Positions 1 to 64,000 of a DNA stretch of 64,000 bases are shown here, piece by piece. The stretch spans positions 1 to 64,000 of the forward strand of contig QCPC01000006.1 in assembly GCA_003212695.1 (NCBI GenBank). The letters run 5' to 3'. The first letter of the stretch is position 1. Every line of letters starts with the position of its first letter. The translations under genes were made by a program, and so were the position numbers. The notes under the pieces were generated by a model. That model ran no database searches. It had not been told where the DNA came from and was given only the letters and a program-made list of their open reading frames with translations. The stretch comes from Prochlorococcus sp. AG-436-C13 (lineage in GTDB: Bacteria > Cyanobacteriota > Cyanobacteriia > PCC-6307 > Cyanobiaceae).

Positions 1-867
1 GATAGACGAATTGAGCTTGATCTTCCTGATAAAAATGGAAGATTCAAGATTCTATCCTTGCATGCTCTTTCTAAGCCTCTTGAAAATGATGTTGACCTAA
101 ATCATTTAGCCACAAAAACTCAAGGTTTTTCTGGCGCAGAGTTATCTAATTTACTAAATGAGGCAGCAATACTTACTGCAAGGCAAAACAGGACGAAGGT
201 TGGTACAAAACAGTTAGAACAAGCTTTAGATAGAAAATTACTAGGTCTTTCATACAGGTATCCATCATCTATTAAGTCACAGAAAATAATTGCTTACAAC
301 GAGATAGGGACAGCTATGCTTTCATACCTAATACCTTGCTCAGATAATTTTAATAAAATCTCCCTTTTTAGGAATTATAACTCTTTATCTAGGTCTACTT
401 TATTAGTTCCACCCGAAGAATTTGTTGATTTCGGTTTTGCTACAAAGAAATATCTAATGTCTAGATTAATATTATCTATGGGAGCAAGAGCTACAGAGGA
501 ATTGGTTTTTGGACGCTCAGAAATTACACAGTTATCAGCAAATTATTTAACACAAGCAACTTCTATAGCAAAAGAAATGATTGTTAAATATGGCTTTTCT
601 AAACTGAGCTTTAACTTTGATCAGAATAATAATAATAATAACAAACTCTTGTCATCACATTTGCTTAGAATAAAACCCTCCAATGCCAATATTACATATA
701 AAGCAATAGATAAAGAAGTATCTACTCTTTTATTTAAAGCACTAACAATAGCTAAAAATGAATTACGCCCTCACTTACATCTAATCGACAAAATAACTGA
801 TATATTATTAGAAGATGAAGTAATATCAGCCAATCGCTTTAAGAAATTAGTTAAAGGTACAATTTAA
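1..867 (+). CDS. FtsH-family AAA protein, C-terminal part, metalloprotease-dead
   Basis: The gene enters from the left edge and is open from base 1, so the 5' end lies outside the window. The visible part is the end of the AAA module, the alpha-helical lid (GFSGAEL) and the M41 peptidase domain of FtsH, a membrane-anchored hexameric protease. The zinc-binding HEXGH motif reads N-E-I-G-T (codons at 298-312). The later aspartate of the usual SNDL segment reads N-Y-L (Tyr codon at 544-546). All three zinc ligands are therefore replaced while the surrounding fold is recognisable and the frame is intact. I infer a proteolytically inactive FtsH, possibly a regulatory or chaperone-like hexamer subunit. 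An asparagine run near 609-642 is a low-complexity insert. Family call is firm; the role is inferred. Confidence 0.88.
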   Translation, partial: DRRIELDLPDKNGRFKILSLHALSKPLENDVDLNHLATKTQGFSGAELSNLLNEAAILTARQNRTKVGTKQLEQALDRKLLGLSYRYPSSIKSQKIIAYNEIGTAMLSYLIPCSDNFNKISLFRNYNSLSRSTLLVPPEEFVDFGFATKKYLMSRLILSMGARATEELVFGRSEITQLSANYLTQATSIAKEMIVKYGFSKLSFNFDQNNNNNNKLLSSHLLRIKPSNANITYKAIDKEVSTLLFKALTIAKNELRPHLHLIDKITDILLEDEVISANRFKKLVKGTI

Positions 868-875
868 ATTGTGAA

Positions 876-1694
876 ATGAAGCTTGTTCTTGACAATATTC
901 TAAAAACCAAACTTGATTTTTACAGCATAGTTTTTAAGTGTTTATTTGTTATATTTTTATACCAATTAGGCTACTTATTAAATAAGTTAAACTTAAATTC
1001 CCAGTTAGGTATTATCATTTACAAAAATTATAAGTTATATTTTATTTTAGGTTGTATATCTTCATCTGTAATATTGCTGACAGTTGTTAGGTCTTGGTTC
1101 GAAAGATGGACAGTTATTAGTAGAAATAACATTAATTATATCAATTATGAGTTGAAAATCTTAGGCAGTAGAAAATATACTTTCCTACTTATTTCTGTAA
1201 TCATAGTATTGTTTTTAAGTATTAATCTACTCCTAGTATTTAGCAAGATTATTTACCTTGGTATAGGATCTATAAACGGACCATATGTTAACAACCTGAT
1301 CACCACATATAAAGTATTTTGTTCTCATTCAATAATCCCTTTTATATCTTTAATTGTATTCCTAATTGTATCCAAATCGTCTTTATATTTATTCTATATC
1401 AATACGATAATATTTCTCCCTTTAATTAGCTTTAGTTTAATTGAGATAGATAGTATTTATTCTCTTGCTGAAACATTAGGTTATTTATCAGTTGCAGATA
1501 TATACAATATAATTTATACGAACTATATAATAACAACTTTTCTTTGTGCATTGTTAAATTACTTGATATCAGAAAATAGATTTAGCGATGTAAATTGCTC
1601 TATGCCTAATATAAACCAACTTTTTCATCTATTTTCCCTTATCTATATTTTTGCTAGTTATCTTCTATTTATAAAAGCTTTTTCTTTTCAGTAA
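876..1694 (+). CDS. Unknown multi-pass membrane protein
   Basis: A 272-residue very hydrophobic protein that I do not recognise. Apparent membrane segments lie near residues 18-38, 52-70, 100-128, 150-185, 210-230 and 248-268, with few charged residues between them. It starts 8 bases after the stop of the protease-dead FtsH gene on the same strand, so the two are probably co-transcribed and the products may work together in the membrane; that is inference from position only. It ends 15 bases before the convergent peroxiredoxin gene. Composition matches its neighbours, with no sign of recent transfer. Confidence 0.7.
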   Translation: MKLVLDNILKTKLDFYSIVFKCLFVIFLYQLGYLLNKLNLNSQLGIIIYKNYKLYFILGCISSSVILLTVVRSWFERWTVISRNNINYINYELKILGSRKYTFLLISVIIVLFLSINLLLVFSKIIYLGIGSINGPYVNNLITTYKVFCSHSIIPFISLIVFLIVSKSSLYLFYINTIIFLPLISFSLIEIDSIYSLAETLGYLSVADIYNIIYTNYIITTFLCALLNYLISENRFSDVNCSMPNINQLFHLFSLIYIFASYLLFIKAFSFQ

Positions 1695-1709
1695 TCGTTA
1701 ATACTACTT

Positions 1710-2303
1710 TTATAAACTAGCAAAATATTCTTTGCTTCCTTTTGGATCTTCCAGCATTGTTTTATCTCCTGGTGTCCAGTTGGCAGGACATACCTGATCT
1801 GGATTAGAGGCTACATATTGATATCCTTGTAGAACTCGTAAGATTTCTTCTACATTTCGTCCTACAGGAGCTTTGTTTACTGTGCTATGCATGATTACTC
1901 CATCAGGATTAATCAGGAAAAGTCCTCTATCCGCTTCTCCATCATCATTTAGAACATTGTAGGCTGTAGCTATCTCCCTTTTGAGGTCTGATACCAAGGG
2001 ATAATTTATATCTCCAATGCCACCTCTATTTCTTGGGGTTTGTATCCAGGCTAGATGGCAATGCTTACTATCAACTGAGACCCCTAATACTTCTGTATTT
2101 TTGCTTGAGAAGTCCGAATATCTATCACTGAAAGCTGTTATTTCAGTTGGACATACAAAAGTAAAATCTAGAGGATAAAAGAATAAGACAACCCATTTGC
2201 CTCTATAGCCAGTTAAAGAAATCTCTTTGAATTCTTGATCTACAACTGCTTCAGCAGTGAAGTTTGGTGCCTGCTGACCAACTCTTAAACATCCTTCAGT
2301 CAT
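1710..2303 (-). CDS. 2-Cys peroxiredoxin
   Basis: Thiol peroxidase that reduces hydrogen peroxide and alkyl hydroperoxides in the cytoplasm using thioredoxin-type donors. The 197-residue length is normal for a typical 2-Cys peroxiredoxin. The peroxidatic cysteine is C51 in FTFVCPTE and the resolving cysteine is C172 in VCPANW. A GGIG loop and a C-terminal YF pair are also present, which in this family go with sensitivity to overoxidation. The gene is monocistronic and faces the membrane-protein gene tail to tail. Confidence 0.96.
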
Positions 2304-2647
2304 AATTTAATTAAGCATTGATGATCGATTTATGTGGCTTGCTTGTTGATACAAACCGTTTTCAATGTAACATGATTAGAGGAGTTGTGATCTTCAACTT
2401 CTTTATTTCAAAATCTCCTAATAAGCATGCAGAATTCAAAGTGGGATATGACTATTCTAAAAAAATTTAATTCTACATCTCATAATAAAATACTTACATT
2501 CTTGAAAAATGAACTAATAAGACATCCAATGATAAGGAATGACAATAAATCTCAAAAAAAATAATTCTTTTTCAGTTGAAACTATAGATATATAAATTAA
2601 ATTATAAAATTTGATTTAAGAGCATACTACTCAAATTGGTAAAGAAA
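2304..2647. other. Non-coding gap upstream of peroxiredoxin
   Basis: About 344 AT-rich bases between the peroxiredoxin start and a tRNA gene. It should contain the peroxiredoxin promoter on the minus strand, but I could not identify clear -35 and -10 boxes. A 44-codon open frame on the plus strand (2372-2506) has no recognisable features and is probably chance. Confidence 0.5.
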
Positions 2648-2721
2648 TGTCAGTGGAGAGACTTGAACTCTCGACCTCAGCGTTATGAATGCTGTGCTCT
2701 AACCGGCTGAGCTACACTGAC
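2648..2721 (-). tRNA. tRNA with CAT anticodon (elongator Met, or Ile2)
   Basis: A 74-base cloverleaf reads on the minus strand: 7-bp acceptor GTCAGTG/CACTGAC, D arm GCTC/GAGC, anticodon loop TTCATAA, 5-base variable loop, T arm GAGAG/CTCTC and discriminator A. Pairing of base 1 with base 72 excludes initiator tRNA-Met. A CAT anticodon leaves elongator tRNA-Met or a lysidine-modified tRNA-Ile; I favour Met. The innermost anticodon-stem pair is an A31-C39 mismatch. CCA is not encoded. Confidence 0.93.
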
Positions 2722-2895
2722 AATGCTTACAATTATAAACTAGTATGGTACAAATAGAAAAAGTCACTTATAATTCAAAATACCTAGCAAATACTTTGCA
2801 AAACATAACTAGATCAATTTAACCTTTATTATAATAAGCTTATTATTCTAATTTAAATATAAATTTTACTACTTTATTAAAAAGCAAGATTCACA

Positions 2896-3441
2896 ATGAG
2901 ACTAAGCATTAAACTTATAAGTAGTACTATAATAATTTCTGCACTGACATATATTCTTTCACCAATATATTGTTTATTATCATTTAATAATGCCTTAAAA
3001 AAAAACGATTTCCAAACATTTGATAGTTATATTGATTTTCATTCACTTAGAAAAGATTTAAAAAGCCAATTCTCTTTATATCTAAATAATAAGACATCCA
3101 ATATTATTTCAGAACAAGAGAATTACAAGTTAAAAATGCTATTAATTAATCCAATTATTGACAATGTCATAGATAAGTCTCTCGACGCTACTATCACACC
3201 AAAAGGTTTAAATAGACTTTTGAATACAGGTTTTATGACCAAGAATCTTACTAGAGAGTCGTCAAGAAATAATAATATTCCCTATAAAGATCCTGAGGTT
3301 AAACATTCTATTTATTATAAGAATATAAATCTATTTGTATTACAGGTGGATTCTAATAAAGATCAGAAAACTATAATTGCAAAATGGAAACGGTACAATT
3401 TCGTACAGTGGAAGTTATATTCAATAAAATTACCGTTATAA
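2896..3441 (+). CDS. DUF2939-like membrane-anchored protein
   Basis: A 181-residue protein with an N-terminal hydrophobic segment (about residues 7-28) acting as signal or anchor, then a soluble, charged domain presumably outside the cytoplasm. The layout, with an early FNNALKKNDFQTFDSYIDF stretch followed by a basic region, resembles the DUF2939 family of small bacterial envelope proteins of unknown function. It sits alone between a tRNA and the convergent trmL gene, 5 bases from the latter. No function can be assigned. Confidence 0.7.
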   Translation: MRLSIKLISSTIIISALTYILSPIYCLLSFNNALKKNDFQTFDSYIDFHSLRKDLKSQFSLYLNNKTSNIISEQENYKLKMLLINPIIDNVIDKSLDATITPKGLNRLLNTGFMTKNLTRESSRNNNIPYKDPEVKHSIYYKNINLFVLQVDSNKDQKTIIAKWKRYNFVQWKLYSIKLPL

Positions 3442-3446
3442 GAAAA

Positions 3447-3917
3447 TTAGATTTTTATCTGATTATATACTGTATAGATAACAATCCCACAAGCGACTGA
3501 TAAATTTAAACTCCTTACACCTTTGTTATTGTTATCTGTATATATTCCTGGCATTTCAATAGTAGACATAATGTTGCATTGGCTTTTGACCCAACCAGGT
3601 AAACCTATGTCTTCTCGACCGAATAGAAGGCAATCATTTTCTTTATATTCAATCTCATTAAGAGGAGCCCCTCCTTGTTTACTAAAGCCAATAATTCGTG
3701 AATTATTAATATCCTCCTTATACTTATTAAAATCTTTATGTAGTTTAAAATCCAAGTGCTGCCAATAATCTAGCCCAGCTCTCTTTAAATATTTGTCTTT
3801 TAAACTAAAACCAAGTGGGCAAATTAAATCTAGCGGTAGGTTATAGGCGAGACATGTTCTTCCAATGTTTCCTGTATTCTGAGGAATTCTAGGTTCAAAT
3901 AGTCCAACTCTAATCAT
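3447..3917 (-). CDS. trmL: tRNA (cytidine/uridine-34-2'-O)-methyltransferase TrmL
   Basis: A SPOUT-class methyltransferase of 156 residues that 2'-O-methylates the wobble base of certain leucine tRNAs. The three SpoU motifs are present: PQNTGNIGRT (residues 12-21), LLFGREDIGLP (97-107) and RSLNLSVA (135-142), which form the knotted S-adenosylmethionine site. The length fits the minimal TrmL/CspR type without an extra RNA-binding domain. It follows cobU by 5 bases on the same strand, so it is probably the last gene of a three-gene operon. Confidence 0.92.
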   Translation of the reverse strand: MIRVGLFEPRIPQNTGNIGRTCLAYNLPLDLICPLGFSLKDKYLKRAGLDYWQHLDFKLHKDFNKYKEDINNSRIIGFSKQGGAPLNEIEYKENDCLLFGREDIGLPGWVKSQCNIMSTIEMPGIYTDNNNKGVRSLNLSVACGIVIYTVYNQIKI

Positions 3918-3922
3918 GTAAA

Positions 3923-4465
3923 TTATATTCTAATGCTATTTTTTGCTATGTTAATAGCTCTTCCATGGACAACTATCCAACTATCTGAACTTATTATATC
4001 TATCTCTTCTGTTAATTGGCCAAGTCTTTCTCTAAATAAATTGCCTATAGATGTGTTAGGTGATACACCCCAGCCAGTCTCCTCTGCAACTATAATTATT
4101 CTTCCCTTGTAATCAACAAGACTACTTATTATGTTATTGCACATATTTCTCCATTCATTAGTAGAGAGATGTAGATTATTAGTTACTAGACCACCTATAG
4201 AGTCTATTAGTAATGTTGATATGCTATCTAAACCGTTTATTACAGACTTTATATCAGTTGATTCTATTAAACCCCAGGTTGAAGGTCTTCTTTCCTTATG
4301 TTTAATAATTCTTTCCGCCCATTGCTTGTCTTTATGAATTTCTAAACTAGTAGCTATATATATTACTTTGTCTGAGTGTGACGCTATCTTTTCAGCCCAG
4401 ACACTTTTACCACTTTTTATAGGTCCAGTTATTAATATAATTTCATTATGATTGTTATTTTGCAC
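3923..4465 (-). CDS. cobU: Adenosylcobinamide kinase/guanylyltransferase CobU
   Basis: Bifunctional enzyme of late cobalamin (pseudocobalamin in picocyanobacteria) assembly: it phosphorylates adenosylcobinamide and transfers GMP to give adenosylcobinamide-GDP. The 180-residue protein has a P-loop GPIKSGKS at residues 14-21 and the HKERRP motif with H56, the expected guanylylated histidine. It lies between a small membrane-protein gene and trmL with gaps of 20 and 5 bases. cobN and B12-dependent metH elsewhere in the window agree with an intact B12 pathway. Confidence 0.94.
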   Translation of the reverse strand: MQNNNHNEIILITGPIKSGKSVWAEKIASHSDKVIYIATSLEIHKDKQWAERIIKHKERRPSTWGLIESTDIKSVINGLDSISTLLIDSIGGLVTNNLHLSTNEWRNMCNNIISSLVDYKGRIIIVAEETGWGVSPNTSIGNLFRERLGQLTEEIDIISSDSWIVVHGRAINIAKNSIRI

Positions 4466-4485
4466 CTTCTATTTAATTATTTTAT

Positions 4486-4797
4486 TTACTTAGAAAAGTA
4501 CATCCAGGTAGCTATAGGAGCTATAATAGCAATAATAAGTACTCCTACAACTAAGGGTATGGCTCTAGATCTCCCTAATTCTTTATTTCTCATTACATTA
4601 AAATTTGGATCTGTAACTGGATTTTGAAGTGTTGTAGGATCCTTAGCTTCATATTTTAAAGTAGCTATAAAATCAGTATCAAACACCATAGTCATATTTG
4701 AAGTATGTTCTTCTAGTGAGTACGCTGGACCTGGAAAAATTAAAAATATTATAAATATTATAGGTAAAAAAACTTTTAAGATGTTCTTTACTATCAC
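4486..4797 (-). CDS. Small membrane protein of unknown function
   Basis: A 103-residue protein that I do not recognise. It begins with a hydrophobic stretch ending in PAYS around residue 27, which looks like a signal peptide. It continues with a polar segment of about 50 residues and ends with one strong membrane helix (about 79-101) followed by a short SK tail. The predicted mature form is a single-pass protein with an extracytoplasmic or lumenal domain, an architecture often seen in small thylakoid proteins. It is first in the apparent operon with cobU and trmL. Confidence 0.72.
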   Translation of the reverse strand: MIVKNILKVFLPIIFIIFLIFPGPAYSLEEHTSNMTMVFDTDFIATLKYEAKDPTTLQNPVTDPNFNVMRNKELGRSRAIPLVVGVLIIAIIAPIATWMYFSK

Positions 4798-4933
4798 TGG
4801 ATTTTTTTAGCTAAATTTATTTTGGCATTATTTAGAATATTTGTCTATTTTCATTAAGCAATTAGACTTACAAAGGTAATAGGCTTTATCTGCCTCTTCT
4901 CCGATTTGATTTTTATTAGATTATCAGGTTCAA

Positions 4934-5545
4934 ATGGTTAATACTTCATCACTAGCTTTTAGTATAGGTTTTATTATGATTGGATTAACATTCATAAATA
5001 GTCTCTCAATAAATGAAGTTACTCCAAGCATACAAAGGGCAGAAATTATCTCAGCTTTGACTTCTGTTTCTATCTTATTAATTGGTTTTCTAGTCAAAAG
5101 AGATAAACCTATATCTACTATAAAAAGCTTATTAGAGGGAAAAGAGGGTTTTACTATTGCTAACGATCTAGATGATCAGATCAAAAATGAATTAGCATGG
5201 GGCTCTCAAATGATTCTATCTAATACATCCACTTCCTCTATTCTAATATACTACGAAGGTAGAGTAATCCTACGCAGAGGTATTATTAATGAGACTTATT
5301 TTGTTCCAGGTAATATATGCAAATCGTCTACTAAGAAATCTACCTATATTTCGTTAGTAAGTACAAAATTTTATCCAGGAAGAACCGAATTTGATCCTAT
5401 AGTAAACAATCTTCCTTCTGTTATTGTTTTTCCTATTATAGATAAAGGCTGGCTCATAATAGGAGGAAGTTCTGAAAGATGCTTTACAAAATCAGATGAA
5501 TTATGGATTAATGGTTGGTCTAAAAAAATAGGATCATTAATATAA
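4934..5545 (+). CDS. Cofactor assembly of complex C subunit B (CCB2/CCB4-like)
   Basis: A 203-residue protein resembling the cyanobacterial and plastid CCB2/CCB4 family (formerly DUF2930), which helps attach the covalent heme c-i to cytochrome b6 of the b6f complex. Two N-terminal membrane helices (about residues 8-25 and 38-56) flank the TPSIQRAE segment that typifies the family; a soluble domain of about 140 residues follows. It is transcribed divergently from the cobU operon and ends one base before lptC on the other strand. The family call rests on pattern memory, so it is likely but not certain. Confidence 0.72.
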   Translation: MVNTSSLAFSIGFIMIGLTFINSLSINEVTPSIQRAEIISALTSVSILLIGFLVKRDKPISTIKSLLEGKEGFTIANDLDDQIKNELAWGSQMILSNTSTSSILIYYEGRVILRRGIINETYFVPGNICKSSTKKSTYISLVSTKFYPGRTEFDPIVNNLPSVIVFPIIDKGWLIIGGSSERCFTKSDELWINGWSKKIGSLI

Positions 5546-5546
5546 T

Positions 5547-6203
5547 TTACTTATACACCTTCAAGTTACTAATAACATTACCTGTATTAGAGTAGAATAA
5601 GAGTTTATTTTTTGCACCATACCAAATAGCACTATCTGCTTTTACACTAACAAATTGTTTCATAGACTTGTCACTGTATTTATATTGATCAATACCATAA
5701 AACTCTATAATATTCTTTTTATAATTATAGTTTGCAGACTTTGATTTAAACGAAGAGCCATTAATAGTAGATTTTATACCTCCATTCATAACAATAATAG
5801 ACTTACTTTTATTCCATTCTAATCTCTGTGTTTCTAATAAAAATTCGTTATTCCTAATAGATTGCATCACTATGTTTTTATCTAAGATTATTTTGTTACC
5901 ATTGTCAACTATAGATGCTATAGCAGAATTTACATTATAGTGGGGCTCATTATTATAATAAAGAATAACTAAGGGATCTATAGCTTTCATATGCTTAGAG
6001 CTTTCTATTATGTATGCCCTATCAGTAACTAACTTAAATTGTTTTTTACCTTCAGAATCTACTTGATCTAGATTTATATTGGTAAATTTAAATGAAGGTT
6101 TTTCTTCAGGCTCTATATTATAATTACAGGCAGACAAATATGATATTGAACATACAATTAACAGGTTTTTAATTAAGGTTAATCGTCCTAACAATATTTT
6201 CAT
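5547..6203 (-). CDS. lptC: LptC-like lipopolysaccharide-export lipoprotein
   Basis: Probable periplasmic component of the Lpt bridge that moves lipopolysaccharide from inner to outer membrane. The chosen ATG at 6203 overlaps the metG stop as ATGA, the compact arrangement of translationally coupled genes; the open frame continues upstream inside metG without support. From this start there is a signal sequence ending in a lipobox-like ISYLSAC, so the mature protein is predicted to be lipid-anchored. The rest is a beta-rich LptC/YrbK-type domain with repeated short strands. Last gene of the rpmG-to-metG cluster. Confidence 0.8.
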   Translation of the reverse strand: MKILLGRLTLIKNLLIVCSISYLSACNYNIEPEEKPSFKFTNINLDQVDSEGKKQFKLVTDRAYIIESSKHMKAIDPLVILYYNNEPHYNVNSAIASIVDNGNKIILDKNIVMQSIRNNEFLLETQRLEWNKSKSIIVMNGGIKSTINGSSFKSKSANYNYKKNIIEFYGIDQYKYSDKSMKQFVSVKADSAIWYGAKNKLLFYSNTGNVISNLKVYK

Positions 6204-7726
6204 TCTATTTTTTGTATAATTGGATGAGGATTTGGCAAGTCTGCTCCCATCAACAATTTTCCCCATTTAAGGTTCTCAGACCAATCGTTTATATGATGTT
6301 CAGTATGTAGTTGCTTTAGAATATTTATACTAAGATTTGGGACTAATGGATTAATTAGTAATGCTATAATGCGACATGTTTCTAAGACATTATATAAATA
6401 AAAGGCTACTAACTCTTTATTAGCATCGTCTTTTACAAGTTGCCATGGAGCAGTTTCATTCAAATATAAATTAGCGGATGATGATAACTTAAGTATAGCT
6501 TGAGAACATTCTCTTAAGTAGAGATCATCATAAAATAATATTACTTCATCTATTGTTATTAGAGAAAGCTCTTTTAGGGAATTATTAGTATCTTTTATAC
6601 TATATTTTGGAACTTTATTATCAAACCATTTTCTGGCCATAGAAGATGTTCGATTTAATAGATTACCTATAGTATTTGCTAGGTTACTATTTACAAGTTC
6701 CTTAAACCTTTTAATCTGAAAATCACCATCATGTCCAAATTTAATATCACTAAGTAAATACCACCTAATTGCATCTTCTCCATAATCTTCTAATAATAAT
6801 TGGGGATCAAGTATATTTCCAAGGGTTTTACCCATTTTTTGACCCTCTCTAGTCAGAAAGCCATGTCCAAATACTTTCTTAGGAATTTCAAGTCCTGCAG
6901 ACATTAACATTGCTGGCCAATAAATAGCATGAAACCTTAGAATATCCTTCCCTATTATATGTACATCTGCGGGCCAACCTAGATTAATTAAGTCATCTAG
7001 CCCTAAGTCTTGATTCTCTGGAATTAGGGCTGATAGATAGCCCAATAGAGCATCAAACCATACATAAAATGTATGACCATTATATCCTGGAACATCTATA
7101 CCCCAATCGACATCTATTCTTGATATTGAGAAGTCTCTTAATCCATTAGAAACAAAGCTTTTAATTTCATTTCTACGTGATATTGGTTGTATGAATGAGT
7201 CATTTGATATAAGTTTTTCTATCTCTTTTTGGTATTTAGAGAGGCAAAAGAAAAGATTCTCTTCATCTCGCCATTCTAATTTTTTTAGATGGATTGGACA
7301 TATAGGTTCTTTATCAGAACCGACTTCTTCTTTATATTCCTCACATCCTACACAGTACCATCCTTGCTGATTGCCTAATCTTACATCCCCTTTTTCTTTT
7401 ACTCTTAAAAAGAATTCTTCAACTATTCTCCTGTGTTTCTTTGAAGTAGTCCTAACAAACTTATCATTACTTATATTCCAATTGTCCCATAAATCTACAT
7501 ATTGGCTAGATATTTTATTGCAATGCTCAGAAGGTGATATTCCCTTTGATATAGCTGTTCTCTGGATTTTTTGACCATGTTCATCTACACCAGTTACAAA
7601 AACAATGTCGTTTCCTTTTAGTCGTAAATATCTAGCATAAGCATCCGCAGCTAATGTCGAGTATGTACTACCTAGATGAGGCTTGTCATTGACATAATAT
7701 AAAGGGGTAGTAATTGATATACTCAA
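6200..7726 (-). CDS. metG: Methionyl-tRNA synthetase
   Basis: Class I aminoacyl-tRNA synthetase charging methionine onto initiator and elongator tRNAs. The HIGH-type motif is HLGS at residues 17-20 and the KMSKS-type motif is KMGKT at 297-301. A single zinc knuckle is formed by C125, C128, C143 and H146, with the CP insertion normal. At 508 residues it lacks the C-terminal tRNA-binding domain found in longer MetRS, as is usual in this group. It overlaps lptC by four bases and follows the RNase II gene by 76 bases. Confidence 0.97.
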   Translation of the reverse strand: MSISITTPLYYVNDKPHLGSTYSTLAADAYARYLRLKGNDIVFVTGVDEHGQKIQRTAISKGISPSEHCNKISSQYVDLWDNWNISNDKFVRTTSKKHRRIVEEFFLRVKEKGDVRLGNQQGWYCVGCEEYKEEVGSDKEPICPIHLKKLEWRDEENLFFCLSKYQKEIEKLISNDSFIQPISRRNEIKSFVSNGLRDFSISRIDVDWGIDVPGYNGHTFYVWFDALLGYLSALIPENQDLGLDDLINLGWPADVHIIGKDILRFHAIYWPAMLMSAGLEIPKKVFGHGFLTREGQKMGKTLGNILDPQLLLEDYGEDAIRWYLLSDIKFGHDGDFQIKRFKELVNSNLANTIGNLLNRTSSMARKWFDNKVPKYSIKDTNNSLKELSLITIDEVILFYDDLYLRECSQAILKLSSSANLYLNETAPWQLVKDDANKELVAFYLYNVLETCRIIALLINPLVPNLSINILKQLHTEHHINDWSENLKWGKLLMGADLPNPHPIIQKIE

Positions 7727-7802
7727 GAATAATAAGCAACAATATAGTTATTCTACATATGAGCAGAGTGATTATCAATTAATAAACAGATATGTGTTTC
7801 TA

Positions 7803-9065
7803 CTAGGAAATTATGCTAATCAATATTTCATCCTTTACTCGGTCTATATTGATAATTCTAATTATTTGTGAATCTCCAAGGTTAAGATCATACTGTTTAT
7901 CTATCTTACACACTACATCCATAAACAGATGTTCGAAATATAATAAGCATATATTTAAATTCTTGTTCAGCCACTTTAAAAATATTATCTGATGTTGTAT
8001 TTCTTTTTTTGCTAAAAACCAATTAATAATATTTGTTCTTTTAATAGATCTGCTAATAGTTAAATAGTTTTTAAAATTTATATTATACCGATCTATTTTA
8101 GTATTTATATAATCTCTTGTGAACTGATCTCCTTGATTTAGAAAAGAAATTATCTGGTGATGAGTTAAGAAGTCTAAATAGCGTCTTAAAGGAGATGTTG
8201 CTAGAGTATATTCTTCTAAGAATAAGGAATAATGCTCTTTTGCTGTTACTGAGGTTATAGCTTTAGCTAGTGATTGTTTAATTATATAATTATTTATGTG
8301 TAAATGAAATTCGTCTCTGATTATATAGTTCTTGATAGGTATAGATTGGCTCCTAAAAGGTATTATAATTTTATTTTTTCTACAGTATTTAGCTATTAAG
8401 GAATTGTAAATTATCATTGCCTCAGATATAAGATTCCTTGACTCGGTTTTATTTCTAACTGCTAATATTAAATCTTTTCCACATTTCTTGAAATATCCAG
8501 ATGGTTCATCAATTATTAGAGTTTCGTTCTTAATCCGATTATTTTGATGGGCTTTAAATAGCCTATGTATTAGGACAAGCTCTTTTTCTTCTCTTGGTTG
8601 ATAGTCTAATATTTCATCAGCTTCCTCATAAGTAAGTTTATAATTAGGCTGAATAATTGATCTATGTATATCATAATCTACTACTTTTCCTAATTCTGTA
8701 AATGTAACCTTTAAGCTTAGTGCTATAGAGGCCTTACCTTTTCTTAGACCTAATATATTCTCGGAAAATTCCTTGGGAAACATATATACACTGTCCTTAA
8801 AATTATATATTGTGCATGCTTTTTTTAGAGCCTGTTCAGCTAATTCGCCATTAATTGGTATTGATTCCGATGGACATGCAATGTGAATCCAAATAACATC
8901 AGTTCCTTCTATAGATATTGCGTCGTCTATTTCAATTGTTTCATCATCATCAATTGTATAAGTTTTTAGTTCTCTTAAATCTACGTATTTTCTCGTTGAG
9001 ATTAATTTCTCAATATTAAACTTATCGTATAAATATTGATGGTCCCCTTTTAATTCTTTATACAT
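7803..9065 (-). CDS. Ribonuclease II/R family exoribonuclease (RNB domain)
   Basis: A 420-residue processive 3'-5' exoribonuclease, shorter than enterobacterial RNase II or R, consisting almost entirely of the RNB domain. The catalytic acidic cluster is at residues 37-49 (TIDDDETIEIDDA) and the RNA-gripping arginines are in TSPLRRYLD. The second acidic position is Glu45 where the family usually has Asp; D39, D47 and D48 are kept. The C-terminus looks like a reduced S1-type barrel. It lies between rpsR (51 bases upstream) and metG, an order I associate with picocyanobacteria. Confidence 0.9.
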   Translation of the reverse strand: MYKELKGDHQYLYDKFNIEKLISTRKYVDLRELKTYTIDDDETIEIDDAISIEGTDVIWIHIACPSESIPINGELAEQALKKACTIYNFKDSVYMFPKEFSENILGLRKGKASIALSLKVTFTELGKVVDYDIHRSIIQPNYKLTYEEADEILDYQPREEKELVLIHRLFKAHQNNRIKNETLIIDEPSGYFKKCGKDLILAVRNKTESRNLISEAMIIYNSLIAKYCRKNKIIIPFRSQSIPIKNYIIRDEFHLHINNYIIKQSLAKAITSVTAKEHYSLFLEEYTLATSPLRRYLDFLTHHQIISFLNQGDQFTRDYINTKIDRYNINFKNYLTISRSIKRTNIINWFLAKKEIQHQIIFLKWLNKNLNICLLYFEHLFMDVVCKIDKQYDLNLGDSQIIRIINIDRVKDEILISIIS

Positions 9066-9116
9066 TTCTACTGTATTGACGATATTGGCCTATATTTTCA
9101 AATCTACTTATTTTAA

Positions 9117-9338
9117 TTAGCCTTCTGGGTTCACAAAAGGTAAAAGTGCTATTATTCTTGCTCTTTTTACAGCTGTTGTTAAATCTCTTTGTTGCTGGGC
9201 TGTAAGGCCTGTAAGCCTTCTTGGTAGAATCTTTCCCCTTTCAGTAATGAATTTTTTCAGCGTTTCTACGTCTTTATAGTCAATTGGATCTCCTGGTTTT
9301 ATTGGAGACAGCTTTTTTTTAAAAATTGAGTTGGGCAT
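9117..9338 (-). CDS. rpsR: 30S ribosomal protein S18
   Basis: A 73-residue basic protein of the small-subunit platform. The sequence carries S18 hallmarks: [20 protein letters not shown] followed by [20 protein letters not shown] and [10 protein letters not shown]. It is full length for cyanobacterial S18. It follows rpmG by 34 bases on the same strand, and the pair heads the cluster that continues with an RNase II family gene and metG. Confidence 0.98.
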
Positions 9339-9372
9339 TTTTAGAATTTAATAGGAGTAAGAGGAGTTGGAA

Positions 9373-9570
9373 CTACTTAATTTCTTTATGAATAGTCATT
9401 TTATTGAGTTGAGGGCAGAATTTCTTGAGTTCCAGTCTTTCTGTTGTATTCCTTCGGTTCTTTTCGGTAGTGTACCTTGACACTCCTGGAGAGCGCTTCT
9501 CAGATTCGGGAGCAGATCGACATTCTGTGCACTCTAAGGTGACAATTATCCTAGTACCTTTTTTTGCCAT
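9373..9570 (-). CDS. rpmG: 50S ribosomal protein L33
   Basis: A 65-residue large-subunit protein. It starts [17 protein letters not shown] and contains [21 protein letters not shown], diagnostic for L33. One CxxC-like pair (ECTEC) is present, but the second half-site has only a single cysteine (KFCP), so a complete zinc ribbon is unlikely. The gene is divergent from pheT, and the promoter for the ribosomal cluster should lie in 9571-9687. Confidence 0.97.
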
Positions 9571-9687
9571 AAGGACTTAAAGTCGCTTTAGCGAAACTTA
9601 GAAACAAACATAAATTCTACAAGCTGAAGTGAACCTTTTAATAAAATACTTTGAAACCGTAGGATGAATGCATATCAACCCATCAAA

Positions 9688-12159
9688 ATGAAAATATCCC
9701 TTTCTTGGCTAAAAGAACTTGTCGATATCAATACTGATGTAGAAGATATTGCCGAATCACTTTCAATGTCTGGATTCGAAGTTGAAGAAATAATTGACCA
9801 ATCATCCTTAGTTGATGGGCTAATAATAGGTTTCATTCGAGAAATTAAGGAACATCCAAACGCAAATAAGCTACAAATATGTACCGTAGATATTGGTAAA
9901 AAGGAATGCTTGCAGGTTGTTTGTGGTGCAAGCAATGTTAGAGAGAACATACATGTACTAGTCGCAATAGAAGGTTCCTATTTGAAGGCTATAGATCTGA
10001 AAATAAAGTCAAGCTCTATTAGAGGTATAGAAAGTAAAGGTATGATATGTTCATTAAGTGAGATTGGGTTGGAAGAAAACAGTAAAGGAATAGCAGTATT
10101 AGATGATCTATATAGCGATTTACCTCAAGTAGGAAGTTCACCAAATAAATTACTTGGACTAGACGAAGTGATATTAGATTTAGCAATTACTGCAAACAGG
10201 CCAGATGGAATGTCTATGATCGGTATAGCAAGAGAAGTATCAGCAATCAAAAAGGCTAAACTAACCTTACCTAAATGCACTTTTGACAAAAATGAGTATA
10301 CATTATTTACACCTAATTATCTTACAAACGAAATAATTGCAGAAGAAGGTATATATACAATACATTATATAGAGAATCTAGATGGATCAATTGAATCTCC
10401 AGATCACATAAAAACAAGATTAATTAATAGTGGCCTAAATTCTATAAATCTAATTGTAGATATAACTAATTATGTAATGCTAGAACAAGGTCAACCACTT
10501 CATGCATTTGATGCTGATTTACTAGATAAAATTTGCAATAAGAAAGTAAAAAATGATGATTTTGGATTTAGAAAAGCGAAAGAAGGAGAAAAGTTTAATG
10601 GTGTAGATGGAAAACAATATATACTTTCTGAAAGTGTTTCATTAGTTACTTGTTCTGATATACCTATTGCAATAGCCGGCGTACTGGGCTCACAATACTC
10701 TTCAGTTAATAATCAAACCAATAGAATATGGTTAGAATCAGCGTTATTTACTCAAAAATCTGTTAGGAATTCTTCTAGAGCTATAGGAAAGAGGACGGAT
10801 TCAAGTAGTAGATATGAAAAAGGTATATCATCTAATATCACGATAAGCTCTGCAAATCGTGCTATACAACTTTTACAAAAATATTTTAATTGTACAGTAC
10901 ATTTAAAAAGCGTTAATAAAGAGATAGATTATATAGATAAGCGGATTAAACTAAGAAAAGAAAAAATACAATCTGTCCTTGGTCAATTAAAAGTAAAAAA
11001 TAATGAAAATAGTATAAATAATAGTCATTTTAGAGATTTATCCAATGAAGAAATAGAAGAATCATTAAATCTACTAGGATGTGAAACTAATGCAATTAAA
11101 GAAGGCTGGTATGTAAAGGCACCATTAAATAGAACTAATGACCTCTTTAGGGAAATAGATTTCATTGAGGAAATTGCTAGATTGATTGGATATGATAAAT
11201 TTGATTCTAACTTACCTGATCCTATAAAACCTGGTGGATTAAATCCACAACAAAAGACGGAACGAAAACTTAGGAATTACCTTAGTTCAGCAGGTTTGCA
11301 AGAGGTAAATTGCTCTTCACTTGTACCAGAAAATAAAGACACTAATAATTATGTTTCTATTTCTAATCCTCTTTTAAAGGAGACTAATACTTTAAGAACA
11401 AACCTATGGGAAGAACATCTAAAGATATGCAAGAGGAATATTTCTAGTGGCCAAAATAGCTGTTGGATATTTGAAATTGGCAAAATATACTTTAAGGACA
11501 ATGATTTAATAAAGGAAGAATCTAAAGTTTCAGGATTAATAGTAGGAAAAAAATCATTAGGAAAATGGCATGATAAAAGTCAAAATAGCGATATAGAATA
11601 TTATGAAGCGCGAGGCCTATTAGAATCTGTATTTAAATCATTTAGCTTGAGCGTGACTGATAAGAAACTAGAATCTAACTTACTTTATCACCCTGGAAAA
11701 TCATCAAGCCTATTTTTAGAAGGCAAGAATTTTGGAACTTTTGGACAACTACACCCAATTCTTTCAGATAATGAGAATATGAATTATAAAGTTTTTTTAT
11801 TTGAATTTAAACTCGAACAATTACTCTTGGCTTGTACAAGAAAGAATAAACTAATAAAAATATTTAAACCTTATCCTATTGTTCCTTGCATGGAAAGAGA
11901 TATTTCTGTATTGCTTAACAAGGAAATAAGTTGTGATTCTATTAAAAATTTAATTTTAAAAGTAGGAAAGCCTCTCGTGGTAGATGTTGATTTGATAGAT
12001 ATATATAGCAGTTCTAATCTAGAAGAGGGTCAAGTAAGTTTGACATATAGGATTAAATATAGAAAATCAGATGATACACTTAGAGAAGAAGATATAAGTC
12101 CTATTCATGATATAATTCTTCAATCATTGTTCAAGTCATTTAAAGCCAGCTTGCGTTAG
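9688..12159 (+). CDS. pheT: Phenylalanyl-tRNA synthetase beta subunit
   Basis: Large subunit of the alpha2-beta2 phenylalanyl-tRNA synthetase. I chose the ATG at 9688 because the family N-terminus is MKISLSWLKELV; an in-frame ATG at 9664 would add eight unsupported residues. Visible parts in order are the EMAP-type tRNA-binding domain (about residues 40-150), B3/B4 editing region (about 200-400), the B5 fold, the catalytic-like core (TERKLRNYLSSAGLQE and following) and the C-terminal ferredoxin-fold anticodon-binding domain (PYPIVPCMERDIS). Its stop overlaps that of the convergent methyltransferase gene. Confidence 0.96.
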   Translation: MKISLSWLKELVDINTDVEDIAESLSMSGFEVEEIIDQSSLVDGLIIGFIREIKEHPNANKLQICTVDIGKKECLQVVCGASNVRENIHVLVAIEGSYLKAIDLKIKSSSIRGIESKGMICSLSEIGLEENSKGIAVLDDLYSDLPQVGSSPNKLLGLDEVILDLAITANRPDGMSMIGIAREVSAIKKAKLTLPKCTFDKNEYTLFTPNYLTNEIIAEEGIYTIHYIENLDGSIESPDHIKTRLINSGLNSINLIVDITNYVMLEQGQPLHAFDADLLDKICNKKVKNDDFGFRKAKEGEKFNGVDGKQYILSESVSLVTCSDIPIAIAGVLGSQYSSVNNQTNRIWLESALFTQKSVRNSSRAIGKRTDSSSRYEKGISSNITISSANRAIQLLQKYFNCTVHLKSVNKEIDYIDKRIKLRKEKIQSVLGQLKVKNNENSINNSHFRDLSNEEIEESLNLLGCETNAIKEGWYVKAPLNRTNDLFREIDFIEEIARLIGYDKFDSNLPDPIKPGGLNPQQKTERKLRNYLSSAGLQEVNCSSLVPENKDTNNYVSISNPLLKETNTLRTNLWEEHLKICKRNISSGQNSCWIFEIGKIYFKDNDLIKEESKVSGLIVGKKSLGKWHDKSQNSDIEYYEARGLLESVFKSFSLSVTDKKLESNLLYHPGKSSSLFLEGKNFGTFGQLHPILSDNENMNYKVFLFEFKLEQLLLACTRKNKLIKIFKPYPIVPCMERDISVLLNKEISCDSIKNLILKVGKPLVVDVDLIDIYSSSNLEEGQVSLTYRIKYRKSDDTLREEDISPIHDIILQSLFKSFKASLR

Positions 12160-13502
12160 TAAGATTTGAGGAAAGCCAAACATTCTATGTGCATTGTGTT
12201 TGGAAAGAAGTCAAATGTATGAATACTCTTAATAGTATAATTAGTATTATCTAGAATCTGTTTTAAATCTCTCGATAGAGTTGAAGGATTGCAACTAAGA
12301 TAAGCAATATTATTAGGTTTTCTAGTTTTAATCAAATTAATAATAGACTCATCTAATCCTTTTCTAGGAGGGTCAACAATTAAATACTGATCTTTCGAAA
12401 GAAAATCACATAGATGATGATAAACAGAGCCTGATATAAAAGTAACATTTTCTATACCGTTGATCTTTGCATTATCTAAAGCTAAAAGATGAGATTCATG
12501 ATTTATTTCAATACCAATTGTGCTTATACCTGTTACTGCAAGAGGTAGGGTAATTGTTCCAATACCAGAATAGGTATCTAAAATACTAACTACATTTTTG
12601 GAATGTAGAACATCCTGAATAATCTCATTAACTGCTTTTTCAGCCTCGATTAAATTTACCTGAAAAAAAGAGGTTATTCCTATCTTAAATTTCAAGCCTA
12701 GAAATTTTTCTATAATAAATGATCTACCAAACAATATCATTGATTCCTTACCAAAGATGCTGTTGGTATTTTGAGGCTGTAAATTATTAACTATCCCATC
12801 AAATAAGTTTGGTTCATTGTTTATAATAGTACTAACAAAGCTTTTGTCTTCTATTGTATACGAAGTAATTAAGATTAGAAGTATTTTATTAGTGTAGTTA
12901 GATGATCTTATACAGATATGCCGTAATGAGGAACATAAATTATTATCATCTATAATTGCTTTTATTGAGTTTTTTATAGAATAATCTATGCTTTCAGTTA
13001 GGATGGGACAGCTGTCAAAGGGAACTATGCTATGACTTTTTCTCTTATAGTATCCAAATTGAATCGTATTCTTACTAGTAATTGTTGCTGGAATTGATGT
13101 CTTATTTCGATATTTATAAAATTGCGCTGGAGGATGTATTTCTAATTCTGGAATTAATTGTAAATTTCCTATTCTTAGTAATTTATCCATTACGGAACTA
13201 ACCTTTAATTGGGAATGATATTTAGTATCTATATGTTGAATAGAACACCCCCCACACTCCTTAAATATTTGGCATTTAGGGATAGACCTCTTATGTGAGT
13301 AGGTTAAAACTTTAACTAAATCAGCAATCCAGTAGTTCCTTGCCTTATAAGTTACTTTAACTATCGCAATTTCTTCAGGTATTAGTCCTTGAACACGAAC
13401 AACTATATTGTTCCATCTACATATACCATCTCCGTTGATATCAAGATCAGTACATAAAACTTTTATTTCAATGCCTTCGCTTATTGTTGGTTCTATTTTC
13501 AT
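12156..13502 (-). CDS. rlmD: 23S rRNA (uracil-C5)-methyltransferase, RlmD/RumA type
   Basis: S-adenosylmethionine-dependent enzyme that methylates a specific uridine at C5 in 23S rRNA. An N-terminal TRAM domain (about residues 8-70) is followed by an iron-sulfur motif with C77, C83 and C86 in CQIFKECGGCSIQH and a further cysteine in FDSCP. The C-terminal half holds the SAM fold (LDTYSGIGTITLP), DPPRKGL and the catalytic SCNPSTLSRDL motif. At 448 residues it is full length. RlmD and RlmCD specificities cannot be separated by eye. The long non-coding region lies directly upstream. Confidence 0.9.
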   Translation of the reverse strand: MKIEPTISEGIEIKVLCTDLDINGDGICRWNNIVVRVQGLIPEEIAIVKVTYKARNYWIADLVKVLTYSHKRSIPKCQIFKECGGCSIQHIDTKYHSQLKVSSVMDKLLRIGNLQLIPELEIHPPAQFYKYRNKTSIPATITSKNTIQFGYYKRKSHSIVPFDSCPILTESIDYSIKNSIKAIIDDNNLCSSLRHICIRSSNYTNKILLILITSYTIEDKSFVSTIINNEPNLFDGIVNNLQPQNTNSIFGKESMILFGRSFIIEKFLGLKFKIGITSFFQVNLIEAEKAVNEIIQDVLHSKNVVSILDTYSGIGTITLPLAVTGISTIGIEINHESHLLALDNAKINGIENVTFISGSVYHHLCDFLSKDQYLIVDPPRKGLDESIINLIKTRKPNNIAYLSCNPSTLSRDLKQILDNTNYTIKSIHTFDFFPNTMHIECLAFLKSY

Positions 13503-13671
13503 ATAAGCTGCTAATCCAGAATAATCATTTAAAGTTCTCTTAGCTTTCTCATCCTAGACTCAGTTCTAGTCTAATAAGTATTCCATTCCGAGACAGTAAA
13601 GACTCGTCTTGGATATGAGAGCTGCAAAGTCAAAGGATATTTCTTGGAAAAAGGTATAGGCAATCTCATTC

Positions 13672-13701
13672 TAGTCTCATAATTAGTCTTAACCCTAGTC
13701 T
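13672..13701. repeat. Three TAGTCT direct repeats at 12-bp spacing
   Basis: TAGTCT starts at 13672, 13684 and 13696, each followed by six unrelated bases. Additional copies start at 13567 and 14108. The third copy is the left half of the palindrome AGTCTATATATAGACT (13697-13712). Regular spacing close to a helical turn is typical of operator arrays or iterons; the binding protein is unknown. Confidence 0.6.
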
Positions 13702-13885
13702 ATATATAGACTTATGGGAACAATATGGAGGGCTTCAACTTATGATCAAAGATCAACAATAAAAAAGGTGCTTTTTGTATAAATATTCAAACGAATGCTC
13801 CTGTTATTAATTAATTTTAGAGTGTTCTGCTTAAGTAACTAGCGATATTTAAATCAATCCTTATTAAATAAATCTAATAAGAGCC

Positions 13886-13928
13886 TTAACCCTGCGTAAC
13901 TGTATTTAATACAGTTACGCAGGGTTAA
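13886..13928. repeat. 43-nt perfect inverted repeat (21-bp arms, 1-nt centre)
   Basis: Left arm 13886-13906 (TTAACCCTGCGTAACTGTAT plus T) is the exact reverse complement of 13908-13928, around a single T at 13907. Symmetry stops sharply at both edges. As RNA it would give a very long stable stem. Neither strand shows a U-run after the stem, so it is not a standard intrinsic terminator. Confidence 0.9.
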
Positions 13929-14144
13929 AACCTCACTTGCTGCAGTCGATTAAGAGGAGTGATACTCGTATGGACAAGTAATGTCCAAAAATTAATTGAA
14001 TTAATCTATAATTTTGCATCTATGCATTGAATAACCAACTTGTATGAGCTTTCAATTTAAAATGCTTATTTTTTATATTTTCAAGTGTCTCAGTTAAGTC
14101 CAATAATTAGTCTATAGACGAGACTTACCCTGGATGGGTTAGAC

Positions 14145-14168
14145 AGCTAATTCTCAAGTGAATTAGCT
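14145..14168. other. 9-bp hairpin just 3' of the RHH/J-domain gene
   Basis: Arms AGCTAATTC (14145-14153) and GAATTAGCT (14160-14168) pair perfectly around TCAAGT. It begins six bases after the stop of the minus-strand gene, where a terminator is expected, but the minus strand lacks a U-tract. On the plus strand it is followed by a T-rich but interrupted stretch. It may be a weak terminator in either direction. Confidence 0.4.
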
Positions 14169-14174
14169 TTGGCT

Positions 14175-15233
14175 CTATTTATTTTTATATAGATCTTTTA
14201 GAAGTTGATATGCTTCGTTTATCTGCCTCATTGACTCCGATGAACCTCCTGAGTCTGGGTGATTTGCTAGTGCCTTGGCCTTGTATGAGTCTTTTACTGA
14301 AGATAGTGAGATCATCTTTCCAGCTGTAGTAGGCATATCTAATAGCTTTAGTGCCCCATGAACTGTCATAGTTGATTGAAGTGTTTGAAAAGATGTGACA
14401 TTACTTCTCCTTTTAAAGCTATTCACGAACCTACGTATGAGAGTTGGAATTCTATTAATAAGGCTAATAGTTGCAAAGGGATCTTCGAATACTCCTGCCA
14501 TGACAACAATCCTCTCAAATGATGGTTTTGTTGTTTTCCAAGAAGAGCAAAACTTTGACATTAGTTTTGATGCTGCATGCCATGTAAAGGGTAGATTTTG
14601 AGTATCATCTATATTCGGCCATATTTCTCTTGCTAGCCAGATCATAGAAGCCTCTAGAACTTCTTCATTTGGTTTTTGTCCATATAACGAAAGCCAATGA
14701 TTAAGAGATTTAGACATACAACTTTTTACCTCTGAATCACTAATGCAATTAAATATAGAATCATAACTAGTATCTATATTATTAGTACGTCCTAAACTTG
14801 TTTTTAGACCTTCTGTTTTTCTGCTTACGAAACCTGGTAAGTTAATTCCTTTACTTTTAGTAATTAGTTCCTTTTCCTTGTTACTATTTAAATTAATAAT
14901 TTCATCAGAACTATAAGTAGGTTCTAGGTTATTCTTTGAAATTCCGGAACTTATTAGAACAATAGAGGTATCCTCTATATAATTATCAGTAGCTAATTTA
15001 TCTGAAATCTCTTGACTCTTATTTGATCCATCAAAAAGATTTTTATTTTCAGTGAGACTGTCAGAATTCTCCTTCTCATCGAAAATCTCTTCTAATAAGC
15101 GTTCAAGTACCGCACCTCTTCTCCTTAGGCCCCACTCCTCCTTTAATTGGTCAAAGTGATTAATTAATTCAATAGGTAGATCTACAGATATTCGTTTAAG
15201 ACCTTCTTTATCAGTTGGTGGCACAGACGACAA
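14175..15233 (-). CDS. Ribbon-helix-helix / J-domain fusion protein
   Basis: A 352-residue protein of unusual architecture. Residues about 12-50 (LKRISVDLPIELINHFDQL and following helices) look like a ribbon-helix-helix DNA-binding domain. Residues about 50-155 are polar and low in structure. Residues about 160-290 form a helical domain I do not recognise. The C-terminus (about 290-352) is a J-domain-like segment with the HPD tripeptide at 325-327 and a final helix INEAYQLLKDLY, so it could recruit a DnaK. This suggests a DNA-bound co-chaperone or a regulator controlled by Hsp70. Function unknown. Confidence 0.78.
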   Translation of the reverse strand: MSSVPPTDKEGLKRISVDLPIELINHFDQLKEEWGLRRRGAVLERLLEEIFDEKENSDSLTENKNLFDGSNKSQEISDKLATDNYIEDTSIVLISSGISKNNLEPTYSSDEIINLNSNKEKELITKSKGINLPGFVSRKTEGLKTSLGRTNNIDTSYDSIFNCISDSEVKSCMSKSLNHWLSLYGQKPNEEVLEASMIWLAREIWPNIDDTQNLPFTWHAASKLMSKFCSSWKTTKPSFERIVVMAGVFEDPFATISLINRIPTLIRRFVNSFKRRSNVTSFQTLQSTMTVHGALKLLDMPTTAGKMISLSSVKDSYKAKALANHPDSGGSSESMRQINEAYQLLKDLYKNK

Positions 15234-15408
15234 ATCTTTTATTTAGGCTAAAGGCATTAATAGATTTCTACAAAACGAAATTTTACTTTTCACATATTGA
15301 TAGATTACGTTTAAATATGAATGGCTTTCTTACTATTGCAGTTTTTTATTGTGAATAACAAAAATTCCCACACTTCCTTCTTGTCTTTACTATTATATAA
15401 AAAATCAA

Positions 15409-15600
15409 ATGATCATGTTTATTGCTGATTTCTGTACATCAAATGATACAGCTCTTAAAAGGAAACAAAACTATCAAAATAAGAAATTGCAAATTCTTAA
15501 CCTATATAAGGACTCCTTGGAAAGAAGAATAGCTGCTATTTCAGCTTCTATAGAAGTATTAGAACATCAGATTGATAGAGATAGTGTTCCTGAAGTATAG
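15409..15600 (+). CDS. Small helical protein, unknown function
   Basis: A 63-residue protein, highly charged and predicted to be mostly one long amphipathic helix or coiled coil (LYKDSLERRIAAISASIEV to LEHQIDRD). I believe similar short proteins ending in this LERR-I-AA pattern are common in marine picocyanobacteria, but I cannot assign a role. It is divergent from the RHH/J-domain gene and ends four bases before the convergent Ap4A phosphorylase gene. A second in-frame ATG two codons downstream (15415) is an alternative start. Confidence 0.72.
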   Translation: MIMFIADFCTSNDTALKRKQNYQNKKLQILNLYKDSLERRIAAISASIEVLEHQIDRDSVPEV

Positions 15601-15604
15601 ATTT

Positions 15605-16456
15605 CTAAGTTAATCCTACTACTTCTTCTAGTAATCTAATTGGCCCATTTTGTTTAAGCCACTTATTATCAGATTTATCAGTATTTAAAAGATAACCAGC
15701 AAAAGCTAGAGCATTTAAACTAAACCCATGCGCGTTTTCGCTTGATCTTCTTATTACTGTTACCCAACTTGGTGAAAGTAAAATATTGTATGGGTATCTC
15801 GGCTTGTTACATAAAGAAGGGCTTCCTAAATCTAAATTACTACAAAGCTCCAAATATATATCATATAAATCTTTTGCACCACACTTAGCATAGTCTTTTG
15901 ATTTAGATGATATATTATCAATCAATTTATTATTATTAATTTTGAATCTATTCTCAGAAGAATATAAATTTTGTAATGGACAAATATTACATAAATCTTC
16001 TCTTCTTAATAACTGAATATGCCTATGTGTCTGGCTAGCCCCAGCTTCCTTACAACTATTGAAAAACCAAAGACCTGTTGTATCTATATCTATGGATTTA
16101 ATAGCAGCCCAATCAGACATATCTAACCAACCATTTTGTGGTTTCCAATTCCTTGTAATAAGTAGCATGTGTCCTATCTGAACTGGGTATTTATTTAGTA
16201 TTAATACATGCTCTAGATTAATATTATCAATTTCTAATTCTTTCTCCCATGGACTAAAAGGGTTTTTATTTGGACCGATAATTCTTTTAAATTTTAATGA
16301 ATCATTTACGAGTATCCTTTTTTCAAAAACTAAGTTTAAATCTGTCTTGATATAATCTAATTTTGTTTCAATTGGACTAAGTGTACCATTTCTTATAGCT
16401 TTTTTGCTGGCTGCTAAGGACTTTTGCCAGTAAAGCTCGTTAGTAGCTTTTACCAT
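15605..16456 (-). CDS. Ap4A phosphorylase (ATP adenylyltransferase), HIT superfamily
   Basis: Degrades diadenosine tetraphosphate to ADP and ATP with phosphate, limiting Ap4A that accumulates in stress. The histidine-triad-like catalytic motif is ASQTHRHIQLL with H144, H146 and Q148; H146 is the expected nucleophile. The N-terminal part (EHVLILNKYPVQIGHMLLI) is the characteristic HIT strand-loop region, and the C-terminal 120 residues match the extended phosphorylase type rather than small HIT hydrolases. The 283-residue length is normal. Confidence 0.9.
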   Translation of the reverse strand: MVKATNELYWQKSLAASKKAIRNGTLSPIETKLDYIKTDLNLVFEKRILVNDSLKFKRIIGPNKNPFSPWEKELEIDNINLEHVLILNKYPVQIGHMLLITRNWKPQNGWLDMSDWAAIKSIDIDTTGLWFFNSCKEAGASQTHRHIQLLRREDLCNICPLQNLYSSENRFKINNNKLIDNISSKSKDYAKCGAKDLYDIYLELCSNLDLGSPSLCNKPRYPYNILLSPSWVTVIRRSSENAHGFSLNALAFAGYLLNTDKSDNKWLKQNGPIRLLEEVVGLT

Positions 16457-16466
16457 TGCAGCTTAG

Positions 16467-16571
16467 ATGCAAATGTTGTTATTTTTAATTTCTATACTAC
16501 TACTATATATTTCAAATACTAAAAAACACAACAAATCTCGGGGAAATTGGCGAGCAGTTTTTGTTTATTAG
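16467..16571 (+). CDS. Possible 34-residue single-membrane-helix protein
   Basis: A short open frame begins with ATG ten bases from the divergent Ap4A phosphorylase start. Its product begins MQMLLFLISILLLYISN, a plausible membrane helix, and ends with a basic tail NKSRGNWRAVFVY. The sharp hydrophobic-to-basic layout looks protein-like and resembles small thylakoid proteins in general shape, but I do not recognise it and see no strong ribosome-binding site. It may be chance in AT-rich sequence. Confidence 0.3.
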   Translation: MQMLLFLISILLLYISNTKKHNKSRGNWRAVFVY

Positions 16572-16981
16572 TTTAAGTTAAGAAAACTAAATTATTTTAA
16601 TTATATCTTCAATTCTCTTTCATTAATTATCTTGACTCTATATATTTTAAGATAATGTCGCCTTATATAGCTAATTGATCCGCTTATAAACCTCTTAAGC
16701 GTCTACTCAAGCTATGTATTTTGAAAGAGCACTCATTCAATACTTGATCTTTTTAGGAAATGAGTAGATCGAATCAAGTCATATTAACAATAATATATTT
16801 TAAGATACCTAAATTTGACTTTGTCGAACATTTAACTCAGATCGCTTGTGATGAAATTGATTAGAAGGAAGCTGATAAGCTTTAAATTGTATTTAAATGC
16901 AAAATAGTAACAGTTTCTGAAAAAAAAGGTTGACGTAATAGGGGGGGGAAGGTCTAAAGATCAGTCAGTAATATTCCCTCA
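16572..16981. other. Non-coding region upstream of the 76-residue protein gene
   Basis: About 410 bases with no convincing gene. It contains a small hairpin CGCTTA/TAAGCG (16681-16701) and two interleaved inverted repeats: TCTACTCA (16702-16709) with TGAGTAGA (16761-16768), and ACTTGAT (16742-16748) with ATCAAGT (16773-16779). An eight-G run lies at 16941-16948. Promoter elements for the downstream gene are presumably here but are not clear. Confidence 0.45.
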
Positions 16982-17212
16982 ATGGATTGGGACTTTTCTG
17001 AAGACTCAGCTTTTCTAGCTTTATGCGAAGCATTCCATGAAAGTGGTGAAAAATCAGCCATCGAATTTTTAGCCAATGGTGAAGGAGCATTCTTTTATCA
17101 GGATTTAATTCAAAATGCGGCTGGAGAAGGAGTGGACCTTAGTGATTCTGAACTAATGACTGAATTTCAAAATGAAATTATAGAAATGATGGAGTACAAC
17201 AAAAACAATTAA
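16982..17212 (+). CDS. Small acidic protein, unknown function
   Basis: A 76-residue strongly acidic soluble protein (DWDFSEDSAFLALCEAFHES, then FLANGEGAFFYQDLIQNAAG and an acidic C-terminus). It looks like one of the short conserved proteins of marine picocyanobacteria, but I cannot name a family or function. There is one cysteine and no membrane segment. An eight-G homopolymer lies 34 bases upstream of the ATG. It ends immediately before the convergent metH stop. Confidence 0.7.
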   Translation: MDWDFSEDSAFLALCEAFHESGEKSAIEFLANGEGAFFYQDLIQNAAGEGVDLSDSELMTEFQNEIIEMMEYNKNN

Positions 17213-20200
17213 TCAAGCGCTAAAATACTTTGCTTTTGAATGCAAGGCCACTATTGCCGTTGTGCTTTGTTCAGGAATCAATTGATCTGATTCATCAATA
17301 CTTAAACCTATCCGAGATGCATTTAACCATTCAAGTTGTTTCCTAGAATCACTTACTTTTGGGCAAGCTGGATAACCAAATGAATACCTACATCCCCTAT
17401 ATTTCTGAGCTAAAATGGGCCTTATATCGTTAGGTTCCTCGTTATTAAAGCCACATTCAACTCTAATCACAGAATGTGCATACTCAGCTAAAGCTTCAGC
17501 AAGCTGCACAGTTAATCCATGAAAAAATAAATAATCGGAATATTTATTATCTTTAAATAGTAGTTGAGAATAACTTGATGCTATTTCACCCATCGTAACA
17601 GCTTGCATGGGTATAAAATCGATGGGCAAGTTATTAGTTAAAGGAGCAAAGAAGTCTGCAATGCAAAATCTACTATTTCGCTTTTGTCTAGGGAAACTAA
17701 AAGTACCTAATAAATTAGTTTTATTGAAACTATATACTAATAGTTTATTTCCTTCTGAGGCACAAGGGAAGTAACCATAACAAATAGAAGGATTAATTAG
17801 TTGTTCTTGTGAAATGATATCTATCCATTTACCTAGAATACTATTAGCCTCACAATCTAAAAATCTTTGATAGTCTTCTCTAGTCTGAGCTTTAGTTTTC
17901 TTAAACTGCCATTGGCCACTAAACAATGCATTCCTATCAAGATAATAAATTAGTTTATCCAAACTTATCTCGGATGATTTTATAATCTTTGTATCTGCAA
18001 AGGGTGGGGAGATAGGATCTTCTATATTAACTAAATCTGACCTTCTAGTGTCTAAAGGTAATTTAGAAGAAGGTGTTTCCTTATTAATATTATCTATAAC
18101 AGGTGATTTATCTTTTTGATGACTAAAAATATTTTGTTTTGAATCTAAAAAACCTTTTTTATTATCCCATTTACCATTTGCTTTTGACTCCATATACAAA
18201 TCCATAAATTTCAGATCTGTAAAAGCATCCTTTCCATAAATGACTTGACCTAAATATGCATTATTACAGTCTTGGTTTACAAATTTTGGTGTTAATGCTG
18301 CTCCTCCTAAAATAACTGGAATTGAAATAGAATTTTCATTTAAGGCTTTTAGGTTGTCCTTCATGAAGGCTGTTGATTTAACCAAAAGGCCACTCATTGC
18401 AATGCAATCTGCTTTATGCTTAAGTTGTGCATTTATTATTTCACTTATGTCTTGCTTTATTCCTAGATTAATAACATCATAACCATTATTACTTAGAATT
18501 ATATCTACCAAATTCTTTCCTATATCATGTACATCTCCCTTTACTGTGGCGATAATAAATTTACCCTTAGATGTTTTTATAGAGTCTTCACTTTCAATGA
18601 ATGGTTCTAGAAATGAAACTGCGTACTTCATAGTTTCCGCTGACTGCAGAACAAAAGGGAGTTGCATTTTTCCAGATCCAAATAAATCACCTACAACCTT
18701 CATACCCTCTAACAAGAAGTTATTTATAATTTCAAGAGGCTTATATGTAATTAATGCCTTATTAAGAACAATGTCTAAATCTGTCTTTTCTCCATCTATA
18801 ATATGTTTCCTAAGTCTTTCCTCTAATGGTAATTTACTAAGTTCTTCTATGTTTCCTCTAATTGAGTTCGAAGTTAAATCAGAAAACAGTTCTGTTAATT
18901 TAGTTAAGGGATCATATATACAAATATCATCTTTAAATTCCCTTTTATCGTAAATTAAGTCTAAACATGCCTTTTTATGATTGACATTGATCTTCTGCAT
19001 AGATAATATTTTTGATGGAGAAACTATTGCTGAATCCAAACCCACATTTAAACATTCTTCTAGAAAAACAGAATTTAATGTAATTCTTGCTGCTGGATTT
19101 AAACCAAAGCTTATATTAGATATACCAAGTGTAATATGTACATCTGGATATCTTTGCCTAATCAATTCGATAGATTTGATTGTTTCAAGAGCATTTTTTC
19201 TGTCTTCTTCTAATCCTGTAGAAATAGGTAATACAAGAGGGTCGTAAAAAATATCGTGCGCTTTTATTCCATAATCTATAGCATCTTTATATGACCTACT
19301 TACAATAGCTAATTTTCTATCTGATGTACGAGCCATACCATCTTCATCAATAGTACCAATAACAACAGATGCTCCATATTTTTTACATAGACTAAGCACT
19401 TTTAAAAATCGTTCACTGCCATCCTCATAATTAGTAGAGTTTAGAATACTTTTACCTCCTATTCTTTTTAATCCACTTTCCATTTTCTGATAATCTGTAG
19501 AATCAAGCATAATAGGTAGATTTATATTTGTTACGATTTTTGATGCAACAATATCCATATCTCTAATTCCATCTCTACCAACATAATCAACATTTATATC
19601 TAATACATGAGCTTGTTCTTTCTGCTGCTGTTTAGCTACTGATATTAATCCATCCCAATCTTCTTTATTAAGCAATTCTCTTACTTTCTTTGAACCACTG
19701 GCATTAAGTCTCTCACCTATTATTAAAAAAGAATTTTGTTGTAAATAAGGAGTCATTTCATATAGAGAAGCAAGTCCTTTTAAAGTTTTATGTGGTTTTC
19801 TTTTATTCTTACCCTTATCTTTAATCTCATCTACAATAGAACACAACTCTTTGATATGTTCAGGAGTAGTACCACAACATCCGCCTACTACTCTTACACC
19901 TAAATCATTTATGAAATTTGATAAATGTAATTTTAATTCGATTGGTTTAAGTCTATAATGTGCTTTTCCACCAACATTTTCAGGTAAGCCCGCATTTGGT
20001 ATACAACTAATGATAAATGGTGAGTGCTTTGACAAATAAGATATATTATCTTTCATTTGTTCAGGTCCTGTTGCACAATTAAGACCTAATATATCTATAT
20101 CAAATGGTTCCAATATTGTTATAGCAGAGCTTATATCCGTACCGAGTAACATTGTCCCAGTAGTTTCAATTGTAAGAGAAACCATAATAGGTACTTTGAT

Positions 20201-20755
20201 CTTCTTATTATTAAATACTCTCGTAGTTGCTATAAGCACAGATTTGATCTGAAGAACATCCTGACAAGTCTCTATAACAAGAAGATCAACTCCACCCTCT
20301 ATTAAAGCTTGTATTTGTTCAACATAAGATTCTGTTAAATCGTCAAAGGAAATATGGCCTAAGGTTGGAAGCTTAGTAGTTGGACCTACTGAACCAGCTA
20401 CAAATCTAGGTTTACTAGTAGTACTATATTCTTTAGCAATTGATTTAGCTAATCTTGCTGCTTTAACATTTATTTCTGAACAATATTCTGCAATTGAGTA
20501 TTCTTCTAGAACTATTGCATTAGCACCAAAAGTATTAGTTTCTATAACATCACATCCAGATTCTAAAAATGATCTATGAACTTTCTCAATAATTTCCGGT
20601 TTTGTTCTAATTAAGTTTTCATTGCAACCTTCTAAATTAATTCCACCAAAATCTTCTGAACTAAGTTCAAAACTTTGTATAGAGGTACCCATTGCACCAT
20701 CAAATACAATTATTTTTTCTTCTTCAGATTTAAGGTAGTCAAGAAAGTCTTTCAT
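17213..20755 (-). CDS. metH: Cobalamin-dependent methionine synthase
   Basis: Transfers a methyl group from methyltetrahydrofolate to homocysteine through methylcobalamin. The 1180-residue protein has all four modules in order: homocysteine-binding barrel with zinc cysteines (GLNCATG and VVGGCCGTTPEH), pterin-binding barrel (IGERLNASGSKKVREL), cobalamin-binding domain with GDVHDIGKN and the axial ligand H743, and the C-terminal activation domain (YRGCRYSFGYPACP). It lies 36 bases downstream of ilvE. A cobalamin riboswitch was looked for in the short gap and not seen. It ties methionine supply to the cob genes in this window. Confidence 0.98.
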   Translation of the reverse strand: MKDFLDYLKSEEEKIIVFDGAMGTSIQSFELSSEDFGGINLEGCNENLIRTKPEIIEKVHRSFLESGCDVIETNTFGANAIVLEEYSIAEYCSEINVKAARLAKSIAKEYSTTSKPRFVAGSVGPTTKLPTLGHISFDDLTESYVEQIQALIEGGVDLLVIETCQDVLQIKSVLIATTRVFNNKKIKVPIMVSLTIETTGTMLLGTDISSAITILEPFDIDILGLNCATGPEQMKDNISYLSKHSPFIISCIPNAGLPENVGGKAHYRLKPIELKLHLSNFINDLGVRVVGGCCGTTPEHIKELCSIVDEIKDKGKNKRKPHKTLKGLASLYEMTPYLQQNSFLIIGERLNASGSKKVRELLNKEDWDGLISVAKQQQKEQAHVLDINVDYVGRDGIRDMDIVASKIVTNINLPIMLDSTDYQKMESGLKRIGGKSILNSTNYEDGSERFLKVLSLCKKYGASVVIGTIDEDGMARTSDRKLAIVSRSYKDAIDYGIKAHDIFYDPLVLPISTGLEEDRKNALETIKSIELIRQRYPDVHITLGISNISFGLNPAARITLNSVFLEECLNVGLDSAIVSPSKILSMQKINVNHKKACLDLIYDKREFKDDICIYDPLTKLTELFSDLTSNSIRGNIEELSKLPLEERLRKHIIDGEKTDLDIVLNKALITYKPLEIINNFLLEGMKVVGDLFGSGKMQLPFVLQSAETMKYAVSFLEPFIESEDSIKTSKGKFIIATVKGDVHDIGKNLVDIILSNNGYDVINLGIKQDISEIINAQLKHKADCIAMSGLLVKSTAFMKDNLKALNENSISIPVILGGAALTPKFVNQDCNNAYLGQVIYGKDAFTDLKFMDLYMESKANGKWDNKKGFLDSKQNIFSHQKDKSPVIDNINKETPSSKLPLDTRRSDLVNIEDPISPPFADTKIIKSSEISLDKLIYYLDRNALFSGQWQFKKTKAQTREDYQRFLDCEANSILGKWIDIISQEQLINPSICYGYFPCASEGNKLLVYSFNKTNLLGTFSFPRQKRNSRFCIADFFAPLTNNLPIDFIPMQAVTMGEIASSYSQLLFKDNKYSDYLFFHGLTVQLAEALAEYAHSVIRVECGFNNEEPNDIRPILAQKYRGCRYSFGYPACPKVSDSRKQLEWLNASRIGLSIDESDQLIPEQSTTAIVALHSKAKYFSA

Positions 20756-20791
20756 GTAATTATATCCTTATAAATACTAGAGATATATTCA

Positions 20792-21706
20792 TTAGAAAAT
20801 TTCTACCTTAGTGATCCAATGAGAAAATGACTGGTCTTTATTCTCTGTTATTGAAATTAGGCTACTTTTTAATTTCTCCATAATAGGTCTGTGAGAATTT
20901 AGTAATGTAGTTTCAATTCTCTTAATTGGTGTTATCTTTGCTGCTGTCCCTGTAAGAAATACTTCATCAGAGATAAATAATTCTGTTTTATCTACAGGTC
21001 TTTCTATAACATTAATATTATGATGTTTAGCTATCTCAATTACACTTAATCTAGTTATACCTTCCAGAATATCCTGATCCACACCTGGTGTAATTAAGTT
21101 TCCATCTCTAACTATAAATAGGTTCATTCCACTAGCCTCACTAACCTTGTCATTACTATTAAGTAACAAGGCCTCATCAAATCCGGATTTTACAGCCTCT
21201 GTTTTTGCCAAAGAACTTGTAATATAAGCTCCACTAATTTTACCTCGTAAAGGTAGTGAGCTATCTTGCTGTCTTTTCCAACTACTAATTCTACAGGTAA
21301 CCCCATCTGGAGATAAATAGTCACCAAGTTCTAATCCATAAATAAAGAAGTCCGTTTCTATATTATGTAATCTAGGAGCTATACCAAGGTCACTTGTATA
21401 AACAAAAGGCCTTATATATATTGGTTTAGTAGGTTTATTTGCTCTTAGCCACTTTCTTAAACTTGATAATATAGTTTCCTCTGAAAGTTCAGTTAATAAT
21501 AATTTCGCACTTTGACTAAGTCTTTTTGCATGTTTATCTGCTCTAAAAAGCAAATAGTTTTTTGGATTCTGAGGATCTGGAATTGCTCTCATTCCTCCGA
21601 AAGCACCTGTGCCGTAATGCAGAGCATGAGTAGCTATTGATAATTTTGCTTCTTCAAAAGGGACACACTTGCCCTTAAACCAAGCATAAGGAAGAAAATC
21701 ATGCAT
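20792..21706 (-). CDS. ilvE: Branched-chain amino acid aminotransferase
   Basis: Fold-type IV PLP enzyme carrying out the last step of leucine, isoleucine and valine synthesis. The pyridoxal lysine is K156 in RGKISGAYITSSLAK. The N-terminal YGTGAFGGMRAI and C-terminal SDEVFLTGTAAKITPI motifs are typical of class IV aminotransferases. At 304 residues it is full length. It precedes metH by 36 bases on the same strand and is divergent from cobN. Confidence 0.95.
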   Translation of the reverse strand: MHDFLPYAWFKGKCVPFEEAKLSIATHALHYGTGAFGGMRAIPDPQNPKNYLLFRADKHAKRLSQSAKLLLTELSEETILSSLRKWLRANKPTKPIYIRPFVYTSDLGIAPRLHNIETDFFIYGLELGDYLSPDGVTCRISSWKRQQDSSLPLRGKISGAYITSSLAKTEAVKSGFDEALLLNSNDKVSEASGMNLFIVRDGNLITPGVDQDILEGITRLSVIEIAKHHNINVIERPVDKTELFISDEVFLTGTAAKITPIKRIETTLLNSHRPIMEKLKSSLISITENKDQSFSHWITKVEIF

Positions 21707-21785
21707 AACTGAAGCGAAGCCTATAAATGATCATTTTTACTCTATGAAACTTGAGTAATCGACGATATTCTTAAATAATAGGCTA

Positions 21786-24700
21786 ATGCATAGAGTAACT
21801 TATTTTCCCAGCGAGGAACCTTCTGAAAATTTAGCACTTATAGAACAGCCAGAAGCAGCTGTTCTATATCTCACATCAGTAACGTCAGATATTTCTACTT
21901 TGTCATATGTATTACAAGAAAATCCCGATCATCCATTAAATAACAAAATAAGAGCTCTTCTTTTGAATCAGTTAAAAAGCAACGCTTTTATAGACCATTA
22001 CCTTTCAACAACAGCAAAAAATTCAAAGATCATAATTGTTAGATTTTTAGGATGCAGAGCAGATTGGTCTTATGGTTTTGAACAATTATATTATTGGAGC
22101 ACAGTTAAAGAAAATAGAAAGCTTATAATATTATCTGGAACTTATGAGCAATTAATAGAATTAAATGGCTTGAGCAACATAGATTATAATTCTTCGTTAT
22201 TATTAGCAAAACTATTAAAGATAGGAGGATTCCAGAATTTCAGAACATTCCTCAATATTATTAATCAACTTAAACAAGATAATGAAATAGATACCAGAAA
22301 TGTTAAGGTTACTCCGATAAGCAATCCATATAAATGGGATTGGCGAGAGGACAAACAAAATGATAAAGTGGGTATTATCTTCTACAGTTCTATATTAAAT
22401 TCTGGAGATACATTATTTGCAAAAGAGATAGTAAATAGGCTTAGGGATAAAGGACTTTGTCCAAGAGCTATTTGGATAAGTTCATTAAAGGATAAAGGTA
22501 TACAAAAAGATGTTATTAGAATTTTCAGAAAAGAACAAGTTAAGGCTATTGCATGCACTACGAGCTTTGCGTCTGTAGATGTAGAAGAAACAAATTATGG
22601 TAAACAAATTTGGGACATATTAAATGTTCCGGTTTTTCAACTTATTACATCTACAAAGTCAAAAAAATTATGGCAAAATTCTAGTAGAGGAATTGATTCT
22701 ATAGATTTATCATTACAAGTGGCTCTGCCAGAGTTAGATGGAAGAATAACAACAAAGATTACAGCTTTCAAGGAACTAGAATCAGACAATAATAATTTAG
22801 CATCACCTATTTATAAATTATACCCAGAAAATAAAAGCATTGACTGGACAGTAGGACTAATAAATTCCTGGATAAGACTAAAATACAAGAAAAATAAAGA
22901 ATTAAAGATAGTAATTGTATTATCAAATTATCCTGTCAAGGATGGAAGAATTGGTAATGGTGTTGGTCTTGATACACCCGAGAGTTTGTTAATACTACTA
23001 GCTCATCTTGAATCAAAGGGATATGAAACAGGAGATTTAACAGAATTAGTTTCACATAAAGATTTAATGAAATTAATAATAAATAGTAGAACTAATTCAA
23101 ATGAAAGTCAAACCAATCAAGCTCTATCCTATTTACCATTAAATGAATATTATAAATATTGGAACGAATTAACAATAAATACCAGAAAAAGAGTTTCTGC
23201 AAAGTGGGGTGAGCCAAATAAAGCTTTCGATTTACATAATAAATCTTTTACTATTAATGGAATACAACTTGGAAATATAGCTATCCTTATACAACCTTCA
23301 CGAGGATATACGGAAGATAATTATAAGGAAATTCATTCTGCTGTTCTTCCTCCTCCTCATAGATATATAGCGCAATATTTATGGATAAAGAATTGCTTTA
23401 AATCAGATGTAATTATTCATTTCGGAAAACATGGAACTGTAGAATGGCTACCTGGTAAAAGTATAGGTCAAGGTGATTCATGTTTCCCACAATTACTGGT
23501 GCCAAATATCCCTCATCTATATCCTTTTATAGTAAATGACCCTGGGGAGGGTTCTCAAGCAAAACGTAGGACTCAAGCAGTTATTATAGACCATATGACT
23601 CCTCCCTTAGGCAGAGCAACCTTAACTAAGGATCTTGGTGAATTAGAATCATTGTTAGATGAATATTATGAGTCTTTATCATTTGAATCAGACAGGACAA
23701 TAACATTAAAAACAAGGTTGAATAGGCTTATAGATGATTTAGCATTAAACAAAGTAATATCTTTAGATATTAACGAAGAATATAGTAAAGACGATATTTA
23801 CAATAACCTAGATTCTTACTTGTGCGAATTAAAAGAGACACAAATTAGAACAGGACTTCATGTATTTGGGAAATTACCCAAATTACAGAAATTAAAAGAA
23901 TTAGCTTTATCTATAGCATTATCTCCATCATTCTATAGGCCTGGACTTAGCCAGTTATTGTCCAATACAATAAATATTGATGTAGATCCATGGAATGATA
24001 AAGAGGGAGAATATATTTCTGAGATTGATAAAAATAAACTTCAAAATCTTACAAAAGAAAAACTATATAAGGTAGGAGATTATATAACATGGATAAATAA
24101 CCAAGCCATGTATATAGTTGAATATCATACAGAACAATTATTAGGTTACAAAGAGAATATATTAGTTACAAATAAGATTATAAATGAATTTCTAAAGTAT
24201 ATCAATATAATGGAATTAGATCATAATATAGAAATACTGAGAAATGATATAATAATTAAATTAATAGAGAGTCCCAGAAATGAATTAATTTCACTTACTA
24301 AAGGTATAAATGGGCAAAGAATAGCAAGTGGACCATCTGGTTCGCCAACAAAAGGAAATCTGAAAGTATTACCTACAGGTAAAAACTTTTACAGTGTAGA
24401 TCTTAGAGGCCTGCCAACAGAATCAGCTTGGGATTTAGGCAAAAGGAGTGCTGAGAAAGTCTTAGAATTATATCTCTTAGAAAATGGTTGTAATTTAAAA
24501 AGTATTGCAATATCTGTATGGGCTACATCGACAATGAGGAATGGTGGAGAGGATATTTCTCAATTGCTTGCTTTAATTGGAATTTCTCCAGTATGGGATC
24601 GCAATAGTCGTAAACTTATAGATTTGGAAGTTATTCCATTATCAGTATTAAATAGACCAAGAGTTGACGCAACACTAAGAATATCTGGTCTATTTAGAGA

Positions 24701-25538
24701 TGCATTTCCAAACTTAATAGAATTAGTAAATAAGGCACAAGAAATGATAAGTAGTTTAAATGAGCCAGAAGAATACAATCCTTATTCTCACTTGATAAAA
24801 CAAGGTGAAGCTACTGGCCGTATTTACGGATCTGCTCCTGAAGCTTATGGAACTGGACTTCAGGAATTAATCAATTTAGGTAATTGGGATAAAGAAGAGG
24901 AATTAGCTCAGTGTTATCTGCAATCTAGTAAATGGGTTTATAAAGATAGTAGTGAACCAAAAGAGGACTTAAAAGGACTACAAAACACATTAAAAAGGAT
25001 TGAAGTTGTAATACATAATCAAGATAATAGAGAGCATGACTTACTAGACTCCGACGATTATTACCAATTCCATGGTGGACTTTATTCAGCTGTTAAATAT
25101 TTATCTGGGAAAACACCAAAATCCTATTTTGGAGATAATTCTCGAATTAGTAGACCCAAAGTCCATAATTTGTATAAAGAAATTGACAAAGTAGTTCGTA
25201 GTCGATTACTCAACGAAAAATGGATAGAAGGTATGAAGGATCATGGATATAAAGGAGCATTTGAAATGTCAGCAAGTCTAGACTACCTTTTTGCTTATGA
25301 TGCTACTACTGACTCTGTACCTGAATGGTGTTATTCATCTATTTTAAAAGTATGGTTAGAAAATGAATCAACATATAGCTTCCTAATTGAACAAAATCCC
25401 TGGGCGCTCAGAGATATAACCGAAAGACTTCTAGAAGCATTTAATAGAGGAATGTGGAAAGCTTCAACTACAGAGTTAGATAAGGTTAGGGACCTTTTGG
25501 TCAAATCAGAAAGAAATATTGAGGAATCAAATTTTTAG
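21786..25538 (+). CDS. cobN: Cobaltochelatase subunit CobN
   Basis: Large subunit of the ATP-dependent cobaltochelatase that inserts cobalt into the corrin ring. The 1250-residue length and the HFGKHGTVEWLPGK, NDPGEGSQAKRRTQAVIIDHMTPP and STMRNGGEDISQLLALIG motifs fit the CobN/ChlH family, and the N-terminus (EQPEAAVLYLTSVTSDISTL) is of CobN rather than ChlH type. The small ATPase subunits are not nearby; in cyanobacteria they are often supplied by magnesium-chelatase-like proteins. It ends 6 bases before a convergent PHP gene. Confidence 0.92.
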   Translation: MHRVTYFPSEEPSENLALIEQPEAAVLYLTSVTSDISTLSYVLQENPDHPLNNKIRALLLNQLKSNAFIDHYLSTTAKNSKIIIVRFLGCRADWSYGFEQLYYWSTVKENRKLIILSGTYEQLIELNGLSNIDYNSSLLLAKLLKIGGFQNFRTFLNIINQLKQDNEIDTRNVKVTPISNPYKWDWREDKQNDKVGIIFYSSILNSGDTLFAKEIVNRLRDKGLCPRAIWISSLKDKGIQKDVIRIFRKEQVKAIACTTSFASVDVEETNYGKQIWDILNVPVFQLITSTKSKKLWQNSSRGIDSIDLSLQVALPELDGRITTKITAFKELESDNNNLASPIYKLYPENKSIDWTVGLINSWIRLKYKKNKELKIVIVLSNYPVKDGRIGNGVGLDTPESLLILLAHLESKGYETGDLTELVSHKDLMKLIINSRTNSNESQTNQALSYLPLNEYYKYWNELTINTRKRVSAKWGEPNKAFDLHNKSFTINGIQLGNIAILIQPSRGYTEDNYKEIHSAVLPPPHRYIAQYLWIKNCFKSDVIIHFGKHGTVEWLPGKSIGQGDSCFPQLLVPNIPHLYPFIVNDPGEGSQAKRRTQAVIIDHMTPPLGRATLTKDLGELESLLDEYYESLSFESDRTITLKTRLNRLIDDLALNKVISLDINEEYSKDDIYNNLDSYLCELKETQIRTGLHVFGKLPKLQKLKELALSIALSPSFYRPGLSQLLSNTINIDVDPWNDKEGEYISEIDKNKLQNLTKEKLYKVGDYITWINNQAMYIVEYHTEQLLGYKENILVTNKIINEFLKYINIMELDHNIEILRNDIIIKLIESPRNELISLTKGINGQRIASGPSGSPTKGNLKVLPTGKNFYSVDLRGLPTESAWDLGKRSAEKVLELYLLENGCNLKSIAISVWATSTMRNGGEDISQLLALIGISPVWDRNSRKLIDLEVIPLSVLNRPRVDATLRISGLFRDAFPNLIELVNKAQEMISSLNEPEEYNPYSHLIKQGEATGRIYGSAPEAYGTGLQELINLGNWDKEEELAQCYLQSSKWVYKDSSEPKEDLKGLQNTLKRIEVVIHNQDNREHDLLDSDDYYQFHGGLYSAVKYLSGKTPKSYFGDNSRISRPKVHNLYKEIDKVVRSRLLNEKWIEGMKDHGYKGAFEMSASLDYLFAYDATTDSVPEWCYSSILKVWLENESTYSFLIEQNPWALRDITERLLEAFNRGMWKASTTELDKVRDLLVKSERNIEESNF

Positions 25539-25544
25539 TAATAT

Positions 25545-26243
25545 CTATCTTCCTAAAAGAGAATATCCGTGTGTATCTGTACCACAAGATTTTAACAATT
25601 GATATTCATTCGTTTTCTTATCTATTGATTTACAAATTAAATCGCTATATTTCCATTGTGTCGAATTCTCGTAATCATACCAAACTTCTATGCCTGAAAT
25701 ACCAATCATATAAGCTTTTTCAATAATAAAATTATAATCTAATCTATATCTTGCTGGATGGGCAAGTATAGATATACCCTTGGCCCGTCTTATTGACTCT
25801 ATGACAGTTTCCGCTCTTAGGAAATTACCTTGAGTAGCTTCACCTTGGATGTAGGGATAAATATAATCAGATTCTATATCTATTCCTAATCCTATTATAT
25901 GAACTAAACATCCACTTAAGAGACAACTAATTTCAACGCCAGTCCAAAAAACTGGTATATTTTTAAGATTGGAATGACGATTAATCCATTCATATATTAT
26001 TGGAACTGCAGAAACGGAGTGATGATCTGTAACTGCAAGATGTTTTAAGTTTAATTCGCAAGCCTTATCAATTAACTCTATTGGGTCAAGACTGCCATCA
26101 CTAAATGTCGTATGACAATGTAAATTGATATTTCTTGGACAGCTATTTCTATCTATAGAATCTAAAATACTTACTATAGGATTTAAATAACTAAAATTAC
26201 TTAACAAGAGATTTTTCCTTCTTAATTCTTCTAAATCTTGCAT
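25545..26243 (-). CDS. PHP-domain phosphoesterase (TrpH/RNase AM type)
   Basis: A 232-residue metal-dependent phosphoesterase of the polymerase and histidinol phosphatase family. The first metal motif is HCHTTFSDG with H42 and H44. VTDHHSV, GVEIS, LAHPARYR and the final GTDTHG supply the remaining histidine, glutamate and aspartate ligands. Relatives act as 5'-3' exonucleases on short RNAs or as nucleotide phosphatases; the exact substrate cannot be read here. The start lies 47 bases inside hemJ, so the two are probably translationally linked. Confidence 0.88.
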   Translation of the reverse strand: MQDLEELRRKNLLLSNFSYLNPIVSILDSIDRNSCPRNINLHCHTTFSDGSLDPIELIDKACELNLKHLAVTDHHSVSAVPIIYEWINRHSNLKNIPVFWTGVEISCLLSGCLVHIIGLGIDIESDYIYPYIQGEATQGNFLRAETVIESIRRAKGISILAHPARYRLDYNFIIEKAYMIGISGIEVWYDYENSTQWKYSDLICKSIDKKTNEYQLLKSCGTDTHGYSLLGR

Positions 26244-26769
26244 AAAACTGTATAGATAATGCCATAAATACTACCAAACCGATAATTAGCCATGTTGCAC
26301 CATTCGTTGGGAAGTTATTTTTAAAGACAACTAACATAACAACAATAACAAGGAGAAGTGTTGGCAATTCATTTAGAATTCTCAACTGCTTCCCTGTCCA
26401 TTTACATGAGTTACTTTGCAGAGTAGACATTAATTTATAGCAATAAAAATGATAGGCTAATAAGAAAGCTACAAATAATAATTTAACTTGCATCCATCTC
26501 TCATATAACCATGATGGCTGCATAGATAATAGGCCTATTGCCATAGAGACAGTAAGAATCATTCCAGGAGTAGTTATAATATTAGCAAGTCTCTTTTCCA
26601 TCAGAGAATATTGATCAAAAAAAGGTTTTTGTAAGTCTACGGATAAATCATTAGCTTCTACATGATATATAAATAGTCTTACCAAATAGAAAAGCCCTGC
26701 AAACCATACAACTACACCTATTATGTGAAGTGTCTTAAACCATAAGTAAGCCTCTGGAGGTAAGCTCAT
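26197..26769 (-). CDS. hemJ: Protoporphyrinogen IX oxidase HemJ
   Basis: Integral membrane enzyme (formerly UPF0093) oxidising protoporphyrinogen IX to protoporphyrin IX for heme and chlorophyll synthesis; HemJ is the usual form in cyanobacteria. I start at the ATG at 26769 because the family begins with YLWFKTLHIIGVVVWFAGLFY; an in-frame ATG at 26799 would add ten residues. Four or five membrane helices are visible, with the conserved histidine in KTLHIIG and arginine and histidine in VRLFIYHVE. Its 3' end overlaps the following PHP gene. Confidence 0.93.
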   Translation of the reverse strand: MSLPPEAYLWFKTLHIIGVVVWFAGLFYLVRLFIYHVEANDLSVDLQKPFFDQYSLMEKRLANIITTPGMILTVSMAIGLLSMQPSWLYERWMQVKLLFVAFLLAYHFYCYKLMSTLQSNSCKWTGKQLRILNELPTLLLVIVVMLVVFKNNFPTNGATWLIIGLVVFMALSIQFYARFRRIKKEKSLVK

Positions 26770-26866
26770 AAAAATAATATTAGGAAAAAGATTAATCAAA
26801 CAAATAAGATATTTATCTTTTATAGATTAATTGTAGTTGAGTGAAAATAATGAAAAACTTATTAAG

Positions 26867-28792
26867 TTATTCCTCATTGAAATAATTCCATATATTAAGT
26901 GCTAACTCTTCGCCTACACCTGGAATAATAGCAATATCTTCCCGAGTTGCATGCTGAATAGCCTGTATAGATTTAAAATGAGATAATAAACTTTTTATTC
27001 TTTTTGGACCTATTCCAGTTATTTCAGATAAAGCTGATCGTTTTAATCTCGTAGATCTTCTTTTCCTATGAAATGTCAGAGCAAATCTGTGTGCTTCATC
27101 TCTAACACGACGAAGCAATATTAAGGGTGGATCTTCCTTGTTACAATCTAAAGGGCTGTTAGCTAATGGTATAAATAACTCTTCATTTTTCTTTGCGAGG
27201 GAACACAATTTCACATCTTCTTCAAGCTTTAGATCATGTAACGCTCGGAGAGCAGATTTTAATTGGCCTTTTCCACCATCTATCAAAATTAGATCTGGAA
27301 AGTCCGAAGATAGATTTGAACCTAAAATACTTTCCTTATTCTTTTTAGCACAATTTATATCTAACCCCTCCTTTTTATATGTCGACCATCGCTTGAACCT
27401 CCTAGTAATGACTTCATAGATAGACAAATAATCATCACTATGTCCTATTTTAATAGAATTATCTTTTATTTTATATTTCCTATAATGATGTTTAGCCGGA
27501 AGACCATTTATGAAAACAACTTGAGAAGCTACAGCATCACTACCTTGTATATGACTTATATCATAGCCTTCTATTCTGTGAGGAATAGTTTCTAAATCAA
27601 ATATATTGGCTAAATCTTCAAGACTATTTTTAGTATTCTCATTTTCCACTGATAATCTGGCTAATTCAATAGTGGCATTTCTTTTAACAAGTTGAATTAA
27701 CTGGCCTTTTTTATGTCTTTTAGGATTTAAAATTTTTACTTTTTGTCCCTTAAGTTCTGTAATCCATTCTGAGATTAAATCTTGTTTATCTAGTTCAATC
27801 TCTACCAATATTTCATTTGGAATCTCAACTTTATTTAGAGTTGAATAATGTTGTTCTATAACCTTTTGTATAACTAATCCTTCATTTAACGATTCTGTGG
27901 CAGAAGTAAATGCTAATCTAGCGATTAGTTTACCTGAACGCATTTGAAAAAGTTGAACACAAGTATAAATATCATTTTTCGCGTAGGAAATAACATCTCT
28001 ATTTATGGATGAATCTGCTTCTATCATCTTTTGTGATTGAATTAACTTATCAATTCCTTCTATTTGAAGTTTTATCTTTAATGCTTTTTCAAATTCCAAA
28101 TTATTGGAATATTTTAACATTATTGTATTTAATTTAGTTTTCAATTCATCTGTCTGGCCTTCAAATATCATTGATATATTTTTAATCGTTTTTCTATACT
28201 CCTGTGATGATATTAATTCTTGACATACACCTGGGCATCTTTCTATAGAGTAATTAAGACATGTTTTATTCTTATATAATGGCCTTAGTCTTTGCCTAAC
28301 TGGAAATATCTTCTTAATAACAAATAACGTATTCCTAAGTAAAGTTACGTCAACAAATGGGCCATAGAACTTATCTTTAATATGTCTATTTCTTCTTCGC
28401 CTTGTAATGAATATACTAGGGTATTTATCACTCCATGATATACATACATAAGGGTACTTCTTATCATCTTTAAGTAATATATTAAAGTATGGCTTATGTT
28501 GCTTTATTAGATTAGATTCTAATGTTAGTGCTTCAACTTCTGTATCAGTAACAATAAACTCTATATCACAAATTTGTCGAACCATTAATAAGATCCGAGG
28601 GGTTAGTTCGTTATTTTTACGAAAATAAGATTTTACTCGGGTTTTTATTTTTTTTGATTTACCTATATATAAAATATTATCATCATTATCCTTCATAATA
28701 TAACAACCAGGCAAATCTGGAATTGATTCTACAAGTCGATTTATTTTGACTGAATCATTGCATAGATATATTGGCGTTAAATTTCTATTCAA
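26867..28792 (-). CDS. uvrC: Excinuclease ABC subunit C
   Basis: Nuclease subunit of nucleotide-excision repair that makes both incisions at DNA lesions marked by UvrA-UvrB. The 641-residue protein has an N-terminal GIY-YIG domain ([19 protein letters not shown]), the cysteine cluster around [13 protein letters not shown], a UVR helix pair for UvrB contact, the RNase H-like C-terminal nuclease ([16 protein letters not shown] and [11 protein letters not shown]) and terminal helix-hairpin-helix motifs ([26 protein letters not shown]). It follows a flavin reductase gene by 7 bases. Confidence 0.97.
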
Positions 28793-28799
28793 CTAAAAA

Positions 28800-29282
28800 T
28801 CAACCTCCATAGGACCAACCAGTTGAAGATAGATTTAACGCCTCTGAATCCTTATGAAGCTTAGCTGTGATTACTTCTGCTACGAAGATAGTATGATCTC
28901 CATTTTCTACAGAACCAACAACATTACATTCAACTCCGCCAATAGCATCATCTAAAATAGGTAATCCTTCATTACCAAAAGTGTAAGATGTAGATTCAAA
29001 TCTGCCACCAAGGCCGTTCTGAGGTTTAAAAAATACTGCCGCCAAGTCTTTTTGATCAAATCGTAAGACATTCAAACAGAACTTATTTGTTCTTTTGATA
29101 ATTCCATGGCTTGATCCATCTGCTCTTACTGCCATTACGACTAATGGAGGTGCGAAAGATCCTTGTGTTACCCAACTGGCTGTAAAACCATTGATATCGT
29201 CTCCCTCACGTACAGTACAAATAAAAAGACCATGAGGTATCTTTCTTAGCAGAACCTTCTTTGCTTCTAAATCGAGTTGCAT
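28800..29282 (-). CDS. Flavin reductase-like FMN-binding protein
   Basis: A 160-residue protein of the flavin reductase-like split-barrel family that binds FMN. The pattern PHGLFICTVREGDDINGFTAS, then SFAPPLVVMAVR and NVLRFDQKDLAAVFF, is typical. It may reduce flavin with NAD(P)H or form part of an oxygen-handling flavoprotein; cyanobacterial flavodiiron proteins carry a related domain, but here it is free-standing. The true electron acceptor is unknown. It lies directly upstream of uvrC and is divergent from coaD. Confidence 0.85.
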   Translation of the reverse strand: MQLDLEAKKVLLRKIPHGLFICTVREGDDINGFTASWVTQGSFAPPLVVMAVRADGSSHGIIKRTNKFCLNVLRFDQKDLAAVFFKPQNGLGGRFESTSYTFGNEGLPILDDAIGGVECNVVGSVENGDHTIFVAEVITAKLHKDSEALNLSSTGWSYGG

Positions 29283-29346
29283 AGTCTTCTTGATTTTTAC
29301 TAACCTTAATGCTTAATAAAAAAAAGAACAATCCAGAAACAAATTC

Positions 29347-29823
29347 ATGAAAGTATTATACCCAGGTAGTTTTGATCCTCTAACATTTGGTCACTTAGAT
29401 CTTATATCTAGAGCGAGTGAACTTTTTGGAAGTGTAATTGTGTCAGTACTAGAGAATCCAAATAAAAAATCCACCTTTTCTATAGAAAGAAGGATTGAAC
29501 AAATTCAGGAAGCAACAGATGATATAGCAAATATAGAAGTAGTCTCATATAAAGGATTAACTATTGATTGCGCAAAACAATATAATGTAGAAATTATATT
29601 AAGAGGCTTGAGGGCTATGAGTGACTTTGAGTATGAGTTACAAATAGCTCATACTAATAGAACTTTAAATAATTCAATTGAAACAATATTCTTGGCTACT
29701 GAATCTCACCATAGTTTTTTAAGTAGTTCTGTAGTAAAGGAGGTAGCAATGTTTGGAGGTAATGTAGAACATATGGTTCCCAGAATGATAGCCAAAGACC
29801 TGCATAGTATATTTAAGGTTTAA
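29347..29823 (+). CDS. coaD: Phosphopantetheine adenylyltransferase
   Basis: Catalyses the fourth step of coenzyme A synthesis, joining 4'-phosphopantetheine and ATP to give dephospho-CoA. The nucleotidyltransferase motif is [16 protein letters not shown] with the (T/H)xGH signature in [23 protein letters not shown] and [16 protein letters not shown] are diagnostic of CoaD. The 158-residue length is standard. The start is the ATG immediately before [10 protein letters not shown]. It ends one base before the convergent dacB gene. Confidence 0.97.
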
Positions 29824-29824
29824 A

Positions 29825-31078
29825 TTAACTATTACAACTAGAATGTTTATGTACAGAAGAAAGAATATCTGTAAAATAAATAGGACTATAATCTAAACTG
29901 GTACTAATAATACTTACAATTACCTTGCCATGTGGGGTAAATAGATAACCAGACAAGGATCTTATCCCAGTTAGAGTTCCAGTTTTACCATAAAATTTAT
30001 AATTCGTAGACTTTGATATATATTTGTCTTTTAGGGTGCCTCTAGCTCCTACCAGAGACATAGAAGATATATAGTAATCCTTATATTTATGTTTACTCAT
30101 ATAGTATAGTAAATGAGAAATAGAATGAGTGGTTGTCATGTTTTTTCTTGATAGTCCACTACCATCATGAATATAAATAAAACTAGAATCTATTCCTTTA
30201 GCAATTAACCATTTAGATAAACGTAGAGAGGCAATTGATGAATCCCATGACTTTGCTGTATTCCTGAGTAGTACTTCGCTTGTAAAATTATGACTATCAG
30301 CATTTGCTAAACTAAGTAACATATATAAAGGAGCAGATTCCTTAGAATAAATTAATTTCCTTTTTGAGAACTTCTTATAATTGGAATTATCTATAATATC
30401 TACATTATAATTTAGATTGAAAGTTTTTAATGACTTATGCAGATTATCTTTAAAGTATAAAATAGGTTCTTTAAGAGAGTATGTATTAGAATTGCTAGCT
30501 ATTGCCAACCTAGTTATAGGAGATGCATATGTATAATTTCTATCTGAATGTGGCCACGAAGAAGGCCACCACAAATTCTTATTCTCTTCATAAATAACTA
30601 TTTTTGGAGTTGCATAAGTATAATATGGGTGAGATTTTATTATACTTGCCATACTAATGAAATCTGTTTTATTTAAATCAGGGTCTCCTGTACCTTTTAT
30701 TTCATAAAAGCCCTTGCTATTTTTATATATTTTAGTTCTTAATTTATAATAAGGTCCAAGCTTATCAAGAGCATATGCGGTTGTATATAATTTTAGATTA
30801 GACGCCGGTATCCTCATCGTACGTCCATTCACATCAGTAATAATATTTGAGCTTGAATCTCTTACAGTAACGCTCCAGTTATTTACATCCTTAGACAAGA
30901 TACTATTAATATCTTGTTGCATTAATGTACAGATTTTGATTTTATCAGTAAAAATAAAAGTTTTAAAAGCATTACTACTTTTAATTATGTATCTAACAAA
31001 GATATCCTTATATATAAAGAAGTTGGCTAAAGATACTAATAGTATAGAAAAATAGATATATCTTTTTAATTTACGCAT
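29825..31078 (-). CDS. dacB: D-alanyl-D-alanine carboxypeptidase, PBP4 family (S13)
   Basis: Periplasmic penicillin-binding protein that trims or cleaves peptidoglycan cross-links. An N-terminal membrane segment (about residues 8-23) anchors or exports it. The serine-acyl motif is SNLK with S93 and K96, the second motif lies in HDGSGLSRKN, and the third is KTG starting at K365. At 417 residues it is slightly shorter than many PBP4 enzymes but has all three active-site elements. It is last in the dapF-nifS-DUF1995-dacB run. Confidence 0.92.
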   Translation of the reverse strand: MRKLKRYIYFSILLVSLANFFIYKDIFVRYIIKSSNAFKTFIFTDKIKICTLMQQDINSILSKDVNNWSVTVRDSSSNIITDVNGRTMRIPASNLKLYTTAYALDKLGPYYKLRTKIYKNSKGFYEIKGTGDPDLNKTDFISMASIIKSHPYYTYATPKIVIYEENKNLWWPSSWPHSDRNYTYASPITRLAIASNSNTYSLKEPILYFKDNLHKSLKTFNLNYNVDIIDNSNYKKFSKRKLIYSKESAPLYMLLSLANADSHNFTSEVLLRNTAKSWDSSIASLRLSKWLIAKGIDSSFIYIHDGSGLSRKNMTTTHSISHLLYYMSKHKYKDYYISSMSLVGARGTLKDKYISKSTNYKFYGKTGTLTGIRSLSGYLFTPHGKVIVSIISTSLDYSPIYFTDILSSVHKHSSCNS

Positions 31079-31081
31079 ATA

Positions 31082-31723
31082 TCAATTAATACTGTCTTTA
31101 ATAGTTTCACCATTAGGTCTCGATGCATAGGAATTAGAAAATCTATATCCATCACTATATCTTTTAAATAAAAACCAGTCTTGAGGGTACTGGTGTAGTA
31201 AAGCTCCTTTAGTAAAAGGTTCAATTGAATATGAATTTATCCATGAATTGATAAACTTGCTCCTACGTTCTCTTCCTACATATCCTACTCCAATTGATGT
31301 TTCTTCGAGTTTACCATTAAACATAATTAGTCTATTATTTATTTTCTCAGATAAATCTACAAACTCTTCATAATCAAAAGGCTGTGGGCTAACAACTAAA
31401 AATAGTTTGTTTTCAAAGTTATCCTTATTAACTATTATTTCCTTAAAAGTATATATCTTATTAGCATATCCTTCATAATCTCTTCTAGCCAATGCTGCTC
31501 CACCAAAGTCCGAGAAAACAACATTAATATCATAATTATTATCTTGTAAGAAAGACATAACCCTAAATATTATAGGCACAATTTTAATACCTTCAAATCT
31601 TAATTCAACTGAGATTCTCTTAAAATTAGTCTTATTTAGACATAGCAAAAGCGAATTCTTAAGTGATATTTCACATTCTTTTAAATCCTTAGGTAAAGAT
31701 TGGTATTGTTTTTCGGAATCCAT
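31082..31723 (-). CDS. DUF1995 family protein
   Basis: A 213-residue soluble protein starting with a LPKDLKECEISLKNSLLL segment followed by VELRFEGIKIVPIIFRVM, a pattern I associate with DUF1995. This is a cyanobacterial and plastid family that includes proteins implicated in photosystem biogenesis. Near the C-terminus a PFTKGALLHQYPQDWFLFKR stretch is also family-like. The gene is 6 bases downstream of nifS and 3 bases upstream of dacB, so it is co-transcribed with them. Function in this organism is unknown. Confidence 0.8.
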   Translation of the reverse strand: MDSEKQYQSLPKDLKECEISLKNSLLLCLNKTNFKRISVELRFEGIKIVPIIFRVMSFLQDNNYDINVVFSDFGGAALARRDYEGYANKIYTFKEIIVNKDNFENKLFLVVSPQPFDYEEFVDLSEKINNRLIMFNGKLEETSIGVGYVGRERRSKFINSWINSYSIEPFTKGALLHQYPQDWFLFKRYSDGYRFSNSYASRPNGETIKDSIN

Positions 31724-31729
31724 CTAGTT

Positions 31730-32908
31730 TTATTTAGTAATATCATTAATGATACTATTAATACTATTATATACCAATTGAATATCTAAATCCTTTATCC
31801 AGCTACCCAAAGATAATCTTAGATTTGACTTAAGATATTTCTTAGATATACCTGTTGATTCCAATACGTAACTGTCTTTATCCTTATTCATAGTACAAGC
31901 GCTTCCACTGCTTACATAAATGCCAATTTTTGATAACTCAGTAACAACCCTTCTGCTCGATATGGGAACTCCTTTATGTGTTAGTAAAAAAGATAGATGA
32001 TTAGGGAGTCTTATTATTGGATGACCAGTTAATGACAATTCATCTATTTTCAATAGTTCTGCTCTTAATAAATTAGTTAAAATTGTCGTTGTTGTCTTCT
32101 CAAAGTTCAATTGATCATCTGCAATAGTTGAAACTGCATTTAACTCTTCAAGAGCAACAGCCATACCCTTTATTAAAGGGATAGCCTGTGTTCCCATTCT
32201 AATTCCATATTCTTGACTATGCTTATAATTACTTTTTAGCAAATTAATATAATCCAAATCAATTATTAATAATCCAATACCTTTAGGGCCTCTAAACTTG
32301 TGAGCTGAGGCTGATAATGATGATACCCGAGTAGAAGAAAAGTTTATAATTCCTTGAGGTATTACTTGCGTGGCATCTGTATGAAAATAAATACCTTTTT
32401 GTTTGCATAGATTAGCTATATAAGAAATTGGTTGCAGGCTTCCTATTTCACTTTGCCCCCAAATCAATGAGACTATTTTTGTAGGGTATTTCAAAAACTC
32501 GTCTAAATACTTCATATCGATAACACCAAATTTATCTACAGGCCAACGGACTAATTCCCAGCCCGATTTTACGAGCTGCTGAGCTGAATATATTACTGAA
32601 GGATGCTCAACTGAACTTATTATTATTCTTCCTGGTGACATATTATTTGCTGTTTGATTTAATGCTATATATACGGATTCTGTAGCTCCAGAAGTAAATA
32701 TTATTTGTTCTGGAATAATAGAAAATTTTTCAGCTATAATATATCTACTTTGTTCTAAAATATAAGCAGCTTTAATTCCCTCAGTATGTAAACTAGATGG
32801 ATTACCCCAAAATTTATTCTGAATTTCATGAATTTCATGAATTACTTTCTCTGATGGCGGGCTAGTAGATGAAGCATCAAGGTAAATATCCATTTCTTTT
32901 TCTTTCAT
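31730..32908 (-). CDS. Cysteine desulfurase, NifS/IscS family
   Basis: PLP enzyme that removes sulfur from cysteine for iron-sulfur clusters and thio-modified tRNAs. With the ATG at 32908 (10 bases after the dapF stop) the protein has 392 residues; an upstream in-frame ATG at 32947 would overlap dapF. The pyridoxal lysine is about K204 in SASAHKFRGPKG, the HTDATQ motif is present, and the reactive cysteine is in SSGSACTMNK. IscS and NifS cannot be separated by eye. It is translationally close to dapF. Confidence 0.92.
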   Translation of the reverse strand: MKEKEMDIYLDASSTSPPSEKVIHEIHEIQNKFWGNPSSLHTEGIKAAYILEQSRYIIAEKFSIIPEQIIFTSGATESVYIALNQTANNMSPGRIIISSVEHPSVIYSAQQLVKSGWELVRWPVDKFGVIDMKYLDEFLKYPTKIVSLIWGQSEIGSLQPISYIANLCKQKGIYFHTDATQVIPQGIINFSSTRVSSLSASAHKFRGPKGIGLLIIDLDYINLLKSNYKHSQEYGIRMGTQAIPLIKGMAVALEELNAVSTIADDQLNFEKTTTTILTNLLRAELLKIDELSLTGHPIIRLPNHLSFLLTHKGVPISSRRVVTELSKIGIYVSSGSACTMNKDKDSYVLESTGISKKYLKSNLRLSLGSWIKDLDIQLVYNSINSIINDITK

Positions 32909-32918
32909 TACTTGAATG

Positions 32919-33776
32919 TTAAATTGAAAAATGTCCCGCAAAAACAAATTTGGCCGGTCCAGTCATAAATATATCCCCTTCATTATTTGGCCAATGTATT
33001 ATTAATTCTCCTCCAGGTAATTTAGCTTTAACTTTCTCTTCGCACAAGTTTAAAAGAGAGCTAACTGCCAATACAGCGCAAGCACCAGTTCCACATGCTT
33101 CAGTAATACCAGCTCCTCTTTCCCATACTTTGATACAAATATTTTTTCCATCTTCAATATTAACAAAATGAACATTAGTTTTATTAGGGAACCTATAATC
33201 TTTTTCTAATAAAGCCCCCCATTTACTAATTGGTAAATTACTCAACGTCTCTAAATACAAAACCATGTGTGGGTTTCCCATACTAACTGCATAAATATTA
33301 AGTAATGATTCTTCAATCATTACTTGGCCATAAGGAATATTTTTATAATTAGCCTCGAGTGTAGTAGGAATCAAGTTTTTATCAAAAATCGGTGTTCCCA
33401 TATTTACTTTAATATCTTTAGTCTCGGTAATTAAGGATTCAATATTTCCAGCGAGTGTTTCTATTATAAAGGGTGATTTTGTACTTAACTCTCTATATTC
33501 ATGCAAATATTTAATAAGACATCTTATACCATTTCCACACATTTCTGGGATAGAGCCATCCGAATTTACAATTTTCATATAAGCAATACCCTTGTTTTTG
33601 GGAGGCAGAATAAAAATAACGCCATCAGCACCTATCCCTAATCTTCTATTGCATAAATGTTTTATATAAGTTGGATCATTTAACAAAGGCATATTTATAA
33701 ACTCAGATTCTAGTAAATCTATTAAAATGAAATCATTGCCTATACCATGATATTTTTTAAAGTTAACGCGTTTCAT
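32919..33776 (-). CDS. dapF: Diaminopimelate epimerase
   Basis: Converts LL- to meso-diaminopimelate for lysine and peptidoglycan synthesis. The two catalytic cysteines are C80 in MCGNGIRC and C228 in EACGTGACA, the classic cofactor-independent epimerase pair. The start MKRVNFKKYHGIGNDF is typical, and 285 residues is full length. It leads a four-gene operon ending with dacB, so a cell-wall precursor enzyme is linked to a wall-trimming enzyme. It is divergent from leuS across about 120 bases. Confidence 0.97.
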   Translation of the reverse strand: MKRVNFKKYHGIGNDFILIDLLESEFINMPLLNDPTYIKHLCNRRLGIGADGVIFILPPKNKGIAYMKIVNSDGSIPEMCGNGIRCLIKYLHEYRELSTKSPFIIETLAGNIESLITETKDIKVNMGTPIFDKNLIPTTLEANYKNIPYGQVMIEESLLNIYAVSMGNPHMVLYLETLSNLPISKWGALLEKDYRFPNKTNVHFVNIEDGKNICIKVWERGAGITEACGTGACAVLAVSSLLNLCEEKVKAKLPGGELIIHWPNNEGDIFMTGPAKFVFAGHFSI

Positions 33777-33899
33777 AAGAAAAGATTTTAATTACTTAGT
33801 TGTGTCAAAGTCATCCTATTACAGAGATATTGATAGATAATTAATCACTTCTCTTGTAAGGTTATAGTTTAATACATAATTTATCATTAAAAGAAATAA

Positions 33900-36488
33900 G
33901 TGACGTCATACGAAGATCAGCAACCAATCTATAGCGATTCCACAAATGCCTATAATCCTACCTTATTAGAACAAAAATGGCAGGATCAATGGCGTAAGAC
34001 ATCTCTTTATAAAACAACGGAGCCTAAAGCAAATCAGAAGACATTTTATGCCTTATCCATGTTCCCATATCCATCTGGAAATTTGCATATGGGTCATGTT
34101 AGAAATTATGTAATAACAGACGTTATAGCAAGATATCATCGAATGCTTGGTTCAGCTGTACTTCATCCAATGGGATGGGATGCTTTTGGATTACCGGCAG
34201 AAAATGCAGCTATTGATAGAGGCATAGAAGCAGATATTTGGACTAAGCAGAATATAAAACAAATGAAGACTCAACTTGTAAAACTAGGTCTATCTATAGA
34301 TTGGGATAGAGAAATTACTACCTGCAAAGAAGACTATTATAAATGGACTCAATATATCTTTTTAGAATTATTAGAATCCGGACTGGCATATCAAAAACTA
34401 TCAACAGTTAATTGGGATCCAATAGATAAGACTGTTTTAGCTAATGAACAAGTTGATTCTCAAGGTAAGTCCTGGAGATCAGGTGCAAAAGTTGAAAAGA
34501 AAAAATTAAAGCAGTGGTTCCTAAAGATAACAGACTATGCAGAAGAACTTCTTAATGATCTTAACCTGTTAAAAGGTTGGCCAGAAAACGTAAAAACAAT
34601 GCAATCAAATTGGATTGGGAAGTCAACAGGTTCAGAAATAGAATTTAAAATAAAAGATAATAAAAATACAATCAGAATATTTACAACAAGGGCAGATACT
34701 CTATATGGAGCTACTTATATTGTCTTGGCTCCTGACCACCCTTATGCAGATATAATAGTTAATCCCGAAAGAAAACAGAAGTTAATAGATTTTAGAAAAC
34801 AGATAATAAATCTTAGTGAGCAAGATAGAACATCAGAAAATAAAGAAAAAAGTGGAATATTTTTAGGCTCGTATGCAATTAATCCTATAAATAACAAAGA
34901 AATTCCTATATGGATAGCAGATTACGTCTTGTCGTCATATGCCACTGGAGCAGTAATGGGTGTACCAGCTCATGATCAAAGAGACTATAAATTTGCACAA
35001 AAATATAAATTACCAATTACTTATGTTATTTCTAAAGATAAAAATCACCCATTAGAAAATATTGATAAAGCTTTCACATCTAAGGGTATTTTGGTTAATT
35101 CAGATGAACTTAATGGCTTAGATTCTGAAAAAGCAAAGGAAGTAATAACTGAAATTGGAATTAGAAATAATTGGGCTAAAGAAAAGGTAAGTTTTAAACT
35201 AAGAGATTGGCTAATTTCGAGGCAGCGATATTGGGGTTGTCCTATACCAGTTGTACATTGTGAACGATGCGGCGTCGTTCCTTACCCTAAGGAATCATTA
35301 CCATTAGTGTTATCGAAAAATAATGATCATAGAAGAAAGAAGTCAATGGAATGTCCTAATTGTAGTAATAATGCATTTATAGAAACTGATACAATGGATA
35401 CATTTATGTGCTCCTCATGGTATTTTCTTAGATATGTAGACTCATTAAATACGTCAAAACCTTTTGATTTAGATTTAGTTAATAAATGGCTACCTGTAAA
35501 TCAATATGTTGGAGGAATAGAACATGCTATTCTACATCTATTGTATTCCAGATTCATAGTAAAAGCTTTAAATACTAGAGGCTTAATAGACATAAAAGAA
35601 CCTTTTGAAAAACTACTAACTCAAGGTATGGTTCAAGGGGTGACCTACAGAAATCCTACCACTCATAAATATATAATTAAAGATAATATAAACGATTTAA
35701 CTAAGCCAAAAGATCCCGAAACAGGAGAAGAACTGGAAATTCTATTTGAAAAAATGTCAAAATCAAAATTTAACGGCGTTGACCCATCAAGTGTTATAGA
35801 CAAATATGGAACAGATACAGCTAGAATGTTTATTTTATTTAAAGCACCCCCTGAAAAAGACTTAGAATGGGATGATTCTGATGTAGAAGGTCAATACAGA
35901 TTTATTAATCGACTTTGGCGACTAATTGATAAAGTTAGCAACTCTAAGCCATTTATAAAAGTTAAATATAAGCAATTAACTCTACCTACAGATCTAACTA
36001 AGAAAGAAAAGGAATTAAGGAAAATACTTCATAAAACTATTAAAGAAGTAACTAATGACTTAAATGATAATTCACAATTCAATACAGCATTATCAGAATT
36101 AATGATTTTATGTAATGCATTATATAATAGCCTTGAAACTTGTAGACATGTTGTTATCACTGAATCTGTAATTAATCTGACTTTATTATTAGCTCCTTTT
36201 GCTCCACATCTATGTGAGGAGTTCTGGTCATTACTAGGACAAGATGGAAGTGTGCATAACCAATCATGGCCCCTATATGAAGAATCAACTTTGATAGAAG
36301 AATGTTATAAATTGGTTATACAAGTAAATGGAAAAGTTCGAGGCTTTATTGAAGTTAATACAGAGGATAATGATGATATATTAAAAAAGAAGGTCTTAGA
36401 TACTGATATTGCCAGGAAATGGTTGGCTCAAAATAAACCTAGAAGAATAATATTAATAAAAGGAAAGATTATTAATATAGTTATCTAA
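33900..36488 (+). CDS. leuS: Leucyl-tRNA synthetase
   Basis: Class I synthetase charging leucine. It starts with GTG at 33900. The 862-residue protein has the HIGH-type motif in [15 protein letters not shown], the CP1 editing domain with [12 protein letters not shown] and the conserved GVPAHDQRD, and the KMSKS motif exactly at residues 618-622. The C-terminal anticodon-binding and LeuRS-specific domains follow ([12 protein letters not shown]). The stop codon region overlaps the convergent pgi stop by four bases. Confidence 0.97.
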
Positions 36489-38086
36489 TTGGATCTGGAT
36501 ATTAATAGAGATTTAGGATTACACCAATCTCCTTCAAAATTATATTTATTATTATTTGAAGAAAGGTGCCTTAATATCATAAATATAGATTCAGGAGATG
36601 AATCAGGTATTCTATTTGCAATATCTTCTATTGAATGGCTTTTATGATCATTTAATATAAGTTCTATATTAGACTGCAAACTAAGTATGTTAGAAGCTGC
36701 TTTTTTACCTGCCTCTACTCCAGGCTGATGATAGGCATTAATATCTATTAACTCAGCATAAAGTCCTACTGAACGTTCGAAAAGAGCAATCAAGGCACCT
36801 AGTGAATAAGAATTAAATTTTCTAATAGTTATTGTCAGACTTTGTCTATCATTTTCTGACAAAGCAAGTCTAGTTCCTTGTAAAAAACCAGATAAATAAT
36901 CCCCAGGAGCTTTCTTATTGATTTGTGGAACTTCTTTATTATCTTGTAGTATTTCAATAAAAACAACAAAGAAGTTATCTATTCCATCTCTTAATTGTTG
37001 AACATACGCATGTTGATCTGTTGAACCTTTATTCCCATAAACTGCTAATCCTTGATTAACCCTTACACCTTTTCGGTCTATTTCCTTACCAAGTGACTCC
37101 ATAACTAATTGCTGTAAATATTTACTAAAGACTTCTAATCTATCTTGATAAGGTAAAACAACCATATCTCTAAGGCCTTTACCATCTCCAGAGAAATACC
37201 AAGAAGAAGAAAGCAAAGCCGCTGGATTATTATAAATATCAGTTCTTCTTGTGATTTTATCCATAGTTGAAGCACCTTCAAGAAATGGGGAAATATCTTG
37301 CCCAATGAGAACTAAAGGCAGAAGACCAACTGCTCCTGTAATACTTGTTCTACCTCCGACCCAATCAGGTAAATCAAAACGTTTAAGCCATTTTTCATTC
37401 ATTGCTTTGATATCAAGATTGCTATTTTTCATCGTGATAGCCACTGCCCTGGAAGACCAATCAATGCAATTCTTATCAACAAAATGTCTCGTTTGATCCA
37501 TAGCTATCTGAGGTTCTGGAGTTCCACCTGATTTGCTTACTACTACAAATAAAGTAGTTGATAAATTATTCTTTAAAGAATTTAATTTCTGATTAATACC
37601 ATTAGGATCTACATTATCTAGAAAAGTAAATCTAAGTCCCTGTTTAGTTTCCTGAAGGGCATTAACAAGAAGAAGTGGGCCTAATCCACTGCCTCCAATG
37701 CCTATCCACAAAACATCTGTAAAAGATACACCTTGATCATTTTTAATCTGACCACTTAAAATTAGTTTGCCAAATTGATCAATATCTGATATCTCAGTCT
37801 TAATAGACTGAGCAATTTCATCATTAGGGGCAATATCTGGGTTACGTAGCCAATAATGACCTACTTGTCTTTGCTCATCTTTATTCGAGATTGCTCCGTT
37901 CTCAAGCTCATTAAGTGAGAAAAAGGCTTTTTTATAGCGATCTAACAAATTGTCTAAATCATTTTTTATAAATTTCATCCTGCTTATATCAAGCCATAGA
38001 TCTATTTCCTTATCAAAAAAAAGCAGATCGCAGTATCGATTCCATTGATCGTTATTTATATTTTTATTTAGATCCGGAGAGGTCAT
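36485..38086 (-). CDS. pgi: Glucose-6-phosphate isomerase
   Basis: Interconverts glucose 6-phosphate and fructose 6-phosphate, connecting the Calvin cycle, glycogen and the oxidative pentose-phosphate route. The 533-residue sequence has the sugar-isomerase folds with [60 protein letters not shown] and [12 protein letters not shown], which supply the phosphate-binding and catalytic glutamate, histidine and lysine. It is longer than the minimal bacterial form but usual in cyanobacteria. It overlaps leuS tail to tail and is divergent from purN. Confidence 0.96.
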
Positions 38087-38254
38087 TTCTTATAGCTGAG
38101 TTTCGTAATTTTAAAGGATATTTCAAGTATGGATCATTTGGAAAGAAAAAGTATGGTTTATTTAAAAAACAAATTAAATGGATGGCTAATCAAAAAAATG
38201 CTTATAATAGAAATAAATACTGTCTTATTAAATATAGATTTTAATCAACTTATT

Positions 38255-38896
38255 ATGAGTAATATATTTTCCAATCAAATTATAAACCCATATTTTAAAG
38301 AATTACCTAGATTTACTCCAAAGATTAAACTAGGAATATTAGCTTCTGGCAAAGGTTCTAATCTTGAAGCAATAATACAAGATATCAATAGAAATATTTT
38401 AGATGCAGAGATAATGTGTTTAATCGTTAATAACAACAACTGTGGGGCTATAGAAAAGGCCAAGAAGTATAATATTCCTTATAGTATTATAATACATCAG
38501 GAATATAAAACTAGAGAATCATTAGATGAAGCAATAATATCTAAATTTAATTCATATAATGTAGAAGCAATAGTAATGGTAGGATGGATGAGAATCGTTA
38601 CAAATATTTTATTAAAAGAGTTTAGAGGTAAAGTTATTAATCTACATCCTTCTCTACTTCCTAGTTTTAAAGGTAAAGATTCCATTAAACAAGCCCTTAA
38701 AAACAAAGTTAAGTTTACTGGATCTACAGTACATTTAGTCGAAGAAGAAGTTGATTCTGGAGAAATACTTGTCCAAACAGTATTACCTATAAATGATAGT
38801 GACAATGAAGACTTATTACGAGAGAGAATAAAGAAACAAGAGCATAAAATAATTAGTTTAGGTATCGCACTAGCTGCAATGAGATGGCGTAAATGA
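38255..38896 (+). CDS. purN: Phosphoribosylglycinamide formyltransferase
   Basis: Transfers a formyl group from 10-formyltetrahydrofolate to GAR in purine synthesis. The core begins KLGILASGKGSNLEAI, with the catalytic HPSLLPSFKG and the VHLVEEEVDSGEIL region. From the chosen ATG at 38255 it has 213 residues, the normal size. The frame is open back to an ATG at 38129, but those extra 42 residues look non-conserved and cover what should be the pgi-purN divergent promoter. The start is therefore a judgement. Confidence 0.9.
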   Translation: MSNIFSNQIINPYFKELPRFTPKIKLGILASGKGSNLEAIIQDINRNILDAEIMCLIVNNNNCGAIEKAKKYNIPYSIIIHQEYKTRESLDEAIISKFNSYNVEAIVMVGWMRIVTNILLKEFRGKVINLHPSLLPSFKGKDSIKQALKNKVKFTGSTVHLVEEEVDSGEILVQTVLPINDSDNEDLLRERIKKQEHKIISLGIALAAMRWRK

Positions 38897-38906
38897 TTAT
38901 TAACAG

Positions 38907-39986
38907 CTATGGGTAAAATGTATCTATTGGTAAGTTAACATCATGATTAAAACCCGACATCAGGTTTAAGTTTTGTATTGCTTGACCTGCCTGCCCCTTA
39001 ATTAGATTATCTATAACTGACATAATTACTAATCTTCCATTACGTTTATCAACTTCTACACTAATTAAAGCCTTGTTCGTATATCTTACCCACTTTGTTT
39101 GTGGATAAATACCAACTGGAAGAATAGAAATTGTATTATAATTTCTATACACTGTTTCTAATACTGTTTTACAATCTTCTGCAGTTAGACCCGGGTCTCT
39201 TAATCTCGCATATATTGTACTCAATAGACCTCTTACCATAGGTACCAAATGCGGCGTAAATTGTATATTTATATTTACTCCTGAAGCAATACTAAGTTCT
39301 TGTTCTATCTCCGAAGTATGTCTATGACCTATAACTCCATAAGGTGATATTGATTCAGAAGCTTCAGAAAGTAATAAATGCTCTTTTGAACTTCTCCCGC
39401 CTCCTGAAGTTCCACTTTTGGAATCAATAATTATGCCATCTGTTTCGATAAGCCCTTGTTTTAAAAAGGGAACTAAAGGTAATAAACAAGAAGTAGGGAA
39501 ACAACCAGGACAGGCGACAAGGTTTGAGCATTTAATATTTTCACTATTTAATTCTGGTATACCATAAGTTGCCTCCTCGCATAAATCACTATCTTTCCTT
39601 ATAGAACTTTCGGATTCTTTCTCATATACTTGTTTCCATAAATCCAAAGATCGATATCTATAGTCGGCGGATAAATCTATTACTCTTAAGTTCTTATTTA
39701 GTAAATCTGGAGTAATTTTTGATGAAACTCCATTTGGAAGGCTAAGAATTACGAATTCGGCAGATTGAGAGATTTTATCTAAGTCAATCTCCTTTATAAC
39801 TGGGTTATTTGTTAATGGTAGAAAAGGAAATATTTGATTCCAAGTTCTATTAACAGTAGAATTGCCAGCTAAATAGGAGATTTCAAAATGCGGATGATTT
39901 TTTAATAGGCGAATGGACTGTATGCCACCATAACCTGAGGCACCTATGACAGCGACACGCTTTGGATTATTATTTGAATAGTTCAT
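38907..39986 (-). CDS. argC: N-acetyl-gamma-glutamyl-phosphate reductase
   Basis: NADPH-dependent reductase of arginine synthesis. The Rossmann motif GASGYGGIQSIRLL is at residues 15-28, and the catalytic cysteine is C162 in ACPGCFPTSC. The substrate region SGTSGGGRSSKEHLLLSEASE and the APL-type PHLVPMVRGLLSTIYA are present. At 359 residues it is full length. The start overlaps no neighbour. It is divergent from ribBA and convergent with purN. Confidence 0.96.
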   Translation of the reverse strand: MNYSNNNPKRVAVIGASGYGGIQSIRLLKNHPHFEISYLAGNSTVNRTWNQIFPFLPLTNNPVIKEIDLDKISQSAEFVILSLPNGVSSKITPDLLNKNLRVIDLSADYRYRSLDLWKQVYEKESESSIRKDSDLCEEATYGIPELNSENIKCSNLVACPGCFPTSCLLPLVPFLKQGLIETDGIIIDSKSGTSGGGRSSKEHLLLSEASESISPYGVIGHRHTSEIEQELSIASGVNINIQFTPHLVPMVRGLLSTIYARLRDPGLTAEDCKTVLETVYRNYNTISILPVGIYPQTKWVRYTNKALISVEVDKRNGRLVIMSVIDNLIKGQAGQAIQNLNLMSGFNHDVNLPIDTFYP

Positions 39987-40077
39987 AATAAAATAATATA
40001 CGTTTTCTTAAATACGACGAACTTAAGCAAGAGTTCAATAACAACAATAATCTCCCATTTCCTAAGAGAGGAATCAA

Positions 40078-41724
40078 TTGAAAGACAAAGAACCCTTAAA
40101 TATCAAATTTGATTATATTGCTGATGCCTTAGCGGCTATTAGGAACGGAGAATGTGTAGTAGTTGTAGACGATGAAGGTAGAGAAAACGAAGGTGATCTT
40201 ATTTGTGCGGCTCAATTTGCAACTCCGCAACAAATTAACTTTATGGCTACAGAAGCTAGAGGTCTAATTTGTCTTGCAATGGGAGGCGAAAGACTAGATA
40301 AATTAGATCTTCCTCTGATGGTTGACAGAAACACAGATTCAAATCAAACAGCATTTACTGTAAGTATTGATGCTGGTCCAGAATATGGTGTAACGACAGG
40401 AATATCAGCTGAAGATAGAGCAAGGACTATACAAGTTGCCATTAACCCATCAACAAAGCCTGAAAATCTTAGAAGGCCAGGTCATGTTTTTCCTCTTAGA
40501 GCAAATAAAGGAGGCGTACTAAAAAGAGCAGGTCATACAGAAGCAGCTGTAGATCTTTCACTCTTATCTGGATTATCGGCTTCAGGCGTTATTTGTGAAA
40601 TACAAAATACAGATGGATCAATGGCACGGTTACCAGAATTAAGAAAATATGCAAAAAATTGGGGCCTAAAAATAATAAGTATTGCTGATTTAATCAGATA
40701 TAGACTAGAGAATGAAAGATTCGTTTTTAGGAAAGCTTGTACAAGATTACCTAGTATTTTTGGGGATTACGAAGCCATCGGCTATACAAATGAATTAGAT
40801 GGAACTGAACACGTAGCATTAGTAAAAGGGAAAATAGATGAACTTAAGGAACCCGTTCTTGTAAGGATGCATTCAGAATGTTTAACTGGTGATGCGTTTG
40901 GTTCACTTAGATGTGACTGCAGGGCACAATTAGAAGCTGCTCTAACTAGGATTTCTGAAGAGGGCGAAGGAGTTGTAGTTTATTTACGTCAGGAAGGTAG
41001 AGGTATTGGATTAATAAATAAATTAAAGGCATACAGTCTTCAAGATGGAGGTTTAGATACAGTAGAGGCAAATGAAAAGCTTGGTTTTCCTGCAGATCTA
41101 AGAAATTATGGTGTAGGTGCTCAAATACTCACTGATCTGGGCATAAATAAATTAAAGTTGTTAACAAATAACCCTAGAAAAATAGCTGGACTAGGAGGAT
41201 ACGGCATACACGTGGAGTCACGAGAGCCACTTGTTATTTCTCCTACTGATTATAACGCCGAGTATCTAGAAATAAAAAGGAAAAAGCTAGGTCATTTCAT
41301 AGATGAGAGCCATATTAAAGAAACAAATAAATATTATGTTATCTATTGGGATGGAGCTGCTTCTGCACAAATGCTTTCAATATTTAAAAGTCAAGCGGAT
41401 GAAATATCGATTGAAGAAGGTATTGAGATCAATCCAGAAAATTCATCACGATTACTTGCATTATGGCAAAGGCCACAATTTGTTTGGAGATTGAAAAATT
41501 GTACTAACATAGCTTCAACATCAAAATTATTAAATACTATTAGTAAGTGGCAAGGTACTAAAAAAGTAGGAATATTTTTATCTAATAATAAGGAGCAAGC
41601 AATACATCCTTCTCAAAACTTGCAAACAGAGTATGCATCAATAAAAGATTTACAAAATGGAATTTATAAAGCTATTGATGAAATAGATTCTAATATATTG
41701 CCATTCGTTTTAACGTGGCATTAA
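40078..41724 (+). CDS. ribBA: Bifunctional DHBP synthase / GTP cyclohydrolase II, RibBA
   Basis: Makes both early intermediates of riboflavin synthesis. Residues about 10-210 are the RibB half (DDEGRENEGDL at 31-41). The next 200 residues are the RibA half, with zinc cysteines in ECLTGDAFGSLRCDC and RQEGRGIGLINKLKAYSLQD. A C-terminal extension of about 130 residues after position 415 has no recognised motif. The first usable codon is TTG at 40078, preceded by AGAGAGGAATCAA, which contains a good GAGG ribosome-binding site; no ATG occurs before the conserved RibB core. Confidence 0.94.
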   Translation: MKDKEPLNIKFDYIADALAAIRNGECVVVVDDEGRENEGDLICAAQFATPQQINFMATEARGLICLAMGGERLDKLDLPLMVDRNTDSNQTAFTVSIDAGPEYGVTTGISAEDRARTIQVAINPSTKPENLRRPGHVFPLRANKGGVLKRAGHTEAAVDLSLLSGLSASGVICEIQNTDGSMARLPELRKYAKNWGLKIISIADLIRYRLENERFVFRKACTRLPSIFGDYEAIGYTNELDGTEHVALVKGKIDELKEPVLVRMHSECLTGDAFGSLRCDCRAQLEAALTRISEEGEGVVVYLRQEGRGIGLINKLKAYSLQDGGLDTVEANEKLGFPADLRNYGVGAQILTDLGINKLKLLTNNPRKIAGLGGYGIHVESREPLVISPTDYNAEYLEIKRKKLGHFIDESHIKETNKYYVIYWDGAASAQMLSIFKSQADEISIEEGIEINPENSSRLLALWQRPQFVWRLKNCTNIASTSKLLNTISKWQGTKKVGIFLSNNKEQAIHPSQNLQTEYASIKDLQNGIYKAIDEIDSNILPFVLTWH

Positions 41725-41731
41725 TATTATT

Positions 41732-42169
41732 TTAGCCGACAATTGTAACCTTTTTTATTACAGATCCATTGTCTAGCTTAAGAACAATATCAATATCATC
41801 AGTATGCCCAAAAACAGTATGAACTCCGTCTAAATGAGGTTGAGGTTCATGAACTAGAAAAAACTGACTACCTCCTGTATTTTTACCTGCATGGGCCATG
41901 GATAAAGATCCTGCTATATGCTTCTTTTCATTTATTTCACAATCAATACTATAACCGGGACCTCCTGTGCCTGGAATTCCCGACGCTCCTTTTCTGCTAT
42001 TTGGGCAGCCCCCTTGAGCCATAAAACCTTTTATGACTCTATGGAATGTCAACCCGTCATAAAAGCCTTCATTTACAAGCTTTACAAAATTAGCAACAGT
42101 ATTAGGTGCGTATGTATCAAAAAGATTTATTGATATTTCGCCAAAGTCAGTATTCATTACAGCTTTCAT
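41732..42169 (-). CDS. Cyclophilin-type peptidyl-prolyl isomerase
   Basis: A 145-residue single-domain cyclophilin that speeds proline isomerisation during folding. The core shows [43 protein letters not shown] and [11 protein letters not shown], including the active-site arginine, glutamine and histidine. It lacks a signal peptide and so is cytoplasmic. It is the last gene after dnaK-dnaJ-DUF3110-murQ, separated from murQ by 76 bases, and faces ribBA. Confidence 0.96.
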
Positions 42170-42245
42170 CTTTTCAAAAACAAAGTTCTCTATTATTATA
42201 ATAATAAAATTCCTATGAATTATAAAATAAATAAATATTTTAAAT

Positions 42246-43196
42246 TCATAATCTCTTCTTAAATATATCTTGGTTTACAGACTTTAAAGCTTTGCGTAAA
42301 CTACCGTCATTTCTTATAAGTAACTCATTAGCTTGGTCAAAAGAAACACCAGTCAATTTTATTAAACAAGATAATTTAACGGAACCATTAGACTGATCTA
42401 GTAGTTCTAAAGCTTCTTCTTTTTCTACTTTAAGAATATCATTCATAATCCTTAAAGCTCTATCTAACAATTTGCTATTCTTTATTGATAAGTCAATCAT
42501 TTTATTTGAATATACTTTACCTAATTTAATCATAACCCCTGTAGAGATAATATTTAGAGTCATTTTAGTTGCTGTAGCTGCTTTTAACCTAGTAGAGCCA
42601 CTTATAATCTCAGGACCTGTTACTAGTCTAATTATAACATCACTATTTAATTTTACTTGGCAATCTGGAACACAAGTAATTGCTATACTTAATGCACTTA
42701 TTTGCATTGAATAATCTAAAGCTGAAAGTACAAAAGGTGTTGTGCCTCCTGCCGTTATTCCTATAAGACAGTCTTTAGAGCTAAAATGTCTAGATTTTAA
42801 TTCTGTAACCGAAAGTGTTCTATCATCTTCAATATTTTCTGAACTATTTGTCATAGCGTTTATTCCACCTGCCAAGACAGCTTGAATCAAATCTGGTTTA
42901 GTACAGAAGGTAGGAGGGCATTCAGCAGCATCTAACACTGCTAATCTTCCAGAAGTACCAGCTCCAATATAAAAAAGTCGTCCATTATTTCTTAATCTAT
43001 CCGAAATTCTGTCTATGCATATAGCTATTTCATTACTTGCTTTTGCAACCGCTTGCTGTGGCTTTTTATCCTCCTCTACAAAGATATCTACCAATTCCTT
43101 AGTATTTAAATTATCTATTTCTTTACTAATAGGATTAGATTGTTCAGTAATAATATCTCTTCTATCGATATTATTTGAATTGTAATCAGTAAACAT
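42246..43196 (-). CDS. murQ: N-acetylmuramic acid 6-phosphate etherase
   Basis: Cleaves the lactyl ether of MurNAc 6-phosphate in peptidoglycan recycling. The SIS sugar-phosphate domain has [23 protein letters not shown] and [35 protein letters not shown] is also diagnostic. The 316-residue length is standard. The gene follows DUF3110 by 6 bases. A phosphotransferase transporter that would supply the substrate is not seen here, so the substrate may come from an anhydromuramic acid kinase encoded elsewhere. Confidence 0.95.
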
Positions 43197-43202
43197 TTAT
43201 AT

Positions 43203-43598
43203 TCAAAGAAGATTTTCTAATTGCTTTTTTATTAAATCTAGTTTATTCGAAGGAATTCTTGAATTTTCCTCTTCAATATTGATATTATCTATAGGCTGAG
43301 AATCTATATTATTAACTGGAGGTGATATAAGTAATCTATCCTCTTCAGATTGAGGTATAAAACCTTTTTTTACAAATCGAGACTCATATCCTGCTTCATA
43401 ACAAAAATTTTCTATCTCAGATTTCTCTATTATCTCCACTTTTGGAACAGGAAAATCCTGGGCATCTAAAAGACCACAATATCTTTCAGCATCATCTATA
43501 TCTTCAAACATAAGAACAATGGTTTTACCTTTTAAATCAATAGAATGAATACCTTCATCTTTTGTACCTACTTGATAAAGTAATACATGTACAAACAT
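43203..43598 (-). CDS. DUF3110 family protein
   Basis: A 131-residue soluble protein. The N-terminal 85 residues (MFVHVLLYQVGTKDEGIHSI, then FEDIDDAERYCGLLDAQDFP) match the DUF3110 family, found mainly in cyanobacteria and plastids and of unknown function. The C-terminal 45 residues are acidic and probably disordered. It lies between dnaJ (34 bases) and murQ (6 bases) in an apparent chaperone operon, which hints at nothing firm about function. Confidence 0.85.
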   Translation of the reverse strand: MFVHVLLYQVGTKDEGIHSIDLKGKTIVLMFEDIDDAERYCGLLDAQDFPVPKVEIIEKSEIENFCYEAGYESRFVKKGFIPQSEEDRLLISPPVNNIDSQPIDNINIEEENSRIPSNKLDLIKKQLENLL

Positions 43599-43632
43599 AA
43601 AATTTTATTTATTATTATATAACTATAATATT

Positions 43633-44562
43633 TTATATGTCATTAATAGCCAAATCATGCAATCTTCTATACAAAGCTACTTCAGAATCTGTTAAATCAG
43701 CAGGTAAGACCAAAACTATCTCAACTATTTGATCACCGCATATATCATTGCATTGAAGACCACGGCCTTTTAATCTTAATAGTCTGCCAGAGGAAGATTT
43801 AGGAGGCACTTGCAAAGTTACTGGTCCATCAAGCGTTGGTATTTCTACTCCACAACCAAATAAAGCATCTTGTGGAAATAACTCAAGCCGATACATTACT
43901 CTTAAGCCATCTATTCTCAAACCTTCTTCAGTTTCAACTCTAATTTGAATAAAATGATCTTTTCCTCCCATAACTACTCCTGGTAACCTTAGTCGCCAGC
44001 CATCACCAGAAAAAGGAGGAGTTGCAAATTCAACAACAGTTCCGTTATTTAATTCAATTTCTACAGTAGTTCCATTAAGTGCTTCTAACGGAGTTAAAGA
44101 CACAACAGTTTCAATGTCATCTATCTGGAGAACAGGTGGCGGTTGAGAAGGATATGGAGCTGGTTTAACATTTTCTGAATACAAATCTTCTTCTTCAAAA
44201 TCATTAGATTCAAACTCATCAGAATATTTTATGTCTTCTTGATATTCATTACTGATGTCATTAGATGAGATGCCTAATACAACTTCCAAGTATTCACTGT
44301 AAGAAGGAAATCCAGTTGAAAACAATTCATTAGGCTTACTAAAATTAATAGCTTCCCAAGCAGATCTTTTATTAGGGTCACTTAATACTGCATATGCCTC
44401 ATTTACTAATTTAAATCTCTCTTCTGCATTTGAATCATTAACATTTAGATCCGGATGCCATCTCCTTGCTTCTTTTCTAAATGCAGTTTTTATTTGTGAT
44501 ATATCACTGCCTGGAGATACACCTAATATTGCCCAATAATCTAGACTAGTTGTAGTAGTCAT
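43633..44562 (-). CDS. dnaJ: DnaJ-type co-chaperone (J domain plus C-terminal substrate domains)
   Basis: Hsp40 partner that stimulates the DnaK ATPase and delivers substrates. The J domain is residues about 7-70 with HPD at 36-38. An acidic linker with no zinc-finger cysteines follows, then two beta-barrel substrate-binding domains (EALNGTTVEIELNNGT; RLRLPGVVMGG; LKGRGLQ). It is therefore a type II, CbpA-like DnaJ of 309 residues. Its start lies 17 bases inside the end of dnaK, so the pair is translationally coupled. Confidence 0.94.
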   Translation of the reverse strand: MTTTTSLDYWAILGVSPGSDISQIKTAFRKEARRWHPDLNVNDSNAEERFKLVNEAYAVLSDPNKRSAWEAINFSKPNELFSTGFPSYSEYLEVVLGISSNDISNEYQEDIKYSDEFESNDFEEEDLYSENVKPAPYPSQPPPVLQIDDIETVVSLTPLEALNGTTVEIELNNGTVVEFATPPFSGDGWRLRLPGVVMGGKDHFIQIRVETEEGLRIDGLRVMYRLELFPQDALFGCGVEIPTLDGPVTLQVPPKSSSGRLLRLKGRGLQCNDICGDQIVEIVLVLPADLTDSEVALYRRLHDLAINDI

Positions 44563-46540
44563 TGTCCCACCTATCTAGTTCTTTTCGACCATAATCCCTT
44601 TCTCTTTTACCTTCATTCGGGTTATAATCCCAAGGGTCATCATCCCAGTAGTCATCTGAAAACAATTCATCTTTTAATGAGCCAAAAGTATTCTTAATTC
44701 CCTGAATAGGATTATTATCTACTCGTTTTTCTGCCGATATTCTTCTATTTAATCCAAATAATGCTTCTTGTAATGCTGATACTGCTAAATCTAATTCAGC
44801 TAGATCATTAATTTCCAAGAATTCTTGAACATCCCTTAAAGCTACTTCAACAGCTCTTTGTTGCCTTTCAGCTCCATACGGACCAAATTCTAATGCTACA
44901 TCTCTTAATCTCCTTTCTGCTTGAGCTATTAAAGTTAAAGCATTATTCTTTTGATCAATAGAAGCTCGCTTTCTTCTATCAAAATCTGCTTTTTCTTGAG
45001 CTTCTTTTATTAACTTATTAACTTCATTTTCATTCAGGTTAGAACCTCCATTAATACTAACTGATTGCTTTCTTCCAGTAGTTCTATCTGTTGCACTAAC
45101 TTGTAATAAACCATTTGCATCTATATCAAAGGCAACTTGAACTTGAGGCACACCTCTTGGTGCTGGTGGTATTCCTGAAAGACGAAATTTACCTAGCGAT
45201 TTATTATCATTTGCTAATTGACGTTCTCCCTGCCAAACATTAATTTCTACTGAAGATTGATTAGCTTCAGAAGTACTAAAAACATCTGCCTGTCTTACTG
45301 GAATTGGTGTATTTCTTGGAATTAATACTTTCATCAAACCACCCACTGTCTCCAAACCTAAAGAAAGAGGTGTCACGTCATTTAACAAAAGGTCTCTTAA
45401 TTCACCAGAAAGGATCCCAGCCTGAACTGCTGCGCCTACTGCAACAACTTCATCTGGATTAACTGATTGAGATGGCTCAATGGGAACAATCGTACGTATT
45501 AACTGATGAACCATTGGCATTCTCGTACTTCCACCAACAAGGACTACATCATTGATATCATCTGCTGTCCAACCTGAATCATTAAGAGCAGTTTCAACAG
45601 GTATTAATAATCTATCAATTAAGTCCTTACAAAGATATTCAAATTTTCTTCTATCTAAAACAGTTTCTATATGAAGTGGACCATTTGAGCCTGTAGAAAT
45701 GAATGGAAGAGAAATAGGAGTTTTACTGAGTCCTGATAATTCTTGCTTGGCCTTTTCTGCTGCTTCAGATAAGCGCTGTAATGATTGTCTATCTCTTCTT
45801 AGGTCAATATTATGTTCTTTAAGAAATTCATCTGCAAGCCAATCTACAATTTTTTTATCAAAGTCATTACCTCCTAATTGAGTATCCCCTGATGTTGCTT
45901 TTACATCAAATACTCCATTTGAAATGCTTAAAAGAGAGATATCAAATGTACCTCCTCCAAGGTCAAAAACTAATACTTTGGATGCGGATTTTTTATCAAA
46001 GCCGTAAGCAAGAGCTGCTGCCGTAGGTTCATTCAATATTCGCTCGACCCTGATACCTGCTAGTAATGCTGCGTCCCTTGTTGCCTGACGTTGAGAATCA
46101 TTAAAATATGCAGGTACTGTTACAACTGCTGACTCAATTGATTCTTCAAGATGCTTTTCTGCATCATCAATTAATTTTCTAATAATCGAACCTATCAACT
46201 CCTCAGGTGCATACTCTCTTTCTGTGACAGGGCATGTGACCCTAACGCATTCTTCTTCATTAGCCCTGACAGTATAGGCAACATTAAGACTATTCTCATC
46301 TAATTCCTCCCAAGTTCTTCCTACAAATCTCTTTAAGTTAGAAAAAGTATTTTTTGGGTTAAGTACAAGTTGACGTCTAGCTTGTTGACCTACTAATAAT
46401 TCGGATTCTTTACTATAACCAATAACTGAGGGAGTAGTCCTAGAACCTTCCGAATTAGATATTACCAAGGGACGTCCAGCTTCTAAAACTCCAATCACGG
46501 AGTTTGTAGTCCCAAGGTCAATTCCAACAATCCTCCCCAT
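44546..46540 (-). CDS. dnaK: Hsp70 chaperone DnaK (DnaK1-like)
   Basis: ATP-dependent chaperone. The 664-residue protein has the full nucleotide-binding domain (GIDLGTTNSVIGV at the N-terminus, VFDLGGGTFDISLL, NEPTAAALAYG and VLVGGSTRMP), then the beta-sandwich substrate domain and helical lid. The C-terminus is unusual: instead of the EEV-type tail it ends in an acidic, tyrosine-rich repeat-like stretch (DDYWDDDPWDYNPN), common in the DnaK1 paralogue of cyanobacteria. It is first in the dnaK-dnaJ-DUF3110-murQ operon and divergent from pstC. Confidence 0.95.
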   Translation of the reverse strand: MGRIVGIDLGTTNSVIGVLEAGRPLVISNSEGSRTTPSVIGYSKESELLVGQQARRQLVLNPKNTFSNLKRFVGRTWEELDENSLNVAYTVRANEEECVRVTCPVTEREYAPEELIGSIIRKLIDDAEKHLEESIESAVVTVPAYFNDSQRQATRDAALLAGIRVERILNEPTAAALAYGFDKKSASKVLVFDLGGGTFDISLLSISNGVFDVKATSGDTQLGGNDFDKKIVDWLADEFLKEHNIDLRRDRQSLQRLSEAAEKAKQELSGLSKTPISLPFISTGSNGPLHIETVLDRRKFEYLCKDLIDRLLIPVETALNDSGWTADDINDVVLVGGSTRMPMVHQLIRTIVPIEPSQSVNPDEVVAVGAAVQAGILSGELRDLLLNDVTPLSLGLETVGGLMKVLIPRNTPIPVRQADVFSTSEANQSSVEINVWQGERQLANDNKSLGKFRLSGIPPAPRGVPQVQVAFDIDANGLLQVSATDRTTGRKQSVSINGGSNLNENEVNKLIKEAQEKADFDRRKRASIDQKNNALTLIAQAERRLRDVALEFGPYGAERQQRAVEVALRDVQEFLEINDLAELDLAVSALQEALFGLNRRISAEKRVDNNPIQGIKNTFGSLKDELFSDDYWDDDPWDYNPNEGKRERDYGRKELDRWDNDYYN

Positions 46541-46689
46541 GGCGGTTCTTATATTATTCCCACTTTAGCTTTCTTAGTTTATTCAACCAAGTCTTATATT
46601 AGCTATTAAAACTAAAAGTACAGGTTAATAAAATCTTTTATGCTAAAGAAGAAAAAATATTCTAACTTTAAGTTACTAGAAATTTTAAG

Positions 46690-47640
46690 GTGAAAACTGA
46701 ACAAAAAAACAAGTTTTCTCTGAAATTACGTCCCTCCTATGAAAAATGGATGGATAAAGGCTTCAAAAACATAACAACAGTTATGGCTGCAACGGTAGCA
46801 GCTGTACTCATCACAATACTGGTTGTTGTTTTTTTTGAATCAAGAGAAGCTATAAATCAATATGGCATTAACTTTATAGTCACTTCAGATTGGGATCCAA
46901 TAAACAACAAATATGGTGCCTTTACAGCAATTTATGGAACGATTGTTTCATCATTAGCTGCTCTAATAATAGCTATACCTTTAGGTTTAGGTACTGCAAT
47001 ATTTATTACAGAAGATTTTTTTCCAGAAAAGATTCGCTTTGTTATAGGACTAATGGTTGAATTGCTTGCAGCAATTCCTTCTGTTGTTTTAGGCCTATGG
47101 GCAATATTTGTAATGGAACCTTTTATTAGGCCCTTTTTTAATATTCTCCACAATTATTTTGGATGGCTACCATTATTTAGTTCCGAAGCAGTTGGCCCAG
47201 GCTTAGCACCTGCAATAATAATTCTTTCAATAATGATACTTCCTATAATTACTTCTATTGCAAGGGATTCTATTGAGCAAGTACCAAGCAAGCTTAAAGA
47301 AGCTGCATATGGAATAGGTGCAACAAGATGGTGCGCAATTATATACATAACTATACCAGCAGCTATTTCAGGTATTACAGGAGGAATACTTTTAGCACTT
47401 GGCAGAGCAATGGGTGAAACAATGGCTGTGACAATGATTATAGGTAATTCAAATCAATTTAGTCTTTCATTATTTAGTCCTGGTTATACAATCTCATCTC
47501 TACTTGCGAATCAATTTGGAGAAGCAGATAGCATACAAGTGTCATCACTTATGTATGCTGCACTAATTCTAATGATTATGACACTAATTGTTAATGTGAT
47601 GGCTCAATGGCTAGTTAAAAAACTAAGCCTAAAATATTAA
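46690..47640 (+). CDS. pstC: Phosphate ABC transporter permease PstC
   Basis: One of two membrane channel subunits of the high-affinity phosphate importer. It starts with GTG at 46690. The 316 residues hold six membrane helices and the cytoplasmic EAA-type loop KEAAYGIGATRWCAIIYITIP that couples to the ATPase, plus GRAMGETMAVTMIIGN. It is followed by pstA after 8 bases. The phosphate-binding protein gene pstS is not adjacent. I looked for PhoB-type direct repeats in the 149-base gap with dnaK and found none convincing. Confidence 0.95.
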   Translation: MKTEQKNKFSLKLRPSYEKWMDKGFKNITTVMAATVAAVLITILVVVFFESREAINQYGINFIVTSDWDPINNKYGAFTAIYGTIVSSLAALIIAIPLGLGTAIFITEDFFPEKIRFVIGLMVELLAAIPSVVLGLWAIFVMEPFIRPFFNILHNYFGWLPLFSSEAVGPGLAPAIIILSIMILPIITSIARDSIEQVPSKLKEAAYGIGATRWCAIIYITIPAAISGITGGILLALGRAMGETMAVTMIIGNSNQFSLSLFSPGYTISSLLANQFGEADSIQVSSLMYAALILMIMTLIVNVMAQWLVKKLSLKY

Positions 47641-47648
47641 TAGATAAT

Positions 47649-48560
47649 ATGAATAATAAAAGTTATGAAAATATTAGTTCACAGCTATTATTTAATTCAC
47701 GAGGAAAAAGAAATATCAGCAATAGATTATTGACATTAGTAGCTGGAACTTTTGCGGTTATATCTATCACGCCATTAATATTACTTATAGCATATGTATT
47801 AATAAAGGGAGGCTCACAAATAAATCTAGATCTTTTAATTTTGGAGCCTCAACCACCAGGAGCTGGGGTTAATTCAGCTGGAGGAATTGGGAATGCAATA
47901 ATTGGTACTATTATAATTACAATTATAGCTTCCTTGATTTCTATACCCATTGGAATAGGTGCTGGAGTTTATTTAGCAGAATATTCTAAAAATGGATCAT
48001 TTTCTAAAGCGATTAGGTTTGGAACAAATGTACTTTCGGGCATACCATCTATAATTGCTGGCATAGTTATTTATGCATTAATAGTAGTCACCAAAGTAAT
48101 ATTCGGTAGTACTTTCAGTGGTATAGCAGGTGGAATGGCTTTATCAATAATAATGTTGCCAATAATTATAAAAACAACAGATGAAGGTCTTAAATTAGTC
48201 TCAGATGACTTAAGAAGAGGTGCACTAGCTATAGGAGCATCAATGTATACAACAATAATGAGAATTACTCTCCCTCACGCATTTAAAAGTATCTCTACGG
48301 GAATTGTATTAGGAGTTGCAAGAGCATCTGGTGAAACAGCTCCTCTAATTTTCACAGCCCTTTTCTCTTACTATCACATCTCAACTTTTCAAGACATATT
48401 CTATGAGATGTCATCCTTATCAGTATTAATTTATAATTTTGCACTTGAACCTTATAAAGAACAAAATGAGCTTGCATGGGCAGCATCATTCATTTTAGTT
48501 ATACTTGTGCTAATTCTTAATCTGATTTCCAGATTAATAGGAAACACTAAACCCAGTTAA
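47649..48560 (+). CDS. pstA: Phosphate ABC transporter permease PstA
   Basis: Second membrane subunit of the Pst phosphate importer. The 303 residues contain six membrane helices and the coupling loop [23 protein letters not shown] (residues about 193-215), with [17 protein letters not shown] typical of PstA. It is 8 bases after pstC and 20 bases before pstB, so the three form one operon. Confidence 0.95.
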
Positions 48561-48580
48561 TTATAGGAATATATTTAATC

Positions 48581-49369
48581 ATGGCAAATAAAACTAAATT
48601 ATCACTTCAAAATGTTTCCATAAGTTATAACGAACAAGTAGCAGTAAAAAATGTTTATCTTAAAATAGCATCTGGAAAAGTTACGTCTCTCATCGGTCCC
48701 TCTGGTTGTGGAAAATCTACAATACTAAGGTCAATAAACAGAATGAATGAATTAATCCCTAACTGCAAATTAACTGGTCGAATACTTTATGACGGACAAG
48801 ATATTTATGATCCCAAGATAGATCCTGTAGAAGTGAGAAGAAGAATTGGAATGGTATTTCAACAACCAAATCCATTTCCAAAAAGTATTTATGAGAACAT
48901 AGCTTTTGGTGCAAGAGTTAATGGATATACAGGTAATATGGATGAATTAGTTGAGAACTCACTAAAGAAAGCTGCCGTTTGGGAAGATTGCAAAGATAAA
49001 TTAAAAGAAAGCGGATATAGTTTATCTGGAGGCCAACAACAAAGACTATGTATAGCCAGAACAATAGCTATAGAACCAGACGTGATTTTAATGGATGAAC
49101 CATGTTCAGCATTAGATCCCATATCTACTCTTAAAATAGAAGAGACAATTCATCAACTGAAGAAGTCATTTACGATAATAATAGTTACTCATAATATGCA
49201 ACAAGCACTCAGAGTTAGTGACTTTACGGCTTTTTTCAATGCTGAACCTACACAGGATAAATTAGGAGGGAAAATAGGATATTTAGTAGAAGTAAATTCT
49301 ACAGATAAAATATTTAAGAACCCATTGCAAAAAGAGACTAAAGATTATATTTCAGGTAAATTTGGATAA
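48581..49369 (+). CDS. pstB: Phosphate ABC transporter ATP-binding protein PstB
   Basis: ATPase that powers phosphate import with PstC and PstA. Walker A is GPSGCGKST at residues 39-47, the Q-loop is VFQQPNPFP, the ABC signature is LSGGQQQRL at 148-156, and Walker B with catalytic glutamate is VILMDEP at 168-174. [14 protein letters not shown] holds the switch histidine. At 262 residues it is full length. A tRNA-Ser gene follows on the opposite strand. Confidence 0.97.
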
Positions 49370-49393
49370 GTTAAAAGCGTAAAGAATTAAAAA

Positions 49394-49480
49394 CGGAGAG
49401 AGAGGGATTCGAACCCTCGATAGAGTTGCCCCTATACAGCATTTCCAGTGCTGCGCCATCGACCACTCGGCCACCTCTCC
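49394..49480 (-). tRNA. tRNA-Ser (GGA)
   Basis: An 87-base class II tRNA reads on the minus strand: acceptor GGAGAGG pairing with TCTCTCC (one G-U pair), anticodon loop CTGGAAA giving anticodon GGA, an extended variable arm, T arm with TTCGAAT, and discriminator G as expected for serine. It decodes TCC and TCT codons. CCA is not encoded. Confidence 0.96.
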
Positions 49481-49570
49481 TTGAATATTTAAGGATCTTG
49501 ATAAATCTAGCAGGGAATTAAGAACATTAAAATATAAGATTATGAGAACAGTACCTAATTAAGCATTAAA

Positions 49571-50428
49571 ATGTATACGCTTATCTGCGAGGAATCTAGA
49601 AAAAATTCTGGGGTGTCCCAAAAAGAAATAGAAACATATATAGAAATTGCTAAGAATGCGGCCTCTAAAGGTGGAGCTGTTTTGATGAGAAATTACTGCA
49701 AAATAAATACTATAAACAACAAGTCATTTGATGGAGATCTAATAACAAATGCTGATATAGAAGCTGAGAATAATATTGTTTCATACCTAAAAAAGGAAAC
49801 ACCTCATATTGGAATATTTGCAGAAGAAGGAGGAATTTCTGGACCACAAAGTGATTTATCCTGGTGCATAGATCCACTCGATGGGACGACTAATTTTGCT
49901 CATGGATATCCTTTTTTTGCAACATCAATAGGATTGACATGGAAAAACAAAGCTATTTTAGGAGCTATTTCCGTTCCATTTTTCAATGAGAATTACTGGG
50001 CAGCACCTGGTATAGGATCATTCTGCAATTCAACAAAAATAAGTGTATCTAAGTCAAAAAAACTAAAGGATTCATTGCTAGTTACTGGTTTTGCATATGA
50101 TAGACATACTATTTTAGACAATAACTATTCAGAGTTTTGTTGGTTAACTCATAGAACTAGAGGTGTAAGAAGAGCTGGTGCTGCAGCTGTTGACATGGCG
50201 TTTGTTGCAATTGGTAGAGTAGATGGATACTGGGAAAGAGGATTGTCTCCCTGGGATCTTGCTGCAGGTATTCCTATTGTCGAATTAGCTGGTGGTGTGA
50301 TTGGGGATTATAAAAAGGGTAAATTTAATCTTAGTGAGGGTAGAATAATAGCTTCAAATCCATTTATCCAAAAAGAGCTTTTAGCAGAATTAAGTAAAGT
50401 AAAACCCTTAGAATCAACAAACTATTAA
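49571..50428 (+). CDS. Inositol monophosphatase family protein (SuhB-like)
   Basis: Magnesium-dependent phosphatase of 285 residues. The metal-binding motifs are present in order: LITNADIEAE, FAEEGG, IDPLDGTTNFAHG and SPWDLAAGIPIVE. Family members hydrolyse myo-inositol phosphates, fructose bisphosphate or PAP, and cyanobacterial members are not well resolved, so the substrate is uncertain. It heads a plus-strand run with hisZ, ferredoxin, htpG and rpmB. Confidence 0.88.
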   Translation: MYTLICEESRKNSGVSQKEIETYIEIAKNAASKGGAVLMRNYCKINTINNKSFDGDLITNADIEAENNIVSYLKKETPHIGIFAEEGGISGPQSDLSWCIDPLDGTTNFAHGYPFFATSIGLTWKNKAILGAISVPFFNENYWAAPGIGSFCNSTKISVSKSKKLKDSLLVTGFAYDRHTILDNNYSEFCWLTHRTRGVRRAGAAAVDMAFVAIGRVDGYWERGLSPWDLAAGIPIVELAGGVIGDYKKGKFNLSEGRIIASNPFIQKELLAELSKVKPLESTNY

Positions 50429-50468
50429 TTTGAGAATTATTTAACTACTATCCTAAACCTATAATGTT

Positions 50469-51644
50469 ATGACGATACAACCAGCATTTGGCACAAAAGA
50501 TTTAAATCCGCAAGAGGTTCAAAAGAATAAATTAATAGGCTCAAAGCTGTCAAATTTGTATAGACTTTGGGGATATCTTGAAGTAAGTCCACCTAAAATA
50601 GAAAGACTGCAAACATTGATGGCTGGTGGTAGCATCTCAGCGAATGACATTGTGAAATTAGTTGCAGAAGAGCCCTTAGGATTAAGACCAGAAATGACTG
50701 TATCTATTGCAAGATCTTCAACAACAAGATTTGCTCATAAAGAGAGACCTTTAAGACTATGGTCATCTGGAACCGTATTTAAAAGTAAAAATGATTGCAA
50801 TGGAAAATATAAAATTGAGGAAAACATCAATAGCGGTGTAGAACTAATTGGATATTCTGGCATGGAAAGCGAAGTAGAGCTATTATATCTACTTCTAGAA
50901 TCCCATAACGCATTATCAATAAATAATATCGATGAATCTATTCTTCTAATAGGTCATTCAAATCTTTCTAAAATATTAACAGAAGATTTCGACTCAGATA
51001 AAAAAGAAAAGATTCAAAAGTACTTAGCTAATTATGACCTAATTAATATAGAAAATACAGATATTAAGGACATAACAAAAAAACAAATAAAAAAAATACT
51101 TAATAAAAGGGGTAATCCTTTTGATGTATTAGAAACAATGGAGTCAACCTATGGGAAAAGGAAAATATTTGAAGAACTAAAAAGACTCTTTGCAATAATT
51201 GTACCTATAGGAGAAAAGCATGGTATATCCATACAATTAGATCCTACATATCAATCACATTTCGATATATATACAGGCTTAATATTCGAATTAGTATGTA
51301 AAACAAAATACAATCCTATAACAATCGCTAGAGGAGGTAGATACGATAATTTGTTTAATATATTTGGTAAAGATAAAGCAATGGAATCTGGTGCTGGTTT
51401 CTCTTTTTCTATTGATAGAATTAATGAATTAATTAGAGGAGATGAATTTAATGACAGTAATGAAGACAAAGTACTTGTAGCTTACAGTAAGAAAAAAAGT
51501 TATGAAGAAGCTCTAGAAAAACAAATTGAGATACATAAAACAGGTAAAATTGCTATGGTTGAATTCATTCCATGCGAATCTAAAGAAGAGGCTTACAAAG
51601 TATCTCAGAGAAGAGGATTTAATAAATTAGAATGGATAAATTAA
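50469..51644 (+). CDS. hisZ: ATP phosphoribosyltransferase regulatory subunit HisZ
   Basis: A 391-residue paralogue of histidyl-tRNA synthetase lacking aminoacylation motifs, which forms a complex with short-form HisG in the first step of histidine synthesis. GTKDLNPQEVQKNKLIGSKL, LRPEMTVSIARSSTT and RPLRLWSSGTVFK correspond to the synthetase-like motifs, with the histidine-binding loops altered (ARGGRYDNLF, GAGFSFSIDRINEL). The anticodon-binding domain of HisS is missing. It lies between the inositol-phosphatase gene and a ferredoxin gene, 7 bases from the latter. Confidence 0.88.
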   Translation: MTIQPAFGTKDLNPQEVQKNKLIGSKLSNLYRLWGYLEVSPPKIERLQTLMAGGSISANDIVKLVAEEPLGLRPEMTVSIARSSTTRFAHKERPLRLWSSGTVFKSKNDCNGKYKIEENINSGVELIGYSGMESEVELLYLLLESHNALSINNIDESILLIGHSNLSKILTEDFDSDKKEKIQKYLANYDLINIENTDIKDITKKQIKKILNKRGNPFDVLETMESTYGKRKIFEELKRLFAIIVPIGEKHGISIQLDPTYQSHFDIYTGLIFELVCKTKYNPITIARGGRYDNLFNIFGKDKAMESGAGFSFSIDRINELIRGDEFNDSNEDKVLVAYSKKKSYEEALEKQIEIHKTGKIAMVEFIPCESKEEAYKVSQRRGFNKLEWIN

Positions 51645-51651
51645 CTTAATC

Positions 51652-51870
51652 ATGCCACATACTATAATTACTGAAAAGTGTGAAGGTATAGCTATATGTA
51701 AGAATGCTTGTCCAGTAGATTGTATAGAGCAGGCCTCAGGAAAGAATAAAAAAGGTACTAATTACTTTTATATTGATTTTAAAAGATGCATAGATTGTGG
51801 AGTATGTCTTGAAGTTTGTCCTATAAAAGGTGCTGTTATACCAGATGAAAGGCCAGACCTGCAAAAATAA
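51652..51870 (+). CDS. Small bacterial-type ferredoxin with two iron-sulfur clusters
   Basis: A 72-residue electron carrier. One cluster motif has C10, C16, C20 and C24 (spacing unusual at the first gap), and the second is CIDCGVCLEVCP with C46, C49, C52 and C56. This fits a 2[4Fe-4S] or [3Fe-4S][4Fe-4S] ferredoxin. A related ferredoxin-like fold is PsaC of photosystem I, but the loops and N-terminus here do not match PsaC. It follows hisZ by 7 bases. Confidence 0.88.
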   Translation: MPHTIITEKCEGIAICKNACPVDCIEQASGKNKKGTNYFYIDFKRCIDCGVCLEVCPIKGAVIPDERPDLQK

Positions 51871-51949
51871 ACTTATATAATTCTGTTCGGTCAATACACC
51901 ACATAAAAGAAATTATAATTATTAAAATAAAAGTAATTTAATAAATACC

Positions 51950-53854
51950 ATGACCTCAGTTGAAGAAGGACAAATTCAAATACATACAGAAAATATATTC
52001 CCTATTATAAAAAAGGCAGTTTACTCTGATCATGAAATATTCCTAAGAGAGCTTATAAGCAATGGAGTTGACGCTATAAGTAAACGAAGAATGGCTTCTA
52101 TCGCTGGAGATTGTGATGCTATTGAAGGAGAAGGTGATATAAAAATTACTATAAATAGAGAAGATCATTCACTTACTATTTCAGATAATGGTATAGGAAT
52201 GACATCTGATGAAATTAAAAAGTACATTAATCAGGTTGCATTCTCAAGTGCTGAAGAGTTCTTAAGAAAGTATGAGCAAAATAATGAAGGTATTATTGGT
52301 CATTTTGGTCTTGGATTTTATTCAAGTTTTATGGTTGCAAAAAACGTTGAGATTATAACCAAATCTGCAACAAAAGATAGTAAGGCTTATAAATGGAAAT
52401 GTGATGGCTCACCAAAATTTATACTAGAAGAAACTAATAAAGAAAACATAGGTACAGATGTTGTTCTTTATTTACTAGAAGAAGAAACTGAATACATAGA
52501 ACCTACAAGGATAAAGACATTAGTCAAGAAATACTGTGACTTCATGCCAGTAGATATAAAGCTATCTGATGAAATATTAAATAAAAAAAATCCACCTTGG
52601 AGAAAAAATCCAAGTGAAATGCAAGACAAGGATTATATAGATCTATATAAATACCTCTATCCATTTCAAGGTGATCCACTTCTTTGGATTCATCTAAATA
52701 CAGATTACCCATATAATCTACAGGGAATTTTATATTTCCCTAAAATGACTGGTAGGGCTGACTGGGAAAGTGGTGAAATAAAATTATATTGTAATCAGGT
52801 ATTTGTTAGTGATTCAATAAAAGAAGTTGTACCTAGATATCTATTACCACTTAGAGGAGTCATAGATTCTACTGATATACCTCTTAATGTAAGTAGGAGT
52901 GCTTTGCAGTCAGATAGGAAAGTAAGATCCATAGGAAATTTCATTTCAAAGAAAATAGCTTCCAAATTAAAAAACATAAAGAATGAAAATGACAAATTTT
53001 ATGCGGAAATATGGGAATCAATAGCTCCATTTATAAAAATAGGAGCAATGGAAGATGATAAATTTAGTGAACAAGTAGAAGATTTAATTATTTTTAGAAC
53101 TTGTAAATCTGACACTTTTACAGAAAATGAAAATATAATTAGTTATGAAGAAAATAATTTCACAACTATTAAGGATTATTTGAATAGAATCATATCTAAA
53201 GAGAATCAAAAGGTAATTTATTGTACTGATGAGATCTCACAATCTAATGCACTCAATTTATGGTTAACACAAGGCAATGAAGTATTAATGGCTGATACAG
53301 TAATAGATTCTCAATTTATTCCTTGGCTTGAGTCTAGAAATGAGAAATTAAATTTCCAAAGGGTAGACTCTGAAATTGACGACAATATGAAAGATGAATC
53401 TCCTGAATTAGAAGATATACAAGGAGAAAACAATTCGGAGATCTTGAGAGACATTATCAAGCATTCACTAGACAATGAAAAAGTTACTGTACAAGTAAAG
53501 TCATTAAAAGGAAATACAAGTATCCCAGCAATGATATTACTGCCTGAGCAGATGAGAAGAATAAATGATATTGGGGCTCTTATGGAACAAAAGTTACCAG
53601 GACTTCCCGAAAATCATGTTCTTTTAATCAACAAAAATCATCCAATAGTTTCGGGTTTAACTAAATTAAATAAAAGTTCAATTATTCTTGGCTCAGAAGG
53701 ATCAACTCATAATGAAAAGTTAATAAAAGAAATTTCATTACATCTTTACCAAATGGCTTGCTTAAGCACAGGTGGCATTGATCCAAAGGGAATGTCAGAT
53801 TTTCAGCAAAGAAATTCTGATCTTATAGGAACACTTATTGAAAAAATAATTTGA
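51950..53854 (+). CDS. htpG: Hsp90 chaperone HtpG
   Basis: ATP-dependent chaperone of 634 residues. The GHKL ATP-binding fold is visible in [17 protein letters not shown] with the catalytic glutamate and metal asparagine, [11 protein letters not shown], and [14 protein letters not shown]. The middle domain contains [18 protein letters not shown] with the conserved arginine. The C-terminal dimerisation domain follows a variable acidic region. Its stop lies in the reading frame just before rpmB. Confidence 0.96.
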
Positions 53855-53898
53855 GAATACATTTGTTTGATAGAATGGAAATATCTACAGATATAAAA

Positions 53899-54135
53899 AT
53901 GTCCAGAGTTTGTGATTTATCAGGCACGAGAGCAAATAATGGAATGTCAGTAAGCCATTCACATATTCGCAACAAAAAGCTTCAACAGGCCAATCTTCAG
54001 AAACGCCGTTTATGGTGGGAGCAAGGGAATAAGTGGATAACAGCTAGAGTATCAACTCGTACACTCAAAACCATACAAAAGAAAGGTCTTGATTCATATG
54101 CTAAATCTCAGGGTATTAATTTAAATAAATTATGA
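53899..54135 (+). CDS. rpmB: 50S ribosomal protein L28
   Basis: A 78-residue large-subunit protein starting [20 protein letters not shown], which is characteristic of L28, followed by [18 protein letters not shown]. The ATG at 53899 is chosen for this reason; the open frame reaches back to the htpG stop, adding 16 residues with no family support. It lies 44 bases after htpG on the same strand. Confidence 0.96.
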
Positions 54136-54231
54136 TTGATCCTTATTAAAGACGTGCATATATTTTCATGAAAATCATCTATATTCAAATATATATGTTT
54201 TTATCAGGACCTGCGCAAATAAAGAAAACAT

Positions 54232-54303
54232 ATGCAAAGAGCTTTTTTGATAACAGTTATAGGCTTTTTAATTTGCTCAATCACCAATCATATTGATATA
54301 TAA
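54232..54303 (+). CDS. Possible 23-residue membrane peptide
   Basis: A short open frame gives MQRAFLITVIGFLICSITNH plus three residues, a single plausible membrane helix, ending 18 bases before the DUF2499 gene. I compared it from memory with small photosystem and cytochrome b6f subunits (petG, petL, petN, psbT, psbM, psaM) and found no match. Could be chance. Confidence 0.2.
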   Translation: MQRAFLITVIGFLICSITNHIDI

Positions 54304-54321
54304 AGTTTTCTTTTAATAATT

Positions 54322-54636
54322 ATGCACTCATTATCATTAGGAACTTGGTTTATACATATTTTAACAGTATTAGAATGGACATTAGCAATCATTCTAATAC
54401 TAAGGATATCTAAACAATCTTTTCAACATAGGAGCATTATTTTACTGTCCTTCGCAATGCTTCCAAATTTAGCCAGTGCAATGGCAGCTATAACATGGCA
54501 TATCTTTGACAATGACACTTCTCTTTATTCATTAGTTTATATACAGGCACTTCTTACCCTGCTTGGAAACACTACACTTGCTATTGCAACATGGCAAATA
54601 GCAAAGAGAAAAGATAACTCAATAACTCAAACATGA
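54322..54636 (+). CDS. DUF2499 membrane protein
   Basis: A 104-residue membrane protein of the DUF2499 family found in cyanobacteria and plastids. The start MHSLSLGTWFIHILTVLEW is typical, followed by two further helices around residues 40-60 and 70-93. Function unknown. Its stop overlaps the start of the DUF3593 gene by four bases, and the two families commonly occur side by side, which suggests they act as a pair in the membrane. Confidence 0.85.
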   Translation: MHSLSLGTWFIHILTVLEWTLAIILILRISKQSFQHRSIILLSFAMLPNLASAMAAITWHIFDNDTSLYSLVYIQALLTLLGNTTLAIATWQIAKRKDNSITQT

Positions 54637-54947
54637 ACTACATCCTTCATTTATTTGACGGTCTAGATCCTGGTCCCTTGTTTGTCCTCTCTTTATTCCC
54701 TTACCTAGTATTTCTCTATTGGGCAAAGAAAACCAATTTAATTCCAAAAACATCTCTATGGGGATTTCGTTTAACACTTGCTTTCGTTGCTATCACAATC
54801 ATCCTTTCAATTATTGCAAAAGTAAATTATGGCAAAGAATTGACTGATATAGACGTATTGCATGGATCTGCCGAAGCATTTCTTGCTTTGAGTGATGGTC
54901 TTATAGTGCTTGGATTTGCTGGATTATTCAAAGAAACAGGTAAATAA
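54633..54947 (+). CDS. DUF3593 membrane protein
   Basis: A 104-residue membrane protein that overlaps the DUF2499 gene by four bases (ATGA). DGLDPGPLFVLSLFPYLVFLYW is the DUF3593 signature, followed by two helices around residues 45-62 and 82-98. Cyanobacteria-restricted, unknown function. The paired arrangement and proximity to psaK suggest thylakoid location; that is inference. Confidence 0.84.
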   Translation: MNYILHLFDGLDPGPLFVLSLFPYLVFLYWAKKTNLIPKTSLWGFRLTLAFVAITIILSIIAKVNYGKELTDIDVLHGSAEAFLALSDGLIVLGFAGLFKETGK

Positions 54948-55023
54948 CCTTTACGAGGTTCCTAAAGTTTGTGGTCAAATGTGCTTTATCAAGGAGAATA
55001 ATAATGTCGCTTTTAATGTGTTA

Positions 55024-55284
55024 ATGATTACAACGCTATTGGCTACTGCTGATCCAGCAACATTTCATTGGTCACCAAAATGTGCAGTCATAATGATTTT
55101 GTGCAATGTCCTTGCTTATGCCATAGCAAGAGCAAACATAGCAAAACCAAATGAAGGCTTTGAGATCCCTAATTCCAAGTACTTTGGCGGTTTAAGCCAC
55201 GCATCTGTAGTAGCAGCCAATTGTCTAGGGCATATTCTAGGAATTGGTTCTATCCTTGGTTTGGCCTCTAGAGGTATTCTTTAA
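55024..55284 (+). CDS. psaK: Photosystem I reaction centre subunit X, PsaK
   Basis: Small peripheral subunit of photosystem I that binds chlorophyll at the edge of the complex. From the ATG at 55024 it has 86 residues, with two membrane helices (SPKCAVIMILCNVLAYAIAR and SVVAANCLGHILGIGSILGL) and the conserved loop FGGLSHAS. An upstream GTG at 55018 is in frame; starts further upstream would overlap the DUF3593 gene and lack support. A hairpin with a T-run follows. Confidence 0.9.
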   Translation: MITTLLATADPATFHWSPKCAVIMILCNVLAYAIARANIAKPNEGFEIPNSKYFGGLSHASVVAANCLGHILGIGSILGLASRGIL

Positions 55285-55390
55285 AACCATAATTTTCTTG
55301 ATAAAGCCTAGTTCCTTTGGCTTTAATTTATTTAAGGAGTGAAAACTTCTAATTAAATCTAGGTATCCTAAAATAATATATTTAAAAATA

Positions 55391-55428
55391 AATATCTAAT
55401 TAATTGAGAAATTAACTAGATATTTTTT
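55391..55428 (+). terminator. Probable intrinsic terminator after psaK
   Basis: Stem 55391-55403 pairs with 55412-55424 (13 positions, one mismatch) around an 8-base loop and runs directly into TTTT on the plus strand. It lies between convergent psaK and dxs and could serve both directions. A second, smaller stem TAAAGCC/GGCTTTA is at 55302-55325. Confidence 0.65.
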
Positions 55429-55457
55429 ATTTATTATTATGTATTTGAGCTTTGATA

Positions 55458-57380
55458 TTAGTTATTGGTGTTACTAAATACCAAAGGATCTGACTTGTCT
55501 AGACTAAATCTTTTAACTATTTTTTCTGACATAAGAGTTGGTGTTAATCCTAATTTCTCTTTGCTTTGCTGAGGGCTGGCATGATCTACCAACTGATCAG
55601 GAATACCAATTCTTAAAGAAGATACTTTGATATCCTGGTCTGAAAGTGACTCTATAATTGCAGATCCAAAACCACCCAATAAAGTACCTTCTTCCATAGT
55701 TACAACCTTGCCTATTCTCCGAGCCAAAGGATGTATTAAAGCCTGATCCAATGGACGAAGAAAGCGAGCATTTATAACGGTAGAATTAATTCCTAACTCT
55801 TTTAATAATAATGCAGTTTTTTCTGCTGGATAAACCATTGCGCCATAAGCAATAATTAACAAATCATCTCCTTCACAAATAATTTCTCCACGTCCAATTT
55901 TTATAGGATCCCAACCCTCTTCCATTAAAGTTACGCCTTCGCCTGAACCTCTTGGAATTCTTAAAGCAGTTGGACCATCATGATTTAGACAAGTTATAAG
56001 CATTCTCTGTAGCTCGCCTTCATCCTTAGGTGCCATAACTGTGAAATTAGGAACAGACCTCAAATAACTAATGTCATATTGTCCTTGATGAGTAGGTCCA
56101 TCTGCTCCTACTATCCCTGCCCTATCCAAAACGAATGTTACAGGTAATTTTTGAATACCTACATCATGTATTAATTGGTCGTATGCCCTTTGAAGAAAAG
56201 TACTGTAAATGGCACATACTGGTCTTAGACCTTCACATGCCATTCCTGCAGCAAGAGTTACGGCGTGTTGTTCAGCTATACCAACATCTATATATTGATC
56301 AGGTATTGCCTTTTGTAAAAGGTCAAGACCTGTTCCTGTTGCCATAGCGGCTGTAATCCCAACAACCTTACTATTTTGTTCACATAATTTGACAAGTGTT
56401 TGGCCAAATACCTTGCTATAACTTGGCGGTTTGGGAGTCTTTGATGGTATTGACTTACCAGTAGTTAAATCAAAGGCTGATTGAGCATGGTATCCAACTT
56501 GATCAGCCTCAGCATATGGATATCCTTTACCCTTAGTTGTCGAGACATGAACTAGAACAGGTCCACCTACTCTATGAGCAGCCTGAAATGTTTTGATCAT
56601 TTGAGATATATCATGGCCGTCAATTGGCCCCATATAAGTAAAACCAAGCTCTTCAAAAACTGCACCAACTTTAGGAACAGCAAGTCTCTTTACACTTCCA
56701 GTCAATGATTTTATTTCTTGAGGCATATCATTACCCAAAAAAGGCAAATGCCTGACACTCTCTTGAACGCTGTCAGAAATAAACTGCATAGGAGCGCTAT
56801 GCCTCATACGATTTAAATATGTGGACAAGGCTCCTACTGGAGGAGAAATTGACATGTCATTGTCATTCAAAACAACTAAAAAGGGAGTATTTGGAAGATG
56901 ACCTGCATGATTTATTGCTTCTAAAGCCATTCCACCAGTTAATGCACCATCTCCTATTACAGCAACACATTTAAAATCTTGTCCTTTTCGATCTCTTGCT
57001 ATCGCCATTCCAAGTGCAGATGATATTGAGGTACTTGCATGACCTGCACCGAAATGATCAAATTTACTTTCAGAACGCTTTAAATAACCTGCAACGCCAT
57101 GCTGTTGTCTTAAGGAATCAAAGTTTTCATAACGACCTGTTAGTAATTTATGAGGATATGCCTGATGTCCTACATCCCAAACAACTTTATCAATATCTAA
57201 GTCTAAAGTCTGATAGAGAGCAATGGTTAATTCAACAACTCCCAGACCAGGGCCTAAATGTCCACCACTAGTTGAGACAACCTGAAGATGTCTTTCTCTT
57301 ATTTGGCAAGCTATATCTTCTAGCTGTGCTGTATTCAAGCCATGCAATTGATTAGGATGGCTTATATCGCTCAGACGCAT
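55458..57380 (-). CDS. dxs: 1-deoxy-D-xylulose-5-phosphate synthase
   Basis: Thiamine-diphosphate enzyme that starts the MEP route to isoprenoids (carotenoids, phytol, quinones). The 640-residue protein shows [19 protein letters not shown] with the ThDP/Mg site, [14 protein letters not shown], the C-terminal transketolase-type [12 protein letters not shown] and [15 protein letters not shown], and LLGGFGSAI near the end. Full length. Its promoter should lie in the divergent gap to ilvA. Confidence 0.97.
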
Positions 57381-57494
57381 AAACCGTTTGAGTTGTTTAT
57401 ATGAATCTAAAGCTTTTTAAGCCATTTAGAAAATAAATTGCTTTTAAAAAAGAAAATTAAAAACAATTATTCAAAAAACTGCCAGAATCAAAAT

Positions 57495-59033
57495 ATGAAG
57501 GACTATTTACATAAAATCCTTAGAGCTCGTGTCTACGATGTCGCTGTCGAGTCCCCCTTAGACAAAGGGGAGAAGCTAAGCAATAAATTAAATAATACTG
57601 TATGGCTGAAAAGAGAGGACCTCCAGCCTGTTTTTTCTTTTAAATTAAGAGGTGCATATAACAGGATGTCCCACCTTTCAGAAGAACAATTAAGTAAAGG
57701 GGTAATCACATCAAGTGCAGGCAACCATGCTCAAGGTGTTGCACTAAGCGCTTCAACTCTTAGTTGTAGAGCAGTCATAGTTATGCCAATAACTACCCCC
57801 CCAGTAAAAATAGAAGCAGTTCGTTCTTTTAATGCTGAGGTAGTTCTTCATGGTGAAACTTATGATGAAGCTTATCTTGAGGCTTTGAGACTAAGTAAAA
57901 AAGAGCAATTAGTTTTTATTCATCCGTTTGATGATCCCGAAGTTATTGCAGGGCAAGGAACCATAGGTATTGAGATACTGCGTCAATTAGAAGAACCGCC
58001 AAATGTAATTTATATTGCAGTTGGTGGAGGTGGACTTATAGCAGGAATAGCAACATATGTAAAAAGTTTATGGCCTCAAGTAACTGTAATAGGAGTGGAA
58101 CCAGAAGATGCATGTGCTATGTCAAAATCACTAGAAGCAGAAAAAATAATAGAATTACCACATGTTGGATTGTTCGCTGATGGTGTTGCTGTCAAAAGAA
58201 TAGGCCAATTAACATTTAATTTAGCTCAAAAATATGTTGATAACATGATTACTGTAAATACTGACGAAATATGTGCAGCTATAAAAGATTTTTATGAAGA
58301 TACAAGATCAATTCTAGAACCAGCAGGTGCACTTTCGATCGCGGGCTTAAAGAAAGATGTTTATAAAAGAAACCTACAAAATAAAAGTCTTGTAGCAATA
58401 ACTTGCGGAGCAAATATGAATTTCGAAAGACTTAGATTTGTAGCAGAAAGAGCAGTCCTTGGAGAAGAAAAAGAAGCTATGATTGCTATAGAAATACCAG
58501 AAAGAGCAGGAAGTCTCAGGCACTTATGTAAGTTTTTGGGTAATAGGAATGTTACAGAATTTAGTTACCGTATGTCTCAAACTAGTAACGCACATATATT
58601 TTTAGGAGTTGAAGTAGATAACAAGTCTGACCGCTTTTCATTTATTGAGAATATTAATAAAAATGGATTTAAATCAATAGACCTAAGTGATGATGAATTA
58701 TCTAAAATTCATTTAAGACATATGGTTGGTGGAAGATTGCCTTTGACCAATGAATTCTCTCCAACAAAATACAAAGAACTTCTTTATAGATTTGAATTTC
58801 CAGAACGACCAGGAGCCTTAATAAAATTCCTTGATGCGATGAGAGCTGATTGGACAATTAGCATCTTTCATTACAGAAACCACGGAGCAGATATAGGGAG
58901 AATTGTAATAGGTGTGCTAGTAGACATTAATGACATGAATCCATGGCAAGATTTCCTAAATGATATTGGCTATAAAAACACTGAAGAGACAGACAATCCG
59001 GCATATAAAATGTTTCTAGGTGCACAACCTTAA
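57495..59033 (+). CDS. ilvA: Threonine ammonia-lyase (biosynthetic)
   Basis: PLP enzyme that deaminates threonine to 2-oxobutanoate for isoleucine synthesis. I start at the ATG at 57495 because the family core follows directly; an in-frame TTG at 57438 is an unlikely alternative. The pyridoxal lysine is K50 in FSFKLRGAYNRM, the phosphate loop is GGGGLIAGIA, and SSAGNHAQG is the asparagine loop. Two ACT-like regulatory domains follow from about residue 330, as in the feedback-inhibited form. Total 512 residues. Confidence 0.96.
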   Translation: MKDYLHKILRARVYDVAVESPLDKGEKLSNKLNNTVWLKREDLQPVFSFKLRGAYNRMSHLSEEQLSKGVITSSAGNHAQGVALSASTLSCRAVIVMPITTPPVKIEAVRSFNAEVVLHGETYDEAYLEALRLSKKEQLVFIHPFDDPEVIAGQGTIGIEILRQLEEPPNVIYIAVGGGGLIAGIATYVKSLWPQVTVIGVEPEDACAMSKSLEAEKIIELPHVGLFADGVAVKRIGQLTFNLAQKYVDNMITVNTDEICAAIKDFYEDTRSILEPAGALSIAGLKKDVYKRNLQNKSLVAITCGANMNFERLRFVAERAVLGEEKEAMIAIEIPERAGSLRHLCKFLGNRNVTEFSYRMSQTSNAHIFLGVEVDNKSDRFSFIENINKNGFKSIDLSDDELSKIHLRHMVGGRLPLTNEFSPTKYKELLYRFEFPERPGALIKFLDAMRADWTISIFHYRNHGADIGRIVIGVLVDINDMNPWQDFLNDIGYKNTEETDNPAYKMFLGAQP

Positions 59034-59073
59034 GAAGCACGGTAATTTAATGAATAGATATGCTTAGCTAGCT

Positions 59074-59607
59074 ATTACTAACCTTTCTCAACCACTAAAC
59101 AATGCAGAAACGCTTGACATATCGCTACCTGCTCAAATAGAAGCTGTTCTTTATTTAAAAGGCAAACCATTAACAATTTTAGATATCGGACAGATATTGA
59201 ATAAGACACCTTCCCTAATAGAAGAAGCTTTATTAGCTCTTCAGGCTGGATATTCCCAGAGGGATACAGCCTTAGAATTATATGAAAAAGAAGGAAAATT
59301 CAGCCTTCAATTAAGGAAAGGCCTTGGGGAACTTGTACAAAATCTTCTTCCAGTAGACATATCTGGCGCAACACTTAGAACGCTTGCGACAATAGCCCTA
59401 AAAAAACGAATTTTACAATCTGATCTTGTCGAACTTAGAGGATCGGGAGCCTACGAACATATTAAAGAACTAGTAGCTTTAAATTTTGTAGAAAGGAAAA
59501 GGCAGCGCGATGGACGATCTTTTTGGTTAACTCTTTCAGAGAAATTTCATCAGACATTCACTGTAATTCCTGATATAAAATCGACAGATAATAAAAAAGT
59601 GGCTTAA
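59074..59607 (+). CDS. scpB: Segregation and condensation protein ScpB, start unclear
   Basis: Winged-helix subunit that, with ScpA, bridges SMC in chromosome organisation. The body is highly conserved (QLRKGLGELVQNLLPVDI, LATIALKKRILQSDLVELRG, GAYEHIKELVALNFVERKRQ). The conserved N-terminal part (SLPAQIEAVLYLKGKPLTIL) is coded upstream of the first standard start, TTG at 59197, which would remove about 40 residues. In this frame there is an ATG at 59050, then TAG at 59065-59067, then open sequence with no ATG, GTG or TTG. I take the ATT at 59074 as a provisional start. The gene might also be mutated. Family certain; 5' end uncertain. Confidence 0.8.
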   Translation: MTNLSQPLNNAETLDISLPAQIEAVLYLKGKPLTILDIGQILNKTPSLIEEALLALQAGYSQRDTALELYEKEGKFSLQLRKGLGELVQNLLPVDISGATLRTLATIALKKRILQSDLVELRGSGAYEHIKELVALNFVERKRQRDGRSFWLTLSEKFHQTFTVIPDIKSTDNKKVA

Positions 59608-59629
59608 AATGAGTTTTTAAGCTACATAG

Positions 59630-59941
59630 ATGTCAACATCATCAATCATTGCAAATATACTTGCCGTTCTTGGCCAAACACTATTTATATACTCCTATAT
59701 ATTAATTATAAGAGTTTTACTTACGTGGTTCCCGAATCTTGACTGGAGTAACCCTGTACTTAGCAGTATAAGTGCAATAACAGATCCTTATCTTAATTTA
59801 TTCAGGGGAATAATACCTGCAATTGGAGGAATAGACATTTCTCCAATCCTTGCATTTGTTGTATTGAATTTTGCCGAAAATATTCTTAGAAGCCTTACAT
59901 ATACATTCCTAAATAGCAGTATTATTAATAATTTATCTTAA
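59630..59941 (+). CDS. YggT family membrane protein (CCB3-like)
   Basis: A 103-residue protein with two membrane helices (about residues 8-32 and 73-92) and the family motif RVLLTWFPNLDWSNPVLSSI and ITDPYLNLFRGIIPAIGGIDISPI. The family includes plastid and cyanobacterial CCB3, needed for heme c-i maturation in cytochrome b6f, so a role near CCB-type assembly (compare the CCB2/CCB4-like gene at 4934) is plausible but unproven. It follows scpB by 22 bases. Confidence 0.88.
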   Translation: MSTSSIIANILAVLGQTLFIYSYILIIRVLLTWFPNLDWSNPVLSSISAITDPYLNLFRGIIPAIGGIDISPILAFVVLNFAENILRSLTYTFLNSSIINNLS

Positions 59942-59962
59942 ATCAAAACAGCCGTCTTTTTG

Positions 59963-60292
59963 CTACCTGTTGTCTCCACTGCCAGATATTTTACCTCTCT
60001 GAGATCTGCTAGATAACTTATCTAAATTAATTTGAGCAATATCATTCAAATCAAATCCCATTTCAGTAGAAAGTTGGGCAATATACCAAAGCACATCTCC
60101 TAATTCCAGCTTTAACTGCTTCTTTGCTTCCATATCAAATATTCCGTTCTTATCTCTTAAGACCTTCTTGACTTTATCAGCAACTTCCCCAGCCTCACCT
60201 GATAGCCCTAATGTAGGATAAATAAAGTTGCTGCCAACATTAGGATAACAAGCTGTTTCCTTAGATTTGTTTTGGTACTCATTAAGGTCCAT
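59963..60292 (-). CDS. MazG-like nucleotide pyrophosphohydrolase
   Basis: A 109-residue protein of the all-alpha NTP pyrophosphatase superfamily, which removes pyrophosphate from noncanonical or excess nucleotides. The metal-binding EE(x)nE-type residues are in GLSGEAGEVADKVKKVLRD and ELGDVLWYIAQLSTE. It is a single-copy MazG-like domain, not the doubled MazG. It lies between yggT and pyk on the opposite strand to both. Confidence 0.86.
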   Translation of the reverse strand: MDLNEYQNKSKETACYPNVGSNFIYPTLGLSGEAGEVADKVKKVLRDKNGIFDMEAKKQLKLELGDVLWYIAQLSTEMGFDLNDIAQINLDKLSSRSQRGKISGSGDNR

Positions 60293-60367
60293 GATAAGAA
60301 GAGAAAACTCAAAGGTAATTTAAATGCACGAAAGATGTTATTTTTTTGATGAGGTAGCTAAGAACAA

Positions 60368-62128
60368 ATGACATTGGTAGATCTAAAAAGAAGGACAAAG
60401 ATAGTTGCCACAATTGGTCCTGCTACAGAAAGCTCTGAAAGAATCTCAAATCTTATTAAAGCAGGCGCAACAACCTTTAGACTAAACTTCTCTCATGGTG
60501 ATCACGAAGAACATGCTCAAAGAATAAAAACCATAAGAGAAGTAGCTTCTAATTTAAATGTGAATATAGGAATACTCCAAGATTTACAGGGGCCTAAAAT
60601 TAGACTTGGTAGATTTAAAGATGGTCCTATTAGCCTTAAGAAAGGAGATAAATTTACATTAACTTCCGAGACTAGAGAATGCAATCAAGAGATTGCTAAT
60701 GTGACTTATAACAATCTAATAAATGAAGTAAATGAGGGTAAAAGGATACTTTTAGATGATGGTAGAGTAGAGATGATAGTAAATAAAGTTGATCGTCAAA
60801 GTAAATCTCTTATATGCAAAGTTACAGTTGGTGGAATTCTTTCTAACAATAAAGGAGTAAATTTTCCAGACGTCCAATTATCAATTAAAGCTCTAACAGA
60901 AAAAGATAAAATAGATCTTGCTTTTGGACTAGAACAAGAAGTTGATTGGGTTGCATTAAGTTTCGTAAGAGATCCTTCCGATATACAAGAAATAAAAAAA
61001 TTAATAAGAAATCACGGATATACAACTCCTGTAGTAGCAAAAATAGAAAAATTTGAAGCTATAGATCAAATAGATTCTATTTTAAAACTATGTGATGGGG
61101 TCATGGTAGCAAGAGGAGATTTAGGAGTTGAAATGGATGCTGAAGAAGTTCCTCTTTTGCAGAAAAAATTAATAAAAAAAGCTAATAGTCTAGGCATACC
61201 AATTATTACTGCTACTCAGATGCTCGATTCAATGGCATCAAGTCAAAGACCTACAAGAGCAGAAGTAAGCGATGTAGCAAATGCAATACTTGATGGCACT
61301 GATGCTGTAATGCTCTCTAATGAAACTGCCGTTGGCGATTATCCAATAGAAGCGGTAGAAACAATGGCAAAAATTGCGAGAAGGATAGAAAGAGATTATC
61401 CGCAAATGGCATTAGAAAGCCATTTGCCAAGTACTATCCCAAATGCCATTAGTGCTGCAGTAGGAACTATTGCAAGGCAACTAAATGCAGCAGCAATACT
61501 TCCATTAACTAAAAGCGGTTCTACTGCTCATAATGTAAGTAAATTCCGTCCTGCAACTCCTATTCTTGCCATAACTAGTGAAGAAACAGTTGCCAGGCGA
61601 CTGCAATTAGTTTGGGGAGTATCACCATTACTTATTAAAAATCAAATTAACACTTCAAAAACATTTAGCATTGCTATGCAATTAGCGATGGAGATGCAAA
61701 TATTGAAACCAGGTGATTTAGTAGTAGAAACAGCAGGCACTTTAACCGGTATAAGTGGTTCAACTGATTTAATCAAAGTTGGCATAGTTAATGATGTAGT
61801 TGCCAGGGGCAACTCATCAGGCCAAGGAACTGTTAGTGGCAAAATCAGGTTAATAAAGATGAAAAGTGACTTCTCTGAAGTAAAAACAGGAGAAATATTG
61901 GTGATTTCAAATAATATTAAATATGATCTAGATTCAACAACTCACATATCTGGAATAATTGACGAATCAGACTTAACATCAACATTAATTAAAGATAAAA
62001 AGATACCATGTATAAATATGGTTGCAGATGCATGTTCGAAATTTAAAAATGGTCAAATAGTAACTTTAAATTTAAAAGAGGGTATAATATTTAAAGGAGT
62101 TCCAAACAACGAAATAGAGCTTAATTAG
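60368..62128 (+). CDS. pyk: Pyruvate kinase
   Basis: Makes pyruvate and ATP from phosphoenolpyruvate and ADP. The 586 residues hold the barrel with RRTKIVATIGPATESSE, FRLNFSHG, MVARGDLGVE and ITATQMLDSM, and the AB-type allosteric domain. The C-terminal ~110 residues form an extra PEP-utilising mobile-domain-like segment (GNSSGQGTVSGKIRLIK). In it the usual catalytic SHAAI histidine is replaced (LTSTLI), so it is unlikely to be a phosphotransfer domain and more likely structural. It is followed by a MacB-type gene after 7 bases. Confidence 0.95.
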   Translation: MTLVDLKRRTKIVATIGPATESSERISNLIKAGATTFRLNFSHGDHEEHAQRIKTIREVASNLNVNIGILQDLQGPKIRLGRFKDGPISLKKGDKFTLTSETRECNQEIANVTYNNLINEVNEGKRILLDDGRVEMIVNKVDRQSKSLICKVTVGGILSNNKGVNFPDVQLSIKALTEKDKIDLAFGLEQEVDWVALSFVRDPSDIQEIKKLIRNHGYTTPVVAKIEKFEAIDQIDSILKLCDGVMVARGDLGVEMDAEEVPLLQKKLIKKANSLGIPIITATQMLDSMASSQRPTRAEVSDVANAILDGTDAVMLSNETAVGDYPIEAVETMAKIARRIERDYPQMALESHLPSTIPNAISAAVGTIARQLNAAAILPLTKSGSTAHNVSKFRPATPILAITSEETVARRLQLVWGVSPLLIKNQINTSKTFSIAMQLAMEMQILKPGDLVVETAGTLTGISGSTDLIKVGIVNDVVARGNSSGQGTVSGKIRLIKMKSDFSEVKTGEILVISNNIKYDLDSTTHISGIIDESDLTSTLIKDKKIPCINMVADACSKFKNGQIVTLNLKEGIIFKGVPNNEIELN

Positions 62129-62135
62129 CTGATAG

Positions 62136-63365
62136 ATGGCCAGTAAAGTATCTTTGTCAGAATTAGTTTTAATGTCTATAAAAACATTAAAAGCTAATAA
62201 ATTAAGGACATCATTAACTATGCTAGGTATTATAATAGGCAATGCTTCTGTTATAACTCTTCTAGGTATAGGCAAAGGCGCTCAAAAGCTTGCATCTAAT
62301 CAATTAAGTAATCTTGGGGCAAATGTTTTATTTGTAGTTCCTGGAAATAATAATACAAGAAGAAGAGGTATAGCATTCCCTAGAAATCTAACCTTAAAAG
62401 ACTCTCAAGCTATTAGTCAGCAAGTACCTTCAATAAAAAAAGTAGCACCTCAGATTTCCTCTAGTGAAGTAATTCAGTATAAGTCTAGAAGTTTTAACTC
62501 AAATGTACTTGGAGTTACAAAAGATTTTTTAACTGTAAGAACATTTGACATTGCAAATGGTAGATTCATTTCAAATAAAGATCTTAAATCAGCAAGAAAT
62601 GTCGCTGTTATTGGTTCAGAAATAAACAAGGATTTGTTTACCAACAATGATTCAATTGGTAAACGTATAAGAATAAAAGACCAATCATTCAATGTTATAG
62701 GAATTATGGAGCCTAAAGGCGCTGTATTTGGGAGCAATCAAGATAAGAATATTTATATACCTTTAACTACTATGGTTAATAAAATAACAGGAAAAGATCC
62801 CACTTTTGGAACAAGTCTAAGCTTCATAAGCATTCAAGCTCTTAATCCTAATTCAATTAATGCTGCTAAGTTCCAAATTACAAATCTTTTACGTCAACGA
62901 CACAAAATAACTAAAGATGATGATTTTGCCGTTAGATCTCAAAAAGATGCTCTTTCAATAGTATCAACAATTACTGGAGGTTTAACCTTAATGTTAGGTG
63001 CTATAGGTGGTATATCCTTACTGGTTGGAGGTATAGGTATTATGAATATAATGCTTGTCTCAGTAAGCGAAAGAACTGAAGAAATAGGTCTTAGAAAAGC
63101 TTTAGGGGCAAGAGATGCTGATATTTTAATACAATTTCTTATAGAATCACTTATAGTATCAATACTAGGTGGAATTATAGGTACCCTTATAGGAGTTGGA
63201 TCAGTTAAATCTGTTGATTTTTTTACATCATTACCAGCAAATATAGAAACTAAAGTAATCGTATTCACAGTAACCTTATCAGGCTCTATTGGTTTAGTCT
63301 TTGGAGTTTTACCTGCCAAAAGAGCCGCCAAACTAGATCCTATAGTTGCACTAAGGAGTCTGTAA
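62136..63365 (+). CDS. ABC transporter permease, MacB/SalY type
   Basis: A 409-residue transmembrane subunit. An N-terminal helix (about residues 20-45, MLGIIIGNASVITLLGIGKG) is followed by a large extracytoplasmic MacB-like domain and three C-terminal FtsX-type helices (LMLGAIGGISLLVGGIGIMN; SERTEEIGLRKALGARDADI; ILGGIIGTLIGV; SIGLVFGVLPAKRAA). Such permeases export peptides or lipids together with an ATPase, which is not adjacent. It is 7 bases after pyk, so likely co-transcribed. Confidence 0.9.
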   Translation: MASKVSLSELVLMSIKTLKANKLRTSLTMLGIIIGNASVITLLGIGKGAQKLASNQLSNLGANVLFVVPGNNNTRRRGIAFPRNLTLKDSQAISQQVPSIKKVAPQISSSEVIQYKSRSFNSNVLGVTKDFLTVRTFDIANGRFISNKDLKSARNVAVIGSEINKDLFTNNDSIGKRIRIKDQSFNVIGIMEPKGAVFGSNQDKNIYIPLTTMVNKITGKDPTFGTSLSFISIQALNPNSINAAKFQITNLLRQRHKITKDDDFAVRSQKDALSIVSTITGGLTLMLGAIGGISLLVGGIGIMNIMLVSVSERTEEIGLRKALGARDADILIQFLIESLIVSILGGIIGTLIGVGSVKSVDFFTSLPANIETKVIVFTVTLSGSIGLVFGVLPAKRAAKLDPIVALRSL

Positions 63366-63481
63366 TGTAAAAATCCCGCAATTTAGATAACACTTTTATT
63401 GATTAGGAAGATATTCATTTGATTTTTCAACAGTTAGGGTATTTCCCCTTCTAGAATAATGAATATAAATTTGAACGGTAC

Positions 63482-64000
63482 ATGAATCAAAGATTTAAAT
63501 CACTTGCAATGTGGATAATTCCTCTCGTTATCTTGCTGCTTGTTACTTGGCAAATAGTCACAAGTGGAAATTCAGGATCCATCCAACAAACAAATAATTC
63601 TTCTGCTGTTACTAGGAACGCGGCTGTATCAAGAATGAGTTATGGAAGATTTATAGACTATATAGACTCTGGCAGAGTTACTTCTGTAGACATATTCGAT
63701 GGAGGAAGAAATGCTGTTGTTGAAGCAGTAGAACCAGATTTAGATAATAGAGTTCAAAGAATAAGAGTTGATCTTCCAGGACTTACACCCGAACTTATAG
63801 AAAGACTAAAAAAAGAAGGTATTAGTTTTGATATTCACCAACCCAAAACTGCTCCTGCTGGAGCTGGATTTTTAGGCAGCTTAATCTTCCCAGCATTCTT
63901 AATATTGGGCCTTGTATTACTAGCCAGAAGGTCAAACTCTATGCCAGGAGGACCAGGACAAGCAATGCAATTTGGAAAAACAAAAGCAAGATTTGCAATG
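63482..64000 (+). CDS. ftsH: FtsH metalloprotease, N-terminal part (runs off window)
   Basis: The gene starts with ATG at 63482 and is open to the right edge, giving 173 residues. An N-terminal membrane helix (about residues 7-23), the thylakoid/periplasmic FtsH extracytoplasmic domain (MSYGRFIDYIDSGRVTSVDI and ERLKKEGISFDIHQP) and a second helix (LGSLIFPAFLILGLVLLARR) are followed by the FGKTKARFAM segment that precedes the AAA module. The ATPase and protease domains lie beyond the window. It probably has its own promoter in the 116-base gap after the MacB-type gene. Confidence 0.93.
   Translation, partial: MNQRFKSLAMWIIPLVILLLVTWQIVTSGNSGSIQQTNNSSAVTRNAAVSRMSYGRFIDYIDSGRVTSVDIFDGGRNAVVEAVEPDLDNRVQRIRVDLPGLTPELIERLKKEGISFDIHQPKTAPAGAGFLGSLIFPAFLILGLVLLARRSNSMPGGPGQAMQFGKTKARFAM

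Follow-up and report, generated by a model that had tools for sequence, protein, structure and literature searches.

In core Prochlorococcus, the ATP-dependent membrane protease FtsH4 has lost the zinc-binding site of its protease domain, and we are confident that the gene is nevertheless conserved and selected and not a pseudogene. Prochlorococcus is the most abundant photosynthetic bacterium in the ocean, and FtsH4 is one of its four FtsH membrane proteases. Most known cases of fixed pseudoprotease FtsH come from plastids, and what they do there is under debate; the bacterium studied here is free-living, and its zinc-dead FtsH very probably arose in one step. We lean towards the view that FtsH4 mainly acts as a protease-dead, ATPase-competent type-B subunit in a heterohexamer with FtsH3.

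The window analyzed here is a stretch of 64,000 nucleotides (positions 1 to 64,000 of contig QCPC01000006.1) from Prochlorococcus sp. AG-436-C13, and its relevant features are listed in Table 1. The gene fragment starts at base 1 of the contig (G000:C6 in our numbering), and the missing half is hence attributable to the assembly edge. What is present is an uninterrupted frame up to its stop, covering the end of the AAA+ domain, the AAA lid and the M41 domain, with Pfam matches to AAA_lid_3 (E 4e-13) and Peptidase_M41 (102 bits, E 4.6e-29; cut-off 29.9). For comparison, the genome's two other M41 genes, in which HEXGH and Asp are intact, score 253 and 236 bits. The open frame, the recognizable fold and the altered zinc site had all been read from the letters in the original prediction, and all are borne out: the former HEXGH codons are aac-gag-ata-ggg-aca, and the codon of the distal Asp is tat. 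Replacement of all three zinc ligands, with the catalytic Glu kept, is practically certain, and the protein lacks the HEXGH and distal Asp that mark an active M41 zinc metalloprotease. A structural model of the degenerate domain (mean pLDDT 76) superimposes on 2di4_B with Z 20 and an rmsd of 1.9 Å over 165 residues, and the FtsH protease fold is predicted to be kept. The model also matches FtsHi motor subunits (8xks_B, Z 20.8), while ordinary FtsH scores higher.

Table 1. Features of the window that bear on FtsH4 (positions in nucleotides).
Feature	Position	Strand
3′ part of Prochlorococcus ftsH4 (probably type B, FtsH1/Slr1390-type), 288 codons and stop, cut by the contig edge	1..867	+
AAA+ lid domain (PF17862), residues 30-73	88..219	+
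Peptidase_M41 (PF01434), degenerate, residues 92-283, fold predicted to be kept	274..849	+
Former HEXGH zinc motif, now N-E-I-G-T	298..312	+
Third zinc ligand, formerly Asp, now Tyr	544..546	+
ORF with a very probable UPF0182 (PF03699) N-terminal membrane stub, 272 aa, polytopic, co-directional	876..1694	+
Context: start of an intact FtsH2-type (type B) paralogue, HEIGH and Asp, continuing past the window	63482..64000	+

Most of the missing 5′ half was recovered at the edge of another contig (G000:C28:2-691, minus strand) by searching the same genome with the N-terminal half of the protein from the sister genome G010, to which it is 67% identical. This part encodes one TM helix with no hydrophobic segment before it and an intact Walker A motif, and upstream of it lie a small membrane gene and a HAD gene, as in relatives. 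The gap between the two parts corresponds to about 66 residues, and Walker B and the second region of homology (SRH) of the window copy fall into it. The ATPase motifs, which the original prediction had proposed to check, are therefore intact in this copy as far as Walker A is concerned, with its own Walker B and SRH unassembled; in every full-length zinc-dead orthologue Walker A, Walker B and SRH are all present, adjoining the membrane anchor. The most diverged copy (G016) has the variant Walker A GSPGTGKT. According to hydropathy, core Prochlorococcus FtsH4 has a single hydrophobic helix and not the classical two N-terminal TM helices. Most Cyanobiaceae FtsH4 (for example L155, L153, L144 and L272) likewise have one TM helix left: the first one, or signal-like segment, of the corresponding FtsH in other cyanobacteria is missing, a loss that came before that of the zinc site.

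Within the genus, the FtsH4 gene is found in 11 of 14 genomes, and ten relatives there are 43-61% identical to the window protein, as compared with 31-36% for other FtsH paralogues (full matches). In the family-wide survey we obtained 123 distinct orthologous M41 domains, 86 of them with HEXGH and Asp and 37 zinc-dead. Zinc-intact FtsH4 occurs in Synechococcus, Cyanobium, Vulcanococcus, MIT9313 and several small early-branching genomes. The zinc-dead form occurs in core Prochlorococcus, including MED4 and genomes that we take to be the MIT9301, NATL2A, MIT9211 and SS120 strains. Among the 37 zinc-dead domains the first His is kept in 7, the Glu in 26 and the Asp in 23; the second His is the sole ligand absent from all of them, and was hence probably the first to go. 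Its place is taken by Arg (19), Lys (16), Thr (1, the window) or Ile (1, the sister G010), which suggests that a basic residue may stand in for the charge of the metal. The most diverged FtsH4 (L182 / L254, G016:C1:288016-288633) has the zinc motif RNASK and a 265 aa UPF0182 stub beside it. A true loss of FtsH4 from some near-complete genomes was also considered. In the genomes checked, the neighbouring HAD gene is missing as well or a contig edge cuts the locus, so that these absences look like assembly gaps. A few other incomplete genomes of the family gave no FtsH4 match.

We built a tree of 69 FtsH proteins, in which all zinc-dead sequences group together as a single clade inside the zinc-intact FtsH4 (SH-aLRT 94); with the partial window sequence and the longest branch removed the value is 97, and parsimony requires one change. 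We regard a single origin of the zinc-site loss, in the ancestor of core Prochlorococcus, as very probable. All FtsH4 sequences group with a fourth FtsH clade, found in other cyanobacteria, and the FtsH2 clade is their sister (99). Within each of four further cyanobacterial genomes, the highest identity between FtsH proteins (62-66%) is that of FtsH2 to the member of the fourth clade, by a narrow margin in two cases. FtsH1 and FtsH2 are described as the most similar pair, both of type B (PMC9020784). P. marinus FtsH4 has been equated with Slr1390, i.e. FtsH1 (PMC6300248, PMC11262661), an equivalence that its authors call 'less obvious' (PMC6300248). Our tree holds no named Synechocystis sequence, and the equivalence accordingly rests on the published trees together with the sister-clade placement. 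Judged from sequence, Prochlorococcus FtsH4 is probably a type-B subunit orthologous to FtsH1/Slr1390. It resembles Slr1390 in its position beside the FtsH2 clade, its AAA+ and M41 domains and its single copy per genome, and in MIT9313 and Synechococcus the orthologue has its zinc site; in contrast to Slr1390, the core Prochlorococcus protein lacks the zinc ligands and the N-terminal hydrophobic segment and evolves fast.

All 16 published ftsH qPCR primers (PMC6300248) match the MED4 (G126) and MIT9313 (G061) genomes exactly, and the FtsH4 primer pairs match the gene discussed here in both. A mislabelling of FtsH isoforms in Bonisteel et al. can be ruled out, since the 16 primers map consistently, and the published labels stand. 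Table 1 of PMC11262661 assigns P. marinus FtsH4 a role in cell viability by homology with Slr1390, and is silent on FtsH4 being protease-dead in MED4, SS120 and NATL2A-type strains. Mishra et al. 2019 (PMC6460958) state in a single sentence, repeated in PMC8197885, that SS120 has one FtsHi. We find one zinc-dead FtsH, with the motif NEAGK, in G001, the genome taken as SS120, and the FtsHi of SS120 is almost certainly the FtsH4 gene described here; that report does not go into its orthology, distribution, origin, partner gene or selection. Our literature search returned nothing on the distribution, origin or selection of zinc-dead FtsH4.

The locus has a conserved order, recJ - HAD - DUF565-like small membrane gene - ftsH4 - X - 2-Cys peroxiredoxin, in which recJ, HAD and DUF565 were read from sequence. 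In zinc-intact genomes X is a UPF0182 (PF03699) protein of about 920-955 aa, a member of an uncharacterized family. In zinc-dead genomes X is an ORF of 249-277 aa, to which the ORF downstream of ftsH4 in the window belongs. In zinc-intact as well as zinc-dead lineages, ftsH4 and X are co-directional and closely spaced, with a gap of -3 to 69 bp. The Cyanobium-type genome G099 has ftsH4 and UPF0182 about 3 kb apart. The seven LL1 loci lack X and keep zinc-dead FtsH4 without the stub. In whole-genome searches, full UPF0182 was present in 15 of 15 zinc-intact and in 0 of 22 zinc-dead genomes tested, and the window genome has no PF03699 match.

A Pfam scan of the stub alone gave no match either, and the link to UPF0182 is visible by profile comparison only. 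With hhalign, a profile of 17 short X proteins aligns to the UPF0182 N-terminus with E 1e-10 and probability 97 (controls: 0.12 for the reversed profile, 8e-4 for the best of 50 block-shuffled ones). With hmmsearch, a profile of the UPF0182 N-terminus ranks 17 of 21 stubs above the first unrelated ORF (0.14), and X of G016 and of the genomes taken as SS120 and MIT9211 reaches 2e-10 to 4e-10; the other four X proteins score below the best unrelated ORF, and their assignment rests on the X profile and on position. We consider it highly likely that the ORF in the window is an N-terminal UPF0182 stub, homologous to the membrane region of the family. It lacks the large C-terminal region (the Pfam model has 770 positions), with about 650 C-terminal residues missing in zinc-dead genomes. 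Its model has a mean pLDDT of 82; Foldseek gave nothing below E 1, the best Z in a fold search (7.2) was not informative, and the PDB holds no sequence relative of UPF0182. In HL strains X has a dN/dS of about 0.38, i.e. it evolves fast with some constraint. UPF0182 was truncated on the very branch on which the zinc site was lost, and the link to UPF0182 is new here. In G063 a C-terminal UPF0182 fragment with one TAA inside lies at a contig edge (G063:C4:7-564), while other sampled members of that genus have the full gene.

FtsH4 has thus lost its zinc site and retains one TM helix, the motifs of the AAA+ motor and an M41 scaffold whose fold is predicted to be kept. Based on these data, we propose that it would still assemble with the intact type-A FtsH3 into an FtsH1/3-type heterohexamer, a complex that is essential in Synechocystis. 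FtsH4 would supply ATP-driven unfolding, translocation and ring structure, and substrates would be cut by the FtsH3 subunits alone. Cyanobacterial FtsH1/3 and FtsH2/3 are heterocomplexes of a type-A and a type-B subunit, and FtsH1/3 is essential (PMC11287208). According to PMC9020784, which cites Zhang 2010 and Yu 2013, type-B subunits tolerate inactivation of the protease and do not tolerate inactivation of the ATPase. Given such pairing and such tolerance, a zinc-dead FtsH4 can still serve in a heterohexamer in which FtsH3 does the cutting. The engineered protease-dead type-B proteins resemble FtsH4 in keeping the ATPase with a dead protease, and differ in that the state of FtsH4 is natural and fixed. 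The original prediction had suggested mixed hexamers with the FtsH that begins near the end of the window. This FtsH is intact; however, it is itself of type B, and with the published pairing of type A with type B (PMC9020784) the expected partner is instead the FtsH3-type protein (HEAGH), which is intact on contig G000:C14 of the same genome. Loss of full UPF0182 may have removed any need for proteolysis by FtsH4 itself. Zinc-intact sister lineages are alive, and MIT9313 versus MED4 thus offers a natural test of whether a type-B FtsH needs its own protease.

Subunits of essential complexes do not usually evolve as fast as FtsH4 does, which counts against the FtsH3 heterohexamer, and since UPF0182 was truncated on the branch of the zinc-site loss, the functional unit could be FtsH4-UPF0182 rather than FtsH4-FtsH3. 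As the main rival reading, FtsH4 may form a hexamer of its own and act, in LL1 by itself and elsewhere in concert with the UPF0182 stub, as a non-proteolytic AAA+ machine such as a membrane segregase, chaperone or translocation motor, for which the Ycf2-FtsHi import motor of plastids would be a parallel in principle. The tight co-directional pair kept in both kinds of lineage is consistent with such a machine, as are the shared branch of the two losses, the stub that is open, confidently modelled and somewhat constrained, and the structural matches to FtsHi motor subunits, even though these lie below ordinary FtsH. Against it, LL1 strains have zinc-dead FtsH4 without the stub. The core Prochlorococcus lineage is moreover known for genome reduction, and the co-truncation, being one event on one branch of such a lineage, is a lead and not proof, and may be coincidence. 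A still bolder and rather doubtful version holds that FtsH4 and UPF0182 were one picocyanobacterial membrane machine that lost its two output domains, the zinc protease of FtsH and the large region of UPF0182, in the core Prochlorococcus ancestor, and is now a pure ATP-driven motor, an independent bacterial counterpart of the plastid FtsHi motor. In the literature searched there was nothing linking FtsH and UPF0182 and no lead on a UPF0182 partner; the linked truncation provides a lead on a possible working partner for this family.

That FtsH4 is a pseudogene in slow decay, open by chance, is improbable. It does evolve several times faster than the other FtsH, further ligands have eroded after the second His, LL1 has lost the neighbouring stub and the G016 copy is very diverged. 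However, the gene is open and free of internal stops in every genome with an assembled locus, the ATPase motifs are kept, and a basic residue, Arg or Lys, stands in the place of the second His in 35 of 37 cases. Pairwise Nei-Gojobori dN/dS (medians over pairs with dS <1.5) of zinc-dead FtsH4 is 0.049 in HL, 0.050 in LL1 and 0.095 in the window genus for the AAA domain, and 0.135, 0.119 and 0.216, respectively, for M41, i.e. never near 1; active FtsH paralogues have 0.02-0.055 in the same domains, and type-A FtsH3 about 0.02. Purifying selection hence acts on both domains, more strongly on the ATPase than on M41. For the window copy compared with its sister G010, dN is 0.276 and dS 1.409, the latter near saturation, and differences at the three codon positions number 84/52/139 over 285 codons. 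Columns invariant in active FtsH are retained at 0.89 in the AAA/N part (148 columns) and at 0.70 in M41 (65 columns). The earlier suggestion of a selected, protease-dead FtsH instead of random decay thus holds up, on the grounds of orthology and synteny across core Prochlorococcus, kept ATPase motifs and a dN/dS far below 1.

A metalloprotease with an alternative set of ligands is very improbable: the catalytic Glu and the Asp persist in 26 and 23 of the 37 zinc-dead proteins, but the second His is never His, the Arg or Lys that usually replaces it would repel a cation from the pocket, the window protein has lost three of three ligands, and the clade shares no other conspicuously conserved metal-binding residue. 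An error of sequencing or assembly can be dismissed as the source of the altered zinc motif despite the fragmented, 79% complete assembly of the window genome, since the sister G010 and 35 further distinct orthologues, finished genomes included, also lack the motif.

With its zinc ligands lost and its ATPase kept under selection, FtsH4 is, judged from sequence, an FtsHi-like pseudoprotease. It shares with plant and green-algal FtsHi1, 2, 4 and 5 of the Ycf2-FtsHi-FtsH12 motor the loss of HEXXH and of the third ligand, a complete AAA+ domain and the kept M41 fold; FtsHi1 reads TEVGV...Y and FtsHi2 NEAAM...T at these sites (PMC11266112). Unlike these proteins, FtsH4 is bacterial and of independent origin inside Cyanobiaceae, is the single zinc-dead paralogue of its genome and has no known Ycf2 beside it. 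The parallel to plastid FtsHi drawn in the original prediction is therefore valid as an analogy and not as membership in the same subfamily: in our tree, which holds no plant sequences, the zinc-dead clade is nested in zinc-intact Cyanobiaceae FtsH4, which argues against common descent. Two very long-branched FtsH-like proteins of about 800 aa with intact HEAGH (L236 and L237, in G183 and G165) belong to another cyanobacterial family and fall outside the four known clades.

Follow-up and report, generated by a model that had tools for sequence, protein, structure and literature searches.

The 43-nt palindrome at positions 13,886–13,928 of the window, which is the whole 64-kb stretch of DNA analysed here, contains a core that is almost certainly part of a conserved replication-terminus element of the Prochlorococcus/Synechococcus/Cyanobium family. 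We propose that this core is that of a tyrosine-recombinase site with putative recombination activity, the dif equivalent of the family, and give this reading a probability of about 0.62. According to this model, two subunits of a tyrosine recombinase, bound to the inverted half-sites GCGTANCTG, would cleave the DNA within the 9-bp centre, with the phased TGTCCA repeats beside the core serving as arm-type or accessory sites that would set the geometry of this complex. A chromosome dimer would then be resolved by recombination between two copies of the site, yielding monomers. The most likely enzyme would be a conserved tyrosine recombinase of about 390 residues, encoded beside a ferrochelatase-like gene. 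A further protein, termed RHH-J, probably binds phased AGTCT boxes, its putative ligand, on both sides of the core, and could thereby form a ParR- or MatP-like nucleoprotein complex at the terminus.

Prediction of dif failed in 5 of 5 Cyanobacteria according to the relevant part of Kono et al. (2011; PMC3025954), and a passage of a 2019 genome paper (PMC6416890) likewise states that no dif was predicted in cyanobacteria; xerC is called rare in this phylum in a passage of PMC5101192. This failure of dif prediction bears on the question of how these very abundant phototrophs resolve chromosome dimers. A search of the open-licence literature found no description of the present terminus element, which offers for picocyanobacterial dimer resolution a precise sequence together with candidates for the enzyme and for a partner protein.

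The window is a contig of G000, a low-GC picocyanobacterial draft genome of 1.55 Mb that is 79% complete. As the preliminary description had observed, the palindrome is exact and non-coding, with 21-nt arms around a 1-nt centre. It occupies a 672-bp gap between two minus-strand ORFs, at 12,156–13,502 and 14,175–15,233. The former is rlmD, encoding the 23S rRNA m5U1939 methyltransferase, a neighbour outside the element whose place is taken by pheT in other genera; the latter encodes RHH-J. Within the 64 kb, the palindrome is the sole perfect inverted repeat whose arms exceed 12 nt when loops are limited to 20 nt, and the number of 21-nt arms expected in the window from base composition is about 4e-6. 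Chance is ruled out by this expectation together with the presence of the core across family genomes, and an assembly artefact by the relatives that carry the core at the same place. In G007, from the same genus as the window, a matching stem with a different centre lies in the same gap. The search for further copies, which the preliminary description had recommended, returned none in G000 as far as this draft extends, and a known repeat family is excluded by this single copy. A phage origin was also rejected, given that the exact 21-mer arm, the only query used, had no match in viral_contigs.

Comparison of the family revealed that the conserved part of the palindrome is a core at 13,893–13,921 on the minus strand, in which two inverted half-sites TGCGTAACTG surround a 9-bp centre. 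Allowing at most three mismatches, the pattern TGCGTAACTG-N9-CAGTTACGCA is found in 226 of 400 family genomes and 35 of 59 genera, usually as one copy each, compared with 5 of 400 genomes for the reversed-pattern control. Most matching genomes thus hold a single core match. Its short centre, with 9 bp between the conserved words, is enclosed by an inverted pair of half-sites that are putatively bound by a recombinase. Variation of the half-sites is mainly of the form GCGTA[A/C/T]CTG. When a strict core pattern was searched for in 17 genomes, 15 from outside the family and two of genus g9, one of them gave a hit, a result that counts against the dif reading. For the detailed comparison we collected 57 loci, of which 49 were counted: we first excluded seven that have no RHH-J (L038 and L044, near contig ends, and L089, L093, L095, L097 and L100, which are extra copies), and then L045 as a duplicate of L013. 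These loci are related and share part of their gene order, and the counts below are therefore not independent events.

In 22 of 23 genomes, the site and dnaN are separated by 0.45–0.50 of the chromosome length, distances that are based on exact sizes for 12 genomes and rounded sizes for 11. Analysis of GC skew at fourfold sites placed it at the replication terminus. Among 20 sampled stretches of G002, the 10 before the site all had positive skew, and 8 of the 10 beyond it had negative skew; the noisier profile of G155 was positive in 9 of 10 and negative in 7 of 10, respectively. The positional outlier is G105, at 0.33, where the site is found 802 kb into 2.41 Mb. Of the stretches sampled there, 6 of the 7 up to 748 kb have positive skew, and all 13 from 846 kb onwards have negative skew (two near zero). 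The skew switch of G105 is displaced along with the site, indicating that the site tracks the replichore junction rather than the midpoint of the chromosome. A location at the terminus, where the skew switches, is that of a dif site.

In these respects the element resembles dif/XerCD, the single-recombinase systems difSL/XerS and difH/XerH and archaeal dif/XerA, which usually occur in one copy at the replication terminus and combine inverted half-sites around a short centre with a conserved cellular tyrosine recombinase. It differs from them in the 9 bp between the conserved words, in having phased TGTCCA repeats at a distance of 49 bp and in the adjoining RHH-J gene and box arrays, as well as in a recombinase of about 390 aa that matches the XerA, XerS and XerD models only weakly. 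Compared by eye with the 28-bp bacterial dif consensus, the half-sites show no clear resemblance. A dif site requires a centre that is asymmetric, or else accessory geometry, and the near symmetry of the present core counts against the dif reading; the conservation of the half-sites as words, though often not mutually complementary, counts in its favour.

Phage_integrase matches were found in 16 of 16 genomes, five of which (G002, G004, G012, G066 and G074) have exactly one. The single match in all five is the same conserved recombinase, which is thus the only tyrosine-recombinase candidate in those genomes. In the four genomes in which it was read, the protein has 388–390 residues, and the Arg, Lys, YxxRH, GH and Tyr motifs, known in this enzyme family for their catalytic roles, are invariant. 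Its gene lies beside one read as ferrochelatase in G000, G002 and G029, a neighbour not seen in the G066 stretch. The protein matches 4a8e, a solved XerC-like recombinase, with an E value of 0.00056, and aligns weakly with the island integrases in hhalign (probabilities of 2% and 5.5%), which counts against the dif reading. A Pfam search matched no arm-binding domain in it; our own reading of the sequence is that it carries one. This recombinase family is present in 232 of 251 family genomes, including 164 of the 167 near-complete ones. Across the class, with the family counted in, 97 of 134 near-complete genomes have it, a range wider than that of the core, which counts against the dif reading. 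Two genomes of more than 90% completeness, G060 and G084, are without strong RHH-J, core and recombinase alike, and genus g9 (for example G021 and G194) has kept the recombinase with no strong RHH-J or core. The recombinase alone in g9, along with the confinement of RHH-J to the family, makes it doubtful that core and recombinase are simply paired one to one. We infer that the conserved recombinase is likely the enzyme of the site. In several drafts of the genus of the window, the recombinase match contains one internal stop codon (TAA in G010, G009, G013, G006, G008 and G011; TGA in G001), which may be the gene end or real.

Outside the palindrome, a TGTCCA repeat with at most one mismatch starts between −57 and −53 from the core in 47 of 49 loci, as oriented by RHH-J; in the window it is found at −55 on the minus strand (13,971–13,976). 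A second TGTCCA lies 11 bp further, at −66, in many loci, and 22–24 bp further in others. Locus comparison assigns this second position to 13,982–13,987 of the window, where the repeat is degenerate and reads TGGACA in the same orientation. A 400-kb sample of G002 contains no TGTCC-N6-TGTCC arrangement. A core with phased arm-type repeats at a fixed distance is typical of the bipartite attachment sites of tyrosine integrases, which the element also resembles in its inverted core half-sites and in the matching copies beside integrases. Unlike such attachment sites, the terminus copy has no adjacent integrase and keeps one locus across the family, and its arms are about 25 bp closer to the core. 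Between arms and core, the oriented loci have weakly conserved A/T positions at about −30 to −8 (AA at −30/−29 and TT at −9/−8), which suggests a further element there.

The core lies 250–919 bp past the 3' end of the gene for RHH-J, a family that adjoins the site in 50 of 57 loci and is present in 14 of 14 family genomes but, elsewhere in the class, in 0 of 131. In the window this gene (14,175–15,233, minus strand) encodes 352 residues, consisting of an N-terminal part like a ribbon-helix-helix, a helical middle part and a C-terminal J-domain-like part. The RHH_1 model scores above its cut-off in the L013 protein and has no match in the window protein, and structure prediction from two sequences gave a mean pLDDT of 49. 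A box scan revealed AGTCT/AGACT boxes flanking the core on both sides: two of them, 12 bp apart, lie between RHH-J and the core (14,109–14,125), and an array on the far side extends over 13,556–13,712, with starts at 13,556, 13,568, 13,600, 13,673, 13,685, 13,697 and 13,708. Box spacings peak at 12, 11, 23–24, 32, 35 and 44 bp, and 341 box pairs fall within 60 bp of each other versus 8.7 in shuffles. In G002, the eight boxes in the 760 bp after RHH-J equal the maximum among 1020 sampled windows. No AGTCT box was found upstream of RHH-J in the window analysed here, the second densest AGTCT/AGACT cluster of which is at 63,241–63,920, with five boxes in 680 bp.

An RHH protein gene next to phased short repeats, with putative binding, is reminiscent of ParR/parC and MatP/matS, MatP being an RHH protein of the terminus. 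The site might accordingly serve terminus organisation or partition, with RHH-J or another protein binding the palindrome and the boxes in a MatP- or ParR-like manner and no recombination involved. The linkage of RHH-J to the site, its confinement to the family and the 11–12-bp phasing of the boxes all speak for such a role. However, RHH-J is missing and boxes are few where the core and its TGTCC arms recur, in some cases beside integrases, and RHH proteins normally read short repeats, not a 29-bp palindrome. RHH-J further differs from ParR and MatP in its J-like domain, in the AGTCT/AGACT sequence of the boxes and in their single cluster as against many matS sites. We consider this explanation unlikely. 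Elsewhere in G000, contig C10 encodes a 61-aa stand-alone RHH protein (L221:2685–2870, minus strand) that closely resembles the corresponding part of RHH-J. The ORF after it (L221:1676–2602, minus strand) looks by eye like the C-terminal half of a DnaB-type helicase; together they are possibly a mobile element that has the RHH domain in common with RHH-J. The stretches examined around this stand-alone RHH gene and around the integrases of G000:C3 contain neither a core nor a TGTCC pair.

More than one core match occurs in 11 of 23 genomes, a set partly chosen for extra copies. We examined 16 extra copies, eight of which (L114:9827, L115:572, L115:10026, L117, L119, L212, L213 and L214) have phased TGTCC(A) repeats at about −80/−91. 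Two of these, L115:572 and L213:5014, are 460–470 bp from the start of intact integrases that are 51% identical to each other, and L114:9827 lies beside an integrase fragment. Another integrase is 3.2 kb from L214:5094 and one is 6.7 kb from L119; none was found near L117 or L212. In the other eight copies (L116, L118, L120, L121 and L215–L218) the arm pair is absent or partial, and some of them may be chance matches. The five extra copies in which AGTCT boxes were counted have 0–3 each. With so few boxes at extra copies, the recombination and RHH-J modules are separable. The terminus copy itself adjoins RHH-J and rlmD or pheT, and adjacency to an integrase is found at some of the extra copies instead.

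The shared architecture of the terminus site and the copies next to integrase genes would also be expected of a domesticated or relic attachment site, that is, the place where an ancient integrative element inserted near the terminus, or the scar it left, now fixed and only an attB. This origin is quite improbable, since the arm spacing is consistently different (−55/−66 versus about −80/−91), and a relic would need neither to persist in 35 of 59 genera nor to sit at the skew switch, as it does in the three genomes sampled. A tentative proposal is that of a new kind of chromosome terminus element: a lambda-style bipartite site, with inverted core and phased arm repeats as in the island attachment design, might have become the picocyanobacterial dimer-resolution site, wrapped in an RHH-J array, and the J-like domain may recruit DnaK to dismantle the complex.

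Three further observations concern the extra copies. In G202, L114:9827, L115:572 and L115:10026 lie about 10 kb apart within 1.026–1.046 Mb, two in the same orientation and one inverted, as if they were attachment sites bounding stacked elements. At L116:8756, L118:9274 and L217:2178, and less so at L216:2900, all without a phased arm pair and from different genera, TGTCC directly precedes a palindrome with a TCACTG half-site; these palindromes are perhaps another class of site. Matches to the glutamine-II riboswitch (L118:10133–10193 and L115:7722–7777) lie a few kilobases from extra copies.

The full 43-nt palindrome of the window consists of the core and 7-bp outer arms, whose sequence is specific to the lineage. 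Comparison across loci shows no sequence conservation of the outer arms, yet they pair over at least 7 bp in 8 of 49 loci versus 0 of 2352 cross-locus controls. The exact 43-nt symmetry is thus a local extension of the core by lineage-specific outer arms, and perfection over 43 nt was dropped as the conserved trait. The earlier suggestion that perfect arms may be under selection holds for the 10-bp half-sites, which are conserved, and fails for the outer arms that give the perfection. Hairpin selection and template switching are candidate drivers of the outer-arm pairing.

Such pairing, longer than chance in some lineages, and a very stable fold when the palindrome, the strongest perfect hairpin of the window, is modelled as RNA (z = −7.3) are what a structured RNA or transcription element would offer, be it the stem of a non-coding RNA, an RNase III site or a bidirectional terminator. 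Against this, only 29 of 49 loci have identical 10-bp core halves, and those of the other 20 differ, mostly at one position; 31 of 490 cells between the halves are unpaired, 13 of them at one position. Halves that are often not complementary, mostly at one position, fit two protein half-sites and not an RNA stem, and conserved words at fixed spacing lie outside the stem. Furthermore, no Rfam covariance model matched at the palindrome. Its abrupt ends and lack of a U-run, both pointed out in the preliminary description, were upheld by eye. A loose terminator scan flags the minus strand, where the tail CTCTTATTAG is no clean T-run; a GC-rich stem followed by a T-run was not found, in agreement with the doubt already voiced about an intrinsic terminator. 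An RNA role is therefore highly improbable, and the RNA options raised at the outset lose ground to the dif-like or recombination site listed beside them, which is favoured by the terminus position, the single copy, the half-site conservation, the phased arms and the integrase-adjacent copies. A replication fork barrier of the Ter/RTP type, fixing where forks meet, would account for a site at the skew switch even where the switch is displaced, but it is hardly credible for a single-copy, near-symmetric site, given that known fork traps are polar and paired, and it leaves the integrase-linked copies unexplained.

The pattern TGCGTAACTG-N9-CAGTTACGCA has no match among the entries of genus g17, which we take from its genome sizes to be the high-light Prochlorococcus clade; RHH-J is present in nearly all of these entries. 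All seven g17 loci examined have a diverged core at the same place, mostly GTACTG-N9-CAGTACTA, accompanied by TGTCC at −55 in 7 of 7 and also at −66 in 6 of 7. In G182 (1,657,990 bp), presumably MED4, the core is at 829,207–829,221, with TGTCC at −66 and −55. A passage of a reanalysis of MED4 vesicle DNA (PMC10913375; reads SRR1013844 and SRR1013875) reports for the ter window of 826,000–832,000 that the highest peak is 'directly at the dif site'. The passage, which gives no dif sequence, draws such sites 'from the literature', for Prochlorococcus apparently from Biller et al. 2014, and a dif position in MED4 has thus already been assumed in print (PMC10913375). The G182 core, at 829.2 kb, falls inside this 826–832 kb peak region reported for MED4 (PMC10913375). 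If the dif reading is true, the terminus enrichment of DNA in Prochlorococcus vesicles would be tied to a defined sequence.
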